Below are positions 1 through 64,000 of a stretch of DNA of 64,000 nucleotides, piece after piece (the stretch's first letter is position 1; every line of letters begins with the position of its first letter). Source of the DNA: Chryseobacterium sp. FP211-J200 (GTDB lineage Bacteria; Bacteroidota; Bacteroidia; Flavobacteriales; Weeksellaceae). Both the position numbers and the translations under genes were made by a program. The notes beneath the pieces are model-generated. The model was not told the origin of the DNA. It saw only the letters and a list, made by a program, of their open reading frames with translations, and ran no database searches. The DNA is taken from positions 1-64,000 of the forward strand of contig NZ_LSHB01000004.1 in the NCBI RefSeq assembly GCF_001643375.1, given 5' to 3'.

Positions 1-151
1 AATAATGCACTACGAGTGTTTTCAGATTATTTTTAATAAATCATGTAATTTGACCCCTTTGTTTTATGGGTTTGAATTAAAAATAATATAAAAATTAATA
101 AAATAACCCTTTTAAATTTATATATTAGTTTAATTAATGTAAAACTGTCAT
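1..151. other. AT-rich upstream region
   Basis: Very AT-rich sequence before the first gene. No gene, repeat or clear TAnnTTTG promoter box was found. It presumably holds the promoter of the ATP-grasp operon, but I cannot place it. Confidence 0.4.
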
Positions 152-1594
152 ATGACTGGAGATCTATTGAACCATTATCGACCATTGGAAAACGTTTTTG
201 ATGAGATGATGTCCGAGGCGTTTATTAGGAAGCACTATCAGGAATTTATCCGTTCGTTTGAGAAACTGGATGTTTCCGAAATGGACCAGAAAAGTGAACT
301 GGCCAAAAAACTTTTTATGACGCAGGGCATCACTTTCACTGTTTATAATGACGGCGAAGGTATCGAGAAAATATTTCCTTTTGATATCGTTCCCAGGATC
401 ATCCAGTCGGCAGAGTGGGAATTTATAGAAAACGGGATCAAGCAACGTTTGAAAGCTTTGAATATATTTCTGAAGGACGTTTATCATCAGCAATTCATTT
501 TAAAAGATGAGATCATTCCATCGTCATTAATATACAGCTGTCCGAATTATCTTCGGGAAATGATCAATGTGGATGTCCCTTTTGATATCTACACCCACAT
601 CAGCGGAATCGACCTGATCAGAGACAACGACGGAAGTTATTATGTTTTGGAAGATAATCTCAGGACGCCTTCGGGAGTAAGTTATATGCTCGAGAACCGC
701 AAAATGAGTTACCGACTTTTCCCCAATATTTTGCCGAACATCAAAGTAAAACAAGTCAATAATTATCCTGATCTATTAATTAAAAATCTACTCTCACTCG
801 GAAGACAGATCAGTGCGAAACCAAATGTCGTTCTTCTCACACCAGGAATCTACAATTCCGCTTATTTTGAACACACGACTTTAGCGAGATTAATGGGAAT
901 CGAATTGGTAGAGGGTCGCGATCTTGTGATCCAGAATCATATGGTCTATATGAAAACGACGAAAGGACTCAAAAAAGTGGATGTCATCTATAGAAGAGTT
1001 GATGACGAGTTTTTGGATCCATTGGTCTTTCAAAAAACGAGTGTTCTAGGTGTTCCAGGATTGTATCATTCTTACAGAAAAGGAAATGTGGTCATCGTGA
1101 ATGCAATGGGAAATGGTGTTGCCGATGACAAAGCGATCTATTCTTACGTTCCCGATATGATCCGATATTATCTAGGCGAAGAACCACTCCTGAAAAGCGT
1201 TCCAACTTACCGAATGGAAAATATGGACGAACGGAAATTCGCTATCGAGAATATGGATAAAATGGTCATCAAAAAAACCAACGAAAGTGGCGGTTACGGA
1301 ATGCTGATCGGCGACGTTGCAACTGACGAGGAAATCGCAGAATTCACAAAACAGATCAACCTGAATCCAAGAAATTACATAGCCCAGCCAATTATTAAGC
1401 TATCAACTTCGCCGTGTTATATCAATGGTGTTTTGCAACCAAGACGAGTGGATCTGCGTCCTTTTGCTTTGTACGGCCCAGACGGAATCGATATCGTTCC
1501 CGGTGGATTGACGCGAGTGGCGATGAAGGAAGGTTCCATCGTCGTAAATTCCTCACAAGGTGGCGGAAGTAAAGATACTTGGGTCGTAGATTAA
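152..1594 (+). CDS. Circularly permuted ATP-grasp protein (DUF404/DUF407 type)
   Basis: The 480-residue cytoplasmic protein has the features of the circularly permuted ATP-grasp type 2 family: YRRVDDEF near residue 280, a Lys-Lys plus glycine-rich ESGGYGM loop near 376-384, VDLRPFALYG near 433-442, and a C-terminal NSSQGGGSKDTW block. The family is predicted from genome context to form amide bonds, probably on a peptide or amino acid substrate; the reaction is unknown. It is followed 45 nt later by an alpha-E protein and then by a transglutaminase-like protein, which is the classic family neighbourhood and supports one operon. The ATG at 152 gives the expected length and N-terminus. The family call is firm; the function is not. 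Confidence 0.93.
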   Translation: MTGDLLNHYRPLENVFDEMMSEAFIRKHYQEFIRSFEKLDVSEMDQKSELAKKLFMTQGITFTVYNDGEGIEKIFPFDIVPRIIQSAEWEFIENGIKQRLKALNIFLKDVYHQQFILKDEIIPSSLIYSCPNYLREMINVDVPFDIYTHISGIDLIRDNDGSYYVLEDNLRTPSGVSYMLENRKMSYRLFPNILPNIKVKQVNNYPDLLIKNLLSLGRQISAKPNVVLLTPGIYNSAYFEHTTLARLMGIELVEGRDLVIQNHMVYMKTTKGLKKVDVIYRRVDDEFLDPLVFQKTSVLGVPGLYHSYRKGNVVIVNAMGNGVADDKAIYSYVPDMIRYYLGEEPLLKSVPTYRMENMDERKFAIENMDKMVIKKTNESGGYGMLIGDVATDEEIAEFTKQINLNPRNYIAQPIIKLSTSPCYINGVLQPRRVDLRPFALYGPDGIDIVPGGLTRVAMKEGSIVVNSSQGGGSKDTWVVD

Positions 1595-1639
1595 ATTATA
1601 ATGATGAATTATTTTTCTTAAAAACAAAAACTCAGAAAA

Positions 1640-2569
1640 ATGTTAAGTAGAGTTGCAGAGAATATCTTTTGGATGAGCCGTTATATGGAGCGGTCCAATT
1701 TCCAGATCAAAGTTTTTCATACCAGATATATCGCTTATCAGGACGGCGCTTCCACAGAAAGTTGGGAAAATTTTTGTGATGAATATCAAATTAAGGTCGA
1801 GGATAATGACCATAGTTTTGGGAATCTACTTTCCAAAGCACTTTTTGATATCGAAAATGATTCTTCTATCGCCAATAATATCTTCAGAGCGCGGGAAAAT
1901 GCGAGAAGTGCGCAGGATCATATCAACAAAGATGTTTGGCAATGTCTCAACGATTTTCACCATCAGATGAAGGATCAAAGTCTGATCCGACAAGCTAAAT
2001 ATGGCGACCCAATTAGTGTTTTCGATGCTTTGGTAAAGCAGGCGATGGTTTATTATGGCGTGATTGATAATTCTGTGGCGAGAGATTTTGGCTACTGTTT
2101 TATAGAGTTGGGGAAATATGTTGAAAGGATCCTGAACGGCATCAATCTTATCCGTAAACAATGGCTTTTGTACGGCGAGGACCTTTTGGATAATGATTAT
2201 TCCAGCTGGCGGTATTTTCTAAGTTCAGTCAGTGGTTATGATTTTTATCTTCGGAACAATCTGGGAATGATGGAAAAGGAAAGGATATTTTACCAGATCA
2301 TTTACGAGCCTTTGTTTCCAAATTCAATAGCTTACTGTCTTCAGGAGATTGAAAAATTTGCCAAGCATTTGCAAGCCAATAGCAATGCTGAGGAAAAGGA
2401 CGAATCTGTGGAATTCTTCATAGGGAAATGTATTGCGAATGTCCAGTTCACGAGACATCCTAGAAGCAGAGATGAAAAAATGCAATTTCTGGCGAAAATA
2501 GAATCCGATGTTTACGAAGTTGTGAATGTCTTTAATCAAAGTTTTTTCGGATTGATTCTGAAGATCTAA
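1640..2569 (+). CDS. Alpha-E domain protein (DUF403)
   Basis: The 309-residue protein opens with the typical alpha-E start (LSRVAENIFWMSRYMERS) and is predicted almost entirely helical. No catalytic motif is visible. Alpha-E proteins are encoded next to circularly permuted ATP-grasp proteins and transglutaminase-like proteases and are predicted to act with them in making or processing a peptide-like product, with no biochemical proof known to me. It lies 45 nt after the ATP-grasp gene and 66 nt before the transglutaminase gene on the same strand, so cotranscription is likely. Confidence 0.92.
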   Translation: MLSRVAENIFWMSRYMERSNFQIKVFHTRYIAYQDGASTESWENFCDEYQIKVEDNDHSFGNLLSKALFDIENDSSIANNIFRARENARSAQDHINKDVWQCLNDFHHQMKDQSLIRQAKYGDPISVFDALVKQAMVYYGVIDNSVARDFGYCFIELGKYVERILNGINLIRKQWLLYGEDLLDNDYSSWRYFLSSVSGYDFYLRNNLGMMEKERIFYQIIYEPLFPNSIAYCLQEIEKFAKHLQANSNAEEKDESVEFFIGKCIANVQFTRHPRSRDEKMQFLAKIESDVYEVVNVFNQSFFGLILKI

Positions 2570-2635
2570 TAGTTAAAATACTCACAAATAGCAATTAATC
2601 ATTTATCACTTATCAACCATCAATTATTAATAAAA

Positions 2636-3625
2636 ATGCCAGTTTTCAACGTTTTACATATTACAAAATACCAATATCCATCGCCTGTTACAGATAGTGC
2701 CAATCAAATTATCCTGTCGCCTTTGAGTAATGATTTTCAGGAAGTCATCAGTCAGAAATTGAGCCTTTTTCCAAACGTTAAACTTGATTTTTACTTTGAT
2801 TTTTTCACTAATAAAGTTGGCGTATTTACAATCGTAGAACCTCATAATTTTCTGGAGATCAAATCAGAGTTGGTCGTGGAAACTTATCCGATAGAGCTGC
2901 CAATCATCGATATGGATGTCATAACGCAATGGGAAGATGTGAAGGAACAAAGTCAGGTGTTTCCTTATGTGGATTTTGTTCGTCAGGAAAAGATTGAAAG
3001 CAAAGATGAGATTTTCGAAGCGGTGAGAAATATTGCAAAACCAGAATTGTCTGTGATGGAAACCACGACAGAACTCTCCACTTACATTTATGAGAATTTT
3101 GCCTACAAACAAGGCGTCACAGATTATGAAACAGAAATTGATGAAATCTGGAAACTTAAAGCCGGCGTTTGTCAGGATTTCGCCCATTTGCTTTTGGCGA
3201 TGTTGAGAATGTTAGGCGTTCCTTCTCGATACGTGAGTGGATATATTAGCCCAAGTAATCAGGAACTTAGAGGTGAAGGCGCAACGCACGCTTGGGTCGA
3301 AGTTTATATTCCGGGTTATGGCTGGCTGGGAAATGACCCTACGAATAATTGCTGGGTAAGCGATCGTCATATCAAAATTGCGATCGGAAGAGATTTCAAC
3401 GATTGTACACCTGTGAAAGGAACTTACAAAGGTCTTTCCAATCACATTCTCAGCGTTTCCGTCATCATCACCAATGAAAATACCAAAGAAAAAACCAGTT
3501 TGCCGATTGTGCCAATGTATGTGAGGGAAAATCCAAAAGTGATAGAGCAGACTTTGGATAATAATTCTTACCGCCGATTTTTGGAAATTCAGCAACAACA
3601 GCAACAACAGCAGCAACAGCAATAA
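2636..3625 (+). CDS. Transglutaminase-like cysteine protease with polyglutamine tail
   Basis: A 329-residue transglutaminase-superfamily protein with an N-terminal bacterial transglutaminase-associated region followed by the core. The catalytic triad is visible: Cys179 in GVCQDFAH, His218 in ATHAWVEV and Asp234 in NDPTNN. Bacterial members next to ATP-grasp/alpha-E genes are predicted proteases or amidotransferases acting on the peptide product. There is no signal peptide, so it is probably cytoplasmic. The C-terminus is a run of 11 glutamines encoded by mixed CAA and CAG codons just before the stop, which is unusual because glutamine side chains are the substrates of true transglutaminases. 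It is the third gene of the ATP-grasp operon. Confidence 0.93.
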   Translation: MPVFNVLHITKYQYPSPVTDSANQIILSPLSNDFQEVISQKLSLFPNVKLDFYFDFFTNKVGVFTIVEPHNFLEIKSELVVETYPIELPIIDMDVITQWEDVKEQSQVFPYVDFVRQEKIESKDEIFEAVRNIAKPELSVMETTTELSTYIYENFAYKQGVTDYETEIDEIWKLKAGVCQDFAHLLLAMLRMLGVPSRYVSGYISPSNQELRGEGATHAWVEVYIPGYGWLGNDPTNNCWVSDRHIKIAIGRDFNDCTPVKGTYKGLSNHILSVSVIITNENTKEKTSLPIVPMYVRENPKVIEQTLDNNSYRRFLEIQQQQQQQQQQQ

Positions 3626-3643
3626 TTTGAACATTAGAATCTG

Positions 3644-3651
3644 TAATTTTG
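3644..3651 (+). promoter_or_regulatory. Promoter -7 box for the VanZ-like gene
   Basis: TAATTTTG matches the Bacteroidetes -7 consensus TAnnTTTG. The predicted start of transcription (about 4 nt downstream) falls about 2 nt before the ATG at 3657, implying a leaderless mRNA. No good -33 TTTG is present at the right distance. Confidence 0.5.
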
Positions 3652-3656
3652 CAGAG

Positions 3657-4070
3657 ATGTTCCAGAAATTTTATAAAATTACAATTCCGTTTTACACCAT
3701 TTTTCTGTTGTATCTGATGTTTTTCGGATTCGGGAGAAGTCAGTATGATTTTAATATTGTAAGACTTTCACCGCTTGTTTCGACTTTTAGCTTTGTGAAG
3801 GAAACGATTCTGTGGAAAACGATTGTCATCAATGTTTTCGGGAATATAATCATGTTTACACCTTTTGGGTTTCTAGGAATTATCTTTCCGAAACTCAACG
3901 ATTTTAAAGCTTTGATCATCAACTTTCTTTTCGCAATAATTCTGATAGAAAGTCTCCAATATTTCACACGACTCGGTGTTTTCGATATTGATGATATCAT
4001 TCTGAATACCGTTGGCGTTGCAATTGGGTTTTGGATTTACAGAATCTGGGCTTCGAGAGCCTCAGACTGA
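3657..4070 (+). CDS. VanZ-like family membrane protein
   Basis: A 137-residue integral membrane protein with about four hydrophobic segments and VanZ-family motifs: NVFGNIIMFTPFGFLG in the middle and IESLQYFTRLGVFDIDDIIL followed by NTVGVAIGF at the C-terminus. VanZ-like proteins are common, and one member raises teicoplanin resistance; the general function is unknown. An upstream in-frame TTG at 3627 would lengthen it by ten residues, but the ATG at 3657 gives a better membrane-protein start and sits just behind a promoter box. It follows the transglutaminase gene by 31 nt. Confidence 0.87.
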   Translation: MFQKFYKITIPFYTIFLLYLMFFGFGRSQYDFNIVRLSPLVSTFSFVKETILWKTIVINVFGNIIMFTPFGFLGIIFPKLNDFKALIINFLFAIILIESLQYFTRLGVFDIDDIILNTVGVAIGFWIYRIWASRASD

Positions 4071-4110
4071 CACACTCGAATTCTCCGACTCTCAAACTCT
4101 CTAACTTAAT

Positions 4111-4914
4111 CTATTTATTCAATTCCTTAGCACGATTTTCCGCAGCCAAGATTCCTTTTGTCAATATTGATTTCAATTCGTTTTCTTCAAAAGTTTTGAG
4201 CGCAGCTTCTGTTGTTCCGCCTTTGGATGCGACGTCTTTGATCAATTCTTCCAAAGATTTATCAGAATTATTGATAAGGTGATAAGCGCCCAACATTGTT
4301 TGTTTTACGAATAATTTCGACAGATTTTCATCGATTCCCATTTCGGTCCCGGCTTTTATCATCGCATCGATGATGTAATAGAAATACGCAGGTCCGCTTC
4401 CAGAAAGTGCCGTTACACCGTCCAAAAGGCTCTCATCTTCCAAATAAACTGAACGTCCTGTCGAATTCAATAATCGTTCGACATTCATTAATTCTGAGAA
4501 AGAAATTCCGTCTGCAGCCGTGTAACCCGTGATTCCCATTCCCAAAAGCGTAGGGGAATTTGGCATTGCTCGAACCACGAATTTATGATTCAAAAGTTTC
4601 TGAATTTTTTCGATAGAAATTCCCGCCATTATCGATAAAACCAAAGATTTTTCTGAAATTTTGAAAGGCAAATTTTCCGCAACGAAAGTAAAATCCTGAG
4701 GTTTCACAGCGATGATAATCAAATCGGCCTCCAGATTTTTGATTTCCTCAAAAGTTGAGATCTCCGAGTCGGGGAAAGATTCTTTTATTTTGGATTTTTT
4801 GTTCTCATTTCTGGTGATGAGGTGGAGGTTTTGCGGTTTTATCAATTCATATTTCAAGAACGACCTTGAAAACGAAATGCCCATATTTCCGGCTCCTAAA
4901 ACTGCGATTTTCAT
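4111..4914 (-). CDS. proC: Pyrroline-5-carboxylate reductase
   Basis: This 267-residue enzyme reduces 1-pyrroline-5-carboxylate to proline with NAD(P)H, the last step of proline synthesis, in the cytoplasm. The N-terminal Rossmann motif VLGAGNMG lies at residues 5-12. The family signature (LSGSGPAYFYYIIDAMIKAG) sits near residues 160-185, and GGTTEAAL near the C-terminus completes the P5CR dimerisation domain. Length is typical. It converges with the VanZ-like gene and is preceded on the minus strand by the DsbA-family gene 24 nt away, so the two may be cotranscribed. Confidence 0.96.
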   Translation of the reverse strand: MKIAVLGAGNMGISFSRSFLKYELIKPQNLHLITRNENKKSKIKESFPDSEISTFEEIKNLEADLIIIAVKPQDFTFVAENLPFKISEKSLVLSIMAGISIEKIQKLLNHKFVVRAMPNSPTLLGMGITGYTAADGISFSELMNVERLLNSTGRSVYLEDESLLDGVTALSGSGPAYFYYIIDAMIKAGTEMGIDENLSKLFVKQTMLGAYHLINNSDKSLEELIKDVASKGGTTEAALKTFEENELKSILTKGILAAENRAKELNK

Positions 4915-4938
4915 AGTTGTGTTTTTTGTTTTTATTGA

Positions 4939-5640
4939 TTAGCAATTTCCTTCCACGTCGCAGGAATCGCCTTCTTCAATGATTTTTAATTTGGAATCGT
5001 TTTCAGAAAATTCTGTCCAGCTTTTTTCCAGAACTTCGGAAAATAAATGTGTTGGCTGAGCTCCGGAAATCGCATATTTTTGATTGAATACAAAAAACGG
5101 AACACCTCGGATTCCAAGATTTGAAGCTTCGGTAATGTCATTATTTACTAACTCTGATAATTCTTTGGATTGTAGAGATTTTGCTATTTCATCTTTTGAA
5201 AATCCCATTTTTTCTCCGATTTCAGAAAGTACTTCAACATCATCAATGTCTTTTCCTAGTTTGAAATAAGCTTCGAAAAGAAGTTCTTCCATTTCGTCAG
5301 CTTTTCCTTTTTCTTTCGCGAATTGAACCAGCATTTGACTTTTGAAAGAATTAGAAACTTTCACTTCATCAAAATTAAAATCGATGCCGGCATTTTTCCC
5401 AGATTGAATCAGATTTTCGTGCATTTGCATAATTTGAGCCATCGGAAAACCTTTGACCTCAGATAGATATTCGTAATGATTTTTGCTCAAATCGGTTTTC
5501 ATATTTGGATCCAATTGAAACGAATGCCAATTGACCACGACTTTATCATTCTGAGAAAACTTTTGAAGTGCTTTCTCAAAATTTCTTTTTCCGATGAAAC
5601 AAAACGGACAACGTGTGTCGCTCCAAATATCTACTTTCAT
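4939..5640 (-). CDS. DsbA-family oxidoreductase (FrnE-like)
   Basis: A 233-residue thioredoxin-fold protein of the DsbA/FrnE type with a CPFC redox motif at residues 11-14 and the cis-proline loop RGVPFFVF in the C-terminal third, with the helical insertion between them. No signal peptide is present, so unlike DsbA it should act in the cytoplasm, perhaps as a thiol-disulfide oxidoreductase or a glutathione-S-transferase-like isomerase. It ends with a second Cys pair (CDVEGNC), as in some FrnE proteins that carry a second redox site. Its start lies 10 nt from the murB stop on the same strand. Confidence 0.92.
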   Translation of the reverse strand: MKVDIWSDTRCPFCFIGKRNFEKALQKFSQNDKVVVNWHSFQLDPNMKTDLSKNHYEYLSEVKGFPMAQIMQMHENLIQSGKNAGIDFNFDEVKVSNSFKSQMLVQFAKEKGKADEMEELLFEAYFKLGKDIDDVEVLSEIGEKMGFSKDEIAKSLQSKELSELVNNDITEASNLGIRGVPFFVFNQKYAISGAQPTHLFSEVLEKSWTEFSENDSKLKIIEEGDSCDVEGNC

Positions 5641-5650
5641 TTTTTATGTT

Positions 5651-6667
5651 TTAAATAATATTCACTTCCCGCTCCAGCTCAATCCCATATTTTTCCTTCA
5701 CAGAATCAATAATCATGGTAGAGAAATCGAAAATCTCTTTTCCAGTGGCGTTTCCCGTAGCGTTGATAATGACCAAAGCTTGCAATTTATGCGAAGCTAC
5801 ATTTCCGATTTGCTTGCCTTTCCAGCCACATTGTTCTATCAGCCAACCTGCAGGAACTTTCACCAAGTCGCCGCTTGGATAACCCGGGATATTTTCAAAT
5901 TTCTGTTTTAAAGTTTCATATTGAGCGAGCGGAATTGTTGGGTTTTTGAAAAAACTCCCGGCATTACCGATTTCTTTAGGGTCTGGCAATTTGCTTTGTC
6001 TGATATTGATAACCGCCTTGGAAACATCTTGGATAGTAGGATTGATGATTTCCATGTTTTCCAATTCCGATTGGATGGCGCCGTATTCGACATCGATCCT
6101 GTGGGTTTTTGTGGTCAATCGGAAAGTCACTTCCAAAATGACATATTTCCCTTTTCCTTCCTGCTTGAAAATCGAATCTCTGTAGCCAAATCTGCATTTG
6201 TCAAGGTCAAATATTTCCATTTCCAAAGTTTCCAGATTCAGCACTTTACAAGACTCAAAAATATCTTTGATCTCGGTTCCGTAAGCACCAATATTTTGCA
6301 TCGGCGAAGTTCCGACGTTCCCTGGGATCAATGATAGATTTTCCAATCCACCATAATTTTTCTCCAAGCAGAAAATTACGAATTGATGCCAGTTTTCGCC
6401 AGCGTTTGCAGTGACAAAAACTTCATTATCATTAATGATCTGCTCGGTAATTCCCTTCAGATTCAACCGAATTGCCAAACCTTCAAAATTTTTTGTCAGA
6501 AGCAAGTTGCTACCGCCACCTAAGAAGAGCAAGGGATTTTGAGGATTGGAGTGTTTTAGAACTTCTGTAAGTTGTTCTGCGGAATTGACTTCGGCAAAAT
6601 ATCTTGCATCAGCATCTACGCCAAATGTATTGTAAGATTTAAGAGAAACTTTTTCTTGAATTGTCAT
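5651..6667 (-). CDS. murB: UDP-N-acetylenolpyruvoylglucosamine reductase
   Basis: This 338-residue flavoenzyme reduces UDP-GlcNAc-enolpyruvate to UDP-MurNAc in peptidoglycan synthesis. FAD-binding blocks are visible (LFLGGGSNLLLT; IPGNVGTSPMQNIGAYG), with the substrate-binding YRDSIFK and the active-site serine in GNAGSFFKNP. The C-terminal PAGWLIEQCGWKG region is also typical, and the length fits the type I (E. coli-like) form. Its ATG overlaps the stop of the upstream lipoprotein gene in a TAATG arrangement, suggesting translational coupling. Confidence 0.97.
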   Translation of the reverse strand: MTIQEKVSLKSYNTFGVDADARYFAEVNSAEQLTEVLKHSNPQNPLLFLGGGSNLLLTKNFEGLAIRLNLKGITEQIINDNEVFVTANAGENWHQFVIFCLEKNYGGLENLSLIPGNVGTSPMQNIGAYGTEIKDIFESCKVLNLETLEMEIFDLDKCRFGYRDSIFKQEGKGKYVILEVTFRLTTKTHRIDVEYGAIQSELENMEIINPTIQDVSKAVINIRQSKLPDPKEIGNAGSFFKNPTIPLAQYETLKQKFENIPGYPSGDLVKVPAGWLIEQCGWKGKQIGNVASHKLQALVIINATGNATGKEIFDFSTMIIDSVKEKYGIELEREVNII

Positions 6668-7116
6668 TATCTGTATTGAGGAAGTAGTTTTTCCAGATCG
6701 GTCTTTAGTTTTTCCAATTGTTTGTAACCAGGAGATTCGGCAGGAACGTTGTAGAATTCATATTCTTTAGAATCTGTTACGATGGTGAAGATCTGATCTG
6801 GACCGTCATAATGTCCACGTATTTCTCCACTTTGGGTTTTTTCCAAAAGTGAAATATCAAGTCCTGCCACCAATTTTGTCCAATCCTTCGGGTTTATTTT
6901 CTTTTTAAAACTTGGGAATTCCGCCGTTCTGCCACCTCTTGCAGATGATTCCAAAGAATCTTTTGTCGCATTGATCGATGTAGCACCACCTCGTCCCATC
7001 GTATGTCTGTACGAAACCGATTTGATGGCCGAAGTCGTTTGAGCAGTCGTTTTGCAACTTAGCAAAAAGAAAGTCAAAGCAGAAAGGACGAATCCAATTT
7101 TGATTATTTTCATCAT
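6667..7116 (-). CDS. Hypothetical lipoprotein
   Basis: A small secreted lipoprotein of about 149 residues. The N-terminus is a lipoprotein signal peptide with the lipobox FLLSC. The mature part carries a glycine/arginine-rich stretch and a C-terminal domain I do not recognise beyond resemblance to small uncharacterised flavobacterial lipoproteins. I chose the ATG at 7116 (7113 is equally possible) because an earlier in-frame start at 7161 would overlap the aminotransferase gene and bury the signal peptide. It sits between aspC-like and murB genes, and its stop overlaps the murB start. Confidence 0.8.
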   Translation of the reverse strand: MMKIIKIGFVLSALTFFLLSCKTTAQTTSAIKSVSYRHTMGRGGATSINATKDSLESSARGGRTAEFPSFKKKINPKDWTKLVAGLDISLLEKTQSGEIRGHYDGPDQIFTIVTDSKEYEFYNVPAESPGYKQLEKLKTDLEKLLPQYR

Positions 7117-7126
7117 TGTATTTTTT

Positions 7127-8329
7127 TTAATTAAATTCAGAATTGTATTGCGTGATTGCATCTTTTAGGATCTCCACACTTCTTTTCAGGTCTTCTTGTT
7201 TTAAAACGTAAGCGATTCTCACTTGTTTCTTTCCCAATTCAGGCTCGCTGTAGAAGCCACCCATTGGCGCAACCATAACGGTTTCGTTGTTGTTGGAATA
7301 ACTTTCCAAAAGCCATTGTGCAAATTTTTCTGTATCATCAACCGGCAATTCTACACCACAATAGAAGGCACCTTTTGGTTTCGGACAGATCACACCAGGA
7401 ATCTCATTCAATAATCCGACCAAAAGATCACGGCGCTGTTTGTATTCTTCTCTTACTTTTGCAATATATTCTGCATCGTTTTTGTGCGCGGCGGTTGCAG
7501 CGATCTGTCCCAAAAGAACTGGACTCAATCTTGCTTGGGCAAAAAGAATCGCAGCATCGTGGATTTTTTTGGAACGTGTGATCAAACAACCAATTCTCGC
7601 CCCACACATTGAGTATCTTTTGGATTCTGAATCGATGACGATGACGTTGTCTGCAACTTCTGGGAATTCGAACATGGAGATCTGTTTCTCGCCGTCGTAA
7701 ACATATTCTCTGTACACTTCGTCAGAAATAATGACGATATCGTGTTTTTTAGCGATCACAGCTAATTGTTCAAGTTCTTCTCTTGAATATAAATATCCAG
7801 TTGGATTTCCAGGATTACAGATGACAATTGCTCTCGTTTTATCTGTAATTCTTTTCTCAAATTCCTCGATTGCTGGCAAAGCAAATCCTGTATCGATAGT
7901 CGAAGGAACAGCAACGATATTGATGTTGAAAGTTCCTGCAAAACCATTGTAGTTCGCGTAATAAGGTTCAGGAATGATGATCTCATCACCATCATCACAA
8001 AGCGTGGAAATGGCAAAGTTCAAAGCTTCTGAACCGCCATTTGTCACGATGAAATTATCTGTTGTAAGGTCTGTGAATCCTAGAGAATGGTAATAATCTC
8101 TAAGCGCAGTTCTGTATTCCAAATTACCTTCGGAAAGTGCGTATTCGTAGATTTTTAGGTGGTTATTTTTGATTGCATCCAGCGCAGTTTCAGGTGTTTC
8201 GATATCGGGTTGACCAATGTTGAGATGATACACTTTGATTCCTTTTTGTTTTGCGGCTGTTGCAAATGGAACTAATTTTCTAACTGGAGACGCGGGCATA
8301 TGTTGAGCGCGCTGAGATATTTTCGGCAT
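7127..8329 (-). CDS. Pyridoxal phosphate-dependent aminotransferase (class I/II)
   Basis: A 400-residue fold-type I aminotransferase of the aspartate aminotransferase family. Diagnostic blocks are NPGNPTG (PLP-site Asn) in the middle, SDEVYREYVYDG, and the Schiff-base lysine in DSESKRYSMCGARIG. It probably moves the amino group of an amino acid to 2-oxoglutarate; the substrate (aspartate, aromatic or other) cannot be read from the sequence. It heads a minus-strand group with the lipoprotein and murB. The -7 box CAAAAATA (reverse complement TATTTTTG) at 8350-8357 lies 20 nt upstream of the start. Confidence 0.93.
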   Translation of the reverse strand: MPKISQRAQHMPASPVRKLVPFATAAKQKGIKVYHLNIGQPDIETPETALDAIKNNHLKIYEYALSEGNLEYRTALRDYYHSLGFTDLTTDNFIVTNGGSEALNFAISTLCDDGDEIIIPEPYYANYNGFAGTFNINIVAVPSTIDTGFALPAIEEFEKRITDKTRAIVICNPGNPTGYLYSREELEQLAVIAKKHDIVIISDEVYREYVYDGEKQISMFEFPEVADNVIVIDSESKRYSMCGARIGCLITRSKKIHDAAILFAQARLSPVLLGQIAATAAHKNDAEYIAKVREEYKQRRDLLVGLLNEIPGVICPKPKGAFYCGVELPVDDTEKFAQWLLESYSNNNETVMVAPMGGFYSEPELGKKQVRIAYVLKQEDLKRSVEILKDAITQYNSEFN

Positions 8330-8349
8330 TGTTTATTGACTTTGAGGTA

Positions 8350-8357
8350 CAAAAATA
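8350..8357 (-). promoter_or_regulatory. Promoter -7 box for the aminotransferase gene
   Basis: Read on the minus strand this is TATTTTTG, an exact TAnnTTTG match about 20 nt before the start codon at 8329. No convincing -33 element was seen. Confidence 0.45.
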
Positions 8358-8436
8358 GTGATTTTTTGGTTGTCAGTTGATAGTTTTCAAAATTCGAAAG
8401 AATGTGATTTGATGACAAATCGTGATTATGGCGAAG

Positions 8437-8543
8437 CTGCAGCCCGGCTTGAACGGAAATCCTTTTTTGCTTGGTCAATGCGTTCAACTAAACTGAAAAC
8501 GTGAGCAAAAAAGATTGGGAGTGGAAGACGGAAATAGCTGCCC
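8437..8543 (+). repeat. Dispersed palindromic element, copy A
   Basis: A 107-bp element between divergent genes. It opens with an AGCCCGGCTTGAACGGAAAT-type box, then a perfect 10-bp inverted repeat (8462-8471 with 8504-8513, CTTTTTTGCT/AGCAAAAAAG) around a 32-nt loop, and closes with a GCTGCCC box. A second copy with the same box order but a different, still perfectly paired stem lies on the minus strand at 16825-16961. I recall similar elements from other Bacteroidetes genomes, but their role is unknown to me. Confidence 0.7.
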
Positions 8544-8587
8544 AAAAAATTAACAAGTAAATGTTTCCTGTAATTTGAATCTTCAAT

Positions 8588-8595
8588 TATATTTG
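8588..8595 (+). promoter_or_regulatory. Promoter -7 box for the YiiX-like gene
   Basis: TATATTTG ends 5 nt before the ATG at 8601. Transcription would start about 2 nt before the ATG, so the mRNA is probably leaderless. Confidence 0.6.
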
Positions 8596-8600
8596 CAGCT

Positions 8601-9227
8601 ATGAAAAAATCAGTTTTACTTTTTCTGTTCTTTTTGACATTAAGTTGTAAAACTTACAATACCTCAATTTTGGAAAACGGAGATCTGCTTTTTGTGCCAG
8701 CTGTGGAAACAGGATTGTCTGGCGCGATCAACAATGTGACGCAAACGGAAAAGAAAACTTCCTATGACCATATCGGAATCGTGAAGAAAGAATCTGACAA
8801 TTTGTATGTGCTTCACGCTACTCCAAAAGGAGGTTCTCAGAAACAGAAACTGAATCACTTCTTAAAAGAACAGACCAAACTAGGACAAAAAATTGATGTT
8901 TACCGTTTGAAATCTGAATACAAATCTGCAATTCCAAATTCGGTTTCGAAGGCAGAAACTTTGGTTGGGAAGCCTTATAACTTCAATTATATTCTGGATG
9001 ATCATTCCTATTACTGCTCGGATTTTGTGGAGAGAGCGTTTCGTGCGAATCAGATTTTCACATTGGAACCAATGACTTTCATCGATCCAAAAACAAATAA
9101 AACCAATGCGTTTTGGGAAAAATTCTATCAGGATAAAAACTTGAAAGTTCCAGAAGGCGAACCTGGTTGTAATCCAAATGGTTTAGCGGCTTCTGAAAAA
9201 TTGAGTAAGATCGGAGAACTCAAATAA
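8601..9227 (+). CDS. YiiX/YebB-like NlpC/P60-superfamily lipoprotein hydrolase
   Basis: A 208-residue lipoprotein (lipobox TLSC, Cys16) with a permuted NlpC/P60-like papain fold of the YiiX family. The histidine in YDHIGIV and the cysteine in YYCSDFVERAF are the expected catalytic residues; the order His then Cys fits the permuted type. Members are predicted amidases or acyltransferases at the envelope; the substrate is unknown. The gene stands alone between a repeat element and a structured leader, with its own promoter directly at the start codon. Confidence 0.88.
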   Translation: MKKSVLLFLFFLTLSCKTYNTSILENGDLLFVPAVETGLSGAINNVTQTEKKTSYDHIGIVKKESDNLYVLHATPKGGSQKQKLNHFLKEQTKLGQKIDVYRLKSEYKSAIPNSVSKAETLVGKPYNFNYILDDHSYYCSDFVERAFRANQIFTLEPMTFIDPKTNKTNAFWEKFYQDKNLKVPEGEPGCNPNGLAASEKLSKIGELK

Positions 9228-9254
9228 AATTTTTTTAAATTTAATTCATACTTA

Positions 9255-9285
9255 TTTGGTGGGAATTAAATAATTTATATATTTG
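9255..9285 (+). promoter_or_regulatory. Consensus Bacteroidetes promoter of the DUF4395-NIL operon
   Basis: TTTG at 9255-9258 and TATATTTG at 9278-9285 are separated by exactly 19 nt, the ideal Bacteroidetes layout. Transcription should start near 9289, giving a leader of about 137 nt before the ATG at 9426. Confidence 0.8.
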
Positions 9286-9288
9286 CAA

Positions 9289-9405
9289 CAGAATTAGAAT
9301 TAAATGAACCGCATCTTCTCTCAAATCATAATGTGTAACTCCAAGTAGATCATTGGATAGGAGAGAATATGTCATAAGCTTTACCTTTCCGGTAGAGCTT
9401 TTTTT
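9289..9405 (+). ncRNA. Candidate structured leader with attenuator
   Basis: The predicted leader has a long-range stem (TTCTCTC with GAGAGAA, at about 9314-9320 and 9361-9367). Inside it is a 5-bp hairpin (TCCAA/TTGGA). A strong terminator hairpin follows at 9376-9400. Promoter, folded region, terminator and then a coding region 20 nt later is the layout of a riboswitch or attenuator. It does not match the SAM-I, TPP or cobalamin core motifs I know. It could instead be a small stand-alone RNA. Confidence 0.5.
9376..9405 (+). terminator. Intrinsic terminator/attenuator inside the leader
   Basis: Two 10-nt arms (9376-9385 and 9391-9400) pair fully with one G-U pair around a 5-nt loop, and five U follow at 9401-9405. 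It lies upstream of the coding region and downstream of the promoter, so it should end most transcripts unless something prevents it from forming. Confidence 0.8.
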
Positions 9406-9425
9406 ATTTAAAAATTTTAGGAACA

Positions 9426-9857
9426 ATGGATCAATCAAATAAATTCTACACGGACGAAAATACAGTTAGATCAACGGCATTTTTTGTAGTCATTGTTCTT
9501 GCGGTCGCCCTTTTTTTCAAGTGGCCGTATTTGGTATTACTCTTAGTTTTTGATTTTATTATGAGGGCTTTAGGCTTATCAATTTCTCCTTTAGCCCTTT
9601 TTTCAAAATCGATCTCGAAAATATTTGGATGGAAGGCGAAACCAATCTTCGCTGCACCGAAAAGATTTGCGGCGACCTTGGGTTCTCTTTTTACATTGTT
9701 AGTTTTTTTACTAATGCTTAATGGATACTATGATTCAGCTTTCGCAGTGGGATTTCTGCTGATCATCTTAGCAAGTCTGGAAAGTTTTTTCAAAGTTTGC
9801 GTCGGCTGCTATCTTTATCAATTCATTGTGATTCCCATCCAAAATAAATTTAAATAA
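9426..9857 (+). CDS. DUF4395 membrane protein
   Basis: A 143-residue protein with about four hydrophobic segments and the DUF4395 hallmarks: an N-terminal DENTVR stretch, the APKRFAATLG motif after the second membrane segment, and a C-terminal VCVGCYLY cysteine pair. The function is unknown; family members are often encoded near thioredoxin- or rhodanese-type genes, so a redox or sulfur role is possible. It lies 20 nt after a terminator hairpin in the leader and is followed 30 nt later by the NIL-domain gene, so both should respond to the same leader RNA. Confidence 0.88.
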   Translation: MDQSNKFYTDENTVRSTAFFVVIVLAVALFFKWPYLVLLLVFDFIMRALGLSISPLALFSKSISKIFGWKAKPIFAAPKRFAATLGSLFTLLVFLLMLNGYYDSAFAVGFLLIILASLESFFKVCVGCYLYQFIVIPIQNKFK

Positions 9858-9887
9858 CAAATCAACTCACCAAAAAAATATTCAATT

Positions 9888-10199
9888 ATGATCTATCCAC
9901 AAGAAACGCAGAAAGGAGGCTTCTTTCACAAGCCCGCAAAGGAAATAATCCTGGAAATAGAACTGAATGGTAAAATAAGATTCGACATCCTGCTTTACAC
10001 GATCTACAACCATTACAAGGTCAGCTACAAGATCGTGAACGCCCATATCGAATATCTGAATGGCAATAACTTCGGCAACGTAAAACTTCTTCTGAATATA
10101 ACGGATGACGAAATAGATAAGATTGAAAATTACCTTGGTGAATATAAACTGATGAGTTGCAAAATACCAGTCCTACAACAAACAAAGGAAGCTTCATAA
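9888..10199 (+). CDS. Stand-alone NIL domain protein
   Basis: A 103-residue soluble protein whose residues about 30-90 (from VSYKIVNAHIEYLNG to DEIDKIENYLGEY) resemble the NIL domain, the small ferredoxin-like C-terminal substrate-sensing domain of the methionine transporter ATPase MetN. In MetN it binds methionine and inhibits transport. Here it is free, with no ATPase or transporter gene nearby, and is paired with DUF4395 behind a putative attenuator. A methionine- or sulfur-linked role is an inference. The stop codon lies inside a terminator hairpin. Confidence 0.75.
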   Translation: MIYPQETQKGGFFHKPAKEIILEIELNGKIRFDILLYTIYNHYKVSYKIVNAHIEYLNGNNFGNVKLLLNITDDEIDKIENYLGEYKLMSCKIPVLQQTKEAS

Positions 10200-10219
10200 T
10201 GAGCTTCCTTTAATTTTTT
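10184..10219 (+). terminator. Terminator of the DUF4395-NIL operon
   Basis: The arms AAAGGAAGCT and AGCTTCCTTT (10184-10193, 10202-10211) pair perfectly around an 8-nt loop that contains the stop codon, followed by AATTTTTT. Confidence 0.85.
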
Positions 10220-10259
10220 ATAAATGATAAGCTGTCAACTGACAACTTAGAATTAGCAA

Positions 10260-11573
10260 TTACTGTTCGATTCTTCTGATGTCTGCGCCAATTGCTCTCA
10301 GTCTTTCGTCGATGTTTTCATAACCACGATCGATCTGCTCGATGTTTTGAATGATTGATTTTCCTTCTGCGGAAAGAGCCGCTATCAATAGTGCATTTCC
10401 TGCTCTAATGTCTGGAGAAACCAGTGTAGTTCCTCTCAAAGGCGTTTCCTGATTCATTCCGATTACAGTTGCTCTGTGCGGGTCGCAAAGAATGATCTGC
10501 GCGCCCATATCGATCAATTTATCTACGAAGAACAAACGGCTTTCGAACATTTTTTGGTGGATCAAAACAGAACCTTTGGCCTGAGTTGCGACCACCAAAA
10601 TAATAGATAATAGATCTGGCGTAAAGCCTGGCCAAGGTGCATCTGAAACTGTCAAGATGGATCCATCGATAAATTTTTGGATCTTATAATTTTCTTGGGA
10701 CGGAATATAGATATCGTCGCCTCTCTGTTCCAATTCAATTCCTAGTTTTCTGAAAGTATTTGGGATCACGCCCAACTCATTCCAGTTCACATCTTTGATG
10801 GTGATCTCCGATTTGGTCATTGCTGCCAAACCGATCCAAGAACCGATCTCTACCATATCTGGTAACATTCTGTGGTCTGTTCCGTGTAATTTTTCAACAC
10901 CTTCTACAGTCAAAAGGTTTGATCCAATTCCTGTAATGTTGGCGCCCATTCTGTTCAGCATCTTACACAGTTGCTGAAGGTAAGGTTCGCACGCAGCGTT
11001 ATAAATACTGGTTTTACCCTTTGCCAAAACGGCTGCCATCACGATGTTTGCCGTTCCGGTTACAGAAGCTTCTTCTAGAAGAATGAATTTTCCTTTCAGT
11101 TCTTTGGCTCTTAGAGAATAATAAGCTTCATCCTCATCATAAGTAAATTCTGCTCCCAATTCCACAAAACCTTGGAAATGCGTGTCCAAACGTCTTCTCC
11201 CGATCTTGTCTCCTCCAGGTGTTGGTAAATAAGCTTCACCGAATCTGGCCAACATCGGACCCAGGATCATTACAGAGCCTCTCAATTTTGCGCCATCTTT
11301 CTTGAATTCCTGAGATTTTATATAATCGAAATTGACTTCATCAGCTTTGAAAGTGTAATCTCCTTTTCCGTTTTTGGTAACTTTTACATTAAAGTCCTGT
11401 AAGATGTCGATCAATTTGTTGACATCTTTAATATCCGGAATATTGCTGATTCGCACTTCATCTTCAGTCAGCAAAACAGCACAAAGGATCTGTAAAGCTT
11501 CATTTTTCGCACCTTGTGGTGTGATCTCTCCGCTTAGTTTTTTTCCTCCTCTTATTTCGAACGCATTACTCAT
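10260..11573 (-). CDS. murA: UDP-N-acetylglucosamine 1-carboxyvinyltransferase
   Basis: This 437-residue enzyme transfers enolpyruvate from PEP to UDP-GlcNAc, the first committed step of peptidoglycan synthesis. The active-site Lys-Asn pair is in QGAKNEALQ (Lys23, Asn24), and the catalytic loop reads TPGGDKIGRRRLD. At residue 122, where most MurA enzymes carry the cysteine that fosfomycin alkylates (Cys115 in E. coli), the codon is GAC and the residue is Asp. Asp at this place is known to keep activity and confer intrinsic fosfomycin resistance in other bacteria. The ATG overlaps the DUF4290 stop in TAATG, suggesting coupling. Confidence 0.97.
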   Translation of the reverse strand: MSNAFEIRGGKKLSGEITPQGAKNEALQILCAVLLTEDEVRISNIPDIKDVNKLIDILQDFNVKVTKNGKGDYTFKADEVNFDYIKSQEFKKDGAKLRGSVMILGPMLARFGEAYLPTPGGDKIGRRRLDTHFQGFVELGAEFTYDEDEAYYSLRAKELKGKFILLEEASVTGTANIVMAAVLAKGKTSIYNAACEPYLQQLCKMLNRMGANITGIGSNLLTVEGVEKLHGTDHRMLPDMVEIGSWIGLAAMTKSEITIKDVNWNELGVIPNTFRKLGIELEQRGDDIYIPSQENYKIQKFIDGSILTVSDAPWPGFTPDLLSIILVVATQAKGSVLIHQKMFESRLFFVDKLIDMGAQIILCDPHRATVIGMNQETPLRGTTLVSPDIRAGNALLIAALSAEGKSIIQNIEQIDRGYENIDERLRAIGADIRRIEQ

Positions 11574-12238
11574 TATTTTCTCTTGTTTTTATGGTTTTGG
11601 AAGTTATTCCTTCTGTTGTTGTTATTATTTTGATTGGGGTTCCTGCTGTTGTTGTTTGGGTTCCGGTTGTTATTGTTTCTGTTGGCTGCGTAGTAGATCT
11701 TGCTTCTTTCCAGAGATTCCAAAGTGGTAAGGTCCAATTTGTCATTCGAAAGTTCCTTTAAATGACGGAAGATCACATCATCCTGCACGTGTTCTTTGTT
11801 GTAAACATTGTAGGACTTTTTCATATTGTTGGCGATCACGTGGGTCAAGGCTTCTTTCTCGTCGCCTTCTTCCAGTGCAATTGCTTTTTCTATCAATTGC
11901 AGGATGCTTTTCCCGTAGAACTTGTAGGCGTTATCCAAAGAAGGATAATCCATTTTTCTAGGTTTCGTTATCAGATCGTCAGCGGAAAGTACCGGATAGG
12001 GAGAATCTACATCCAAGTTGTGGTCTGCCAAAATAAACAAATGGTCCCAAAGTTTGTGCTTGTAGTTTTCCTCATCGCGAAGATGTGGATTTCTCTGCCC
12101 CATAAACTCGATGATGGCAAGCGCCATCTCATTTCTTTCCTCTTTGGTTTGCAGGGTTTTGCAATGCTCCACCAGCTGCTGTATGTTGCGCCCATATTCG
12201 GGCATTAATAGTTGTGTTCTGTCGGTATTATAATCCAT
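11573..12238 (-). CDS. DUF4290 domain protein
   Basis: A 221-residue protein conserved in Bacteroidetes, starting MDYNTDRTQLLMPEYGRNIQ. The folded part covers residues 1 to about 185 and contains VEHCKTLQTKEERNEMA and GQRNPHLRD. The last 35 residues are a low-complexity Asn/Arg tail, probably disordered and possibly RNA-binding. Function is unknown. An upstream in-frame TTG at 12283 exists, but the ATG at 12238 lies just behind a TATATTTG box and matches the expected start. It is coupled to murA by a TAATG overlap, which hints at a link to envelope growth. Confidence 0.9.
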   Translation of the reverse strand: MDYNTDRTQLLMPEYGRNIQQLVEHCKTLQTKEERNEMALAIIEFMGQRNPHLRDEENYKHKLWDHLFILADHNLDVDSPYPVLSADDLITKPRKMDYPSLDNAYKFYGKSILQLIEKAIALEEGDEKEALTHVIANNMKKSYNVYNKEHVQDDVIFRHLKELSNDKLDLTTLESLERSKIYYAANRNNNNRNPNNNSRNPNQNNNNNRRNNFQNHKNKRK

Positions 12239-12244
12239 AATGTG

Positions 12245-12252
12245 CAAATATA
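12245..12252 (-). promoter_or_regulatory. Promoter -7 box for DUF4290-murA
   Basis: The minus strand reads TATATTTG, ending 6 nt before the ATG at 12238. Predicted transcription begins about 3 nt before the start codon, so the mRNA should be leaderless. Confidence 0.6.
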
Positions 12253-12333
12253 AAAATATAAACTTACAATTTTTGAAAACCAATTGAGTATAATTGATTT
12301 TGATAGAAATAGCTTAGGAAATGAAAATGGAAT

Positions 12334-14052
12334 TTAAATTCCTGACAAGATAGAATCATAATCTGAGCCAATTTTTTTTCGTAGTCTTTGCTTGGCTTTT
12401 TTTATTGCATCTAGTGTCACGCCAAGTAGTGAAGAAATGTCGGGATTAGACAGTCCGAGCTTGGACAGAAGGATGATCCTCAAATTAGATTCTGTAAGGT
12501 CTGGGAAATCCAAAATCAGCTGGTTGTAGAAAAAAGACTGCTCATTCTGAAACGCCTTCTTGAATTTTTGCCAATTCTCATCGGTCATCAGATGTGAGTC
12601 TAGCAACGTCTGTAATTTTTGCTCTTCCTTTTCCAAAATAGAGTAGGAAGATTGCTTTTGAACCCGATGGATTTCTTTATTAAGATGCTCTATCTGTAGA
12701 TTTTTTTCAGTAAGATAGACATTCATGGAATCCAATGTAAAATGAGCATCACTCAACTTCTGTTCGGAGGTTAGTTTTTCCAGCTGAAGTTGAAGCACTT
12801 TTCTTTCGTATCTGGTCTTTCGGCTGTGCTGTTGTCTTTTGTTGATGAAGATGATGAGAATGATCAAGATCAAAAGTAGAATAGCGATCACGATGAAAGC
12901 ATTTGTTTTGAGCTGCTCTCTTTCATATTGCGCATTCGCAAGACTTAGTTTGCTAGAGTAGCGTTCTTTCTGAGCCAGAATATTATTTCGATCCAGATTT
13001 TTCTGACTATCCAGATAAGCTAGGGAATCATCCAGTTGGTCCAATCTTCTTCTGGAAAGTAATTCTTTAGGAACATTCTTTTCTTTTACAGCTATCTTTA
13101 GATTAAGTTCTTCGATCTCCTTCTCGAATTTCATGTAATACGATTTGGAGCGCGCATAGCTGATGGATTCGTTAAGGTTATCTTTAGCTTCCGTGATCTG
13201 ATTGTTGTCTATTAGTGCCTTGCTTAGTTCTATCAGGCAGTACATCGTATTTTTGTCAGCCTTTGATTGCTTAGAATATTTAAGGTCTTGTTGAAAAAAG
13301 TTGATTGCAGCAGGATAATTTTTTTGCTTGTAATTCAAGCTTCCATAATTACCAAGAACTTTAGCATATCGTTCGTAATCTTTGATCTGGAAAGCAATGT
13401 TTCCCGCTTCGGAAAGGTATTTTTCCGCATTTTCAAACTCATTGAGACTAATGTGATAATAACCGAGATTGTCTTTTATCATCGCCATTTCTCGTGAATT
13501 CGGCTGGGCGTATTTTGCCGCTTTCTTCAGATAACTGATTGCTTCCTTGGTGTCACCAATTGTCCCGAAAAAGAAACCCAGGTTCTTGTAGCAATGGCTG
13601 GGGAAAATAAGTTGTTCGGGATTGGTCCTATGGATCTTTTGGTCAGCATCCATATAGATCTCAAGAGCTTCCGACATTTTAGTATAATCATACAGATAAA
13701 ACGCATAGTTCACCAGCGCCCATATTTCTAATCCAGAGTGGTTGGCAACTTTCGCCGTTTCAATAGATTTTTTATAATATTGGTCACTTCTGGGATTGAC
13801 TTTGTCGATAGCTTTGGAAACGCCGTTCGCTAGTAGATTGTAATAAACAGACTGTAACCTTTTGTCAGACGATCTTAAAAGTGGTGATAGATAGGATTTG
13901 AGTTTGATTGTATCTTTGCCAAAATCTTTATTCTGAAGGATGATGTTCTCTATTTTTTGATTGATTTCGAGACGATTGTCGATGTCGACGGTTTGGGAAA
14001 ACACAGTCACCCAAGACAACAAAAAAAACCATAAACAATAGAGACTTTTCAA
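12334..14052 (-). CDS. TPR-repeat membrane protein with C-terminal HTH (regulator)
   Basis: A 572-residue protein: signal peptide or signal anchor (residues 1-19), a periplasmic array of tetratricopeptide repeats (about 40-340), a transmembrane segment (about 380-402, TNAFIVIAILLLILIILIIF), a coiled coil (about 405-470) and a C-terminal LuxR-like helix-turn-helix (about 525-565, with LGLSNPDISSLLGVTLDAIK). The layout fits the one-component Bacteroidetes regulators in which a periplasmic TPR sensor drives a cytoplasmic DNA-binding domain. Target genes are unknown; it lies alone on the minus strand, between DUF4290 and the DCC gene. Confidence 0.87.
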   Translation of the reverse strand: MKSLYCLWFFLLSWVTVFSQTVDIDNRLEINQKIENIILQNKDFGKDTIKLKSYLSPLLRSSDKRLQSVYYNLLANGVSKAIDKVNPRSDQYYKKSIETAKVANHSGLEIWALVNYAFYLYDYTKMSEALEIYMDADQKIHRTNPEQLIFPSHCYKNLGFFFGTIGDTKEAISYLKKAAKYAQPNSREMAMIKDNLGYYHISLNEFENAEKYLSEAGNIAFQIKDYERYAKVLGNYGSLNYKQKNYPAAINFFQQDLKYSKQSKADKNTMYCLIELSKALIDNNQITEAKDNLNESISYARSKSYYMKFEKEIEELNLKIAVKEKNVPKELLSRRRLDQLDDSLAYLDSQKNLDRNNILAQKERYSSKLSLANAQYEREQLKTNAFIVIAILLLILIILIIFINKRQQHSRKTRYERKVLQLQLEKLTSEQKLSDAHFTLDSMNVYLTEKNLQIEHLNKEIHRVQKQSSYSILEKEEQKLQTLLDSHLMTDENWQKFKKAFQNEQSFFYNQLILDFPDLTESNLRIILLSKLGLSNPDISSLLGVTLDAIKKAKQRLRKKIGSDYDSILSGI

Positions 14053-14189
14053 TAGATTTCCTTTACAGATGCAAAATAGAGAAAAATAATTGATAAAGGT
14101 CTATTGATTATACTTCGTAATGTCAATTTTTAGTTAATTATTTACTTCAAATATATTGTAAAAATATATTACGTGTTTTTTTGTTTTAT

Positions 14190-14615
14190 TTAAGACTCAA
14201 TAAACTTTTTCCTCTGTTCAGCACTCGGCAAAAAACATTGGTTTGCAGCCAGCTTTTTACGATTTCTGGAAACGAGATTATAAAATTGATTCCCAATTGC
14301 ATCCGGAAGTATTTTTCCAATCGAAGCCAAAGAATAAATTCCACCAATCTCTGAAGCAATTTCCAAGATTGCCTGATATTTGGTCAAATAAAAACTGTCG
14401 GGTTTCCAAAGATAAAGTGTGTCAAAAACTTCATTAGGAAGATTTCTTTCATTCAAGAATCTCTGTCCAAATTTGGATTGTAATGAGGAGAACAAGAACT
14501 TGTCATTTTTATCTTTTTCCAAGATCCATTGCACCCAATGGTTGCAGAATCCACATTCGCCATCGTAGAAAACGATGTTTTTGTCTTTGAAACTTGCTGA
14601 TATTTCGTTTGTCAT
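14190..14615 (-). CDS. Thiol-disulfide oxidoreductase, DCC family (DUF393)
   Basis: A 141-residue protein with the DCC signature near the N-terminus (VFYDGECGFCNHWVQWI), where the CGFC pair resembles a thioredoxin active site. Family members are small predicted thiol-disulfide oxidoreductases. The gene overlaps the end of the upstream haem-binding gene by 4 nt (ATGA), so the two are probably translated together. That pairing suggests a role in handling redox cofactors at the envelope, which is inference. Confidence 0.9.
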   Translation of the reverse strand: MTNEISASFKDKNIVFYDGECGFCNHWVQWILEKDKNDKFLFSSLQSKFGQRFLNERNLPNEVFDTLYLWKPDSFYLTKYQAILEIASEIGGIYSLASIGKILPDAIGNQFYNLVSRNRKKLAANQCFLPSAEQRKKFIES

Positions 14616-15073
14616 AAGGCGTTGGCTTGTTGGATCTGTTTTTGGATCATTCTGAAATAATTGACCAATTGTTTTCTTTGCTCATCTGTCAGTTTTGCAT
14701 CCGGATGTCCCAGTGTATAACTTTCCAGAGGCATTTTTTTCTGCTCAACTTGTTCAGCAGCTTCTTCCAACTTATGTGCTTGTCTCTTGGCATCGTACGT
14801 TGCAAATGTTGAAAAATTAAGTTCCAGTCTGCCTTCATCAATATGATTTTTCAAAAGCCAACCGGCGGGTTGTGTGTAACTGTAAGCCGGATATTTGGTT
14901 TCGTTCGAATGACAGTCGTAGCAAGAGTTTCTGATAATGTTTGCAATCGGTTCAGGCGTGTTTTTAATTTTAATAAAATCCATCCCGTCATTGGTTGCAG
15001 GATTCACCTTGTCAATTTGAAAGAACTGGATCATTATAAAAGCCACCAAGAGAACAATTAATACTTTTTTCAT
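14612..15073 (-). CDS. Haem-binding domain protein (cytochrome-like)
   Basis: A 153-residue protein with an N-terminal membrane anchor (residues 1-18) and a single CxxCH haem c site in NSCYDCHSNETKYP, followed by the conserved AYSYTQPAGWLLKNHIDEGR block of the Bacteroidetes haem-binding domain family. It should be a periplasm-facing membrane-anchored cytochrome-like protein; an electron-transfer or haem-sensing role is likely, but the partner is unknown. It is coupled to the DCC thiol oxidoreductase gene by a 4-nt overlap. Confidence 0.9.
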   Translation of the reverse strand: MKKVLIVLLVAFIMIQFFQIDKVNPATNDGMDFIKIKNTPEPIANIIRNSCYDCHSNETKYPAYSYTQPAGWLLKNHIDEGRLELNFSTFATYDAKRQAHKLEEAAEQVEQKKMPLESYTLGHPDAKLTDEQRKQLVNYFRMIQKQIQQANAL

Positions 15074-15467
15074 AGTTTATATTTAAATTAGATATAACAA
15101 ATTCTCGTCCAAAAGTTAAAATCAAGAAACAGGGCAAAGGTATAAAGATTCAAGTTCACTGATTCGGATAAACTATTCTATTTAAAACATGAAGATCTTT
15201 GATGAGGTTGTTGTTTATGCTGGACCTGTCGAAGTGTCTTTGCGAACCTCAAAATATTTTCAATAAAACAGAAAATCTTAGCAGACTTTGCATTCAAAAT
15301 TTTAGAATTAAATCAAACACTCTTCAACTCAAAACTTTCAACCCAACCAAGCCACAATTTTCGTACATTTGCAAAAATTTTGGGCTTCGAAAGTCGAAGT
15401 AACCCATTCTTAACCAAGTCTTACGCTCAATGATTCTTAACCTGAGCTGAGACCAAGAAACAAATTT
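15074..15467. other. 394-bp spacer upstream of der
   Basis: No gene is seen. Around 15232-15295 are degenerate TCTTTGCGAACCTC and AATCTTAGCAGACTTTGC motifs that resemble dispersed noncoding repeats I recall from flavobacteria. The der promoter box is at 15364-15371 and a small hairpin in its leader at 15382-15404. Confidence 0.45.
15364..15371 (+). promoter_or_regulatory. Promoter -7 box for der
   Basis: TACATTTG matches TAnnTTTG. Transcription would begin near 15375, giving a leader of about 93 nt with a hairpin (CTTCGA/TCGAAG at 15385-15399, extended by GGG/CCC). Confidence 0.5.
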
Positions 15468-16778
15468 ATGTCAAATATTGTCGCAATCGTTGGGCGTCCC
15501 AACGTAGGAAAATCCACATTATTTAATCGATTATTAGAAAGAAGAGAAGCCATCGTAGATTCTACTGCCGGCGTTACCAGAGACCGTCATTACGGGAAAT
15601 CTGACTGGAACGGCGTTGATTTTACCGTTATTGACACAGGTGGTTATGACGTAGGAACAGACGACGTTTTCGAGGTGGAGATCCGCAAGCAAGTTCAGTT
15701 GGCTGTAGACGAAGCAACTTCCATCATCTTTATGGTAAGTGTTGACGACGGACTTACAGACACAGACCAGGAGATCTTCGAATTATTAAGAAAATCAAAC
15801 AAACCTTTATACTTGGTGGTAAACAAAGTAGATTCTTCGAAAGAGGAACTTCCTGCAACCGAGTTTTACCAATTAGGCATTGAAAAATATTTTACTTTAT
15901 CTTCAGCAACAGGTTCAGGAACTGGAGAATTGCTGGATCAGGTGGTTAAAGATTTCCCGACAACGGATTACAAAGATCCATTCGAAGGATTACCAAAAAT
16001 TACCATCGCAGGTCGTCCAAACGTAGGAAAATCTACAATGACGAACGCACTTCTCGATGTGGAAAGAAATATCGTTACCGATGTTGCCGGAACTACAAGA
16101 GACAGTATCCAAACGTTGTACAACAAATTCGGACACGAGTTTGTGTTGGTAGATACGGCTGGAATGCGTCGTAAAGCAAAAGTTTCCGAAGATCTGGAGT
16201 TCTATTCGGTAATGAGATCCATCCGTTCTATCGAGTATTCCGACGTCGTGATCTTGATGGTTGATGCCACGCAAGGTTGGGAATCTCAGGATATGAACAT
16301 CTTCGGACTGGCTCAGAAGAACAGAAAAGGAATCGTGATACTTGTCAACAAATGGGATCTCATCGAGGACAAACACACCAACACGATCCGTGATTTTGAA
16401 CAATCCATCAGAGACAAAATCGGTCAGTTCAATGATATTCCCATTCTTTTCGTTTCTGCTCTTACGAAACAAAGGATCCTGAAAGCCGTAGAAATGGCAA
16501 TGGTCGTTTACGAAGACCGTAAAAAGAAAATCAAAACTTCCAAACTAAATGAAGTGATGTTGCCGATCTTCGAAGCAATGCCACCGCCATCCAACAAAGG
16601 AAAATATATCAAGATCAAGTATTGTGTGCAGTTGCCAACACCATCGCCACAGTTCGTATTTTTCTGCAACCTTCCGCAATATGTGAAGGAGCCTTACAAG
16701 CGATTCACTGAAAATCAACTTCGTAAAAACTTTGGTTTCACCGGAGTTCCGATCGAGATCTACTTCAGACAAAAATAA
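15468..16778 (+). CDS. der: Ribosome biogenesis GTPase Der
   Basis: This 436-residue double GTPase is needed for maturation of the 50S ribosomal subunit. Two G domains are visible: GRPNVGKS near residue 8 with DTGGYD and NKVDS, and a second GRPNVGKS near 183 with DTAGMRRK and NKWDLIE. The KH-like C-terminal domain covers residues about 350-436. Length and domain order are standard. It is a single gene with a promoter about 97 nt upstream and a terminator directly downstream. Confidence 0.97.
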   Translation: MSNIVAIVGRPNVGKSTLFNRLLERREAIVDSTAGVTRDRHYGKSDWNGVDFTVIDTGGYDVGTDDVFEVEIRKQVQLAVDEATSIIFMVSVDDGLTDTDQEIFELLRKSNKPLYLVVNKVDSSKEELPATEFYQLGIEKYFTLSSATGSGTGELLDQVVKDFPTTDYKDPFEGLPKITIAGRPNVGKSTMTNALLDVERNIVTDVAGTTRDSIQTLYNKFGHEFVLVDTAGMRRKAKVSEDLEFYSVMRSIRSIEYSDVVILMVDATQGWESQDMNIFGLAQKNRKGIVILVNKWDLIEDKHTNTIRDFEQSIRDKIGQFNDIPILFVSALTKQRILKAVEMAMVVYEDRKKKIKTSKLNEVMLPIFEAMPPPSNKGKYIKIKYCVQLPTPSPQFVFFCNLPQYVKEPYKRFTENQLRKNFGFTGVPIEIYFRQK

Positions 16779-16783
16779 AAAGC

Positions 16784-16823
16784 AACCCTTTCTTAGTTCA
16801 AACTTCGAGAGGGTTTTTTATTT
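16784..16823 (+). terminator. Terminator of der
   Basis: AACCCT (16784-16789) pairs with AGGGTT (16810-16815) around a 20-nt loop, followed by a T-rich run. Confidence 0.6.
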
Positions 16824-16824
16824 T

Positions 16825-16961
16825 AGGAGCATCACGTTTCAACTTCTATTCACCATTCCAACCCGCTATCCACTATATCTTTTTTGTTTTTCTCAACATT
16901 TGTCATTCCAAACCACGTGAGCCACAGAAAAACAAAAAAGGATGCCGTTCCTATCGGGGCT
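16825..16961 (-). repeat. Dispersed palindromic element, copy B
   Basis: On the minus strand this 137-bp element has an AGCCCCGATAGGAACGGCAT box, a perfect 15-bp inverted repeat (16926-16940 with 16879-16893), a GATATAGTGGATAGCGGG box and a terminal GCTCCT box. Box order matches copy A at 8437-8543, but the stem sequence differs and remains fully paired, pointing to a conserved RNA or DNA structure. Confidence 0.7.
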
Positions 16962-17202
16962 AGGTTGAGGTTTTCCATCATCTTTCAAGATTTAAAAATT
17001 CGTATTATTAAAAAGCTATTCTAAAAAAGTCGCAGAGCGACGACCTGTTAATAGAACAGAAATCAACAATACGACAAAGCTCCAGAGGAGCGACCTGTAA
17101 CAATCAAGATATCATTAGATAATGAATTTCATTTAAAATAATTTGAAACCAAATTTAAACAGTTTCCAAATTTTTACGATATTTACCCACAAAATAGACG
17201 AA
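16962..17202. other. Repeat-bearing spacer upstream of upp
   Basis: Apart from the tandem hairpins and copy B of the palindromic element, this region before upp shows no gene. A clear promoter box for upp was not found. Confidence 0.4.
17029..17100 (+). repeat. Two tandem hairpin repeats, 50-bp period
   Basis: Unit 1: GTCGC-AGA-GCGAC followed by GACCTGTTA (17029-17050). Unit 2: GCTCC-AGA-GGAGC followed by GACCTGTAA (17079-17100). Loop and 3' flank are the same while the stems differ by compensating changes, so structure rather than sequence is kept. Function is unknown. Confidence 0.7.
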
Positions 17203-17853
17203 ATGCTAAAAGTTTTATCAGAAGAATTCTCACTAGTGAATTCCTGGATCAATGACCTTCGAAATGTTGAGGTACAAAATGACCGTTTAAAATTCCGAAG
17301 AAATATGGAACGCATCGGCGAAATTGCCGCTTTCGAGATCAGCAAAACTTTGAATTTCATTGACATAGAGATCACCACGCCACTTGAGAAGATCGCCGTA
17401 AAAGAAATCGAAACACAACCAGTGATCACCACGATTCTTAGAGCTGGCGTTCCATTATTCCAAGGGATTCTCAATTATTTTGATAAAGCAGATTGCGGAT
17501 TTGTAGCTGCTTATAGAAAACATGACATCAACGATTATTTTTCCATCAAACAAGATTATCTGACTTGCCCGAAATTGGACAATCGTCCACTCATTGTAGC
17601 TGATCCAATGTTGGCAACCGGCGCTTCACTCATTGAAGCCATCAAAGATCTTTTGACTAATGGAAAACCAACTTCAATCCATATCGTTGCCGCGATTGCA
17701 AGCAGGCAAGGTGTAGAAACCATCCAAAAAGCTTATCCTGAAGCAAATATCTGGATCGGTGCTTTGGACGAAAGTCTGACTTCAAAAGGCTACATCACAC
17801 CAGGTTTGGGCGATGCAGGCGATTTGTCTTATGGCGAAAAACTACAGAGATAA
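17203..17853 (+). CDS. upp: Uracil phosphoribosyltransferase
   Basis: This 216-residue cytoplasmic salvage enzyme makes UMP from uracil and PRPP. The PRPP-binding loop is ADPMLATGASLIEAI, and the C-terminal YITPGLGDAGD block is the family uracil-binding signature. An upstream in-frame ATG at 17143 would add 20 residues, but the protein starting at 17203 (MLKVLSEEFSLVNSW) fits the family N-terminus and length. It converges with comF across an inverted repeat. Confidence 0.95.
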   Translation: MLKVLSEEFSLVNSWINDLRNVEVQNDRLKFRRNMERIGEIAAFEISKTLNFIDIEITTPLEKIAVKEIETQPVITTILRAGVPLFQGILNYFDKADCGFVAAYRKHDINDYFSIKQDYLTCPKLDNRPLIVADPMLATGASLIEAIKDLLTNGKPTSIHIVAAIASRQGVETIQKAYPEANIWIGALDESLTSKGYITPGLGDAGDLSYGEKLQR

Positions 17854-17864
17854 ATATTATAAAC

Positions 17865-17920
17865 GATAAATGATAGATGATGATCGATCACTCATCAATT
17901 ATCATCTATCAACCATTTAT
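17865..17920. terminator. Imperfect inverted repeat between convergent upp and comF
   Basis: ATAAATG-ATAGATGAT on the left is matched by ATCATCTATC-CATTTAT on the right. It could end transcription from both sides, but it lacks a long U run, so the call is weak. Confidence 0.4.
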
Positions 17921-17926
17921 TTATAT

Positions 17927-18583
17927 TTACATGTCCATTGCCATCACCAATAAACTGACTCTCACATTTTCGGAATTGCGTAGGATTTCCCAAGCGATAT
18001 TTGAGCTTGTGTTTCCGGTGGTGTAAACGTCATCGATCAATAATATGTGTTTATCATGGATCTTTTCGGTCAGCTGGTAGGCATTTTTTGTTTTCAGGCG
18101 TTCGTTCTGGTCTTTCTTTGCTTGCGCTTTGGAATGTTTTATTCGTTGAAGAAGAGAATGGCTGATTGGAATTTGAAAATGCTTTGCCAATTCATTTCCA
18201 AAAATATGAAGTTGATTGTAGCCTCTTTGTTTTAGTTTTTTGGGATGGAGTGGAACTGTAGCGATCAGATCTGGCTTTTTATCTTCGAAGTTTAATTTCT
18301 CGATGGCCCATTCTGCGAGATTCTTCCCGATCTTTTCCCGATGGTTATATTTCAATTGATGAATGATCTTTTGCGCTAGACTTTCCTTTTCATACAGCAT
18401 CAATGAAAATGCATTTTCAACAGGGAAAAGGAGAGAAACCTTTTCCTTCAAATCATTATTTTCTGAGAATTGATGATGGGAAAAATGAATATTGTCTTTG
18501 CAGATCTCGCAAACGATCTCATTCTTGTCAATCAATTGATTGCAATCCAGACAGCGGTTTGGGAAAAGAAAATCGAAGATCAT
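17927..18583 (-). CDS. comF: ComF family protein (phosphoribosyltransferase fold)
   Basis: A 218-residue protein with an N-terminal zinc-finger-like cysteine set (CLDC at residues 11-14 and CEIC near 30-33) and a C-terminal phosphoribosyltransferase fold with the PRPP-like motif HILLIDDVYTTGNTSS. ComF proteins take part in DNA uptake and transformation; the exact reaction is unknown. Other late competence genes are not seen in this window. It lies downstream of the glgP-like gene terminator but reads in the same direction. Confidence 0.88.
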   Translation of the reverse strand: MIFDFLFPNRCLDCNQLIDKNEIVCEICKDNIHFSHHQFSENNDLKEKVSLLFPVENAFSLMLYEKESLAQKIIHQLKYNHREKIGKNLAEWAIEKLNFEDKKPDLIATVPLHPKKLKQRGYNQLHIFGNELAKHFQIPISHSLLQRIKHSKAQAKKDQNERLKTKNAYQLTEKIHDKHILLIDDVYTTGNTSSNIAWEILRNSENVRVSLLVMAMDM

Positions 18584-18625
18584 GATCGGTGTGTTTCTAG
18601 AAACTAAATTAAAAAATTAATTCAA

Positions 18626-18658
18626 ATAAAAAAGCCTTTCAGAAAATCCGAAAGGCTT
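18626..18658 (-). terminator. Terminator of the glgP-like gene
   Basis: AAGCCTTTC and GAAAGGCTT (18632-18640, 18650-18658) form a 9-bp stem; on the minus strand it is followed by a run of T. Confidence 0.85.
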
Positions 18659-18681
18659 AAGTAATTTATCTAGGCGAGGAA

Positions 18682-20334
18682 TTAATACAACAACTTGTAA
18701 TATTCATCAGCCATTCTATCACTTCCAAATTGGATCTTTACATCATCCATCGCAGTGTGGACGATCTTTCTCCATTGGTCTGGCTTTTCGTAATAAGCAG
18801 GGATGATCTCTTTTTCCAAAACATCATAAAGATTATTGAGGTCAAAATTATCTTGCTCTATCGTTGGCCAGTTGTCGTAATCCGCTTTAGGCACTACAAA
18901 TGAGTTTTCGCCGTGTTTCGCAAATTCCGGGATCCAGCCATCATCAGTCGATAGGTTGACGGATCCATTCATAGAAGCGGTCATTCCACTGGTTCCGGAA
19001 GCTTCTCTTGGAACTCTTGGATTATTCAACCAAATGTCCGAACCTTGCTTCAAAGCTTTGCTTAATGACAATTCGTAGCCTGTAAGGACGGCCATGTTTT
19101 TGTGATTCTTACTTTCCTCAACCAAATTGTTGAAAGTTGAAATTGAGCCGTAATCCATCGGGTAAGGTTTTCCTGCCCAGATGATCTGCACCGGATGTTC
19201 TTTGTTAGATAGCATTTTTCTGAAACGCTCTTTGTCTGCCAAAAGTAGATCGGCTCTTTTGTAACCTGCGAAACGTCTTGCCCAAACGATGGTAAGGACT
19301 TTCGGGTCGAACATATTTCCGTTCTGGTCTGCAACGATACGGAAAGCTCTTTTCTTAAGGTATGCTTTTCTGATATCAAATTCCTCGTTGTCGCCATCCT
19401 CTTTATGTTGATAAAGTGCTTTGTCCGACCAATATTTGAATTCCTGAGCGTTGGTAATCGATTTGATCTCGCAGATGCCCGGATACTTGTTCCACATTTC
19501 TCTGGAAACTACACCATGCAACTGGGAAACGCCATTCGCAACTCTCGCCATTCTCAAAGCACAAAGCGAGTGGTTGAACCTGTCATCCTGAACGCCTTCG
19601 ATGGTTTTGACCTCATCGATTGTCAATCCGCAGAAGTAGGACATATCGTGGCAAAGGTGGATGTTGTGTTTTTCGTTTCCTGCTTCTTCTGGTGTGTGTG
19701 TTGTGAAGACCAATTTTTCTTTCACTTTATCCAGATCGCCACCATATTTTCTTAATAGATAAAATGCAGCCGGCAATCCGTGCGCCTCATTCAAGTGGTA
19801 AACTTCTCTTTCAAAATTCATTTCGTCCAAAAGTTTTGCACCACCTTTTCCAAGAAGGATGTATTGCGCCACTTTGGTAGATTCGTTGGCGTCGTATAAT
19901 TTGTGGCAAATGGTTTTTGACAGGTGATCGTTCTCAGGAACGTCTGTGCTCAGGAAGAACATTGGACAAGTTTTGAAAGTCTCTGGAGCCAAATACCAAA
20001 CTTTTACCCAAACCGGAGCGTTGTGGATCTCGATCTGGAATTTGATGCCCGTATCTTCTAAGAAACTGTACATTTTCTTGGTCCAGATCGGATTCAGGGT
20101 TTGATCCATATTTCTGCTTTGGTCGTAGTAACCATATTTCCACAAGATCCCGATTCCCACGAAATCCTGTTTCAAATTGTAAGCACTTTTCATATGAGAA
20201 CCTGCAAGGAATCCCAAACCACCGCTGTAGATCTTAAGCGCTTGGTCTATCGCAAATTCCATGGAGAAATAAGCTGTTTTCTTGGTGTAATCTGGATTGA
20301 TGCTGTAGGGCATCTTGAAGTTTTTAAAATCCAT
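18682..20334 (-). CDS. glgP: Glycogen phosphorylase-like protein (GT35, short form) lacking the PLP lysine
   Basis: A 550-residue protein of the short alpha-glucan phosphorylase family. Typical blocks are HLNEAHG, FTTHTPEEAGNEKH, WARRFAGYKRADLL, WAGKPYP and NNPRVPREASGTSGM. Phosphorylases bind pyridoxal phosphate on the lysine in the block that reads MKxxxNG; here the equivalent is MTASMNG, with Thr452 (codon ACC) in place of Lys. Degradation of glycogen by phosphorolysis is therefore in doubt. The protein may be inactive, use another lysine, or do a different alpha-glucan reaction. No other glycogen genes are nearby. Confidence 0.85.
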   Translation of the reverse strand: MDFKNFKMPYSINPDYTKKTAYFSMEFAIDQALKIYSGGLGFLAGSHMKSAYNLKQDFVGIGILWKYGYYDQSRNMDQTLNPIWTKKMYSFLEDTGIKFQIEIHNAPVWVKVWYLAPETFKTCPMFFLSTDVPENDHLSKTICHKLYDANESTKVAQYILLGKGGAKLLDEMNFEREVYHLNEAHGLPAAFYLLRKYGGDLDKVKEKLVFTTHTPEEAGNEKHNIHLCHDMSYFCGLTIDEVKTIEGVQDDRFNHSLCALRMARVANGVSQLHGVVSREMWNKYPGICEIKSITNAQEFKYWSDKALYQHKEDGDNEEFDIRKAYLKKRAFRIVADQNGNMFDPKVLTIVWARRFAGYKRADLLLADKERFRKMLSNKEHPVQIIWAGKPYPMDYGSISTFNNLVEESKNHKNMAVLTGYELSLSKALKQGSDIWLNNPRVPREASGTSGMTASMNGSVNLSTDDGWIPEFAKHGENSFVVPKADYDNWPTIEQDNFDLNNLYDVLEKEIIPAYYEKPDQWRKIVHTAMDDVKIQFGSDRMADEYYKLLY

Positions 20335-20371
20335 TCGTATTATTATTTTTAAGGTCTTGTCTATACGGCTG

Positions 20372-20379
20372 CAAATATA
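20372..20379 (-). promoter_or_regulatory. Promoter -7 box for the glgP-like gene
   Basis: The minus strand reads TATATTTG about 38 nt before the start codon at 20334. No strong -33 element. Confidence 0.5.
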
Positions 20380-20616
20380 ACAATTAGTTTTTTGTACAGT
20401 CAGTTACGGGATTATAATGTGGAAAAATTCATTTATCCGATCAGGAATTCCACTGTCATTGCTTGTTTGTGAAGCTTTACTGATTTTGTATCGGTTCTTT
20501 ACCTTTATTCTTTCTACTTGTTTTTGTTTTCTTTATTATTAAATTTAATTCATATAAGTGTTTTGTAATCAATTATTTATTAAATTTAAACAGGTTTAAT
20601 TTCTAATAAAATCAAG

Positions 20617-21396
20617 ATGATATATTGTGAAGACCTTCAGAAGAATTTGGACGTTTGTATGGCTTCCAAAACCGGCAGATCGGACAATCTGGTAAAGTGG
20701 TATGACACCATCGGCAGTGCCAATCTGCACGAGCGGGAGGAATATCAGAAGAAGACAGAGCTCCTTTTGCTCAGTACTTTATTTGCTCATTATCCAGATA
20801 TAGAAATCGAAAATCTGACAGGCGAGAGTCCGGATTTCATCATCAATTATCAAGGAAAAAGCATCGGTGTTGAGGTTTCGGAGATCATCAATCATTTTGA
20901 ACTCAAGAAAAAGGAAAGTTACATCAATCATATCTTTCGAACAGTGGAAGCTTTGCTTTCGGATTACAAAAGTCTTTCCGGGATCTATTACCTCAGCATC
21001 GATTATCATCAGGAGGATTTTTACCAGCAGCCAGAGCAATTGATCAAAGAAATATCGTCCGCGATCACCAATAACAAGAATACCAAATTTGTCAAACATA
21101 TCAGAAGAACGCCCCATCATAAGGGCGTTCTTTTGTTTTTGGAGTACCGTTTTTCCTTGTTCGATGAGCTACATTCCGAGAAGATCCGCCAAGTGATTGA
21201 AAAGAAGAACAGCAAGTACAAACTTTATAATTCCAAAGCCAAAGAATGTTGGTTGGTACTGGTCTCCAATATGTACAATATCGCTTCCCGATACACCTAC
21301 ATCCACGCTAAAGAAGAGTTGAAAAACATCAGCAGTCCGTTCTCCAGAATCCTGCATATCGAGAATCTGCATAGTCAGATGATGGTGATCAAGTAA
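20617..21396 (+). CDS. Hypothetical protein, possible PD-(D/E)XK nuclease fold
   Basis: I do not recognise this 259-residue protein. Residues about 72-90 (ESPDFIINYQGKSIGVEVSE) look like the core of the PD-(D/E)XK fold, an Asp followed by beta strands and an ExE motif, with Glu in place of the usual Lys partner. The rest is alpha/beta with no membrane segment or signal peptide. It stands alone between two gene-poor spacers with no methylase or toxin-antitoxin neighbour, so it could be an orphan restriction-like or repair nuclease, or a degenerate fold member. Confidence 0.55.
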   Translation: MIYCEDLQKNLDVCMASKTGRSDNLVKWYDTIGSANLHEREEYQKKTELLLLSTLFAHYPDIEIENLTGESPDFIINYQGKSIGVEVSEIINHFELKKKESYINHIFRTVEALLSDYKSLSGIYYLSIDYHQEDFYQQPEQLIKEISSAITNNKNTKFVKHIRRTPHHKGVLLFLEYRFSLFDELHSEKIRQVIEKKNSKYKLYNSKAKECWLVLVSNMYNIASRYTYIHAKEELKNISSPFSRILHIENLHSQMMVIK

Positions 21397-21662
21397 GGTT
21401 TTAACAAAAAAAGTTAACCACAAAATCGATTATTCCACAAGCTATGAGATATTATTCATATCATTCTTTGAACTCGGACGTATTATTTTTAAGAAAAAAC
21501 CACTGTTTTAAGGTATTTGAGATGTGAAAAACTTTATTGCTATTCAGTGAATATTAAACAATGGTTTGGTTAATTGATTACGTTAATGTTAAATTTTTAA
21601 ACAAATTGCAAAGAATTCAATAAATAGTTTACATTTGCCTTCGAAAAAAAAATTTAACACAA
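21397..21662. other. Spacer upstream of the T9SS protein
   Basis: No gene is seen. The right end holds a promoter: TTG at 21606-21608 and TACATTTG at 21630-21637. Confidence 0.5.
21606..21637 (+). promoter_or_regulatory. Promoter of the large T9SS protein
   Basis: TTGC and TACATTTG are separated by 20 nt, close to the Bacteroidetes ideal of 19. Predicted transcription starts near 21641, about 22 nt before the ATG at 21663. Confidence 0.65.
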
Positions 21663-21699
21663 ATGAGAAAAGATTTACTCTTCGTTCTTCCATAGAACC
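21663..21699 (+). other. Out-of-frame start fragment of the T9SS protein
   Basis: ATG at 21663, with the promoter at the right distance, opens ten codons ending in TAG at 21693. Removing one base in the AAAAGA run (21668-21673) would continue as M-R-K-I-Y-S-S-F-F-H-R into the signal peptide of the following gene, a normal basic signal-peptide start. This suggests a frameshift or sequence error. Confidence 0.55.
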
Positions 21700-24600
21700 G
21701 TGTTCGTTGTACTTTTTATGCTGACATTCGTGAGAGGATTGGGGCAGAAAACTTATTCTCTTGTTACTTCAACAGGCGATTTGACTGTAGGAAATAAGTA
21801 TTTAATTGCAAATGGTAGTTCAGGTAGCGTTAATTTGTTAGGCTCTCAATCTACAAATAATAGAACTAAGACAACAGCTACGACTGTGACTGGAGGAAAT
21901 CTGACAATTACTCCTTCAACAGCCCCCGCTGGAAGTGGAGCTTTTGAAATCACATTAAATGGTTCATCAGGTGCATGGGTTTTATACGATGCAGTAAACA
22001 ATATAAATTTGGGACCAGATGTAGGTGGTACTGGTAATAATCATTTGAAATCGAATCCTTCAGCTACCTATTCAATAAGCTTTAATACAAATGCTGCAAT
22101 CATTACTGCTGTCACTTCGATAAATACTAATGGTCGAAATATTATTAGACATAATTCAGTTAGTTCAATTTTTTCAAGTTACGCATCTGGTCAAGCTGCC
22201 GTGTATCTATATAAAGAAGTTCCATCAACATCTCCAAATCTTACAATTACCGGAACCCCAACTAATCACGGTGCTGTATGTCTAGGTACGCCAGCAACTT
22301 CAGTACAATATACTATAATCAATACTGGGACTGCTGCTTCAGGAATTAATGTGGTATCCAACAACCCTGAATTTGCTGTAAGCGCATTATCTTCTACAAG
22401 CATTCCAGCTAGTGGTGGTACTGCAACTTATACGGTAACTTTTACACCCACTACAGCCGGGGCAAAGACGGCAACAGTTACTGTGGCAAGCACTACATCT
22501 GGAAGTAATGCTCCAACAAGTAATTTAGCAGGTACTGGAACAGCTGCTACTGCAGGAGCAGTAACAACCAATACGGTTGGGGCTATTACGGCCAGATCTG
22601 GGGTGTTGAATGGTACAGTAACTTCTATTGGAAGTTGCCCTTCAATAGACTATAAAGGATTTGTAATTTCACAAACATCACAAAATGCCAACCCAACTGC
22701 TGGTGGTCCTCTTACTGGTACTATTAATATTAATGATAATAATCTTGGCGCATTTACCAGTACACCTAACGGATTAATTTCCTCTACACAATATTCCTAC
22801 ACAGCATTTGTCAGAACTGGCCAAAACTATACTTATGGTGCTGTTCAAACGTTTACAACATTGCCTGCATTAGGAGTTACAGGAACTTTAGCACACGGAA
22901 GCAGTTGTGCAGGTGTATCGACCACGCCAATTACTTACACGCTTACCAATAACAGTGTAGCTACCGTAACGGGTATTAATGTTTCCTCTAACAATACCGA
23001 GTTTGTAGTGGGAGGAGCACCTGCAACATCGCTTGCACCAGGTGCTTCTACAACTTACACTGTAACGTTTACGCCTGCTTCTTCTGGAATAATGAGTTCT
23101 ACGATTTCAATCGCTAGTTCGCAGCCTACAATCACAAATTTGCTTACTGGTACAGGTTTAACACCTGTTGCGCAAGCAGTTGGTACTACGTCTGCAACGG
23201 TAATTACAGGTACTGCAGCAACATTAAATGGTAATGTTACCGCTGTAGGAACTTGCCCTGCAAGTATTGAGAAAGGTTTTGTTTATTCTGCTACCTCGAT
23301 GAATAATGATCCTTTAATTGCTGGAGCCGGGGTGACAAAAGTAATGGTTGCAAGTGTAGCAACTGGTACCTTTAATACTGCATTGGCCTCATTAACAAAC
23401 GGGACATCATACAGTTATAAAGCATATATTTATAACGGTACGACTTACACTTACGGAGGTGTTCAGACTTTCACAACTGCTTTTTCTGGAACATTAAATA
23501 ATGTGACGGCCACAAAAGCTTGTTTGACAGATGGTGGTGGAACTATATCTTGGACTGCTCCTGCTAGTGGCGTAGTACCAACGGGGTATATGTTGTTCGC
23601 AGTGACCGGGGCAACTACACCTGCTGGAACGCCCACAACAGCGCTAACAGATTATGCCAATGCAAATAGTAACTATTCCGTTGCAACCAATAATGCAACG
23701 CCTACAACTTTAGGCAAATTATTATACAAAGGAAATGCGACGTCCGTGGATATTTCCAGTCTTACAGAAAATACAGCTTACTCCTTTATGGTGTTGGCAT
23801 ATCAGGAGGGCGGTTCTTTGAGAAGATTTGCTGCCGGTACTGCTGCTAGTAGGGCGCTGGGTGTCTCTGCACAGGATGATGTGAAATCATTTGTTGAAAC
23901 ACCATCCAATGGACAGGTAACACTTAATTGGACACACAATAGTGCAGCAAGTTGTTTTGATGAGGTTCTCATAGTGGCCAATCAAGGAACTGTTGTCTTC
24001 ATACCATCAGGTGATGGAAGTAGCTATCTTGCGAACGATATCTATTCTTCAGCGAATCAAGTTGTCTATAAAGGAACAGCCAACTCAAAGGCCATTACAG
24101 GTTTTACTAATGGCACAGAGTATTGTTTTAAAATATTCGTGAGAAGAGGAACAACTTGGAGCGATGGGACAAGTGTTTGTGTAACGCCAGATATTGTCTA
24201 CTGTTCTTCAAATGGAAATATGTCTTATCAGACAGGCGTAACTTATGTGAAATTCAAAGAGATTGAAAATGCAACCCCAACCAAAACTCAAGCTTATACA
24301 AACTATTCGACACCTAAAGCTAATGTTGTAAGAGGGGAAGTTGTTCCTCTCGCAGTACGTGTAAATACAGCAGGGGATTTTTTAGTCAATACCAAGGCTT
24401 GGATTGATTGGAATCATGATGGTGATTTTGCCGATTCAGGTGAAGAGTTTGACCTAGGTACGGCTTTTGGTCAGGCAGATGGAGCAACGACCCTTTCACC
24501 TATCAATATCACTATTCCCAATACAGCTTACTTAGGAAATGTAAGAATGAGAATCAGTGCAATGTATAATACAGTACCCACTTCTTGTGCTACAGATTTT

Positions 24601-27600
24601 GATGGTGAAGTGGAAGATTATACAATTACGATAACGCAACCTACAGGCCCAGAAATCAATATTAAAGGAGGTGGCATAAGTATTCCAAATAACTTTGAAG
24701 AACCTTATGGTCTTAATAATACATTGTTTGCGTCTACTAGTCTGGGCTCTGACTCAATAGAGAAAGAGTTTACGATTGAGAATTTAGGTTTGGCCAATCT
24801 TAACCTTGCCGGCACTCAAATTGTGAATATTGTAGGATTGAATCCTTCAGATTTTGTGGTTACTCAGCAAGCTGTTTCGCCTGTTGTAAATGGCGTTGCA
24901 ACATCCTTTAAAATCAAATTCCATCCTACAGTTGCAGGTGTTCGCCAAGCAGATGTTAGCATTGCAAACAATGATTCTGATGAGAATCCTTATGTTTTTA
25001 GAATTCAAGGGACTGGAACATGCGCCAATTCTCTTTGCGTAGGTGCCTCTCCAAGTTCTGGACCTGTGAATACGATTGTCACATTCACATCATCGATAGA
25101 TGATTTAAGCGGTGCTACAATTACTTATAATGGCATTGCAGTTCCTTTACTTTCTGTTAGTTCCAACAAGATAGAAGTTGCACTTCCTGCAGGCTCTTTA
25201 GATTCTAATTTTATACTAAAATTACCAACTGATTGCAGCTTTACGCATGATTTTGATGTTGTAAGTTCTGTAACAACTAATTGTGAAGCATCTTCTGGTG
25301 GGTCATCTGCGACACCGGCATCAAATCTTATCATTTATGAAGTTTATGATGAAAAGGTAGGGTCAGTCGGAGTTATTTCATTATTCAACAGGACAGGAGC
25401 AACGGTAGATCTAAGCGGATATTCTATTTCGAGAGCAGGAGATTATGGTGGGACGTATTCAACAATAGCAAACCTTTCTGGGACAATTGCCACGAATGCT
25501 GTCGCTGTAATAGGTGTCAGCGGTTCGAATTGTGGTATTGCGCCAACTAGTAACGGTAGCTTCGGTTCTACTGGTTTTAATGAAAATGATGGTTTTAGAT
25601 TGATGAAAGCGGCATCTATTATCGATGACGTACACGCGCCAAATATTACCGGATATTATCTGAAAAGAAAAAATGAGTACCTTTCTCCTAATAGTGTTTT
25701 TGATGCTAATGAATGGACGAATCAGGCTCTTTCAGCAGGTCAATGCCTTCCTGCTACCGAGGTGGCACAGCCTCCTGTTACTAGGAATCCACCTTTAGTA
25801 AATACACAACCTACATACTCACTTTCTTGCGATATTGCTAGCACATCATTGGCTATCACCGCAACAGAAGGTTTTGCTGGAGGTAACGGATTGACTTTCC
25901 AGTGGTATGAGTTGGGAAGTACGGGAAATTGGAATGCCATTTCAGACGGTGGTGTCTATTCTGGAACTACCTCTCAGACTTTGATGATCAGTGATGTTAC
26001 AGGTCTGAATAATTATCAATACTACTGTCAGGTAAGAGAGAATACTGCAACTTGTTTCACGGCGACGAATGCAGCTCGAATCAAGGAAGCAAGCAATACT
26101 TGGTCAACTAATGTTTGGTCAAATGGAACTCCTGTTTTGGCTAGTAAAGTTATCATTGCAGGGAACTATGATACACAGTTGAATGGAGCTTTAGATGTTT
26201 GTGAGCTTACTGTGGTCAATCCTGGAACTGTGGTCGTGAAACCAAATAATCCTATCACAGTCAAAAAGAGAATTATCAATAATAATACAGCTGCTAATAG
26301 TTTTATAGTGGAAAGCGATGCCAACCTTTTGCAAGTTGATAATGTAATAAACGAAGGGAATGTCAAAGTAGAAAGAAATGTGGTAGATATGAATAATATA
26401 TCCACACATATGGATTATGTCTATTGGAGTTCTCCGGTATGTGATCAAACGATCAAAGGCGCAAGTGGGTTCTCACCAAATACCCCAAATAGCGGTTTCC
26501 AACAATATAATGAACCAACTGACAAGTTTACTGTCACTGCGGATTCAAAATTTCTAAGGGCAAAAGGTTATGCGGTGCGTGCAGAGTCTGGCGTGATTCC
26601 AGGATCCAGTCCTTCTCAAAATTATGGGGATGGCTACGCTAAGACTTATGCTTTTACAGGTGTACCTTTCAACGGTAGCTTCACTTCTCAAAATCTGCAA
26701 AAGTCAACTGGCACAGATAAGGGGTATAATCTCATTGGGAATCCATATCCTTCCAATATTGATTTTGACCTATTATATGGGCTCAATGGCAATGAGGCTA
26801 AAATGTATTGCTCGGCTTTCTTCTGGACCAATAATACATTTACCCCACAGCAGATGGGCTCCGGCTATACAGGGAATAATTATGTGATTTACAATGGAAC
26901 AGGTGGTTCCCCAGCAACTTATGACACGGAGGATACATTCTATTCTGTAGCACCAAATGGTAAGATAAAAGTTGGTCAGGCTTTTATTATTCAGGCGAAA
27001 CTGGCTGGTACTATCGATTTTGATAATAGCATTAGGGTGTCGGATAATGGAACTTTTTATCAAAAGGGCGCCGCGAAAAATAGATTCTGGCTTACGATGA
27101 CTTCGCCTAATAATTTGGTCAATACAATACTGATTGGTTATATAGCTGGAGCTACGAACAATTATGAAAAAGATTTTGATGGAGAGTTGTTTTCAGTTGG
27201 TTCGGATTCATTCTATTCCACCTTGGGAGCTAAGAAATTGGCAATCCAAGGTAAGGCAGATGATTTTTCGGTAGAGGATAAAATTCCGGTAGGGAACGTG
27301 TATTCTATAAATGGAAATTATACAATCAAATTACAGACTGGAGAAGGCATCTTCAATCAAACTCAAAACATCTATCTCAAAGACAAACTGCTGAATAAAA
27401 CAATCAACTTGAGTAATGGTGACTATACTTTTACCGCTGTGAAAGGTACAGATGCAACCCGTTTCGAAATCGTTTATAAAGATGACCTGGTTTTAGGAAC
27501 GGATGCAGCAACAAAATCAGATTTCATTGTTTACAAAGATGGAACGGATTATGTGATCAAGTCTTCCAAGTCTTTGGGTAATGTAGAGGTCTATGATGCG

Positions 27601-27735
27601 GTAGGAAGAATGGTTGTAAGTAAAAAAACAACGGCGAATAGTATTAGGCTAGATGTTGCGGCTCTTGTTAGTGGTGTTTATATCATAAAGGCTGAAAATT
27701 CCGGAGATGTAACAACCAAGAAGGTCATTAAGTAA
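21700..27735 (+). CDS. Giant secreted protein with T9SS type A sorting domain
   Basis: A 2011-residue predicted surface or secreted protein. Visible parts: an N-terminal region of unknown fold (1-175); choice-of-anchor/ASH-like beta domains alternating with fibronectin-like repeats (about 179-830); a GEVED-type domain (AWIDWNHDGDF near 899, DGEVEDYTI near 967); a third ASH-like domain (983-1110); a lamin-tail-like domain (about 1200-1330); a large C-terminal region; and a type A sorting domain (about 1935-2011) ending in VYIIKAENSGDVTTKKVIK. T9SS would export it through the outer membrane. The start is odd: GTG 21700 gives a weak signal peptide, while an ATG at 21663 in another frame hits a stop after ten codons; a one-base shift would join them. 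Confidence 0.88.
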   Translation: MFVVLFMLTFVRGLGQKTYSLVTSTGDLTVGNKYLIANGSSGSVNLLGSQSTNNRTKTTATTVTGGNLTITPSTAPAGSGAFEITLNGSSGAWVLYDAVNNINLGPDVGGTGNNHLKSNPSATYSISFNTNAAIITAVTSINTNGRNIIRHNSVSSIFSSYASGQAAVYLYKEVPSTSPNLTITGTPTNHGAVCLGTPATSVQYTIINTGTAASGINVVSNNPEFAVSALSSTSIPASGGTATYTVTFTPTTAGAKTATVTVASTTSGSNAPTSNLAGTGTAATAGAVTTNTVGAITARSGVLNGTVTSIGSCPSIDYKGFVISQTSQNANPTAGGPLTGTININDNNLGAFTSTPNGLISSTQYSYTAFVRTGQNYTYGAVQTFTTLPALGVTGTLAHGSSCAGVSTTPITYTLTNNSVATVTGINVSSNNTEFVVGGAPATSLAPGASTTYTVTFTPASSGIMSSTISIASSQPTITNLLTGTGLTPVAQAVGTTSATVITGTAATLNGNVTAVGTCPASIEKGFVYSATSMNNDPLIAGAGVTKVMVASVATGTFNTALASLTNGTSYSYKAYIYNGTTYTYGGVQTFTTAFSGTLNNVTATKACLTDGGGTISWTAPASGVVPTGYMLFAVTGATTPAGTPTTALTDYANANSNYSVATNNATPTTLGKLLYKGNATSVDISSLTENTAYSFMVLAYQEGGSLRRFAAGTAASRALGVSAQDDVKSFVETPSNGQVTLNWTHNSAASCFDEVLIVANQGTVVFIPSGDGSSYLANDIYSSANQVVYKGTANSKAITGFTNGTEYCFKIFVRRGTTWSDGTSVCVTPDIVYCSSNGNMSYQTGVTYVKFKEIENATPTKTQAYTNYSTPKANVVRGEVVPLAVRVNTAGDFLVNTKAWIDWNHDGDFADSGEEFDLGTAFGQADGATTLSPINITIPNTAYLGNVRMRISAMYNTVPTSCATDFDGEVEDYTITITQPTGPEINIKGGGISIPNNFEEPYGLNNTLFASTSLGSDSIEKEFTIENLGLANLNLAGTQIVNIVGLNPSDFVVTQQAVSPVVNGVATSFKIKFHPTVAGVRQADVSIANNDSDENPYVFRIQGTGTCANSLCVGASPSSGPVNTIVTFTSSIDDLSGATITYNGIAVPLLSVSSNKIEVALPAGSLDSNFILKLPTDCSFTHDFDVVSSVTTNCEASSGGSSATPASNLIIYEVYDEKVGSVGVISLFNRTGATVDLSGYSISRAGDYGGTYSTIANLSGTIATNAVAVIGVSGSNCGIAPTSNGSFGSTGFNENDGFRLMKAASIIDDVHAPNITGYYLKRKNEYLSPNSVFDANEWTNQALSAGQCLPATEVAQPPVTRNPPLVNTQPTYSLSCDIASTSLAITATEGFAGGNGLTFQWYELGSTGNWNAISDGGVYSGTTSQTLMISDVTGLNNYQYYCQVRENTATCFTATNAARIKEASNTWSTNVWSNGTPVLASKVIIAGNYDTQLNGALDVCELTVVNPGTVVVKPNNPITVKKRIINNNTAANSFIVESDANLLQVDNVINEGNVKVERNVVDMNNISTHMDYVYWSSPVCDQTIKGASGFSPNTPNSGFQQYNEPTDKFTVTADSKFLRAKGYAVRAESGVIPGSSPSQNYGDGYAKTYAFTGVPFNGSFTSQNLQKSTGTDKGYNLIGNPYPSNIDFDLLYGLNGNEAKMYCSAFFWTNNTFTPQQMGSGYTGNNYVIYNGTGGSPATYDTEDTFYSVAPNGKIKVGQAFIIQAKLAGTIDFDNSIRVSDNGTFYQKGAAKNRFWLTMTSPNNLVNTILIGYIAGATNNYEKDFDGELFSVGSDSFYSTLGAKKLAIQGKADDFSVEDKIPVGNVYSINGNYTIKLQTGEGIFNQTQNIYLKDKLLNKTINLSNGDYTFTAVKGTDATRFEIVYKDDLVLGTDAATKSDFIVYKDGTDYVIKSSKSLGNVEVYDAVGRMVVSKKTTANSIRLDVAALVSGVYIIKAENSGDVTTKKVIK

Positions 27736-27843
27736 TGTCCATAAAAAGTGTTGCATTAATTAGATTTAACATTAGGATATAGAGGTTTTATTAAATTTTT
27801 ATATCTTTACAACTTGAAAATTATGTTTATTTTTAAACTGTCA

Positions 27844-28176
27844 ATGAGAAAGTATTTCATTTTATTATATATAACATTCAGTGTTATGTCTTTTGCCCAG
27901 TTCAAAGAGAATGTCTTTGACCAGAATCAAGTACCTGCCGAACAGCAAAATTCTCCCAATTTAAATGCTGCACAGCAGGCTGAGGCCACGCCAGTTTTGG
28001 CTCCAGATGGAGAAGCTTCTGAATCTGCAATGGGCGTTCCAGGACCAGGTGATCAGGAAGAAGGTCCGGGTAATCCGGGAGAGCCAGTACCAATCAATGG
28101 ATATATTCCAGTATTGCTACTAAGTGGTTTGGCTCTTATCTTTTATTATCAGAAAAATAAAAAAATTAATATTTAA
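27844..28176 (+). CDS. Small exported protein with CTERM-like C-terminal anchor
   Basis: A 110-residue protein with a signal peptide (MRKYFILLYITFSVMSFAQ), a glutamine-, alanine-, proline- and glycine-rich middle with no fold, and a C-terminal tripartite tail: PVPINGYIP, a hydrophobic segment (VLLLSGLALIFYY) and a basic end (KNKK). This tail is laid out like exosortase/CTERM sorting signals, which in many bacteria accompany exopolysaccharide loci; no exosortase gene is seen here, so processing is conjecture. Earlier in-frame starts (TTG 27814, ATG 27823) are less likely because the signal peptide fits the ATG at 27844. It lies just before the capsule locus and ends at a terminator. Confidence 0.72.
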   Translation: MRKYFILLYITFSVMSFAQFKENVFDQNQVPAEQQNSPNLNAAQQAEATPVLAPDGEASESAMGVPGPGDQEEGPGNPGEPVPINGYIPVLLLSGLALIFYYQKNKKINI

Positions 28177-28184
28177 AATTTACA

Positions 28185-28217
28185 AATCCGAAATTGATTA
28201 ATTTCGGATTTATTTTG
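28185..28217 (+). terminator. Terminator before the capsule locus
   Basis: AATCCGAAAT and ATTTCGGATT (28185-28194, 28201-28210) form a perfect 10-bp stem with a 6-nt loop, then TATTTTGT. Confidence 0.75.
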
Positions 28218-28222
28218 TCATT

Positions 28223-28828
28223 ATGTATAGAAACATCGTTAAGCCGACTTTTGATTTTTTGTTAGCCTTGGCTTTGATCATTATTCTTTTTCCAATATTT
28301 ATTTTATTAATTGTCTTGCTGTATTTCTTTAACCAAAAAAATGTGTTCTTCTTTCAGCAGAGACCTGGCAAGAATGAAAAGGTGTTCCAGATCGTGAAAT
28401 TCAAAACAATGACCGATCAGAGAGATGCTATGGGCGAACTGCTTCCGGATGCATTAAGGCTGACCAAAGTGGGAAAGTTTGTGAGGAAAACCTCTTTGGA
28501 TGAACTACCGCAGTTGATCAATGTTCTGAAAGGCGACATGAGTTTCATCGGGCCAAGGCCACTTCTGGTACCTTACCTTTCAATCTATAATGAAGAGCAG
28601 AAAAAACGACATCTCATCAAACCTGGTATCACCGGTTGGGCGCAAGTAAATGGTAGAAATACAATTACCTGGACGCAAAAGTTCATCTATGATGTCTATT
28701 ATGTAGAAAATATTAGCCTGGCATTGGATGTCAAGATCTTTCTGTTGACGATAAAAAAAGTGATCAAAAGTGAAGGCATCAATACTGTTGGACAGGCAAC
28801 AACAGAAAGTTTTAATGGGAATAATTAA
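28223..28828 (+). CDS. Initiating sugar transferase, PglC-like phosphoglycosyltransferase
   Basis: A 201-residue monotopic phosphoglycosyltransferase that moves a sugar-1-phosphate from a UDP-sugar to undecaprenyl phosphate to start a repeat unit. It has one N-terminal membrane helix, then [20 protein letters not shown], the [20 protein letters not shown] catalytic block with the Asp-Glu dyad, GPRPLL and [14 protein letters not shown]. The compact, single-helix size is PglC-like rather than WcaJ-like. It is the first gene of the locus and sits beside amino-sugar genes, so its substrate is probably a 4-amino-4,6-dideoxy sugar nucleotide. Confidence 0.93.
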
Positions 28829-28831
28829 TTA

Positions 28832-29800
28832 ATGAAGACAAATATTTTAATCACTTCTGCAGGACAAAGAGTTTCATTGGTTAAGGCTTTTCAGACAGAG
28901 CTTAGGAAAAAGTATCCAGATTCAAAAGTGGTAACCGTGGATCTACGTCCGGACTTATCGCCGGCTTGTCACGTTTCAGATTCTTATTACAAGATCTGTA
29001 GGGCAAACAATGAAAATTATGTCTCTGAACTATTAGAGATCTGCGAAAAAGAAAATATCGGGATGGTGATCCCGACAATCGATACAGAACTAAGGATTTT
29101 ATCTGAAAATAAAGGTCTTTTTGATGCAAAGGATATTCATTTGATAGTTTCTGATCAAGAATTTATAAAACATTGCAGGGACAAAAGAGAACTCAATGAT
29201 TTTTTCAAAAATTACGACATCAGGTTTCCTCAGCCGGTGGACAAATTTAATCCTACATTTCCCCTATTTATCAAACCTTATGATGGGAGTTTGAGCAAGG
29301 ATATTTTCATCGTCAAGGAAGCGGCTCAACTGACTGATTTTCATCTCACTCATCCGAAGTTCATGTTCATGGAATATGTGGATCCTGAGTTTTATAAGGA
29401 GTACACTGTGGATTGCTATTTTAATAAAAGTAATGAACTTTCCTGCGCTGTTCCTAGACAAAGAATTTCTGTACGAAGTGGAGAGATCCATAAAGGCATC
29501 ACAGCGAAGAATCACATCATCGATTATTTAAAGGAAAAGATCAATACAATTCCTGGTGCGATCGGTTGTATTACCTTTCAATTGTTTTTTAATAAGGATA
29601 ATAATGACATCATTGCGATCGAGATCAATCCGAGATTCGGTGGCGGATATCCATTGTCCTATGAAGCTGGCGCCAACTATCCAAAAATGTTGATAGAGGA
29701 ATATTTTGAAAACAAGAATATCGACTATACAGACAATTGGGAAGATAAATTGTTGATGTTGAGGTATGACGCAGAAGTTTTGGTAAGAGATCATGAATAA
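28832..29800 (+). CDS. ATP-grasp ligase (carbamoyl phosphate synthase large-chain-like)
   Basis: A 322-residue ATP-grasp protein with an N-terminal Rossmann-like part (ILITSAGQRVSLVKAFQTEL) and a C-terminal ATP-grasp fold: FIKPYDGSLSKDIF for ATP, EYVDPEFYKEYTVDC and the Mg-binding AIEINPRFGGGYPL near residues 268-281. It likely joins an amino acid or acyl group to an amine. Between a PglC-like transferase and PglE/PglF-like enzymes it takes the place where an acetyltransferase (PglD) would be expected, so it may acylate the 4-amino sugar; this is inference. It overlaps the HAD gene by 8 nt. Confidence 0.88.
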   Translation: MKTNILITSAGQRVSLVKAFQTELRKKYPDSKVVTVDLRPDLSPACHVSDSYYKICRANNENYVSELLEICEKENIGMVIPTIDTELRILSENKGLFDAKDIHLIVSDQEFIKHCRDKRELNDFFKNYDIRFPQPVDKFNPTFPLFIKPYDGSLSKDIFIVKEAAQLTDFHLTHPKFMFMEYVDPEFYKEYTVDCYFNKSNELSCAVPRQRISVRSGEIHKGITAKNHIIDYLKEKINTIPGAIGCITFQLFFNKDNNDIIAIEINPRFGGGYPLSYEAGANYPKMLIEEYFENKNIDYTDNWEDKLLMLRYDAEVLVRDHE

Positions 29801-30431
29801 GAAATATATTGTTTTCGATCTGGACGATACACTCTACTACGAATTGGATTTTCTCCGGTCGGCTTACAGAGAGATCGCTGAAACATTATCCAAGGAAAAT
29901 GCTGACGAGCTTCATCAAAAAATGTTGTCGATGTATGAAAATAAAAAAGATGTTTTTGAGTTTCTTTCCTTAGAGTATGACTTTCCAAAAGAATCGTTGC
30001 TCAAGATTTATAGGGAACATTTTCCGAATATCGTTTTAAGAGAAGGTGTCAGAGATATTTTGGATCATTTGAAAGGTCAAAAGGTCAAAATGGGACTTCT
30101 GACAGATGGAAGGTCGCTAACGCAAAGGAATAAGATCAAAGCTTTGAATATTGAGAACTATTTTGACAGGATCATCATCTCTGAAGAATTTGGTTCCGAG
30201 AAGCCAGATGAGAAAAATTACGCCGCGTTTTTGGAGCAAGGGTTTGATTATTCCTATATCGCAGACAATCCAAAAAAAGATTTTATCACCCCGAAATTCT
30301 TAGGCTGGGAGACGATTATGATAGAAGATAATGAGGGGAAAAGAATACATCAGATCCCCGATAATCTAGAATCAAAATGGATAGCAGAAAAAATATTAGG
30401 TTGGGATTATTTTTATAACTTAATTAAGTAA
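29793..30431 (+). CDS. HAD-family hydrolase
   Basis: A 212-residue haloacid dehalogenase-type phosphatase: motif I DLDDTLYYE near residue 9 (nucleophile Asp plus acid Asp), motif II LLTDGRS, motif III lysine in FGSEKPDEKNY and a motif IV-like IADNPKKDF. It would remove a phosphate from a small molecule. Its 8-nt overlap with the ATP-grasp gene argues that the two act in one pathway. The substrate is unknown. Confidence 0.88.
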   Translation: MNKKYIVFDLDDTLYYELDFLRSAYREIAETLSKENADELHQKMLSMYENKKDVFEFLSLEYDFPKESLLKIYREHFPNIVLREGVRDILDHLKGQKVKMGLLTDGRSLTQRNKIKALNIENYFDRIIISEEFGSEKPDEKNYAAFLEQGFDYSYIADNPKKDFITPKFLGWETIMIEDNEGKRIHQIPDNLESKWIAEKILGWDYFYNLIK

Positions 30432-30582
30432 CTTTGCAAAATCATGTAAGATAATTAACTATATTTTATTTTTTAACAAAAAAAAATAAATTGATTTTTA
30501 GGTTAAAAAAGATAAATTTAATTAATATCATTGAAGAAAATATTAAAATAATTAATATTCAATAAACAATAAGTACGAAATA
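30432..30582. other. 151-bp AT-rich spacer
   Basis: AT-rich, no gene. TAACTTTG at 30430-30437 is a promoter-like box, giving a leader of roughly 140 nt, but no -33 TTTG is at the right place. Confidence 0.3.
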
Positions 30583-31716
30583 ATGGAGGCTAAAATTTGG
30601 CTGTCATCACCTCATATGGGAGGTGGGGAGATGGGATATATTCAGGAAGCATTTGAACATAATTGGGTTGCTCCATTAGGCAAAAATGTAGACGAATTCG
30701 AGATTGCCATACAAGATTACCTTCAAGAAAATAAATTTGCAGCTGCACTTAGCTCTGGAACGGCCGCTTTACATTTGGCCTTGATCCAATTGGGAATTGG
30801 CTACGGAGATGAGGTGATCTGTCAATCCTTTACTTTTTCCGCGACTGCAAATCCCATAAAATATCTTGGCGCAACCCCAGTTTTTGTAGATTCTGATAAA
30901 ACCAATTGGAATATGTCCCCAGAATTTTTGGAAATTGCCATTCAAGACAGGGTCAAAAATCACAAAAAGCCAAAAGCCGTGATTGTGGTTCATCTTTATG
31001 GGATGCCTGCAATGATGGATGAGATCCTGGAAATCTGTAATAGATATGAGATTCCATTGGTAGAAGATAGTGCAGAATCTTTGGGGTCAAAGTACAAAGG
31101 ACGTAGATGTGGTACATTTGGGGAATTCGCGTTACTTTCCTTCAATGGTAACAAGATCATTACAACATCAGGAGGAGGTGCTCTAGTAACCAATACCAAA
31201 GCGCAAAAAGAAAAGACTATTTTTCTCTCAACCCAAGCCAGAGATCAAGCGCCACATTACCAACATTCCGAAGTGGGATATAATTATAGATTGAGTAATA
31301 TCTGTGCCGGAATAGGAAGGGGGCAGATGGAAGTCTTGGAGGAAAGGGTTTCGCAGAGGAGAGCGAACCACGACTTTTACAAAGAATTATTTTCAGATAT
31401 AGATGCTGTAGAGGTTTTTAGTGAGGTCAACTCAGATTTCTACTCTAACCATTGGTTGACAAGTATTACCTTACATAAAGATTTAACGTCCAGAACCACC
31501 GAAGAATTGATGTCTGCATTTTTGGATAGAAATATAGAAACGCGTCCCTTATGGAAGCCTATGCACCTTCAGCCAGTTTTCAAAGATTGCCCATATTATG
31601 GGGAGAACGTTGCTGAAGAATTATTCAACCAGGGTCTTTGCTTGCCTTCTGGTTCCAACCTTACAAATGATGATAAAAAAAGGATAAAAGATGTAATAGT
31701 TAACTTCCAATTTTAA
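30583..31716 (+). CDS. DegT/DnrJ/EryC1/StrS aminotransferase (PglE-like)
   Basis: A 377-residue PLP enzyme of the sugar aminotransferase family. It starts with IWLSSPHMGGGEMGYIQEAF, typical of PglE-type UDP-4-amino-sugar enzymes, and has the SSGTAALHLAL and DSAESLGSKYKGR blocks. The Schiff-base lysine is in LLSFNGNKIITTSGGG. The next gene makes the 4-keto-6-deoxy sugar nucleotide, so this enzyme most likely adds the 4-amino group. Confidence 0.93.
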   Translation: MEAKIWLSSPHMGGGEMGYIQEAFEHNWVAPLGKNVDEFEIAIQDYLQENKFAAALSSGTAALHLALIQLGIGYGDEVICQSFTFSATANPIKYLGATPVFVDSDKTNWNMSPEFLEIAIQDRVKNHKKPKAVIVVHLYGMPAMMDEILEICNRYEIPLVEDSAESLGSKYKGRRCGTFGEFALLSFNGNKIITTSGGGALVTNTKAQKEKTIFLSTQARDQAPHYQHSEVGYNYRLSNICAGIGRGQMEVLEERVSQRRANHDFYKELFSDIDAVEVFSEVNSDFYSNHWLTSITLHKDLTSRTTEELMSAFLDRNIETRPLWKPMHLQPVFKDCPYYGENVAEELFNQGLCLPSGSNLTNDDKKRIKDVIVNFQF

Positions 31717-31733
31717 AATTGCCACCAAAAGAA

Positions 31734-33665
31734 ATGGAGAAGGTTAAAAATCCTAAGAGATTTTCACTTAATGATAATGTATTGGATCTTTCGGATCTTA
31801 AGTTCCTGCCAAGATGGGTCATCTTGTTTATTGACATTTTAATAATATTCACGTCATTATTAGCTTCCCATTTACTCATCATGGGTCTGGAGGTTCAGCA
31901 CTACAAAGTTTTTCCACTCGCCTACGTATTTTTGTTTATTGTGGCTGTGAATGTTTTGTATATGTACATCTTCAAAACTTATCTGGGTGTAATTAGACAT
32001 TCTACATTTGTCGATCTCTTCAAGATTTTCCTTGCCAACTTATGTGGTGTTTTGACGGTTATCATTATTAATTATACTTACTACTTAAGTGTTCACGAAA
32101 AGGTGGTCCTCATTCCGTTCCTGGGATTGTACTTTGCTATTTCATGTTTGTTCTTATTCGTTTTCAGGCTTTGTGTCAAAGGTTTTTTTAATATTATCAA
32201 AGAGAACAAAAGAAGTTCTACAAGAAAGAAGATATACATTTTAGGAGATGATGACACTTCTGTTGCTATTGCGCAGGTTGTGCTCTCCAATCCAAATTTG
32301 CCATTTGATATCCAGGGTTTTATATCCTATCATGATAAAAGAGTAAGTATCAAACTTCTGGATAGGCAGATCATCACAAAGACCAATTTTATCAATAACC
32401 TCAGAGATGGAAAGAAGGAGGTAAGCGGTGTGTTGGTCATCAAAGAAGCCTTGCAGAAGGAAGAACTTGATTTTTGGGTCAATGTATTTTTGGAGAATAA
32501 CCTTAAAATATACAAAGCTCCGAACATGCAGAAGCTCCGGAGCAATGAGATCATCAATCATATCAATACCATCCAGATAGAGGATCTCTTGAATAGGAGA
32601 CAGATCAAACTGGACAATATGGAGGTGAAGAAAAGACATTTCCAAAAAACCGTGTTAGTTACAGGTGGTGCTGGATCTATTGGTCGTGAGATCGTAAGGC
32701 AGGTCGCTCTTTTGGAGCCTTTGCAGATCGTTATCTTGGACCAGTCAGAAACGCCGCTTTATGATACAGAATTGGAAATGAAGGAAACTTATCCTCACAT
32801 CAATTTCAAATTTGTTTTGGCAGATATTTCAAATAAAAGCAGGCTTGAACCACTATTCAAGAAATATAATTTCTCTATGGTCTATCACGCCGCAGCGTAC
32901 AAACATGTTCCTATTGTTGAAGATAATCCGCATGAGGCTGTTCTTGTAAATGTGATGGGGACTAAGAATCTGGCATCGCTCTCATACAAATACAAAGTCA
33001 ATCGTTTTGTGATGGTCTCCACGGACAAAGCAGTGAATCCCACCAATGTGATGGGTGCTTCCAAGAGGGTTGCCGAGCTGTTTGTTCAATCCCTACAGAA
33101 TATCGAGGGTAATACTACAAAATTTATTACGACACGATTTGGGAACGTTCTAGGATCTAATGGTTCTGTAATTCCACATTTCAGGAAGCAAATAGAAAAA
33201 GGAGGACCAGTCACCATCACTCATCCGGATATCGTTAGATACTTCATGACCATTGCAGAAGCCTGTGAATTGGTTTTGAATGCTGGTACCATGGGACATG
33301 GAGGTGAGATCTATGTCTTCGATATGGGCGAGGCAGTCAAGATTTTGGATCTTGCAAAAAGAATGATAAAACTATCCGGATTCGAACCAGACATCGATAT
33401 AAAGATTATCTACACTGGACTCAGACCAGGAGAAAAATTGTATGAAGAGTTGCTAAGTGACAATGCGCGCACATTGCCAACTTCTCATGAGAAGATCATG
33501 ATCTCCAAAGATCCGTCTATGGATTTTCAGGAAATTGATGAATTGACGGAGCTTGTTATTGATTTTTCAAAAAAAGAAGAGAAGCAGGAAATCGTGAGGA
33601 TACTAAAATCTATCGTAAAAGAATTTAAAAGCAATAATTCTATTTATGAATCGTTAGATAAATAA
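31734..33665 (+). CDS. UDP-sugar 4,6-dehydratase, membrane type (PglF/CapD/WbpM-like)
   Basis: A 643-residue membrane dehydratase: four N-terminal transmembrane segments (about 20-140), a first Rossmann domain (about 145-260, starting KIYILGDDDTSV), and the catalytic SDR domain with VTGGAGSIGREI near residue 306 and ISTDKAVNPTNVMGASKR-type active-site residues (STDK and Met in place of the usual Tyr in YxxxK, as in PglF/WbpM). It converts UDP-GlcNAc to the 4-keto-6-deoxy form. A TTG five codons upstream (31719) is possible, but the ATG at 31734 has the better leader. It is separated from the aminotransferase gene by 17 nt. Confidence 0.93.
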   Translation: MEKVKNPKRFSLNDNVLDLSDLKFLPRWVILFIDILIIFTSLLASHLLIMGLEVQHYKVFPLAYVFLFIVAVNVLYMYIFKTYLGVIRHSTFVDLFKIFLANLCGVLTVIIINYTYYLSVHEKVVLIPFLGLYFAISCLFLFVFRLCVKGFFNIIKENKRSSTRKKIYILGDDDTSVAIAQVVLSNPNLPFDIQGFISYHDKRVSIKLLDRQIITKTNFINNLRDGKKEVSGVLVIKEALQKEELDFWVNVFLENNLKIYKAPNMQKLRSNEIINHINTIQIEDLLNRRQIKLDNMEVKKRHFQKTVLVTGGAGSIGREIVRQVALLEPLQIVILDQSETPLYDTELEMKETYPHINFKFVLADISNKSRLEPLFKKYNFSMVYHAAAYKHVPIVEDNPHEAVLVNVMGTKNLASLSYKYKVNRFVMVSTDKAVNPTNVMGASKRVAELFVQSLQNIEGNTTKFITTRFGNVLGSNGSVIPHFRKQIEKGGPVTITHPDIVRYFMTIAEACELVLNAGTMGHGGEIYVFDMGEAVKILDLAKRMIKLSGFEPDIDIKIIYTGLRPGEKLYEELLSDNARTLPTSHEKIMISKDPSMDFQEIDELTELVIDFSKKEEKQEIVRILKSIVKEFKSNNSIYESLDK

Positions 33666-33672
33666 GAATCCC

Positions 33673-33680
33673 TATATTTG
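33673..33680 (+). promoter_or_regulatory. Promoter -7 box for the wza-wzc genes
   Basis: TATATTTG, 26 nt before the ATG at 33707. Suggests that export genes can be transcribed separately from the amino-sugar genes. The -33 match is weak. Confidence 0.5.
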
Positions 33681-33706
33681 CAGACCTCAAATTTAAGAAA
33701 ACATTT

Positions 33707-34510
33707 ATGAAAAGAGTTTTATCCATAATTTTTATGGCTTCATTGTTTTGTGTAATCTTTTCATGTAAAGTGAAGGATAATATCGATTACATGAAGAATA
33801 TTGAACAAACAGCAATCAATACGTCTCTTCAAACATCTACTTTTACAATACAGCCAGGAGATCAATTGATGATTTCTGTTACGGCTAAAGATAATGACGT
33901 GGTGAAACCCTTCAATCAGAATTATTCTTCCGGAGAAATTTCGCAATATTCGCTTTCAAGTAGCAATTTGCCAATGCAGGGACAAACTTCTGTCTCTGGA
34001 CCTTCATATTTAGTTGATTCCAAAGGCAATATTCAATATCCTATTTTAGGAGAATTAAGTACTAGTGGGAAGACCATTGAGCAGTTTCGTGATTTATTAA
34101 AAGAGAGATTGAAACAATATGTAAAAGAACCAGGAGTCAATGTACGAAATACCAATTTCAAAGTAACGGTTCTTGGCGAGGTAACCAAAACGGGTACTTT
34201 TTTGATTCCTGATGGACAAAGTATGAGTATTCTAAGCATATTGGGTATGGCGGGAGATCTTACGATATACGGAGAGAGGCAAAATGTCTTGATTGTACGC
34301 AATGTCGATGGCAATACGACAAAAGAATATATGGACCTTACCAATGCAGAGTTATTCAACTCTCCATATTATTATGTGAAACAGAATGATGTTATTTATG
34401 TTTCTCCAAATAGAGCGAGAAAGGGTTCATCTTCATTCGGGCCACAGACTGGTGTCTACATCTCCGTTGCATCTGTTATTGTAGGACTTTTAGCTTTGCT
34501 ATTTAGATAA
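33707..34510 (+). CDS. Polysaccharide export lipoprotein (Wza-like)
   Basis: A 267-residue outer-membrane polysaccharide export protein. It has a lipoprotein signal (lipobox IFSC near residue 20), a Poly_export domain (PGDQLMISVTAKD near 52, DSKGNIQYPILGEL), an SLBB repeat (VTVLGEVTKTGTFLIPDG) and a C-terminal transmembrane helix (VYISVASVIVGLLALLF) as usual in Bacteroidetes. It should form the outer-membrane channel for the capsule or exopolysaccharide, together with the two Wzc-like kinases just downstream. Confidence 0.94.
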   Translation: MKRVLSIIFMASLFCVIFSCKVKDNIDYMKNIEQTAINTSLQTSTFTIQPGDQLMISVTAKDNDVVKPFNQNYSSGEISQYSLSSSNLPMQGQTSVSGPSYLVDSKGNIQYPILGELSTSGKTIEQFRDLLKERLKQYVKEPGVNVRNTNFKVTVLGEVTKTGTFLIPDGQSMSILSILGMAGDLTIYGERQNVLIVRNVDGNTTKEYMDLTNAELFNSPYYYVKQNDVIYVSPNRARKGSSSFGPQTGVYISVASVIVGLLALLFR

Positions 34511-34530
34511 TTCATTTTCAGTTCTTCTTG

Positions 34531-36855
34531 ATGGAAAAAACGAATATTAACCCTTCTGATATAGATATTAATTTGCTAGTTAAACCCTACCTCAATAAAT
34601 GGTATTGGTTTCTCTTTAGCATTACGATTGCTTTGATTCTAGGCTTTCTATATGTGAAAACTTCTGTACCAGTTTACAATGTCAGAGGTGCGGTTCTTAT
34701 AAAAGATGCAAAGAAATCTTTAGGAGCTGGGGTTGGTGATATGGGTGTTTTGGAGGGTTTGTCGGGATTTGGGGGTATGAGTACCAATAGCATAGAAAAT
34801 GAATTGGAGGTTTTTAAGACAAAAAAACTTGCTCGGGATATAGTTTCCATTCATCATCTTCAGACGACTATTTATTCCAATACAGGAATTACAAAAAATG
34901 AACTTTTTGGTGATACGTCTCCAATCGTTATTCACATAATTAGTGAGAAAAAAAATAAAAAATTTCCAAGAGAACCATTCGTTGTCAATTTTGAAAAAAA
35001 TAAATTGATTCTAAAATCCAGGAAATTGGATTACACTCATGATATTCAATATGGTAGATCTATAAGTTTACCATTTGCTAATATTATTATCACAAAAAAT
35101 AATTCGTTTGATAAGGAAAAGGCTGGAAATATTGGAGATGAATTGGAGGTTCACTTTTCTACTTTAGAAGCAGCATCCTCTGATATTCAGAAAATGATGC
35201 TCATAGATTTGGCAGATAAGGATGCTACTGTTATCAATCTTTCTATCAACTATCCACAGACGGATAAGGCGAAGGTTATCATAAAAGCACTGATAGATGC
35301 TTATAATAAAGAAGCTATTCTAGATAAGAACTCAGAATCCCAAAAAACAAAGGAGTTTATAGATGAAAGGGTTACAAAGATATCGAGAGAATTAGGAGAT
35401 GTAGAATCAGAAAAAGAGCGATTCAAAACAAATAATAAGATCACTGACCTTATGACAGAGGCCAAGATAAATCTTGAAAGTTCTGCAGATGCAAAAAAAA
35501 TTCAACTGGAACTAGATGCTCAGTTAGAACTCACAAATGATCTGATTTCGTATCTCCATAGACAGAATGATAATCAATTGCTACCTGTCAATATAGGACT
35601 AAACAATGCAGAGTCTAATACAAGTATTGCTACCTATAACAAAATGATTTTGGATAGGAACAGATTGCTGGAAAATGCTACTCCTCAAAACCCATTGGTT
35701 CAGGATATTAGCCAGCAAATCATTTCTATGAAACGATCTGTGTCTGAATCTTTGCAAAAGAACAGGACAGCACTTCAGTTTTCTCTTAATGAATATCAGT
35801 CTGAACAGAATAAAATCGGAAATCAGATAACTAAAATACCTTTACAGGAAAAGTTGTTTAGGAGTCTTGAAAGACAGCAACAGATCAAGGAGAGTTTGTA
35901 TCTTTTGTTGCTCCAGAAGCGCGAAGAAACGGCAATCTCGTTAGCTGTGGTTGCACCCAAGGCACGTATAGTTGAGCCAGCATATGTTTCTGAGAAACCA
36001 GTTGCTCCAAAAAAAATGATTATTTTCTTATTCTGTATGGGGCTAGGAGCCCTCATTCCATTTGTAATCATATATCTTAAGTATTTGATAAGTACAAAAA
36101 TTGTATCCAAAAATGATTTGAAAGTTTTAACAAAAATTCCAATTTTAGCAGAGATTCCCGCTGTAGGAAAGAGTATTTCTCATACAATTAAGACAAATGA
36201 TTTTTCACAATTAGCAGAAGCGTTTAGAATTTTGACGACCAATATTGGTTTTATGTTGCCAAAAGAAAAAAATTGCAAAGTAATTTTTGTAACTTCTTCT
36301 ATCAAGGGCGAAGGAAAAACCTTTGTTTCTATGAATCTAGCACTGTCACTTTCTAATTCTGATAGAGTCGTATTGATCGGTGCAGATATTAGAAATCCGC
36401 AGTTACAAAGATATAATCAAAATAGAAATCCAGGAAAAGGCTTAACTGAGTTTTTATATGATGATAACACTCGTATTGACGAGATTACCTTTAAAAATCC
36501 AGTCAACGAAAAGTGTGATATCATCTATTCTGGAACAATACCTCCAAATCCGACCGAGTTGTTGAAAAATGGCCGATTGGAAATTTTACTGCAAGAATTA
36601 AAGGTAAAATACGACTATATTATTATTGATACAGCGCCATTATTATTAGTAACAGATACTTTAACAATTGCACAGTATGCTGATCTCAAATTGTATGTTA
36701 CTCGTTCCAATTTTACAGATAGAGCATTGATAGAATTTGCTAATGAGGCTGTGGAGACTGGAAAATTGAATAATGTTGCGTTTGTCCTAAATGATATCAC
36801 GAAGCAGAATTTTGGATATGGAAATAAATATGGCTATGGCTATAATAATAAATAA
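34531..36855 (+). CDS. Polysaccharide co-polymerase / tyrosine autokinase (Wzc-like), first copy
   Basis: A 774-residue inner-membrane protein: two transmembrane segments (about 25-45 and 495-520) enclosing a large periplasmic Wzz-like and coiled-coil part, then a cytoplasmic BY-kinase domain with Walker A SSIKGEGKTF near 589, Walker A' IGADIRNPQLQRY and Walker B YIIIDTAP near 695. It ends in a tyrosine cluster (FGYGNKYGYGYNNK), the autophosphorylation site type. It controls chain length and export. The ATG at 34531 follows a TTG at 34528. It is 20 nt from wza and 9 nt before a close paralogue. Confidence 0.94.
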   Translation: MEKTNINPSDIDINLLVKPYLNKWYWFLFSITIALILGFLYVKTSVPVYNVRGAVLIKDAKKSLGAGVGDMGVLEGLSGFGGMSTNSIENELEVFKTKKLARDIVSIHHLQTTIYSNTGITKNELFGDTSPIVIHIISEKKNKKFPREPFVVNFEKNKLILKSRKLDYTHDIQYGRSISLPFANIIITKNNSFDKEKAGNIGDELEVHFSTLEAASSDIQKMMLIDLADKDATVINLSINYPQTDKAKVIIKALIDAYNKEAILDKNSESQKTKEFIDERVTKISRELGDVESEKERFKTNNKITDLMTEAKINLESSADAKKIQLELDAQLELTNDLISYLHRQNDNQLLPVNIGLNNAESNTSIATYNKMILDRNRLLENATPQNPLVQDISQQIISMKRSVSESLQKNRTALQFSLNEYQSEQNKIGNQITKIPLQEKLFRSLERQQQIKESLYLLLLQKREETAISLAVVAPKARIVEPAYVSEKPVAPKKMIIFLFCMGLGALIPFVIIYLKYLISTKIVSKNDLKVLTKIPILAEIPAVGKSISHTIKTNDFSQLAEAFRILTTNIGFMLPKEKNCKVIFVTSSIKGEGKTFVSMNLALSLSNSDRVVLIGADIRNPQLQRYNQNRNPGKGLTEFLYDDNTRIDEITFKNPVNEKCDIIYSGTIPPNPTELLKNGRLEILLQELKVKYDYIIIDTAPLLLVTDTLTIAQYADLKLYVTRSNFTDRALIEFANEAVETGKLNNVAFVLNDITKQNFGYGNKYGYGYNNK

Positions 36856-36864
36856 TTTACTTAA

Positions 36865-39231
36865 ATGGAAGTAACGAAAAGAGAAGAAGAAATCAATTTA
36901 AGAGAAATCATCAAACCGTACACAAAAAAATGGTATTGGTTTTTTATATCGGTAATTATTACCACAATTCTGGCAATATCTTATATCAAACTTACTGTGC
37001 CAGTTTATAAAATACAGTCATCTGTATTGATTAAAGATGCAAAAAAAATGTCTAGTGCATCCGGTGATTTTGGAGTTTTAGCAGGTCTAGGAGGTTTTGC
37101 TGGAATGGGAACTAACAGTATTGAGAATGAGTTAGAAATATTCAAATCTAAAAAAATAATTGAAGATGTTTGTAAAGATTTAAAACTACAAGTATCGATA
37201 TATTCTAAAGAGAAATTTCATGATGTTGAACTTTATAAAGATACAAATCCTTTTATAGTTCATGTTGTTAATGAAAAACCATACGAGGAGTTGCCAAAGA
37301 AACCTCTAAGTGTAAGGATAAATGGCGAGAAGATAACAATTTCTTCTGAGGAGTTTAAAAAGGACATAATAACTTCATTTAACAAAATTATAAGTCTGCC
37401 TTATGCTAATTTTATCATTCAAAGAAACCCCAAATTTATTGCAAAAAAAGTTAAAAATTTAGAATTAAAAGACTTTTATTTTACATACTCTGAGTTCTCA
37501 AAAGTGGTTGATGATAATCAAGAATCCATACAGGTGGATCTCACCGACAAAGATGCTACAGTTATTAGTTTATCGATGAATCATCCTAATAAAGATAAGG
37601 CTAAGGATATGCTAAATTTCCTTGTCGATAAATACAATGGATATGCTATAAATGATAAGAATGCAGAATCTAAGAAGACGAAAGACTTTATTGACGAAAG
37701 AATTTTGTTGATATCTAGGGAGTTGGGTGAAGTAGAAAGTGATAAGGAACGCTTTAAAGTTGATAACGATATTGTTGACATTGGAACAGAAGCCAGGATT
37801 AATCTGCAGTTAGCTAATGAGACTAGAAGGAAAAGTATTGAGCTTGAAACTCAAATCGAAATAAGTAAGATGCTTTTAGGTTATATTGATAATCAAACAA
37901 ATAATTATCAGGTTCTTCCTACCAATATAGGGCTAGATAATCCTTCTGCAACGTCCAATATTACCGCCTATAATAAATTGGTGATGGATAGGAACAGGCT
38001 TTTGGAAAATGCGACTTCGGAGAATCCTTTGGTAAAAGAAGTTACAAAAGATCTTGCTGGTTTAAAAAGTGCCATGAGAGAAAGCATTCAGAGATATATA
38101 ATAAATCTGAATGCATCAAAAAATCAAGTTGATACTGAAAACAGATATAGTGATGTGGAAATTCAGAAAGTGCCAAGACAAGAAAAACTATTTAGAAATA
38201 TAGAGCGACAGCAACAAATCAAAGAAAACTTATATTTATTATTACTTCAAAAAAGAGAAGAGGCTGCAATATCTATGGCTATTACGGATAATAAAGCCAG
38301 GGTTGTGGATAGTGCGTATGTTTTGAAAAAACAAGTTGCACCTAAAAAAATGATATCTATTTTGGGAGCCTGGATAATTGGTTTTTTAATTCCATTTGGT
38401 GTCATTTATAGCAGAGGATTATTAAACAACAAATTAATTAGTAAACATGATCTAGAGAAACTAACATCAACAGCTATTCTATCAGAAATTCCAAGACTTT
38501 ATAAAAAAGATGGCGAATTGATCATAAATAATGATGTCTCTCCACTGGCTGAATCATTTAGAATTTTGGTAACGAATCTTAATTTTATGTTGCCAAAGAC
38601 AGACGAGGCAAAAGTAATTTTTGTAACTTCTACCATAAAAGGTGAAGGTAAAACATTTGTTTCTGTGAATACTGCATTAGCACTTGCAACACCAATTAAG
38701 AAGATTTTGGTCATAGGTTCTGATATCCGAAATCCTCAGCTTCAGAGATATAATCCTGTAATGAAAAATGCTAAGGGGCTTTCTGAATATCTTTACGGTG
38801 AAATTGTTGATTCGGGAGAAATTATTCATCCAAGTGGGTTTCATCCAAATTGTGATTTTATTTACTCGGGTGTTATTCCACCAAACCCAACCGATTTATT
38901 ACAAAATGGTCAATACTCTAAACTAATAGAGTCTGTAAAAGATATGTATGACTATATCATATTAGACACAGCACCTCTGATGTTGGTGACAGACTCTTTC
39001 CTGATTTCAGAATTTGCTGATGCAACTCTCTATGTAACAAGATCTGAAATGACAGAGAAAGACTTCATCGATTTTGCTAACAAAAATATCTCGTCTAATA
39101 AAATTAAAAATGTAGGATTTGTTTTGAATGATGTTCACAGGACTAATTTTGGATATGGTAACAAGTATGGTTATGGTTACGCTGGTACATCTAATACTAG
39201 TTTTCTTAAAAAACTTTTTGGTAAGAATTAA
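36865..39231 (+). CDS. Polysaccharide co-polymerase / tyrosine autokinase (Wzc-like), second copy
   Basis: A 788-residue paralogue of the preceding protein with the same domain order: transmembrane segments near 28-48 and 498-520, periplasmic coiled coil, BY-kinase with Walker A STIKGEGKTF near 590, IGSDIRNPQLQRY and YIILDTAP. The tyrosine-rich segment FGYGNKYGYGY is kept and followed by a basic tail. Both copies keep every kinase motif, so neither looks dead. Tandem position and strong similarity show a local duplication. Confidence 0.93.
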   Translation: MEVTKREEEINLREIIKPYTKKWYWFFISVIITTILAISYIKLTVPVYKIQSSVLIKDAKKMSSASGDFGVLAGLGGFAGMGTNSIENELEIFKSKKIIEDVCKDLKLQVSIYSKEKFHDVELYKDTNPFIVHVVNEKPYEELPKKPLSVRINGEKITISSEEFKKDIITSFNKIISLPYANFIIQRNPKFIAKKVKNLELKDFYFTYSEFSKVVDDNQESIQVDLTDKDATVISLSMNHPNKDKAKDMLNFLVDKYNGYAINDKNAESKKTKDFIDERILLISRELGEVESDKERFKVDNDIVDIGTEARINLQLANETRRKSIELETQIEISKMLLGYIDNQTNNYQVLPTNIGLDNPSATSNITAYNKLVMDRNRLLENATSENPLVKEVTKDLAGLKSAMRESIQRYIINLNASKNQVDTENRYSDVEIQKVPRQEKLFRNIERQQQIKENLYLLLLQKREEAAISMAITDNKARVVDSAYVLKKQVAPKKMISILGAWIIGFLIPFGVIYSRGLLNNKLISKHDLEKLTSTAILSEIPRLYKKDGELIINNDVSPLAESFRILVTNLNFMLPKTDEAKVIFVTSTIKGEGKTFVSVNTALALATPIKKILVIGSDIRNPQLQRYNPVMKNAKGLSEYLYGEIVDSGEIIHPSGFHPNCDFIYSGVIPPNPTDLLQNGQYSKLIESVKDMYDYIILDTAPLMLVTDSFLISEFADATLYVTRSEMTEKDFIDFANKNISSNKIKNVGFVLNDVHRTNFGYGNKYGYGYAGTSNTSFLKKLFGKN

Positions 39232-39246
39232 TTTTTCTTTTTTGAA

Positions 39247-40785
39247 ATGGGGAAATCTAGAACTCAGAAAAGCATAAAAAATGCAAAAGTAGCTTTGTTA
39301 TTTTATGCCATCTACTTTGCAATACAATTTTTTTCAAGAAAAGTATTTATTGATTATCTGGGGGCAGAAATTTTAGGCCTCAATACCACTATAGCTAATA
39401 TGCTTAGCTTTCTGAATATAGCTGAATTGGGGATTGCATCTGCAATTTCCTACGTTTTGTATAAACCTTTGCATAATAACGATCAAAATACTATTAAAGA
39501 AATTATTTCTATACAAGGTTGGATTTACAGGAAGGTAACGTTATTTGTATGCATTATCACGGGTGTAATTCTATGTTTCATACCTTTTATATTTCGGAAA
39601 ACGGATATTCCTTTAGTTTTTATCTATTCTACATTTTTGGTATCGGTAACAGGTATAATTTTAAGTTATCTGTTTAATTATACTCAGATTTTATTTGTTG
39701 CGGATCAAAAAGAATATAAAATTAATATTGTAAATCAGGGTTTTAGAATATTGAAAATTTTTTGTCAAGTAATAGCAATTATTTACTTGGAGGATGGATA
39801 TATTTACTGGTTGATTCTTGAATTTGTTTTCACAATTGTGTCAGCATATTTTCTGCGCAAAGTCCTAAAAGATCATTATCCGTGGCTAAAATTAGAATTA
39901 AAAAAAGGAAAATTTTTTAATGAAAAATATCCTGAAATTCTGAAAAAAACTAAGCAATTATTTGTACATCAGATATCACAATTCATTTTAAATCAAGTTA
40001 CTCCTCTTATAATATTCAGCTACTTGAGTCTAACTATGGTTGCTATTTATGGCAATTATATGTTGATTGTCAATGGGATTGTCTTATTTATAAACGCTAT
40101 GTTTTCTGGGGCTCAAGCCGGTATTGGAAATATGGTGGCAGAAGGTAATAAATCAAAGATAATCGATTTTTTTGGAGAGTTTGCAGTTTTAAAATATTGG
40201 ATGATATCTATTATTTGTTTTGTATTGTTCTTACAAACACAAGCATTTGTAAGTTTGTGGGTAGGTGAAAAATATTTGTTAAGTGTTACAGAATTATACT
40301 TACTAATTATTTATTTGTTCATACTTATCACACGAGTAACGGATGGATTTATTTATGCATATGGTTTGTTTAATGATGTATTTGCACAGATATTTGAAGT
40401 GATATTAAGTATAACTCTATCCCTTTTTTTAGGAAAATATTGGGGATTAAGTGGGATTTTGTTTGGTGTTGTATCTAGCCAATTTCTTTTAATGATGTGC
40501 TGGAAGCCGTTTTTTCTTTTTACAAAAGGTTTTAAAATTAATTTTGGTGTTTACATCAAAAAAGTAATAATCTATTTTTTATGTATAATTATTTCTTTTT
40601 TTGTTTCATTAAGATTATTCAACATCATAGTTTTTCATGCTAACAATAATTTTTTGTTTTGGATTATCAACAGTTTAATAGCATTGATTATTTATTTTGG
40701 GGTTAGCTTCTTTGTTTTTTCGTTGACAAGCAAGGATTTCAAAAAGATCTATAGTAGGTTTAAATTAATTTTCGTGAAAAGGTAA
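39247..40785 (+). CDS. Oligosaccharide flippase (Wzx-like)
   Basis: A 512-residue polytopic membrane protein with about 12-14 hydrophobic segments, beginning SIKNAKVALLFYAIYFAIQF and containing the FIDYLGAEILGLNTT stretch typical of Wzx flippases of the polysaccharide transporter superfamily. It should move undecaprenyl-linked repeat units to the periplasmic face. The start follows the second wzc by 15 nt, and the EpsG-type gene begins 3 nt after its stop. Codon use is clearly more AT-rich than in the flanking housekeeping genes. Confidence 0.9.
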   Translation: MGKSRTQKSIKNAKVALLFYAIYFAIQFFSRKVFIDYLGAEILGLNTTIANMLSFLNIAELGIASAISYVLYKPLHNNDQNTIKEIISIQGWIYRKVTLFVCIITGVILCFIPFIFRKTDIPLVFIYSTFLVSVTGIILSYLFNYTQILFVADQKEYKINIVNQGFRILKIFCQVIAIIYLEDGYIYWLILEFVFTIVSAYFLRKVLKDHYPWLKLELKKGKFFNEKYPEILKKTKQLFVHQISQFILNQVTPLIIFSYLSLTMVAIYGNYMLIVNGIVLFINAMFSGAQAGIGNMVAEGNKSKIIDFFGEFAVLKYWMISIICFVLFLQTQAFVSLWVGEKYLLSVTELYLLIIYLFILITRVTDGFIYAYGLFNDVFAQIFEVILSITLSLFLGKYWGLSGILFGVVSSQFLLMMCWKPFFLFTKGFKINFGVYIKKVIIYFLCIIISFFVSLRLFNIIVFHANNNFLFWIINSLIALIIYFGVSFFVFSLTSKDFKKIYSRFKLIFVKR

Positions 40786-40788
40786 GCT

Positions 40789-42027
40789 ATGAATAAATTG
40801 TTATCCTACAAAAAGGAAAATATTTTCCAGTACATATTTATATTATTAGCTTTCTTGGTTAGTTTTTATATTTCTATAGCTTTAGGGCTTGTTATTTTTG
40901 TGTTTTGTATCGCTGTTTCAAAGAAAATAGCAAAACTAGCATTTTACTTTGTTTGCTTCATATTTGGATGTATATCATTTACACAATATACTAATACCAG
41001 CATTGGTAATTATGATATCATTTCATATTATTCGGTCTACTACTATTATCTTTCAGATTTTTCATTCAATGAATTTATCGTAATTGCTCTAAGTCTTGGA
41101 GATATTTTTTTCTATTTTGTATCATTTATCGTTGCACAGATTTTCCCTTATGACCCTCGATTTCTGAGTCTTGTCCTTACAACTTGTACTATGGGATTGT
41201 TGTTCTCGTCCATAGATAATTTTTGTCAATATTATCAAAAAGATAATATTGAAGGTGAGATAAGCTATAACAGACTTCAGGTCTTTGTTTGGATACTTTC
41301 ATTTTTTATTATCATAAGTTTTCCGAATTTGACAAATGTTTTACGACAGTTTTTAGCAATGTCATTATTTATTTACGGTGTTTCAAGAAAAACTGTAGGA
41401 AAACATTATATAACATTTTTTGTTTTAGCATTGTTAACGCATTGGAGCTTATTGATTTATATATTATTGTTTTTTGGATTCAATGCAATGAAGAAATACG
41501 ATACATTATTACTTATAAGTACACCATTCTTTGTTATATCTTTTATTATAGTGATTAATTATCTCCCACTATCTCAAAGAATTGTAAAAGGCTATCTTTC
41601 TGGTAATGAAATTTTAGGTGTCGATAAAACCCTGATTGCTATCAATTTTGTTATACAGCTTCTCATGCTCTTTGTAACTTTTAGATTGCGGAAAAACTAC
41701 AAAGAAATTTATATTATTTTATTATTTAGCGTTGTATATTCTCTATTATTTATTACAAATACGACGATAACTATGAGGCATTATTATTTTATTTCTATGT
41801 TAGGTACAGTTGTTCTAATGTGTGCTTGCATATCTAGAAGTCCTATATTGAATTTACATAAAGAAAATAGAATTATTTTATTCTCTGTATTCTGTCTTTT
41901 TTCATATTATAACATTAAAACTATGGTCGAAGGAGATTTCAGCTATTTAATTTTTGAAGAAAATCTTTTATTTACTTCTCTTCATGATGTTTTTAGTTCT
42001 AAATTTGATATTACAATAATTAGATAA
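40789..42027 (+). CDS. EpsG-family membrane protein (Wzy-type polymerase)
   Basis: A 412-residue protein with about ten hydrophobic segments. The segment NVLRQFLAMSLFIYGV followed by LLTHWSLLIYIL matches the EpsG family, whose conserved Arg and His are thought to bind the lipid-linked substrate. It is the only candidate polymerase in the locus and should join repeat units in the periplasm. Its stop codon overlaps the ATG of the next gene by one base (TAATG). Confidence 0.85.
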   Translation: MNKLLSYKKENIFQYIFILLAFLVSFYISIALGLVIFVFCIAVSKKIAKLAFYFVCFIFGCISFTQYTNTSIGNYDIISYYSVYYYYLSDFSFNEFIVIALSLGDIFFYFVSFIVAQIFPYDPRFLSLVLTTCTMGLLFSSIDNFCQYYQKDNIEGEISYNRLQVFVWILSFFIIISFPNLTNVLRQFLAMSLFIYGVSRKTVGKHYITFFVLALLTHWSLLIYILLFFGFNAMKKYDTLLLISTPFFVISFIIVINYLPLSQRIVKGYLSGNEILGVDKTLIAINFVIQLLMLFVTFRLRKNYKEIYIILLFSVVYSLLFITNTTITMRHYYFISMLGTVVLMCACISRSPILNLHKENRIILFSVFCLFSYYNIKTMVEGDFSYLIFEENLLFTSLHDVFSSKFDITIIR

Positions 42028-42890
42028 TGATAACAGTTATAATTCCATCTTACAACAGAGCTCATTTATTACCAGAAATAATTCCCTCCTATTTGCAAGG
42101 TGCAGTCTCTAGAGTAGTTTTAGTTGATGATTGTTCTATAGATAATACAAAGGAAGTCATTAAAAAATTGCAAGTAGAAATACCGATTTTAGACTATATC
42201 AGATTGGATAAAAATAGTAGACAAGCATATGCCAAAAATGTAGCTATAGAAACTGTTGAGACGCCGTGGATCTATTTCGGAGATGATGATAGTGTACTTT
42301 ATCCTAACAGTTTAAAATTTCTTTTGCAGACTTGTCAAGAATATGATGCTGATATATGTGGAGCAAAAGCGCTTTATATGAATGACGACGAAATTGATTT
42401 AGAAAAAAATGTTGCAATACACAACATACTTTTGCCTACTGGAAAGCTTATTGCAGACCTTAATACTTTAGAAACTAATTTTCAATATTCTGTCGTACAA
42501 CCAATATCGGTTCCTATCGTTCATGCTTCTGCATTAGTAAAGACAGATGTCGCAAAAAGAATCAAATTTGATCCATCTTATATAGGTAACAGTTATAGGG
42601 AGGAGACTGATTTCTTTCTAAGATCTTTCTTGGAAGGAAGTAAGATCATGTATGATTCTAGAGCTGTTCAAATTAACTTGCCTAGAAAAAAAGCAAAGGG
42701 AGGCTCTCATTCTTCTGGTAAAATAAAATGGTATTATTATACAGTTGTCAACAATCATCGTTTTATGAATAAAAATTGGAGTTCTGTTCAAAAAAAACTG
42801 GCTATTAAAACCCCACAGATGATTATGGAAATCAAATTTTTGTACAATCTCTTCCTTGGAGCTTCAAAAAATATAATATCTAAGTTATGA
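42027..42890 (+). CDS. Glycosyltransferase family 2
   Basis: A 287-residue GT-A fold glycosyltransferase with the N-terminal VIIPSYNRAHLL motif, the nucleotide-binding VLVDDCSIDNT and the metal-binding DxD motif in YFGDDDSVLYPN. A C-terminal extension runs to the end with no membrane segment. It would add one sugar to the lipid-linked repeat unit; donor and acceptor are unknown. It overlaps the next gene by 4 nt (ATGA). Confidence 0.91.
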   Translation: MITVIIPSYNRAHLLPEIIPSYLQGAVSRVVLVDDCSIDNTKEVIKKLQVEIPILDYIRLDKNSRQAYAKNVAIETVETPWIYFGDDDSVLYPNSLKFLLQTCQEYDADICGAKALYMNDDEIDLEKNVAIHNILLPTGKLIADLNTLETNFQYSVVQPISVPIVHASALVKTDVAKRIKFDPSYIGNSYREETDFFLRSFLEGSKIMYDSRAVQINLPRKKAKGGSHSSGKIKWYYYTVVNNHRFMNKNWSSVQKKLAIKTPQMIMEIKFLYNLFLGASKNIISKL

Positions 42891-43933
42891 TTGAAAAAAG
42901 AAATTGTTATTTAGTATCATACAATGGTCTTTCTAATGCTGGAGGTGTTGAAAAAGTGAGCTATTATCTAAATAAAATACTGCAAAAAAGAGATTTTAAT
43001 ATTATTCTTGTCGATAAACAATTAATTGAAGAAAGTTTTTTAGGTAAATTGTTTGGAATTATCTTTAAAAAAGTTCCTATTACGGTTTTTACATTATTAG
43101 CATCGTTTTACATCAGATTTTATAAGAAACGTGACGATATATCAATCACTCAGGGTTTTAATGCGCCATTCTTGAAAACAGATTATCTATATGTTCACGG
43201 AACAATGCGTGGATACGTAGAAAGTGTGGGACAAAAAAAAACATTTGCTTTGAGAATGTTATTTTTTCTAGAAAAAATTGCAATTAAGAACGCAAAAAAA
43301 ATTCTCAGCGTCTCTCAAAATGCAATAGATGAAATTGAGAAATTTTATACTAAAAAGCAATTAGATTATTCAATAGTAAATAATGGTGTGGATAGTGATA
43401 ATTTTTTCCCCAACATTAGTAATCTTCCAACATCTCAGATTACAGTTCTATATTGTGGAAGATTAGATGAAGGTAAGGGATTGTCCCAACTTTTAAATCT
43501 TGCGGCAGAAGCTGAACAAGACCCAAAAATCAAATTCTTAATTGCTTGTAATAATAATTGTAATACTGATTTATTCAGAAAATTTAATCGAACACAGATA
43601 AATATCGGTCTAAGTTCTGATGACATGAGCTTATTTTACAATAAAGGCAATATACTTTTTTTTCCATCTTTGTATGAGGGGTTTGAAATGGTAAGTCTCG
43701 AGGCTTTATCTTCTGGTATACCAGTATTAGGTAATAAGGTAGGGGCAGTAGCAGAATTGAAAAAAAATAATGCACCTGGTGTTTATATAATAGATTATTG
43801 TAGGCCAATACTTAAACAGATTAGAGAGATTGTTGACCAAAATAATGATAAACAATATTTTTTACATCAATATTATAAATCAAAATTTGATATTGTAGTG
43901 TATGCTGAAAAGTTAAATAAAATTATTAATTAA
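42887..43933 (+). CDS. Glycosyltransferase family 4
   Basis: A 348-residue GT-B fold glycosyltransferase. The N-terminal domain has the acceptor loop NAGGVEKVSYYLNKIL, and the C-terminal domain the donor site with YCGRLDEGKGLSQLL and the ExxxE signature in PSLYEGFEMVSLEALSSG. It would add a sugar to the growing repeat unit on the cytoplasmic face. The start overlaps the previous gene by 4 nt, and the stop is 2 nt from the next ATG. Confidence 0.91.
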   Translation: MIEKRNCYLVSYNGLSNAGGVEKVSYYLNKILQKRDFNIILVDKQLIEESFLGKLFGIIFKKVPITVFTLLASFYIRFYKKRDDISITQGFNAPFLKTDYLYVHGTMRGYVESVGQKKTFALRMLFFLEKIAIKNAKKILSVSQNAIDEIEKFYTKKQLDYSIVNNGVDSDNFFPNISNLPTSQITVLYCGRLDEGKGLSQLLNLAAEAEQDPKIKFLIACNNNCNTDLFRKFNRTQINIGLSSDDMSLFYNKGNILFFPSLYEGFEMVSLEALSSGIPVLGNKVGAVAELKKNNAPGVYIIDYCRPILKQIREIVDQNNDKQYFLHQYYKSKFDIVVYAEKLNKIIN

Positions 43934-43935
43934 GA

Positions 43936-45000
43936 ATGGCAAATAAAATATTGTATATCGGGAATGATATATTAGACGTTAATTGCGGTGCAGATGCTGT
44001 TAATAAAATGAATATTGGTTGTTTGCGCAGTATATTCTCTGATGACTTAATCATTATGCCACTGACTCAGAATTCTATATTAGATAAATTCAGACGTTAT
44101 GTTGGGGGGGTCAATTCTCTGATAGAAGAAAAAATTTTACAAATTTTAAGTTTAGGAGGATTTCAATATGTTTTTTTAAGTAATAGCCTGATGGGAAGAG
44201 TGGCAAAAAAAATAAAAGATAAATTTCCTAATATTCAAATTGTAGTTTTTTATCATAACATAGAAACGTATTATGCTAAAGAACTTATTAAAACCCATGG
44301 GATTAAACATTATTTTTTTTATTATAATGCGCTATTCAATGAAACCTTAGCTAGTAGATTTTCAGATGTTAGAATCTCATTAAATCTAAGAGATTCCAAT
44401 CTCTTGGAAAAGCTTTATAAAGTAAAGGCCAACGAGATCATCCCTGTATCGTACAAAGATAATTTTGACTCTATGAAAGTCATTAAGGATTTTCCAGATG
44501 GCCATACTTATCTTTTTGTGGGGACTTCTTTTTTTGCAAACATAGAAGGTATTAGATGGTTTATTAAAAAAATAATGCCGAATGTACATGGTAAACTAAT
44601 TATCGTAGGTAATGGAATGGAAAATTTTAAGAGTGAATTTTCTTCAGACAGAACTATAGTTCATGGATATGTCGATAATTTGGCCGATTATTATTATGGT
44701 AGTTCTTTTGTTATAGCACCCATATTTGTTGGAGGTGGTATGAAAACCAAAATAGCAGAAGCTGTAATGTATGGAAAGACTGTCATAGGTACCAAAGAAG
44801 CTTTCGAAGGGTACTTTCCAAATAATAATGTTCTTTTAGAATGTAATACGGAAGACGAGTTTATAAATAAAATCAATCAGATTGAGAATAATAAATTAAT
44901 GTATAATTTTGATGCAAGAAAATACTTCCTAGATTACTATAGTGAACAAGGAACATTACGTAAATTTCATAAAATTTTTAAAAAAAGCGACCATTTATGA
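43936..45000 (+). CDS. Glycosyltransferase (GT-B fold, GT4-like)
   Basis: A 354-residue GT-B type glycosyltransferase. The N-terminal half is divergent; the C-terminal donor domain shows YLFVGTSFFANIEGIRWF, LIIVGNGMENFK and APIFVGGGMKTKIAEAVMYG, where the lone Glu and GGGxxxK loop are typical of this GT4 branch. The codons for Val-Gly-Gly-Val near residue 57 hold a run of seven G (44104-44110), a rare homopolymer in this AT-rich gene that could slip. It overlaps the next gene by 4 nt. Confidence 0.87.
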   Translation: MANKILYIGNDILDVNCGADAVNKMNIGCLRSIFSDDLIIMPLTQNSILDKFRRYVGGVNSLIEEKILQILSLGGFQYVFLSNSLMGRVAKKIKDKFPNIQIVVFYHNIETYYAKELIKTHGIKHYFFYYNALFNETLASRFSDVRISLNLRDSNLLEKLYKVKANEIIPVSYKDNFDSMKVIKDFPDGHTYLFVGTSFFANIEGIRWFIKKIMPNVHGKLIIVGNGMENFKSEFSSDRTIVHGYVDNLADYYYGSSFVIAPIFVGGGMKTKIAEAVMYGKTVIGTKEAFEGYFPNNNVLLECNTEDEFINKINQIENNKLMYNFDARKYFLDYYSEQGTLRKFHKIFKKSDHL

Positions 45001-46229
45001 AAAAAATTGTATTTATTATTATATGTACTATCCTTGCAAATTTTTTGCAGGCAGCAAATACTGGAAAAGTTTTTAATGTAAGAGATTTTGGAGCTACTGG
45101 CAATGGAAAAAAAGACGATTATTCATCTATAATTCGTTGCATTAATGAAGCATTGAAAGAACCGGAAAGTATTATTGAGTTTCCATCGGGTAGATATCTA
45201 TTGAGTCAAACACTATTTGTTGAATCAAATGCAACTTTTACTATTCGTGGAGTATCCTCAGCAAAGAAACCGGTTTTGTTCACTAAGACAGCTACTACCG
45301 TTCTAAGCATAAAATCAATTGCAGGCAGAAAAGGGGATTTGAAAATTTCTAATTTAAGTTTTGAGTCCAAAAACCCAAGATTCTCTCAAAACCATCCCTT
45401 TATTAACAAAAAACTTAGTTGGAAATGTGGAATAAAGGTTTTCGACAAAGATATTGTGCATATCGATGATGTATCTATAAAAGATGTGTACGGGTTTGGT
45501 ATTCATATTTCCGCAAATGCAGCATATATAGATAAGGCTATTATTAATGATTGTTGGGGATTCAACCCTGTTGATGATAATCATGGCGATGGGATTTATG
45601 TATGGTATGTTTTTAACGGTTCTGTAACAAATTGTATTGTTGTAAATAATTTTAACAAGACAGGTCAATTGGGTAGAGCTGGTATTGTGCTTGAGTATGA
45701 GTGTAAGAATATTAATGTGCAGAATAATTATGTCTCAGGTTATGATAGAGGCATTCATATAGAGTCGGACTATGGTAATCTTAATATTTCAGAAAATAAT
45801 GTTAGTGGATCAGATTTAGGAATATTAATAGGACAACCGCAAATTGATGGTAAAAATTATCCAGTAGTTGTAAACAATAACACTATATCAAATAGAAATC
45901 TTAAAATGATACCTGGGTTGCGAAAAATATGGGGAGCTCGGCCCGCAGACCAGCCGGAAACAAGAACATTACTTTCAATTATAGCAGATTCAAATAGTAG
46001 GGATGGAACTGTTATAAGTAACAATACCATAATATTAGATGGCAATTATAGTTACTTTGCCAACTCCATAATAGATGTTGAAGCTAACGGTATAAGTTTG
46101 ATTAATAATAAAATTTCACTCATTAACCAAGTAAAACTTAATAAGCCTATTAAAGTTAGATTGTTAAAAAATACGATTATGAAGAGTAATATTTCAAAAA
46201 ATCTATCGACAATTTATAAAGACCAATAA
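44997..46229 (+). CDS. Exported right-handed beta-helix protein (pectate lyase superfamily)
   Basis: A 410-residue protein with a signal peptide (residues 1-19) and a right-handed parallel beta-helix. It opens with VFNVRDFGATGNGKKDDYSS, the start motif of the pectate lyase/GH28-like superfamily, and has Asn-ladder repeats such as NNYVSGYDRGIHIES. Members cleave or epimerise polysaccharides. Lying inside the glycosyltransferase run with 4-nt overlap upstream, it probably trims or modifies the capsule in the periplasm. No certain catalytic residues can be named. Confidence 0.85.
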   Translation: MKKIVFIIICTILANFLQAANTGKVFNVRDFGATGNGKKDDYSSIIRCINEALKEPESIIEFPSGRYLLSQTLFVESNATFTIRGVSSAKKPVLFTKTATTVLSIKSIAGRKGDLKISNLSFESKNPRFSQNHPFINKKLSWKCGIKVFDKDIVHIDDVSIKDVYGFGIHISANAAYIDKAIINDCWGFNPVDDNHGDGIYVWYVFNGSVTNCIVVNNFNKTGQLGRAGIVLEYECKNINVQNNYVSGYDRGIHIESDYGNLNISENNVSGSDLGILIGQPQIDGKNYPVVVNNNTISNRNLKMIPGLRKIWGARPADQPETRTLLSIIADSNSRDGTVISNNTIILDGNYSYFANSIIDVEANGISLINNKISLINQVKLNKPIKVRLLKNTIMKSNISKNLSTIYKDQ

Positions 46230-46245
46230 TGTTTTTTTGATTACG

Positions 46246-47043
46246 ATGGAAAATAAAAAAGTATCAGTTATTATACCTGTTTACAATGCAGAGGCAACGA
46301 TCGTTGGAGCTATGAAGTCTGTGATTGAACAAAAATATCATGATTGGGAAATGTTTCTGATAGATGATGGTTCTACTGATAGTAGTGCATTGGTGATTAA
46401 AGATTATTTAAAGTCACTTCTTCCCGATTCAGAAAGAAAAATATTCTATTACTATCAAAAAAATGCAGGTCCATCTAAAGCAAGAAATTTTGGCATTGGA
46501 AAAGCTACCGGCCGATTTATTGCTTTTTTGGATTCCGATGATGAATGGACTTCTGATAAATTACAGTTGCAGGTATCATATTGTGAAAATAAAAAAAATG
46601 CCTTGATAAGTGGTGGTTTCAACAAATCTATCTACGAATCAAAGAAAGGTGAATTTACAGAAATTGCTTTGAATCAATTATTACTAAGGAATAACTTTAT
46701 GACTTGTAGTGTTTTAATTGATTTGGAAGTTATTGATAAAAAAGAGGTGTTTTTCAATGAGAGTCAGAAGTACGCAGAAGATTATAGATTGTGGCTGATG
46801 ATTTGTGCAGACTATCCATGTATTTATATTAATAAAGTCATATGTATGAGCATCACAAATAAATATAATTATGGAGCATCGGGATTATCTGCTCAATTAT
46901 GGAAGATGGAAAAAGGTGAGTTGTCAAATTATAAATATCTAAAAAATCAGAAAAAAATTTCTATCCTGTATTATTATATTTTTAGTCAGATTTCCGTAAT
47001 TAAATATCTCATACGAATAATAAAAGTCAAAATCAGAAAATAA
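46246..47043 (+). CDS. Glycosyltransferase family 2
   Basis: A 265-residue GT-A fold enzyme with VSVIIPVYNAEATIVGAM at the N-terminus, LIDDGSTDSS for the nucleotide and the DxD motif in AFLDSDDEW, and a basic C-terminus. The ATG at 46246 is preferred over a TTG at 46237. It would transfer one sugar of the repeat unit. It is followed 4 nt later by a GT4 gene. Confidence 0.91.
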   Translation: MENKKVSVIIPVYNAEATIVGAMKSVIEQKYHDWEMFLIDDGSTDSSALVIKDYLKSLLPDSERKIFYYYQKNAGPSKARNFGIGKATGRFIAFLDSDDEWTSDKLQLQVSYCENKKNALISGGFNKSIYESKKGEFTEIALNQLLLRNNFMTCSVLIDLEVIDKKEVFFNESQKYAEDYRLWLMICADYPCIYINKVICMSITNKYNYGASGLSAQLWKMEKGELSNYKYLKNQKKISILYYYIFSQISVIKYLIRIIKVKIRK

Positions 47044-47047
47044 TTTG

Positions 47048-48076
47048 ATGAAAATATTACATGTCATTACCCGTTCCGATTTAGGTGGAGCCCAATCTGT
47101 CGTTATAAACCTCGCTAATTCGATGTGTAGCGATCATAAAATTACAGTTGTTGCGGGTGAGGATGGGCCAATGTGGGATGCCCTGGACGATAGAGTTGCT
47201 AAGATGAAAATAGAGGATATTGTAAGACCTATTTCAGTGCTGAAAGATATTCGTGCATTCTTTAAACTAAGACGGCTTTACTCATCAATAAAACCAGATG
47301 TAATACACCTTCATTCTTCAAAGATTGGTGTTTTAGGAAGACTTGCTTTTCCAAAAGCAAAAATAGTTTATTCCATTCATGGTTTTGACTCCATTCGTCT
47401 GGCATACAGAAAATTTCTACCTCTTGAAAAACTACTGAAAAATTGTTGTAAAGCAATTGTTGTAGCAAGTGATTATGATAGGAAAAATGCTATCAATGAA
47501 GGTGTAAATAAAAATCTACATGTTGTTTACAATGGTGTTGAAACCCCTCATAAAGAGCCACAATTATCTTTACCCGGAGTTAAATCTGATAAGAAGACAA
47601 TAATTTGTATTGCTCGTATTTCACCTCAAAAAAGATTTGAAAGCTATTTAGATATTGCCAAATTACTCCCTGAGTATGAATTTGTTTGGATTGGTGCGCA
47701 AGAACAATATCCAAATCTTCCGCCCAATGTGATTGTGTTAGAAGGAATGCCAAATGCAAAAAGGTTTATTCAACTAGCTGATTTATTTGTTCTACCAACA
47801 AATTATGAAGGCGTCCCGATTGTGATAATAGATGCCTTGAGCTACGGGAAGCCTGTTGTTTCCTCTAACGTTGGAGGTATTTCGGAAATTGTTTTAAATA
47901 ATCAAAATGGATACGTAATTGATAACAACGATAACCTTTTTGCAGAAAAGATTCGTTTTATTCTAGAAGATGAAGCGGTTTATAGCTCTTTTTCAAACAA
48001 ATCTTCGGAAATATTTTTTAATCGTTTAACAATTAAAAAAATGGTTTCCTCATATTTGGAAATTTATGAAATTTAA
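47048..48076 (+). CDS. Glycosyltransferase family 4
   Basis: A 342-residue GT-B glycosyltransferase with RSDLGGAQSVVINLANSM at the N-terminus, the HLHSSKIGVLGRLA and IHGFD segments, and the donor site with CIARISPQKRFESYLDIA and PTNYEGVPIVIIDALSYGKP. It is the last glycosyltransferase of the run. The ATG at 47048 is chosen over a TTG one codon upstream. Confidence 0.92.
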   Translation: MKILHVITRSDLGGAQSVVINLANSMCSDHKITVVAGEDGPMWDALDDRVAKMKIEDIVRPISVLKDIRAFFKLRRLYSSIKPDVIHLHSSKIGVLGRLAFPKAKIVYSIHGFDSIRLAYRKFLPLEKLLKNCCKAIVVASDYDRKNAINEGVNKNLHVVYNGVETPHKEPQLSLPGVKSDKKTIICIARISPQKRFESYLDIAKLLPEYEFVWIGAQEQYPNLPPNVIVLEGMPNAKRFIQLADLFVLPTNYEGVPIVIIDALSYGKPVVSSNVGGISEIVLNNQNGYVIDNNDNLFAEKIRFILEDEAVYSSFSNKSSEIFFNRLTIKKMVSSYLEIYEI

Positions 48077-48283
48077 TTGCCATTAGATACTATTATAGTT
48101 TGTATGAGATTCCATGATTTGCAAGCTGCACATAATTTCATATAATTAAATTTTGATGACTATCTTTTATGGTATTAAATATCTACCAAATTTTAATATA
48201 TTTGCACAAAAACTATGAAAAAAAACAATGATGAAAAGAAGAAAATACTATTCCTTTTGGATTAGTTCGTAAAGTAAAGTTTT
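48077..48283. other. Spacer with two short reading frames before the second sugar transferase
   Basis: A 207-bp AT-rich gap. After a TATATTTG box (48197-48204) come two overlapping short frames: 48215-48265 (16 codons plus stop) and 48228-48272 (start M-M-K-R-R-K-Y-Y, 14 codons plus stop). The second resembles the basic start of WcaJ-type sugar transferases, so it may be a relic of a lost membrane domain. Otherwise these are upstream peptides or chance. Confidence 0.35.
48197..48204 (+). promoter_or_regulatory. Promoter -7 box for the second sugar transferase
   Basis: TATATTTG, about 80 nt before the ATG at 48284. Suggests a separate transcript for the last three capsule genes. Confidence 0.55.
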
Positions 48284-49240
48284 ATGAAAGTAAAAACTTA
48301 TTTGAAAGTATCTAATCCTGTCGAAAGATGTCTATTTATAAATGTAAGTGATATCTCTTTGAAACTTTTTCGTGGTAACAAACTGAAAAAATCATTTAAA
48401 GTGATTAGATATAATTCCGAAAAAAATACAAAAAGTATTTTGGAATATGTAAACCGTTTGAATATTAAGACAATTGTAATCGAAACTTCAAATCTTAACC
48501 ATTTGCCAGAAAATTTAACAAACGATATAATTGATGCAAGACTTAATGGTGTAAGAGTTTTTGATGCCCAAGAATTTTATGAGATTGTTAATAGACGAAT
48601 ACCTCTCGTAAAACTTAGTTCTAATGAATATTTAGCTGATGATATTTTTTCAATCGGTTTGAAACACCATTCTGGACTGTCGTCGAAGAGAATTATAGAC
48701 CTTCTGGTCGTGATGACCATATTGCCTGTAGCTTTACCGTTAGTTTTTTTTGGTTGTCTCTTGACTTTGATCTCGTCATCAGGTAATGTTCTATTTGTTC
48801 AGGAAAGGATTGGAATTGGTTCCAAGAAGTTTAAGATCTATAAAATTAGAACGATGAAATCCAAACATAATGGAGGGTATACAACGTCTAATGACGATAG
48901 AATTACAATAGTAGGTAAATTTTTGAGATTGTCGAAGATCGATGAGCTACCTCAACTTTATAACATTTTGATAGGTGATATGAGTCTGATTGGACCTAGA
49001 CCAGAGCGACCAGAATTTGTAGATATGTACAATGAGGAAAATGCTTATTTTGACCTTAGACATGTTATAAAACCGGGAGTTACAGGATGGGCACAAGTCA
49101 ATCTTCCAAAAGCTACTCCAGACGATAATCTAAAAAAGTTGGAATATGACCTTTATTATATCAAAAACTACTCCCCAAGATTAGATATTGAGATTATCTT
49201 TCGAACAATCAAAGTTGTCATGACTATGAACAGTAACTAA
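48284..49240 (+). CDS. Second initiating sugar transferase (WcaJ-like, N-terminal membrane domain missing)
   Basis: A 318-residue phosphoglycosyltransferase. Residues about 1-120 form a soluble nucleotide-binding-like domain, then one membrane helix (about 142-165) and the catalytic part: VQERIGIGSKKFKIYKIRTM, LSKIDELPQLYNILIGDMS, GPRPERPEF and KPGVTGWAQVN. WcaJ-like relatives carry four N-terminal membrane helices that are absent here. It is the second initiator in the locus after 28223, so the two may start different glycans or use different sugars. It has its own promoter. Confidence 0.9.
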   Translation: MKVKTYLKVSNPVERCLFINVSDISLKLFRGNKLKKSFKVIRYNSEKNTKSILEYVNRLNIKTIVIETSNLNHLPENLTNDIIDARLNGVRVFDAQEFYEIVNRRIPLVKLSSNEYLADDIFSIGLKHHSGLSSKRIIDLLVVMTILPVALPLVFFGCLLTLISSSGNVLFVQERIGIGSKKFKIYKIRTMKSKHNGGYTTSNDDRITIVGKFLRLSKIDELPQLYNILIGDMSLIGPRPERPEFVDMYNEENAYFDLRHVIKPGVTGWAQVNLPKATPDDNLKKLEYDLYYIKNYSPRLDIEIIFRTIKVVMTMNSN

Positions 49241-49252
49241 AGTGTTTTTATT

Positions 49253-49693
49253 ATGAAAACAGATAAAATTGGTATTACCTTTTCTGCGTTTGACCTGCTT
49301 CACGCTGGACACATAAAAATGTTGGAGGAGGCAAAGACCATTTGTGATCATCTAATTGTTGGCTTGCAGATTGATCCCACTATCGATAGAACTTTTAAAA
49401 ATAAACCGACCCAGTCAGTTGTTGAAAGATACATTCAATTGAAGGCCTGTCGTTCCGTAGATGAGATCATTCCTTATAATACAGAGGAAGATCTTATGGA
49501 TATTCTAAAATCTTTTGTGATTGATGTTGGGATTATTGGAGATGATTATAAAGATGTCAATTTTACTGGAAAAGAATATTGTGAAGAAAAAGGCATTCAA
49601 ATCTATTACAATAAAAGAGACCATCGATTTTCAAGTTCTGCTCTTAAAAAAGCTGTTTTTGATAAGGAGCTGGAAAGAATAAACAGGAAATAA
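49253..49693 (+). CDS. Cytidylyltransferase-like nucleotidyltransferase (TagD family)
   Basis: A 146-residue nucleotidyltransferase with the HxGH motif in FDLLHAGHIKML (residues 17-20), a Rossmann core and the C-terminal HRFSSSALKK in place of the ISSTxIR motif. TagD-like enzymes make CDP-glycerol or related activated alcohols. In the capsule locus it could supply a CDP-activated polyol or phosphate substituent. No matching polyol phosphotransferase was seen. It lies 12 nt after the sugar transferase and 3 nt before rfbC. Confidence 0.87.
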   Translation: MKTDKIGITFSAFDLLHAGHIKMLEEAKTICDHLIVGLQIDPTIDRTFKNKPTQSVVERYIQLKACRSVDEIIPYNTEEDLMDILKSFVIDVGIIGDDYKDVNFTGKEYCEEKGIQIYYNKRDHRFSSSALKKAVFDKELERINRK

Positions 49694-49696
49694 TTT

Positions 49697-50242
49697 ATGA
49701 AATTAAAAGAAACGCCGCTGAAGGATTGTTACATCATAGAACCTACGATTTATGAAGATGATAGAGGCTACTTCTTTGAGAAATTCAATGAGAAAAAGTT
49801 CGAGGAACTTACAGGTCTTAACGGTCACTTTGTACAAGATAATATTTCCCGGTCGGGCTATGGTGTTTTGCGTGGTTTACACCTGCAGAAGGGAGAGAAT
49901 GCACAAGCCAAACTAGTTTCTTGCTTGGAAGGAAAGGTCTTTGACGTTGCTGTTGATCTAAGAAAAGATTCGCCAACATTCGGTAAATGGTTTGGGATAG
50001 AACTTACGGATGAGAACAAATTGCAATTATATGTCCCGCGCGGTTTTGGACATGGCTTTTCTGTTCTGAGTGAGAAAGCAACCTTCGCATACAAATGTGA
50101 TAACTTCTACAGCAAAGAGTCAGAAGGAAGTGTTTTGTGGAATGATACAGACCTTAAAATCGACTGGCAACTACCAGAGGAAGACGTCCAACTATCAGAA
50201 AAAGATAAATTATCACCCACTTTTAAAGACGGTAATTTTTAA
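49697..50242 (+). CDS. rfbC: dTDP-4-dehydrorhamnose 3,5-epimerase
   Basis: This 181-residue cupin enzyme epimerises C3 and C5 of dTDP-4-keto-6-deoxyglucose on the way to dTDP-L-rhamnose. The catalytic His lies in GVLRGLHLQ, substrate contacts in DVAVDLRKDSPTFGKW, and the family YVPRGFGHGF is intact. The partner genes rfbA, rfbB and rfbD are not in this window, so they must be elsewhere if rhamnose is made. It is the last gene of the locus and is followed by a terminator. Confidence 0.93.
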   Translation: MKLKETPLKDCYIIEPTIYEDDRGYFFEKFNEKKFEELTGLNGHFVQDNISRSGYGVLRGLHLQKGENAQAKLVSCLEGKVFDVAVDLRKDSPTFGKWFGIELTDENKLQLYVPRGFGHGFSVLSEKATFAYKCDNFYSKESEGSVLWNDTDLKIDWQLPEEDVQLSEKDKLSPTFKDGNF

Positions 50243-50253
50243 TAAATACAAAT

Positions 50254-50283
50254 AAAAAGGAGTCAGATTGATTCCTTTTTTTA
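50254..50283 (+). terminator. Terminator of the capsule locus
   Basis: AAAAAGGA-g-TCA and TGA-t-TCCTTTTT pair around a 3-nt loop and continue into a T run. Confidence 0.75.
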
Positions 50284-50287
50284 TTCC

Positions 50288-50295
50288 TAAATTTG
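50288..50295 (+). promoter_or_regulatory. Promoter -7 box for rimO
   Basis: TAAATTTG, about 20 nt before the ATG at 50315; a TTG lies about 18 nt upstream of the box. Confidence 0.55.
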
Positions 50296-50314
50296 CAACC
50301 TCAAATTTTCATCA

Positions 50315-51616
50315 ATGCGTACTAAATCAACAGGTAAGAAAAAAATAAATATTGTCACTCTAGGATGTTCCAAAAACGTCTATGACTCAGAAGTACTTAT
50401 GGGTCAGCTGGAAGCCAATGGCAAAAAAGTGGTCCACGAGGAGAAGGGTGATATTGTAGTGATCAATACATGTGGATTTATTGACAATGCGAAAGAAGAA
50501 AGCATCAACACGATCTTGGAATATGTGGACCTGAAGAATCAAGGTCTTGTAGAAAAGGTTTTCGTGACAGGTTGTCTATCTGAAAGATACAAACCGGACT
50601 TGATCCGTGAGATTCCAGATGTGGACCAATATTTCGGGACTCGCGATCTTCCTATTTTGTTGAAACATCTTGGTGCCGATTACAAACACGAATTGGTGGG
50701 CGAGAGATTGACGACCACACCAAAGCATTACGCTTACCTCAAAATTTCCGAAGGCTGCGACAGACCTTGTTCGTTCTGCGCAATCCCGTTGATGAGAGGA
50801 AATCACATTTCTACACCAATCGAAAAATTGGTCATCGAAACTCAGAAATTAGCTAAGAAAGGTGTGAAAGAATTGATTCTAATCGCTCAAGATCTTACTT
50901 TTTATGGACTTGATATTTATAAGAAAAGAGCTCTGGGAGAATTACTTCAGGAATTGATAAAAGTAGAAGGCATCGAGTGGATCAGACTTCATTATGCTTT
51001 TCCAACAGGTTTCCCAGAAGATGTTCTGGATATCATCCGAACTGAACCGAAGATCTGCAACTACATCGATATTCCACTTCAGCACATCAATACAGAACTT
51101 TTGAAAGCCATGAAACGTGGAACAACGTTCGAAAAAACAAATGCGCTTTTGGATAAATTCCGTGAGAAAGTGCCGGATATGGCGATTAGAACCACATTGA
51201 TCGTTGGTTTCCCTGGTGAGACAGAAGAGAAGTTCGAAGAATTGAAACAATGGGTAAGAGACCAGAGATTCGACCGTTTGGGTTGTTTCACTTATTCCCA
51301 CGAAGAAAATACAACGGCTTACGTTTTAGAAGATATTATTTCTGACGAAGAGAAACAAAGCAGAGTAGAGCAGATCATGGAGATTCAGCAGCAGATCTCT
51401 TGGGAGAAGAATCAGGAAAAGATCGGGAAAACCTTCAAATGTATCTTCGATAGAAAAGAAGGCGATTATTTCGTCGGTAGAACAGAATACGATTCACCAG
51501 ATGTTGATAATACTGTTTTGGTTCCTGCGAAAGATGTCTATATCTCAATTGGTGAATTTGCAAACGTCAAAATTACTTCTGCAGAAGATTTTGATTTGTA
51601 CGGAGAACTCGTTTAA
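50315..51616 (+). CDS. rimO: Ribosomal protein S12 methylthiotransferase
   Basis: A 433-residue radical-SAM enzyme that adds a methylthio group to an aspartate of ribosomal protein S12. It has the N-terminal UPF0004 domain with TLGCSKNVYDSEVL and further cysteines in NTCGF and TGCLSERY for the first [4Fe-4S] cluster, the radical-SAM CxxxCxxC motif in GCDRPCSFCAIP, and a C-terminal TRAM domain. It is a single gene between two terminators. Confidence 0.96.
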   Translation: MRTKSTGKKKINIVTLGCSKNVYDSEVLMGQLEANGKKVVHEEKGDIVVINTCGFIDNAKEESINTILEYVDLKNQGLVEKVFVTGCLSERYKPDLIREIPDVDQYFGTRDLPILLKHLGADYKHELVGERLTTTPKHYAYLKISEGCDRPCSFCAIPLMRGNHISTPIEKLVIETQKLAKKGVKELILIAQDLTFYGLDIYKKRALGELLQELIKVEGIEWIRLHYAFPTGFPEDVLDIIRTEPKICNYIDIPLQHINTELLKAMKRGTTFEKTNALLDKFREKVPDMAIRTTLIVGFPGETEEKFEELKQWVRDQRFDRLGCFTYSHEENTTAYVLEDIISDEEKQSRVEQIMEIQQQISWEKNQEKIGKTFKCIFDRKEGDYFVGRTEYDSPDVDNTVLVPAKDVYISIGEFANVKITSAEDFDLYGELV

Positions 51617-51637
51617 ATGTAATTTTAAATAATAATT

Positions 51638-51666
51638 AAGCCTTCATATTTTGAAGGCTTTTTTTA
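51638..51666 (+). terminator. Terminator of rimO
   Basis: AAGCCTTCA and TGAAGGCTT (51638-51646, 51652-51660) form a 9-bp stem, then seven T. Confidence 0.88.
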
Positions 51667-52106
51667 TTTCTGTTAAAATTTCACTCAATTTTATTTAATT
51701 CACTGAAAATCAATTTATTGAAGTGCTATTGATGCTTGGTATTAGCTTTTAATATAAATTATTGTCGATTTTATATTAATATATCTAATCTGAAGATTAA
51801 ATAATTGTTATTAAGATTAATTATTAAGTTATTTTAGCTAAAAAAGCTTTAGAATTATTAAATGTGTAAATTAAGTAAGGGTTTTAAATTGTAATTTTTT
51901 ATTTAAGTATTTGTTGTTTAGTTAGTTGTGTGTTTTGTGTAATTCCACCTGATTGTAATTAATTAACAAAATCTAAATTAAATTAACATATTTTAACAAA
52001 TCTTGTGATTGACTTACAGTAAGTACTTGTAGAGGATTGGAAATTTGGAAAAAGCCCATTTGATGCGGGGTTTGCCAGAAAGTGTGGTTCGAAAAGTCAT
52101 TCCTGG
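51667..52106. other. Long AT-rich spacer upstream of rlpA
   Basis: About 440 bp, very AT-rich, with no supported gene. The last 100 bp are less AT-rich and end in the rlpA promoter. A small hairpin (ACTTA/TAAGT) lies near 52013. I cannot assign a function; an unseen small RNA is possible. Confidence 0.4.
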
Positions 52107-52114
52107 TATCTTTG
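52107..52114 (+). promoter_or_regulatory. Promoter -7 box for rlpA
   Basis: TATCTTTG, 27 nt before the ATG at 52142; the -33 region is weak. Confidence 0.5.
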
Positions 52115-52141
52115 CGGAGTCAAAACCAATAAAAATTCAAC

Positions 52142-52510
52142 ATGATAAAAAGAATTCTTCTTGTAGTCATAATGATGATTTCCACACTTGGTATTTATTC
52201 TTTCAAGAGTTATGCCACAGATGCTAAAACAAGTTTTGCATCGTTCTACCACGATAAGTTTAATGGTAGGAAAACAGCAAGCGGTGAAATTTTCAGTAAC
52301 AAAGCAATGACCGCTGCTAATAAAACACTTCCTTTTGGGACAGAAGTAAAAATTACAAATTTGATCTCTGGGAAAAGTGTTGTAGTTAGAGTTAACGACA
52401 GAGGACCATACCACTCATCTAGAGCCTTTGATCTCTCGAAAGCTGCATTTGATTCGATAGGCGACACCAGAAAAGGTACAATCGCAATCGAATATGAAAT
52501 TATCGACTAA
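52142..52510 (+). CDS. rlpA: RlpA-family septal ring lytic transglycosylase
   Basis: A 122-residue exported protein: a signal peptide (residues 1-28) and a double-psi beta-barrel domain with ASFYHDKFNGRKTASGE and VVVRVNDRGPYHSSRAFDLS. The Asp in NDRGP is the catalytic residue of RlpA lytic transglycosylases, which cut naked peptidoglycan glycans at the septum. There is no lipobox and no SPOR domain, so this is a minimal form. It ends at a hairpin terminator shared with the convergent antiporter gene. Confidence 0.92.
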   Translation: MIKRILLVVIMMISTLGIYSFKSYATDAKTSFASFYHDKFNGRKTASGEIFSNKAMTAANKTLPFGTEVKITNLISGKSVVVRVNDRGPYHSSRAFDLSKAAFDSIGDTRKGTIAIEYEIID

Positions 52511-52534
52511 GATCCAACTTATTTTAAAAGTTTA

Positions 52535-52563
52535 AAAGCCATCCTAATCAGGATGGTTTTTTT
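52535..52563. terminator. Terminator between rlpA and the antiporter gene
   Basis: CCATCCT and AGGATGG pair with a 4-nt loop, flanked by A on the left and T7 on the right, so it can act in both directions. Confidence 0.8.
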
Positions 52564-52588
52564 GTTGTTTGATGTTTAAATGAAAATC

Positions 52589-54709
52589 CTATCTGAAGAT
52601 CTTCTTGATGATATTCCCGATTTCCACAAAATCATCATGGTTTCGGACGGACCGGATTTCTGTATTGTCATTATCCCTCTTGGAATATGGATAGATCAGC
52701 AGATAATTCTTGTTCGGAAGTTTTGTATTGAGGAAATCCGGAATGTATCGCATCCTAGGAAAGTAAGACCTCATGCCACGTTTGGCAAGGATCAGGATCA
52801 GTCCTTCGTTGTCCTTTATCTTTTCCGCTTTCTTCTCTGCATCTGCCCAAGCTTCCGTAACAATGAAATCTGCTTCGATATTCACTTTCTTGATGATTTT
52901 CTTCAAAATAGTAATGATATTTTCAGGCGCATAAAAACTGATCACGGCGCCAGAGTTTTTACCGATATTCCACACTCTTGCCAAGGAATGGAAGAATCCA
53001 GATTCCAGATGCGCATTCTCGGGAATCATCACCAGATAACGCTTAACAGTGGAAAGTGGTTGTGCAGCGTGATAAACAAAGATGTTGATGTCATCATTCT
53101 GCAAATAACCATTGTAAAGATTGTCAGCGAATGACGCGGAGAATCCTTTCTCATCTTCCAATCCAATGATCAGGTCGGTGATCTTCTGTTCTTTCACCAC
53201 ATTGTTGATTCCGTTGATCACGTCGTTGTCATAACGTGTTAGAGGCTTTAATTTCACGTCTGCTGCAGAAGCGGTGTTTACGGCATAATTCAAGATCTTC
53301 TCTGCATTTTTGATGGATGATTCATTTTTATCTTCATTAATGACATTCAGGCCGAACATATTTTCTGTGTTGGAATGATTTTTCACCAGCAATCCAAGGT
53401 TTACAGTCTTATCGACCATTCCTTCATAATTAAGGGTCAGAAGGATATTTTCCTGCTCGTGATTGTTTCCCGTGAGAGTATCTTCATTTTCTGCTTCCGC
53501 GATTTTCTCCGCACTTGCCATTGAGATGAAGGATGAAATGGTACACGAAATCAATATTAGTAAAATACTACCGTTCAAAACGTGTTCGTTCAATAGTCTT
53601 ACCGGTTCTCCAGATTCGCTTTCGGAAAGGATGATGTTGTAACCAACCATTACCGCGGCTAGTGTGGCTGCGGCTGACGCAGAACTCAATCCAAAGATCA
53701 ATTTTCCCTCTTGCTTCGTCAGTCGGAAAGTTTTTTGAGTAAGGACGGCCGCCACATATTTTCCTAAGATGGAAGCCACCAGCATGACAGAAGCCACCTG
53801 AATGGTTTCCCAACTTTTGAAGAACACTTTGAAGTCGATCAACATCCCAACACTTATCAAAAAGAAAGGAATGAAGATCGCATTGCCAACAAATTCCACG
53901 CGATTCATCAATGAGGAAGTGTGCGGAATCAATCTATTCAAAGCCAATCCTGCCAAGAACGCGCCGATGATAGCTTCAACACCTGCTAATTCTGCCAAGA
54001 GCGCCGCCAAGTAGATCATTACCAATACAAAAATGTACTGCGAGATCTTATCGTCAACTTTCTTGAAAAACCATCGTCCGATGATTGGGAATACTAATAA
54101 AACCACCAATCCGAAAGCCAGGACAGAAGCGGAAAGCTTGATCCAAAACTCACTACCCACTTCTCCCTGCGACATCCCCACGACAACCGCCAAAACCAAT
54201 AACGCAAGAACGTCGGTAATCATAGTTCCACCAACAGTGATGTTCACGGCCAGATTCTTCGCAACGCCCAATTTGCTGACCAAAGGATAAGCGATCAAAG
54301 TATGTGACGAAAAAAGACTGGCAAAAAGAACCGAGGTCAAAAATGAAAATCCTAAAAGGTAGTAGGATCCTACAAACCCTAATACAAATGGAACAATGAA
54401 GGTATAAAGTCCAAAAGTCAAGCTTTTCCATTTGTTCTTTTTGAAATCGCCCATATCGATTTCCAGACCGGCGAGAAACATAATGTAGAGTAATCCCGTA
54501 GTTCCGGTCACGACAATGCTGCTGTCTCGCGAGAGAACATTAAAACCATTTGGTCCAATGATGGCACCAGCGATGATGAGTCCCAAAAGATGTGGAACTT
54601 TGATCTTGTTGAGTAATAATGGCGCACTGAGAATGATGATGAGAACCACCAAAAATTTCAGAACAGGATCTTCCAACGGAAGACTGAGGTTGTGAATACT
54701 TAAAAGCAT
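52589..54709 (-). CDS. Cation:proton antiporter (KefB/CPA2 family)
   Basis: A 706-residue inner-membrane transporter: about 12-13 membrane helices (residues 1-400) of the Na+/H+ exchanger fold, with SLFSSHTLIAYPLVSKLGV and GAFLAGLALN. A C-terminal cytoplasmic region of about 290 residues looks like one or two universal-stress-type domains. It should exchange Na+ or K+ for protons. There is no TrkA-N domain, unlike classic KefB. It is preceded on the minus strand by a lipoprotein gene. Confidence 0.92.
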   Translation of the reverse strand: MLLSIHNLSLPLEDPVLKFLVVLIIILSAPLLLNKIKVPHLLGLIIAGAIIGPNGFNVLSRDSSIVVTGTTGLLYIMFLAGLEIDMGDFKKNKWKSLTFGLYTFIVPFVLGFVGSYYLLGFSFLTSVLFASLFSSHTLIAYPLVSKLGVAKNLAVNITVGGTMITDVLALLVLAVVVGMSQGEVGSEFWIKLSASVLAFGLVVLLVFPIIGRWFFKKVDDKISQYIFVLVMIYLAALLAELAGVEAIIGAFLAGLALNRLIPHTSSLMNRVEFVGNAIFIPFFLISVGMLIDFKVFFKSWETIQVASVMLVASILGKYVAAVLTQKTFRLTKQEGKLIFGLSSASAAATLAAVMVGYNIILSESESGEPVRLLNEHVLNGSILLILISCTISSFISMASAEKIAEAENEDTLTGNNHEQENILLTLNYEGMVDKTVNLGLLVKNHSNTENMFGLNVINEDKNESSIKNAEKILNYAVNTASAADVKLKPLTRYDNDVINGINNVVKEQKITDLIIGLEDEKGFSASFADNLYNGYLQNDDINIFVYHAAQPLSTVKRYLVMIPENAHLESGFFHSLARVWNIGKNSGAVISFYAPENIITILKKIIKKVNIEADFIVTEAWADAEKKAEKIKDNEGLILILAKRGMRSYFPRMRYIPDFLNTKLPNKNYLLIYPYSKRDNDNTEIRSVRNHDDFVEIGNIIKKIFR

Positions 54710-54720
54710 TTGTGTATTTT

Positions 54721-55293
54721 TTATTTTGAAGGACGTACCAATTCTACAGAAAATACGGCAGAACAGTTGTTGTTGACCGTGATTCTTCTTTTTCCTCGGA
54801 TCTTTTCGGGTGAGATCTCATTGAGTAGAATATTCATATCCACAAGTTTGGTAGCGGTAGAATCAGTTTTGAAGTTGAGTTTGATCTCGTTATTTTCCAA
54901 TTTTCCAGCGTAAGTTCGCACCAGATTGTTGTTGCTGTAGACATTGACGGATGTTTGAAGAGAATCATTGACAAATTCCCAAACGTCAGTTCTTTGGTCG
55001 CCGATCACATAGTCGGAGCAAGTGGATTCTGTGCAGATCACTTTTCCGTTCCATTTTCCCAGGATCTCTGTAGGCCACGTGGGAACAATGACAGAGTCGC
55101 TTTTTTTGGTGTATAAACTGTCTCTCATCTTCAGCAGTGCTTCGAACTCTGCTTCCTTTTGAGCGAAGATATTTTCTTTTTCTGATAATGATCTTTCCCT
55201 GGCGTCCAATTGTTTTTCCCGCTCGTTCTCTTTGCAGGAAAAAACAAAAATGGACAGACCGGATAATAATAGAAACTTCACAATTCTCTGCAT
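54721..55293 (-). CDS. Coiled-coil lipoprotein of unknown function
   Basis: A 190-residue lipoprotein with lipobox FVFSC (Cys20). A charged coiled coil follows (residues about 22-62, rich in Glu, Lys and Arg), then a beta-rich C-terminal domain starting near WPTEILGKWNGKVICTEST. I do not recognise the family. It lies 12 nt upstream of the antiporter gene on the same strand, so the two may be one transcript. Confidence 0.8.
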   Translation of the reverse strand: MQRIVKFLLLSGLSIFVFSCKENEREKQLDARERSLSEKENIFAQKEAEFEALLKMRDSLYTKKSDSVIVPTWPTEILGKWNGKVICTESTCSDYVIGDQRTDVWEFVNDSLQTSVNVYSNNNLVRTYAGKLENNEIKLNFKTDSTATKLVDMNILLNEISPEKIRGKRRITVNNNCSAVFSVELVRPSK

Positions 55294-55406
55294 AAACTGG
55301 ATTTTTTAAGATTTCAAGATAGCAAAAAAATAATAAAGCTTGTTCTGTGACAAATTAGGTCTTTAACCTTAAGTCGAAAAAGCAACGTGTTTTGATGCTT
55401 TGAAAA

Positions 55407-55680
55407 TTAATATCCAGGCAGTTTCACCAATCGCACAATTTGGTAAACGGCATGGTTTTTCAGAGACAAAGAACGGATGATCTCCGGACTCGCTTGCAGA
55501 TGCGCTTCGCAGAGATAACCAAATTCCAGTTCTTTGATGACTTTGCAATGTTCAGCGATTATTTTTTTTCAGTTTTTTGTCTGCTTTGTAAAGTTCCACA
55601 TAAACCAGATATTTGCTGTCGGAATATTCTCTCGGCGTTCCAATGTCTTTGATGTATTTTTCCAGATCTTTCTTTCCCAT
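55407..55680 (-). pseudogene. Small gene interrupted by a frameshift at an 8-base homopolymer
   Basis: Read on the minus strand, ATG at 55680 opens MGKKDLEKYIKDIGTPREYS and runs to KKLKK at a run of eight A (T8 on the plus strand, 55562-55569), where this frame stops after NNR. With seven A the frame continues as KIIAEHCKVIKELEFGYLCE through to VRLVKLPGY and a stop at 55407, giving 90 residues in all. Both halves look like one small alpha-helical protein. Either the gene is broken, the extra base is a sequencing error, or expression uses slippage. The family is not recognised. Confidence 0.7.
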
Positions 55681-55700
55681 TTTGATTGATTTTAAAATCA

Positions 55701-56306
55701 TTATTTCTTCTCAAATTTATTATTAATGGCAATCAGCGCGGATCCGCTTGCTAAAAATACCAGAAGCATTATTAAAACATTAATGCTGACCTGTCCGTAG
55801 CCAAGTTTTGAAGCGTTCAGAAAAGGGTAGGGATACCAATTGACAATCGGTCCGCGAATCAATGAATAAATCAAATAAGCGAGCGGAAAGATCAACCAAT
55901 AAAAACCGTTTTTCCAGTTCAGTTTTCCTTTGACCACAAAAAATAGCCAGTACAGAATATATGAAATTGGAATGACGACGTGAAGCATGTTATCCAAAAA
56001 TAATTGCCAGCCAATTGGTTTCCAGATGCCACGCAAAACCGTATTGTAAACGACAAAGACGATGAAGATATACAAAGCAATCGCCGTTCTGACGGATAGT
56101 TTTGAACAGAAGATTCCCAGTTTAGTCCTCGCGAAAAAAGTAGAAAATGTGAGGCTTAGCGCAATCAAAGAGTTGCAGAGGATCGTAAAGTAACTGATCA
56201 CATTAATGAAGCTATCAGTAGAAATATAGAACTGCAGAATGACGCAAAACCAAGTGGTAACAGCTAATGCAGAAGCAAAGATAAACTTAAGATTTGGTGG
56301 GTTCAT
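55701..56306 (-). CDS. Pr6Pr family membrane protein
   Basis: A 201-residue integral membrane protein with six hydrophobic segments and the Pr6Pr layout: FYISTDSFINVISYFTILCN, then LLDNMLHVVIPISYILYWLF-like segments and LIRGPIVNWYPYPFLN. Its function is unknown. It lies 20 nt upstream of the interrupted small gene on the same strand. Confidence 0.87.
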   Translation of the reverse strand: MNPPNLKFIFASALAVTTWFCVILQFYISTDSFINVISYFTILCNSLIALSLTFSTFFARTKLGIFCSKLSVRTAIALYIFIVFVVYNTVLRGIWKPIGWQLFLDNMLHVVIPISYILYWLFFVVKGKLNWKNGFYWLIFPLAYLIYSLIRGPIVNWYPYPFLNASKLGYGQVSINVLIMLLVFLASGSALIAINNKFEKK

Positions 56307-56467
56307 TTCTTTTCTGTTAACAGACTGGAAGTTATCATTTTTTTTGTCAAAAGGAGAAGTTCTACAGTCAACTTTCTATTTTGTTTTTTTTTGTTATTTT
56401 AATGATTCAATTTCAGCTGCTATTTAAAATTTGAAAGATTTAATCATCGTTTTTTACATAAAATTTT

Positions 56468-56475
56468 TACATTTG
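56468..56475 (+). promoter_or_regulatory. Promoter -7 box for ddl
   Basis: TACATTTG, 19 nt before the ATG at 56495. Confidence 0.5.
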
Positions 56476-56494
56476 TTTCCAAGATAATTTTAGA

Positions 56495-57478
56495 ATGAGC
56501 AAAAAAAACATAGCCGTCGTAATGGGCGGATATTCTGATGAATACAAAGTTTCCCTGAAAAGTGGACAGTTGATCTTCGATTCTTTGGATCGGGAAATTT
56601 ACAATGTTTATAAAGTGGTCATTCTAAAGGATGAATGGTATTTTCTAGACGAAAACGACAATAAAAAACCCATCAACAAAGCTGATTTTTCTGCCGACCT
56701 TGGAAACGGGGAAAGTTTGAAATTCGATGCTTGTTTCAATATTATCCACGGAACGCCTGGCGAGAACGGAATACTGCAAGCTTATTGGGACGCCGTTGGA
56801 CAAAAATATACAGGTTGTGACTTTTACCAAAGCGCATTGACCTTCAATAAAAAAGATACTTTGGCGGTTCTTTCAAAATACGGAATTCCATCAGCGAAAA
56901 GTATTTGCCTAAGAAAAGGTGAAGATATCTCTGATGACAAAATCGTAGAAGAGCTTGGATTACCGCTTTTCGTAAAGCCAAATCAAAGTGGTTCTTCTCT
57001 CGGAATTTCTAAAGTGAAAGAAAAAAGCGAACTGAAAACTGCACTTGAAATTGCTTACAAAGAAGACGACGAGATCCTTATCGAAAGCGCCTTGAACGGA
57101 ACTGAAGTTTCTGTGGGGGTTTTGGATTACAAAGGTGAAGTCATCGTTCTTGGGATCACGGAGATCATTCCTGACAAAGAGTTCTTTGATTACGAGGCCA
57201 AATACGAAGGTGCTTCACAGGAGATAACGCCTGCAAGAATTGATGAAGAAACGACAAAAAAAGTCGAAGAAATATCAATTAAGGCATATAAATCACTTGG
57301 AATGAGTGGGTTTTCGAGGTCAGAATTCATTATTGTGGACGGAATACCTTATCTTTTGGAAATGAATACCAATCCTGGGTTTTCTCCGGCAAGTATTCTA
57401 CCGCAACAGGCGAAGATCTACGGAATTTCCATCAAAGACCTTTGTGGAAGCGAAGTTGAGAAAGCATTGAAAAAATAA
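56495..57478 (+). CDS. ddl: D-alanine--D-alanine ligase
   Basis: A 327-residue ATP-grasp enzyme that joins two D-alanines for the peptidoglycan stem peptide. The N-terminal VMGGYSDEYKVSLKSG, ATP-binding PLFVKPNQSGSSLGISKV, and C-terminal EMNTNPGFSPASILPQQA blocks are present. The length is normal. It is followed by a terminator and coaD. Confidence 0.96.
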   Translation: MSKKNIAVVMGGYSDEYKVSLKSGQLIFDSLDREIYNVYKVVILKDEWYFLDENDNKKPINKADFSADLGNGESLKFDACFNIIHGTPGENGILQAYWDAVGQKYTGCDFYQSALTFNKKDTLAVLSKYGIPSAKSICLRKGEDISDDKIVEELGLPLFVKPNQSGSSLGISKVKEKSELKTALEIAYKEDDEILIESALNGTEVSVGVLDYKGEVIVLGITEIIPDKEFFDYEAKYEGASQEITPARIDEETTKKVEEISIKAYKSLGMSGFSRSEFIIVDGIPYLLEMNTNPGFSPASILPQQAKIYGISIKDLCGSEVEKALKK

Positions 57479-57488
57479 TATTAATTTA

Positions 57489-57518
57489 GCCAAAGAAAAG
57501 TCTTTGGCTTATTTTTTT
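57489..57518 (+). terminator. Terminator of ddl
   Basis: GCCAAAGA/TCTTTGGC with a 4-nt loop, then TTATTTTTTT. Confidence 0.85.
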
Positions 57519-57531
57519 AAATCTGAAATAA

Positions 57532-58005
57532 ATGAAAATCGCAGTTTTCCCCGGATCGTTCGATCCTATCACACTTGGACATTACGATATTGTAGAGCGC
57601 GCCGTTCCGCTGTTTGACAAGATCATCATCGCCATTGGAAAGAATTCTCAAAAAAAATATATGTTCTCGCTGGAGCAACGTAAAGAGTTCATTAGAAAAT
57701 CTTTCGCAAACTTCCCCAATGTAGAAGTGGATGATTTTGAAGGATTGACGATCGATTATTGTAAAAGTAAAAATGTGAATTTCATCTTGAGAGGCTTACG
57801 CAATCCAGCTGACTTCGAATTCGAAAAATCCATTGCACAAACCAACCGGGCTTTGACACGAGAAAACACGATCGAGACCATTTTTCTGTTGACGTCGTCC
57901 GGGAAATCCTACATCAGCAGCAGCATTGTGAGAGAGATCATCTCTTTCGGTGGTAATTATGAGATTATGGTCCCCGATGCGGTGAGAGTGGAGAAGAAGC
58001 AATAA
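57532..58005 (+). CDS. coaD: Phosphopantetheine adenylyltransferase
   Basis: A 157-residue enzyme of coenzyme A synthesis, making dephospho-CoA from 4'-phosphopantetheine and ATP. It has the nucleotidyltransferase GSFDPITLGHYDIVERA motif and the C-terminal SYISSSIVREI. The length is standard. A promoter box was not found between the ddl terminator and its ATG, so some read-through from ddl is likely. Confidence 0.96.
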   Translation: MKIAVFPGSFDPITLGHYDIVERAVPLFDKIIIAIGKNSQKKYMFSLEQRKEFIRKSFANFPNVEVDDFEGLTIDYCKSKNVNFILRGLRNPADFEFEKSIAQTNRALTRENTIETIFLLTSSGKSYISSSIVREIISFGGNYEIMVPDAVRVEKKQ

Positions 58006-58009
58006 AATA

Positions 58010-58043
58010 AAATCCTGAATATTGAAATTCAGGATTTTTTATT
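58010..58043 (+). terminator. Terminator of coaD
   Basis: AATCCTGAAT/ATTCAGGATT stem (58011-58020, 58027-58036) and T run. Confidence 0.88.
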
Positions 58044-58047
58044 TAAA

Positions 58048-58305
58048 TTAATTTTCCAGATAGTCGATTGCAAATTGCAACCGATCTTCCACTGATTGAT
58101 CCAAATAAATATCAGGCTCAATTCTGATGTTATCAATTGGATATTCTGGCAAACGCATCACTTTGTAAGTTGGCAATAGAAGCTGGTATTCCTGGCATCC
58201 AAAATCCGTGTAGATCGCATTCCCATAGTCCAATGCGCCGTAACTTGGGATTCCCATTAGTTTTACTTTCTTGCTTTGTTTGACAATGTAAAAACATTTG
58301 TTGAT
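58048..58305 (-). pseudogene. 3' remnant of an S41-family (tail-specific protease) gene
   Basis: On the minus strand the open frame from 58305 to the stop at 58048 reads from VKQSKKVKLMGIPSYGALDY through YQLLLPTYKVMRLPEYPIDN to DIYLDQSVEDRLQFAIDYLE. This looks like the C-terminus of S41/TSPc peptidases, which are several hundred residues long; the PDZ and catalytic parts are missing. A stop at 58306-58308 ends the frame on the upstream side, and the tRNA terminator follows directly. The gene is therefore truncated, probably by a rearrangement next to the tRNA-Phe genes. Confidence 0.7.
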
Positions 58306-58319
58306 TCAAATGCATAAAC

Positions 58320-58351
58320 AAAAAAACCGCCTAAAAATTAGGCGGTTTTAA
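58320..58351 (-). terminator. Terminator of the tRNA-Phe transcript
   Basis: ACCGCCTAA/TTAGGCGGT hairpin; on the minus strand it is followed by a T run. Confidence 0.85.
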
Positions 58352-58352
58352 G

Positions 58353-58425
58353 TGGTTTCTCCAGGGATCGAACCAGGGACACATGGATTTTCAATCCATT
58401 GCTCTACCAACTGAGCTAAGAAACC
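58353..58425 (-). tRNA. tRNA-Phe (GAA)
   Basis: A 73-nt cloverleaf on the minus strand. The acceptor arm is GGTTTCT with discriminator A, the D loop AGCTCAGTTGGTAGAGC, the anticodon loop TTGAAAA with anticodon GAA, and the T arm GGTTCGATCC. CCA is not encoded. It is identical to the second copy 69 nt away. Confidence 0.97.
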
Positions 58426-58494
58426 ATTGTTTTTTTTGAGCAATGAACTCATTTATTAGTTTCAAATGTTAATTATAAAATAAACATTCTATTG

Positions 58495-58567
58495 TGGTTT
58501 CTCCAGGGATCGAACCAGGGACACATGGATTTTCAATCCATTGCTCTACCAACTGAGCTAAGAAACC
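58495..58567 (-). tRNA. tRNA-Phe (GAA), second identical copy
   Basis: The sequence is the same 73 nt as at 58353-58425, including anticodon GAA and no encoded CCA. The two form a tandem pair ending at the hairpin terminator at 58320-58351. Confidence 0.97.
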
Positions 58568-58661
58568 ATCACTCGCATTGTTATTTTGAGTGGTGCAAAA
58601 ATATAGCCTTTATCCTTACGATGCAAATTATATTGGAAATTAGTCAATATTTATACAAAAA

Positions 58662-60506
58662 TCATTGATTTTCAGACGATTTTTTTTCAGTTTGGGATTT
58701 GAAAAAGTCACTCAATTCTTCCAAAACAGGTTTTATCGTATCTTCCGGAAGATCACTGATCCGGATGTACATCAATCCATCAATGGCGTCGTTGAAGTTT
58801 GGATCCACGTTGAAGGCGATCATTTTCGCATTTTGCTTGATATATTTCTTGATCAAAACCGGCAATCTAAGCTCTGGTTCCAGATCGTCTATGATCTTAT
58901 CCAATTTGTTGAGGTCGGCATCAATATCTTCGAAGAACAACGCTTTATCGCGCTCTTTCATCACCACCTTGAATTCATTCTTTGGATGGATATATTGCGC
59001 AACAGCGGAATCGTAATAATGAGAACGCATAAACTCGATCATCAATGATTTTGAGAATTCAGAAAACTTGTTGCTGATACTCACGCCACCCATCAGGAAT
59101 TTGTGTTCCGGATTTCTAAGGCAGACATGGACAATGCCCCGCCAAAGCAAGAATAAAGGAAACGGTTTTTGTTGATACTCGATCGAGATATAGGCTCTTC
59201 CCATTTCTATTACCTTTCGGAAAAATGGTTGCAATTCCGGATCATATTCGAAGAGTGAACTGGTGTAAAATCCATCTATCCCGAACTTCTTCATCACTTC
59301 GGAGCCCAAAGCCATTCTGTAAGCGCCAACCAGCTTTTTATCAGCATTATCCCAAAGGAAAAGATGGTGATAATGGTTGTCGTACTCGTCCAGGTCAAAA
59401 GGGAGATTAGTCCCTTCGCCAATAGCACGGAAAGTCAATTCTCTTTGACGTCCGATCTCTCTCATGATAAAGGGGATTTCGCCCGATGTTGTAAAGAATA
59501 CATCGTAATCGCCGTGCGAGAAAAGTTTCTTGTTTTCTGTACTTTTAAGCGTATTGATTTCGTTCACGATATCTTCTGTTGGTGTTGCATCGATGATATT
59601 TTGAACGATATTATTTTGTTTCTGCAGCGGAAGCTTGAGTGCCATGTTCGGCAGTTTCAGTTTCTCGGTGATGCTTTTTCTCTTTTCATAGTAGGACTTC
59701 AGCATGTAGACCTTATTGTAAAGATAATCGCCAAGTTCTTCAATAGTTTCCTCCTCTGCCATCTGTTTCACGGAGATTGCTTTTCCGATCCTGATCCTGA
59801 TGGGTTTGTCTCTTTTGCGCATCATTTCTGTAGGTAGCATCAGTGTTTGCAGGTCAGGATGTAATTTGGAAACATTATAAAAGATCTTGCTGTTGGTCGC
59901 ATGGAAATACATAGGAACCACTGGTACTTTTGCTTTCTTGATAATTTTTAAAGCGGTTTTGCCCCATGGTCTGTCAAGGATCTCGCCGTATTCATTATTC
60001 TTATTGGAAACCTCGCCAGCGGGAAAAATTCCCAAACAACCACCTTCCGATAAATGTCTGAAAGTTTCTCTCATTCCCGATGAACTGCTGTATGCGTCTT
60101 TCCGCTCTTCAAATGGATTGACAGAGATCACAAAAGGTTCCATCGGTTTGATCTTGGATAGAAGGAAATTTCCCATCACTTTGAAATCCGGACGAACACT
60201 CAAAATGATCTTGCACATCAATATCCCATCCAATGCACCCAAAGGATGATTGGAAACAATGATAAAAGGTCCTGTTTTAGGGATCTTGGAAAGGTCTTCT
60301 GCAAAAACAATATAGCTGAGTTCTTGCGCCTTTACAAACTCATCAAAGAATTCCACACCTTTTGTGTGGATCAATTTGTTATAAAGTGCATTGACCTCAT
60401 TTATTTTGGTAAGATTCATAATAGCGGACGCAACGGGTCTCTTGAGAAAACCAATTTTATCGAGTCCGGCTGCTTTTATCAAGTCTTCTTTGGAAATTAA
60501 GCTCAT
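58662..60506 (-). CDS. olsF: Bifunctional acyltransferase, OlsF-like (ornithine lipid synthesis)
   Basis: A 614-residue two-domain protein. The N-terminal PlsC-type domain (about 70-270) has SNHPLGALDG (His87 to Asp93) and FPAGEVSNK. The C-terminal GNAT-like N-acyltransferase domain (about 310-570) has LTFRAIGEGTNLPFDLDEYD and EMGRAYISIEYQ. This order matches OlsF, which makes ornithine lipids by two acylations in bacteria such as Flavobacterium and Serratia. The His-Asp spacing of five residues is typical of this branch rather than the usual HX4D. The aspartate kinase start lies upstream. Confidence 0.87.
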   Translation of the reverse strand: MSLISKEDLIKAAGLDKIGFLKRPVASAIMNLTKINEVNALYNKLIHTKGVEFFDEFVKAQELSYIVFAEDLSKIPKTGPFIIVSNHPLGALDGILMCKIILSVRPDFKVMGNFLLSKIKPMEPFVISVNPFEERKDAYSSSSGMRETFRHLSEGGCLGIFPAGEVSNKNNEYGEILDRPWGKTALKIIKKAKVPVVPMYFHATNSKIFYNVSKLHPDLQTLMLPTEMMRKRDKPIRIRIGKAISVKQMAEEETIEELGDYLYNKVYMLKSYYEKRKSITEKLKLPNMALKLPLQKQNNIVQNIIDATPTEDIVNEINTLKSTENKKLFSHGDYDVFFTTSGEIPFIMREIGRQRELTFRAIGEGTNLPFDLDEYDNHYHHLFLWDNADKKLVGAYRMALGSEVMKKFGIDGFYTSSLFEYDPELQPFFRKVIEMGRAYISIEYQQKPFPLFLLWRGIVHVCLRNPEHKFLMGGVSISNKFSEFSKSLMIEFMRSHYYDSAVAQYIHPKNEFKVVMKERDKALFFEDIDADLNKLDKIIDDLEPELRLPVLIKKYIKQNAKMIAFNVDPNFNDAIDGLMYIRISDLPEDTIKPVLEELSDFFKSQTEKKSSENQ

Positions 60507-60513
60507 AGTGTTT

Positions 60514-61752
60514 TTACATGGTTACCATTTGGAAGGTTTTTTTGGAGATCTGCTCCAGAAGTACTTTTTTGTCTTTGTAGAATTTCTCTAACTTGTCCAA
60601 TTCCGCATTTCTAACGGTAAACAAGGATACATTTTTCGTCATTTGTGTGATGAAACTCTGCTGTAATTCCTCATTGAATTCATTCGCGGTTCCGAATTTA
60701 TCTTCCAAACATAAAGCTAATGAAATTGCTGAATTCTGCATCAAAGAAACTTTAATTTTATATTTTGCCAAAAGGGCGAAGATCAAACTCATGTGATCCT
60801 CGGCTATGAAAGAGAAATCGCGGGTTTCAACATTCAACAAAGTTTGATTTTCTTTCAGGATGTAACTTTCGATGGATTCATTTTCTGTGGAATTCCCAAC
60901 CTTGGTTCCCGGTTCTTTCGGCTCTACAAAGGATTTTACAAAAAATGGAATATTTTTCTGTTTCAATGGCTGCAAAGTTTTTGGGTGGATGACAGATGCA
61001 CCGTAATAAGCCATCTCGATTGCTTCTTCGTAGGAAATGAAGGACAACAATTCTACATTATCAAATTTCCTAGGATCACCGGTCATCACACCTGGAACGT
61101 CTTTCCAGATCGTCATTTCGTCAGCATTAAGGCAATAAGCGAAAATCGCTGCGGTGTAATCGGAACCTTCACGACCAAGAGTCACTGTAAAATTATTTGC
61201 TTCTGAACCGATAAATCCTTGAGTGACGTAACAATTGATTTTATCCAATTTGGAAATATTCTGTTCTGTTTCCTGCCAGTTGACGATTCCTTCTCTATAA
61301 TTGCTGTCGGTTTTGATGTAATCTCTTGCGTCCAACCAATGGTTAAAGAATTGAATTTCATTAAGATATTCGCTTAATATTTTAGAAGAGATCATCTCAC
61401 CACAACTTACAACCTGATCGTAAACGAAGTTGTAATTCGGAGATTTGTTTCTTCGCAAGAAAGAGTCGATGTCATCAAAAAATAATGAGATCTCTCCGAA
61501 AACCGGGTGGTTTTCTGAAAATAAACCTTTTGCAATGGCGATGTGGTCGTTCTTTATCAGTTCGATCTCCTTCTGGTAATCCTGTTTCTTGAAATAATAT
61601 TCGACCACCTTTTCCAAGGCATTCGTCGTTTTTCCCATTGCAGAAACTACCAACAGACATTTTTCAAACCCTTGAGTTTCCAGAACCAAGGCCACATTTT
61701 TCACACCTTCTGCATCTTTTACAGATGCACCACCAAATTTGTAGATTTTCAT
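60514..61752 (-). CDS. Aspartate kinase
   Basis: This 412-residue monofunctional enzyme phosphorylates aspartate at the start of lysine, threonine and methionine synthesis. The N-terminal kinase block is KFGGASVKDAEGVKNVA, with VTLGREGSDYTAAIFAYCL and the VPGVMTGDPRKF substrate loop, followed by two ACT-type regulatory domains (about 300-412). It is divergent to fbp across a 238-nt region and 7 nt upstream of olsF. Confidence 0.93.
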   Translation of the reverse strand: MKIYKFGGASVKDAEGVKNVALVLETQGFEKCLLVVSAMGKTTNALEKVVEYYFKKQDYQKEIELIKNDHIAIAKGLFSENHPVFGEISLFFDDIDSFLRRNKSPNYNFVYDQVVSCGEMISSKILSEYLNEIQFFNHWLDARDYIKTDSNYREGIVNWQETEQNISKLDKINCYVTQGFIGSEANNFTVTLGREGSDYTAAIFAYCLNADEMTIWKDVPGVMTGDPRKFDNVELLSFISYEEAIEMAYYGASVIHPKTLQPLKQKNIPFFVKSFVEPKEPGTKVGNSTENESIESYILKENQTLLNVETRDFSFIAEDHMSLIFALLAKYKIKVSLMQNSAISLALCLEDKFGTANEFNEELQQSFITQMTKNVSLFTVRNAELDKLEKFYKDKKVLLEQISKKTFQMVTM

Positions 61753-61990
61753 TAGATTTTTAAGACTTAAAGCAGTTGATTTTAATATGACAACATTGTT
61801 AATTTATTATTAACCCCCAAAAATATCAATAATGAACGAAATATGAAAATTGACATTGATTTTTTTAATGCCTCAGAATGAAACATTAAACCATATTAAT
61901 AAGAATATGATAAGTATCATCAATTAGTGATAAATTTTGTTTTATTTAATTAAAAAATATAATAGTTTTGTAAATCTGAAAATCAAAAAC
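61753..61990. other. Divergent spacer between aspartate kinase and fbp
   Basis: AT-rich, no gene. The fbp -7 box is at 61963-61970. A promoter for the aspartate kinase gene was not clearly located. Confidence 0.4.
61963..61970 (+). promoter_or_regulatory. Promoter -7 box for fbp
   Basis: TAGTTTTG matches TAnnTTTG; the ATG at 61991 lies 20 nt downstream. Confidence 0.5.
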
Positions 61991-63010
61991 ATGTCAAAGC
62001 AAGCTTTACAAACTCTGGGAGAATTCATCATCGATAAACAGGATGATTTCAAATATTCTACTGGAGAACTTTCCCGTCTTATCAGTTCTATCAGAATTGC
62101 GACAAAAATCGTCAACCGCGAAGTGAACAAAGCCGGAATTGCGGACATCATTGGGAACGTTGGAAATATGAATATCCAAGGCGAAGATCAGCAAAAGCTG
62201 GATGTTTTGGCCAATGACATCTTCATCGCCGCACTTTCTCAAAGAGAGGTTGTCTGCGGGATTGCATCTGAAGAAAGTGATGATTTCATCGAGGTTAAAT
62301 GCACAGAAAACGCACACCTGAGCAAATATGTCGTTCTGATCGATCCTTTGGACGGTTCTTCCAACATCGATGTGAATGTTTCTGTAGGAACAATTTTCTC
62401 AATTTACAGAAGAGTTTCTGATCCAGGAAGTCCGGTGGAATTGAGAGATTTCTTACAAAAAGGTGTGAATCAGGTGGCTGCAGGTTATGTGGTTTACGGT
62501 TCTTCTACAATGATCGTTTACACAACAGGAAACGGCGTTAATGGATTCACTTTAGATCCTTCGATCGGGACTTATTACTTGTCTCACGAAAACATCAAGT
62601 TTCCAACTACAGGAAAAATCTATTCCATCAACGAAGGAAATTACGCCAAATTCCCTCAAGGTGTGAAAGATTATATCAAATATTGCCAGGAGGAAGAAGG
62701 CGACAGACCTTATACTTCACGTTACATCGGATCTTTGGTTTCCGATTTTCACAGAAATATGTTGAAAGGTGGGATCTACATCTATCCGCAAACCTCACAT
62801 TCTCCAAATGGAAAGTTGAGATTGCTGTACGAGGCCAATCCAATGGCTTTCTTGGCTGAACAAGCGGGTGGAAAATGCAGCGACGGTTTCAAGAGAATCA
62901 TGGAGATCGAACCGACAGAGTTGCATCAGCGTGTTCCGTTTTTCTGTGGAAGTGCCGCAATGGTAACGCAGGCTGAGGAATTTATGGCAAAAGCTGTGAG
63001 TCAAAACTAG
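61991..63010 (+). CDS. fbp: Class I fructose-1,6-bisphosphatase
   Basis: This 339-residue gluconeogenic enzyme removes the 1-phosphate of fructose-1,6-bisphosphate. The metal site is [14 protein letters not shown]; the other conserved blocks are [26 protein letters not shown] and [21 protein letters not shown]. Another in-frame start at 61937 would add 18 AT-coded residues and lie upstream of the promoter box, so the ATG at 61991 is used. Confidence 0.96.
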
Positions 63011-63032
63011 AATTAATTATTTTAAATCATAC

Positions 63033-63064
63033 AAAAGACCGATTTCTTCGGTCTTTTCTTATTT
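63033..63064 (+). terminator. Terminator of fbp
   Basis: AAAAGACCGA/TCGGTCTTTT stem with a 5-nt loop, followed by T-rich sequence. Confidence 0.8.
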
Positions 63065-63071
63065 TTGTAGG

Positions 63072-64000
63072 ATGAAGACTGCAACATTCAACCAATATAT
63101 CTTAAACTTCAAACAGCCAAGTGGAACATCGCGTGGTATTTTGAATACCAAAGAAACTTATTTCATCGAGATCACGGAAGATGACAAAAAAGGAATTGGA
63201 GAATGTGCACTTTTCCGAGGATTGAGTTTTGATGACGATGACGATTATGAAAACGCTTTGGAATGGGCTTGCCGAAATATCAATTTGAGTTTTGAAGAGT
63301 TGCAGGAAGAACTCATCAATCATCCATCGATTATTTTTGGGATCGAACAGGCGCTTGCAAATCTTGATCAAGAAAAAGATATTTATTTCCCGAGTGATTT
63401 TACAGAAGGAAAAGATTCTATCAAGATCAATGGTTTGATTTGGATGGGAAATGCCGATTTTATGCAATCTCAAATTGAGGAAAAACTGAAAGATCATTTC
63501 ACGTGCATCAAACTTAAAATTGGTGTTGATTGGAATTCTGAGAAAGAAGTCATCAAATCAATTAGAAATCAATTCCCGAAAGATCAGATTGAACTTCGCG
63601 TGGACGCCAATGGTGCTTTCTCTCCAGAACAGGCAAAATTGGTTTTGGAAGAATTGGCAGAACTGGAAATCCACTCCATCGAACAGCCAATACAAGCTGG
63701 AAACTGGAAAGCGATGGCCGAACTTTGCAAAAATACGCCAACGCCAATTGCTTTGGACGAAGAACTGATTGGCGTTTTAAATATCGGTTCCAAAAAAGAC
63801 CTCCTCACAGAGATCAAGCCTCAATACATTATTCTAAAACCAAGTCTGATCGGCGGTTTTTCAGGCTCTGATGAATGGATCGATCTGGCGGAAAAAAATA
63901 ATATCGATTGGTGGATCACCTCCGCATTGGAAAGCAACATTGGTCTAAATGCGATTGCACAATACACCTACCTCAAAAAAAATCCAATGCCACAAGGTTT
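63072..64000 (+). CDS. menC: o-Succinylbenzoate synthase, enolase superfamily (partial, runs off the window)
   Basis: The reading frame opens at ATG 63072 (M-K-T-A-T-F-N-Q-Y) and stays open to the window end, giving at least 309 residues of a typical 340-360. Enolase-superfamily motifs are present: IKLKIG (catalytic Lys), RVDANGAF (metal Asp), SIEQPI (metal Glu), ALDEEL and KPSLIGGF (Lys), and TSALESNIGLNAIAQ. This pattern and the N-terminal FKQPSGTSRG fit MenC, which dehydrates SHCHC in menaquinone synthesis; other enolase-superfamily enzymes such as dipeptide epimerases are the main alternative. No other men gene is in the window. Confidence 0.85.
   Translation, partial: MKTATFNQYILNFKQPSGTSRGILNTKETYFIEITEDDKKGIGECALFRGLSFDDDDDYENALEWACRNINLSFEELQEELINHPSIIFGIEQALANLDQEKDIYFPSDFTEGKDSIKINGLIWMGNADFMQSQIEEKLKDHFTCIKLKIGVDWNSEKEVIKSIRNQFPKDQIELRVDANGAFSPEQAKLVLEELAELEIHSIEQPIQAGNWKAMAELCKNTPTPIALDEELIGVLNIGSKKDLLTEIKPQYIILKPSLIGGFSGSDEWIDLAEKNNIDWWITSALESNIGLNAIAQYTYLKKNPMPQG

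Follow-up and report, generated by a model that had tools for sequence, protein, structure and literature searches.

Classical attenuators carry runs of regulatory codons, and such a tandem run is not required in every attenuator. Short ORFs with cysteine codons have been described upstream of the cys operons of Actinobacteria (Seliverstov et al. 2005, PMC1262725); the available sections of that paper give no conserved terminator hairpin and describe the regulation as translation attenuation. Cysteine-responsive leader peptides are named for mycobacteria in the title of a later study (Canestrari et al. 2020, as cited in PMC13236596). Within the Bacteroidota, the available extracts on the Bacteroid-trp RNA (RF01692; PMC2864571, PMC6414381) propose leader-peptide attenuation of an amino acid biosynthesis operon, and those on Flavobacterium psychrophilum (PMC9723704) give clues of leader peptides on amino acid operons. 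The excerpt of a 2010 survey (PMC2965389) lists leader peptides only outside this phylum. No report of Cys/Met attenuators in Bacteroidota was found in the extracts of the largely open-access literature searched.

The locus described here lies in the window, that is, the whole stretch of 64,000 nucleotides of DNA that was analysed. The genus of its host, from which 23 genomes were compared, is taken to be Epilithonimonas; close orthologues from named organisms mostly bear this genus name or Chryseobacterium. An earlier note on this DNA had reported a promoter, a leader with a TTCTCTC/GAGAGAA stem and a 10-bp terminator ending 20 nt ahead of a DUF4395 gene, which is followed by a gene for a NIL-domain protein. 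A check of the sequence found all of these elements at the positions given, with a leader of about 112 nt. Two further features, an upstream ORF (uORF) of 14 codons within the leader and a dyad over the −35 region, are absent from that note. The features of the locus are as follows.

9240–9270, no strand assigned: promoter dyad TTTAATTC-N15-GAATTAAA, core TACTTATTTGGT, spanning the −35 region (conservation; related sites at sulfur genes)
9255–9285, forward strand: promoter TTTG-N19-TATATTTG, read from the sequence as TTTG at 9255–9258, a 19-nt spacer and TATATTTG at 9278–9285 (sequence; conservation in 23/23)
9304–9348, forward strand: uORF MNRIFSQIIMCNSK, a putative leader peptide, with Met at 9331–9333, Cys at 9334–9336 and the stop codon at 9346–9348 (conservation, pN/pS)
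9311–9322, forward strand: 5′ arm of the P1 hairpin (region 1), within the uORF, pairing with 9361–9372 (fold, alignment)
9355–9365, forward strand: antiterminator segment GGATAGGAGAG, which can pair with 9379–9390, to the exclusion of P1 and the terminator (duplex energy)
9361–9372, forward strand: 3′ arm of the P1 hairpin (region 2) (fold, alignment)
9376–9405, forward strand: intrinsic terminator with arms at 9376–9385 and 9391–9400, loop at 9386–9390 and U run at 9399–9405
9426–9857, forward strand: DUF4395 gene, 143 aa, helical, with an invariant C-x-G-C-Y (Pfam, alignment, structure prediction)
9888–10199, forward strand: NIL-domain gene, 103 aa (Pfam)

The promoter consensus of Bacteroidota is TTTG/TAnnTTTG, and we take the promoter at 9255–9285 to be of this type. 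Its TAnnTTTG element is retained in all 23 relatives. The identities of the two structural genes were borne out by Pfam (5.3e-26 for DUF4395 and 7.3e-8 for NIL). Directly after the NIL gene, a stem at 10183–10212 has U runs on both strands and is probably a two-way terminator common to this gene and the convergent gene of the EPSP-synthase family. Elsewhere in the window lie a Flavo-1 RNA (RF01705; 16855–16965, reverse strand, 63.5 bits) and two adjacent tRNA genes (58353–58425 and 58495–58567, reverse strand) with identical covariance scores.

A uORF of 14 or 15 codons is present at all 22 Epilithonimonas loci with a NIL gene, and a named relative (locus L080) provides a 23rd leader. Each of the 23 uORFs contains M-C-[NKH]-[STPA]-[KN]-stop, and the last Cys codon is located exactly 12 nt 5′ of the stop codon in every one. 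Among the 18 distinct sequences, pN/pS is 0.375 in the uORF frame, compared with 1.75 and 2.25 in the other two frames, and falls to 0.26 over codons 8–14. The Cys codon may be TGT or TGC and the stop codon TAA, TAG or TGA, and the sole indel is an in-frame triplet. Judged from these substitutions, the uORF is under selection as a peptide. A uORF of translated appearance with regulatory codons thus stands ahead of the terminator in 23/23 leaders. The Epilithonimonas leaders have no tandem run of regulatory codons: 22 of the 23 hold a single Cys codon and L080 holds two, with one to three Met codons preceding. Such runs are present in related leaders of other lineages. At two loci (L009 and L017) the leader is kept directly before the NIL gene, with no DUF4395 gene in between.

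The leader from 9294 to 9412 (119 nt) folds at −33.2 kcal/mol, against a mean of −18.55 (sd 3.31) for dinucleotide shuffles (z −4.43), and none of 200 shuffles matched it. The terminator stem at 9376–9400 consists of 10 pairs. It is fully paired ahead of the first structural gene in 21/21 distinct sequences, formed in 100% of alignment cells, and three of its pairs show changes on both sides. The P1 stem (TTCTCTC/GAGAGAA), whose TTCTCTC arm consists mostly of Phe-Ser codons of the uORF, is paired in 77% of cells in the model-fitted alignment of the same 21 sequences; this alignment (A4) still scores the P1 of the L012 clade as partly unpaired. For the whole structure 88.2% of cells are paired, compared with at most 57% when the structure is slid along the alignment. 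RNAalifold found the terminator alone on the MAFFT alignment A1, because MAFFT misaligns the L012 clade. In this clade both P1 arms differ, being TTTTCTCAC/GTGAGAAAG, and the serine codon remains TCN. As a duplex, P1 outranks 95% of shuffles in 18 of the 22 sequences. Folded as a lone hairpin, P1 has a z under −2 in 13 of the 23 and does not outperform shuffles in L012–L014, L016, L017, L020 and L080. The divergent L016 and L080, with P1 at shuffle level, yet keep the uORF, the antiterminator potential and the terminator.

The antiterminator segment of the window forms 10 pairs at −9.4 kcal/mol, which is equalled by 4.7% of shuffles. In all 23 sequences pairing is possible between a segment starting 6–10 nt past the stop codon and the terminator's 5′ arm plus loop, and takes up 5–9 of the arm's 10–11 nucleotides. 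The 5% level against shuffles is reached in 8 of the 22 Epilithonimonas sequences (mean z −1.26), and three of the eight (L002–L004) are identical in this region. Since the register varies between clades, the antiterminator was assessed by duplex energies and by swaps of pieces rather than as one structure. When pieces were exchanged among the 20 unique sequences, the native P1 was matched by 21 of 5000 permutations, the native antiterminator by 3 and the native terminator by none, figures that are optimistic as the sequences are related. In folds of the stalled state, the complete terminator is more stable for most sequences among the folds listed.

We propose that the leader is very probably a ribosome-mediated transcription attenuator that gauges the supply of cysteine, probably together with methionine. 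An ORF of 14 codons with Met and Cys codons is followed by a conditional terminator, so the ribosome probably serves as the cysteine gauge. RNA polymerase would start near 9292 and a ribosome would enter the uORF. If the cysteine and methionine tRNAs are charged, the ribosome would reach the stop codon, where its footprint would overlap the start of the antiterminator. After its release P1 would sequester the antiterminator segment, and for this reason the terminator would form and transcription would end near 9405. With too little charged Cys-tRNA (or Met-tRNA), the ribosome would stall at AUG-UGU, 12 nt before the stop codon, and mask the 5′ arm of P1. The segment GGAUAGGAGAG would then be available for pairing with the terminator's 5′ arm and loop, and DUF4395 and NIL would be transcribed. 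A ribosome positioned at a stop codon extends about 10 nt past it. The geometry agrees with the trp model: at the stop codon the ribosome would touch the antiterminator, and at Met-Cys, 12 nt earlier, it would cover the P1 arm instead. This reading is built on the coding conservation of the uORF, the fixed distance from Cys codon to stop codon, the terminator, the predicted mutually exclusive pairings and the Cys/Met leaders found elsewhere; the transcription start, translation and stalling, the direction of the response, the relative weight of cysteine and methionine, the identity of the repressor and the functions of both proteins are inferred.

A different role of the same peptide has to be weighed. 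ErmCL and TnaC are arrest peptides that sense a small molecule in the ribosome tunnel, and if the nascent leader peptide acted in this way the Cys codon would be no gauge of supply. Residues besides Met-Cys, namely IFS[QH], are indeed conserved in most uORFs, as an arrest peptide would have it. The IFS codons, however, double as the arm of P1, and the Met-Cys is retained where L016 has SYS and L080 has NCS in place of IFS. Leaders elsewhere are alike in their Cys/Met content without a common sequence, save for the resemblance of one leader at L140. An arrest peptide is therefore regarded as improbable.

Control at the promoter concerns the second feature absent from the earlier note. The dyad core TACTNATTNGGT is identical in 21 of 23 relatives. 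Dyad-like sites are located at the promoters of the host's cysHD operon, of TauE/SafE with DUF1634, of metY in three relatives, and of a TonB receptor gene with a SAM riboswitch in the host genome and in G007. A SAM riboswitch was confirmed at metY in both loci scanned (L159 and L172). A pattern built from the dyad sites already seen, which the window's own site does not fit, gave 37 matches in the 23 genomes compared with 8 for the reversed pattern. The dyad alone is not enriched in the host genome, where a looser pattern gave 9 matches against 5. Because the dyad recurs at sulfur genes, the sulfur or methionine signal guessed in the earlier note is supported, and the DUF4395-NIL operon is therefore probably a member of a sulfur regulon. 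In the genus g20, NIL-only genes (L023, L024 and L025) stand without DUF4395 and without a leader of uORF and terminator; a related dyad of the type CTACTAATTTGGTAG, degenerate in L025, precedes their promoter. The host's cysHD locus (L143) also holds a Flavo-1 RNA (RF01705) at 282–392 with 62.4 bits.

The dyad at 9240–9270 is a candidate site for the repressor of this regulon, which would probably act there as an additional control at the level of the promoter. A common dyad at sulfur-gene promoters (cysHD, metY, TauE, TonB with SAM riboswitch), as in a CymR-like Rrf2 regulon, was found. In G063, a relative, an Rrf2 gene immediately precedes cysHD, a dyad-like site lying between them, and the host genome encodes a 49% identical Rrf2 protein elsewhere (contig C83, 121913–122296), which scores 108 bits for the Rrf2 family (cut-off 73). 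This protein falls short of CymR, reaching 67 bits against a CymR cut-off of 195. The identity of the putative repressor is a guess.

The dyad could also regulate alone, the uORF and terminator being incidental or yielding a small RNA. The strong conservation of the dyad speaks for this, as does the cysHD promoter of the host, which has a related dyad and no attenuator. The fixed geometry of Cys codon, stop codon and antiterminator, the purifying selection on the peptide and the recurrence of the same design elsewhere argue against it, and we consider it somewhat less probable still than an arrest peptide. The least probable alternative, for which we see hardly any room, is a metabolite-binding riboswitch (for SAM, SAH, methionine or cysteine) with the TTCTCTC/GAGAGAA hairpin as aptamer: the stable fold, the terminator and the genuine SAM riboswitches carried by other genes of the sulfur regulon are in its favour, but the constant positions track codons, the hairpin is at shuffle level in several members, and neither a conserved aptamer core nor any Rfam family was found in the leader at gathering or relaxed thresholds (best E 1.1, 17 bits against a threshold of 50). 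Of the earlier note's alternative, "riboswitch or attenuator", the attenuator thus finds support in the conserved Met-Cys uORF and the terminator of 23 sequences, and the riboswitch, with no Rfam match, does not.

The proposed attenuator precedes two genes of uncharacterised products. The C-x-G-C-Y motif of DUF4395 is invariant over 26 sequences, and no solved structure matched its predicted structure (pLDDT 83) at E ≤ 0.001. Orthologues of the NIL gene are present in 22 of 23 genomes of the genus, and the protein resembles the C-terminal domain of MetN. DUF4395 adjoins metN, which encodes an ABC ATPase with a C-terminal NIL domain, in operons of L126 and L096 that start with an EamA transporter gene. 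The stand-alone NIL protein of the window may be a remnant of MetN.

The distribution of the leader was examined at two levels. A covariance model of it (R1) matches 22 of 23 genus genomes at E ≤ 3e-12, by construction; L080, an outside test, is matched at 88.4 bits, and the best match in 297 other genomes of the family has an E of 3.9e-4. The conserved structure upstream of homologues to which the earlier note had looked is therefore present within Epilithonimonas but was not found at comparable score in those 297 genomes. The leader had no match in the plasmid collection. DUF4395 is present in 19/395 genomes of the order sample and in 96/296 of the phylum sample, and leaders of like design, mostly different in sequence, occur elsewhere. 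In a Weeksellaceae genus (g10) the leader MNCCC[SP]FK is found at 4/5 DUF4395 loci of the short type, and no Cys leader was seen by eye at the long-type loci L120, L150, L154 and L155. The DUF4395 gene of Parapedobacter defluvii (L087) carries the leader MRSTNISIISLNAVMCCMYMCDTC, and the DUF4395 scan gave leaders with CCCC (L236) and CCHCC (L248). Cys/Met leaders head the EamA-DUF4395-metN operons of L126, which has two, and L096. Forty-two DUF4395 loci are named, about 26 of them outside Epilithonimonas, and among those only L087 and L096 have such a leader.

The same design is found at sulfate assimilation genes. The g10 locus L140 has two leaders in tandem, the first of which, MKQIISNIAMCCCPLN, resembles the Epilithonimonas form MKQIFSQMAMMCNTN. 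In the genus g35, the five closest cysH homologues (68–100% identity) carry one or two leaders, such as MKIQNNNMMMCMCCSENEGLYATC and MNTITNMSIILLTSTACMMMMCCMQNFARGRLLYCL. The script passed 6 of the 23 g35 cysH loci, and L276 lacks any upstream sequence; the 18 loci other than the five closest gave one filter pass, probably false. One of the 6, L260, was judged to lie inside the upstream gene. In 19 hand-chosen leaders from 13 loci, a set that leaves out the relatives L152 and L153 and the duplicate L225, a stretch downstream of the first Cys codon pairs with the 5′ arm of the terminator; this pairing is superior to 95% of shuffles in 12 of the 19 (mean z −2.9).

Automatic scans gave few matches. 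The scan of loci for Cys uORFs returned 38 candidate ORFs, many of them nested, and some matches were judged to be due to chance, including one opposite the window's aminotransferase gene (L031, L127). With a terminator filter, the DUF4395 loci gave 3/30 in sense (one false, the window's own locus) against 1/30 in antisense, and the cysHD loci 1/30 against 0. A relaxed Cys-plus-Met filter without terminator gave 3/29 against 0 and 3/42 against 0, and 2/31 against 1 for cysHD; L249, which passed the relaxed filter, has no terminator. With so few matches in small scans, the recurrence rests on individual clear cases and not on demonstrated enrichment.

Several other elements were noticed in these regions. 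Behind the promoter of g35 cysH genes that have no Cys leader (L261, L262, L266, L269, L270 and L274) lies a conserved element near ATCTACTAAACCGATAGGGTAATAGATT, and variants of it precede other genes (L210, L211, and L114 with DUF4395); no Rfam match was obtained in the four loci scanned. In the leader of a TonB receptor gene (L157), the short ORFs MNCCHTY and MFNCGCD.. flank a SAM riboswitch region behind a promoter dyad, and MNCCHTY also occurs in the TonB receptor leader of L164, so that double control by SAM and Cys codons is possible in these leaders. In L256 (genome G928), the region upstream of the cysH leader holds a SAM-II riboswitch (66 bits) on the opposite strand, at 1057–1116 (reverse).

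Taken together, we hold with slightly better than even confidence that the locus belongs to a widespread sulfur control of Bacteroidota, undescribed in the papers searched. Ribosome-read attenuators with Cys/Met codons and an intrinsic terminator, sometimes two in a row, would act on operons for sulfate assimilation, methionine import and DUF4395, in addition to a shared promoter dyad and to SAM riboswitches at other genes of the regulon. As parts of the same proposal, the leader of Epilithonimonas, with its one Cys codon, would be a reduced version, and NIL a MetN remnant of an ancestral DUF4395-metN operon. An apparent orphan riboswitch becomes a testable cysteine/methionine gauge, and through it the functions of DUF4395 and the stand-alone NIL protein would be linked to the supply of sulfur amino acids. 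It also suggests that Cys/Met-codon attenuators control the sulfate assimilation and methionine-uptake operons of some Bacteroidota.

The proposed attenuator can be compared with several known systems. Like the SAM riboswitch RF00162, which sits on other dyad genes of the genus, it is a sulfur control of the terminator type, but the leader has no RF00162 match. The Bacteroid-trp RNA RF01692, in the extracts available, has Trp codons, whereas the Epilithonimonas leader has Met-Cys; the candidate operons of F. psychrophilum may, from the available part of PMC9723704, include Cys operons. With the cysteine leader peptides of Actinobacteria, as far as the sections and titles cited above describe them, it shares a short ORF with Cys codons upstream of a sulfur-linked operon. 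Unlike the leaders of PMC1262725, as its available sections describe them, it has an intrinsic terminator with an alternative pairing. It differs from the trp, his and leu attenuators of Proteobacteria and Actinobacteria in its Met-Cys codons, with a single Cys codon in 22/23, in its occurrence in Bacteroidota and in a P1 that is not kept in every member. With these attenuators it has in common an intrinsic terminator, a uORF containing regulatory codons and, as predicted from the sequence, pairings 1:2, 2:3 and 3:4 that exclude one another.
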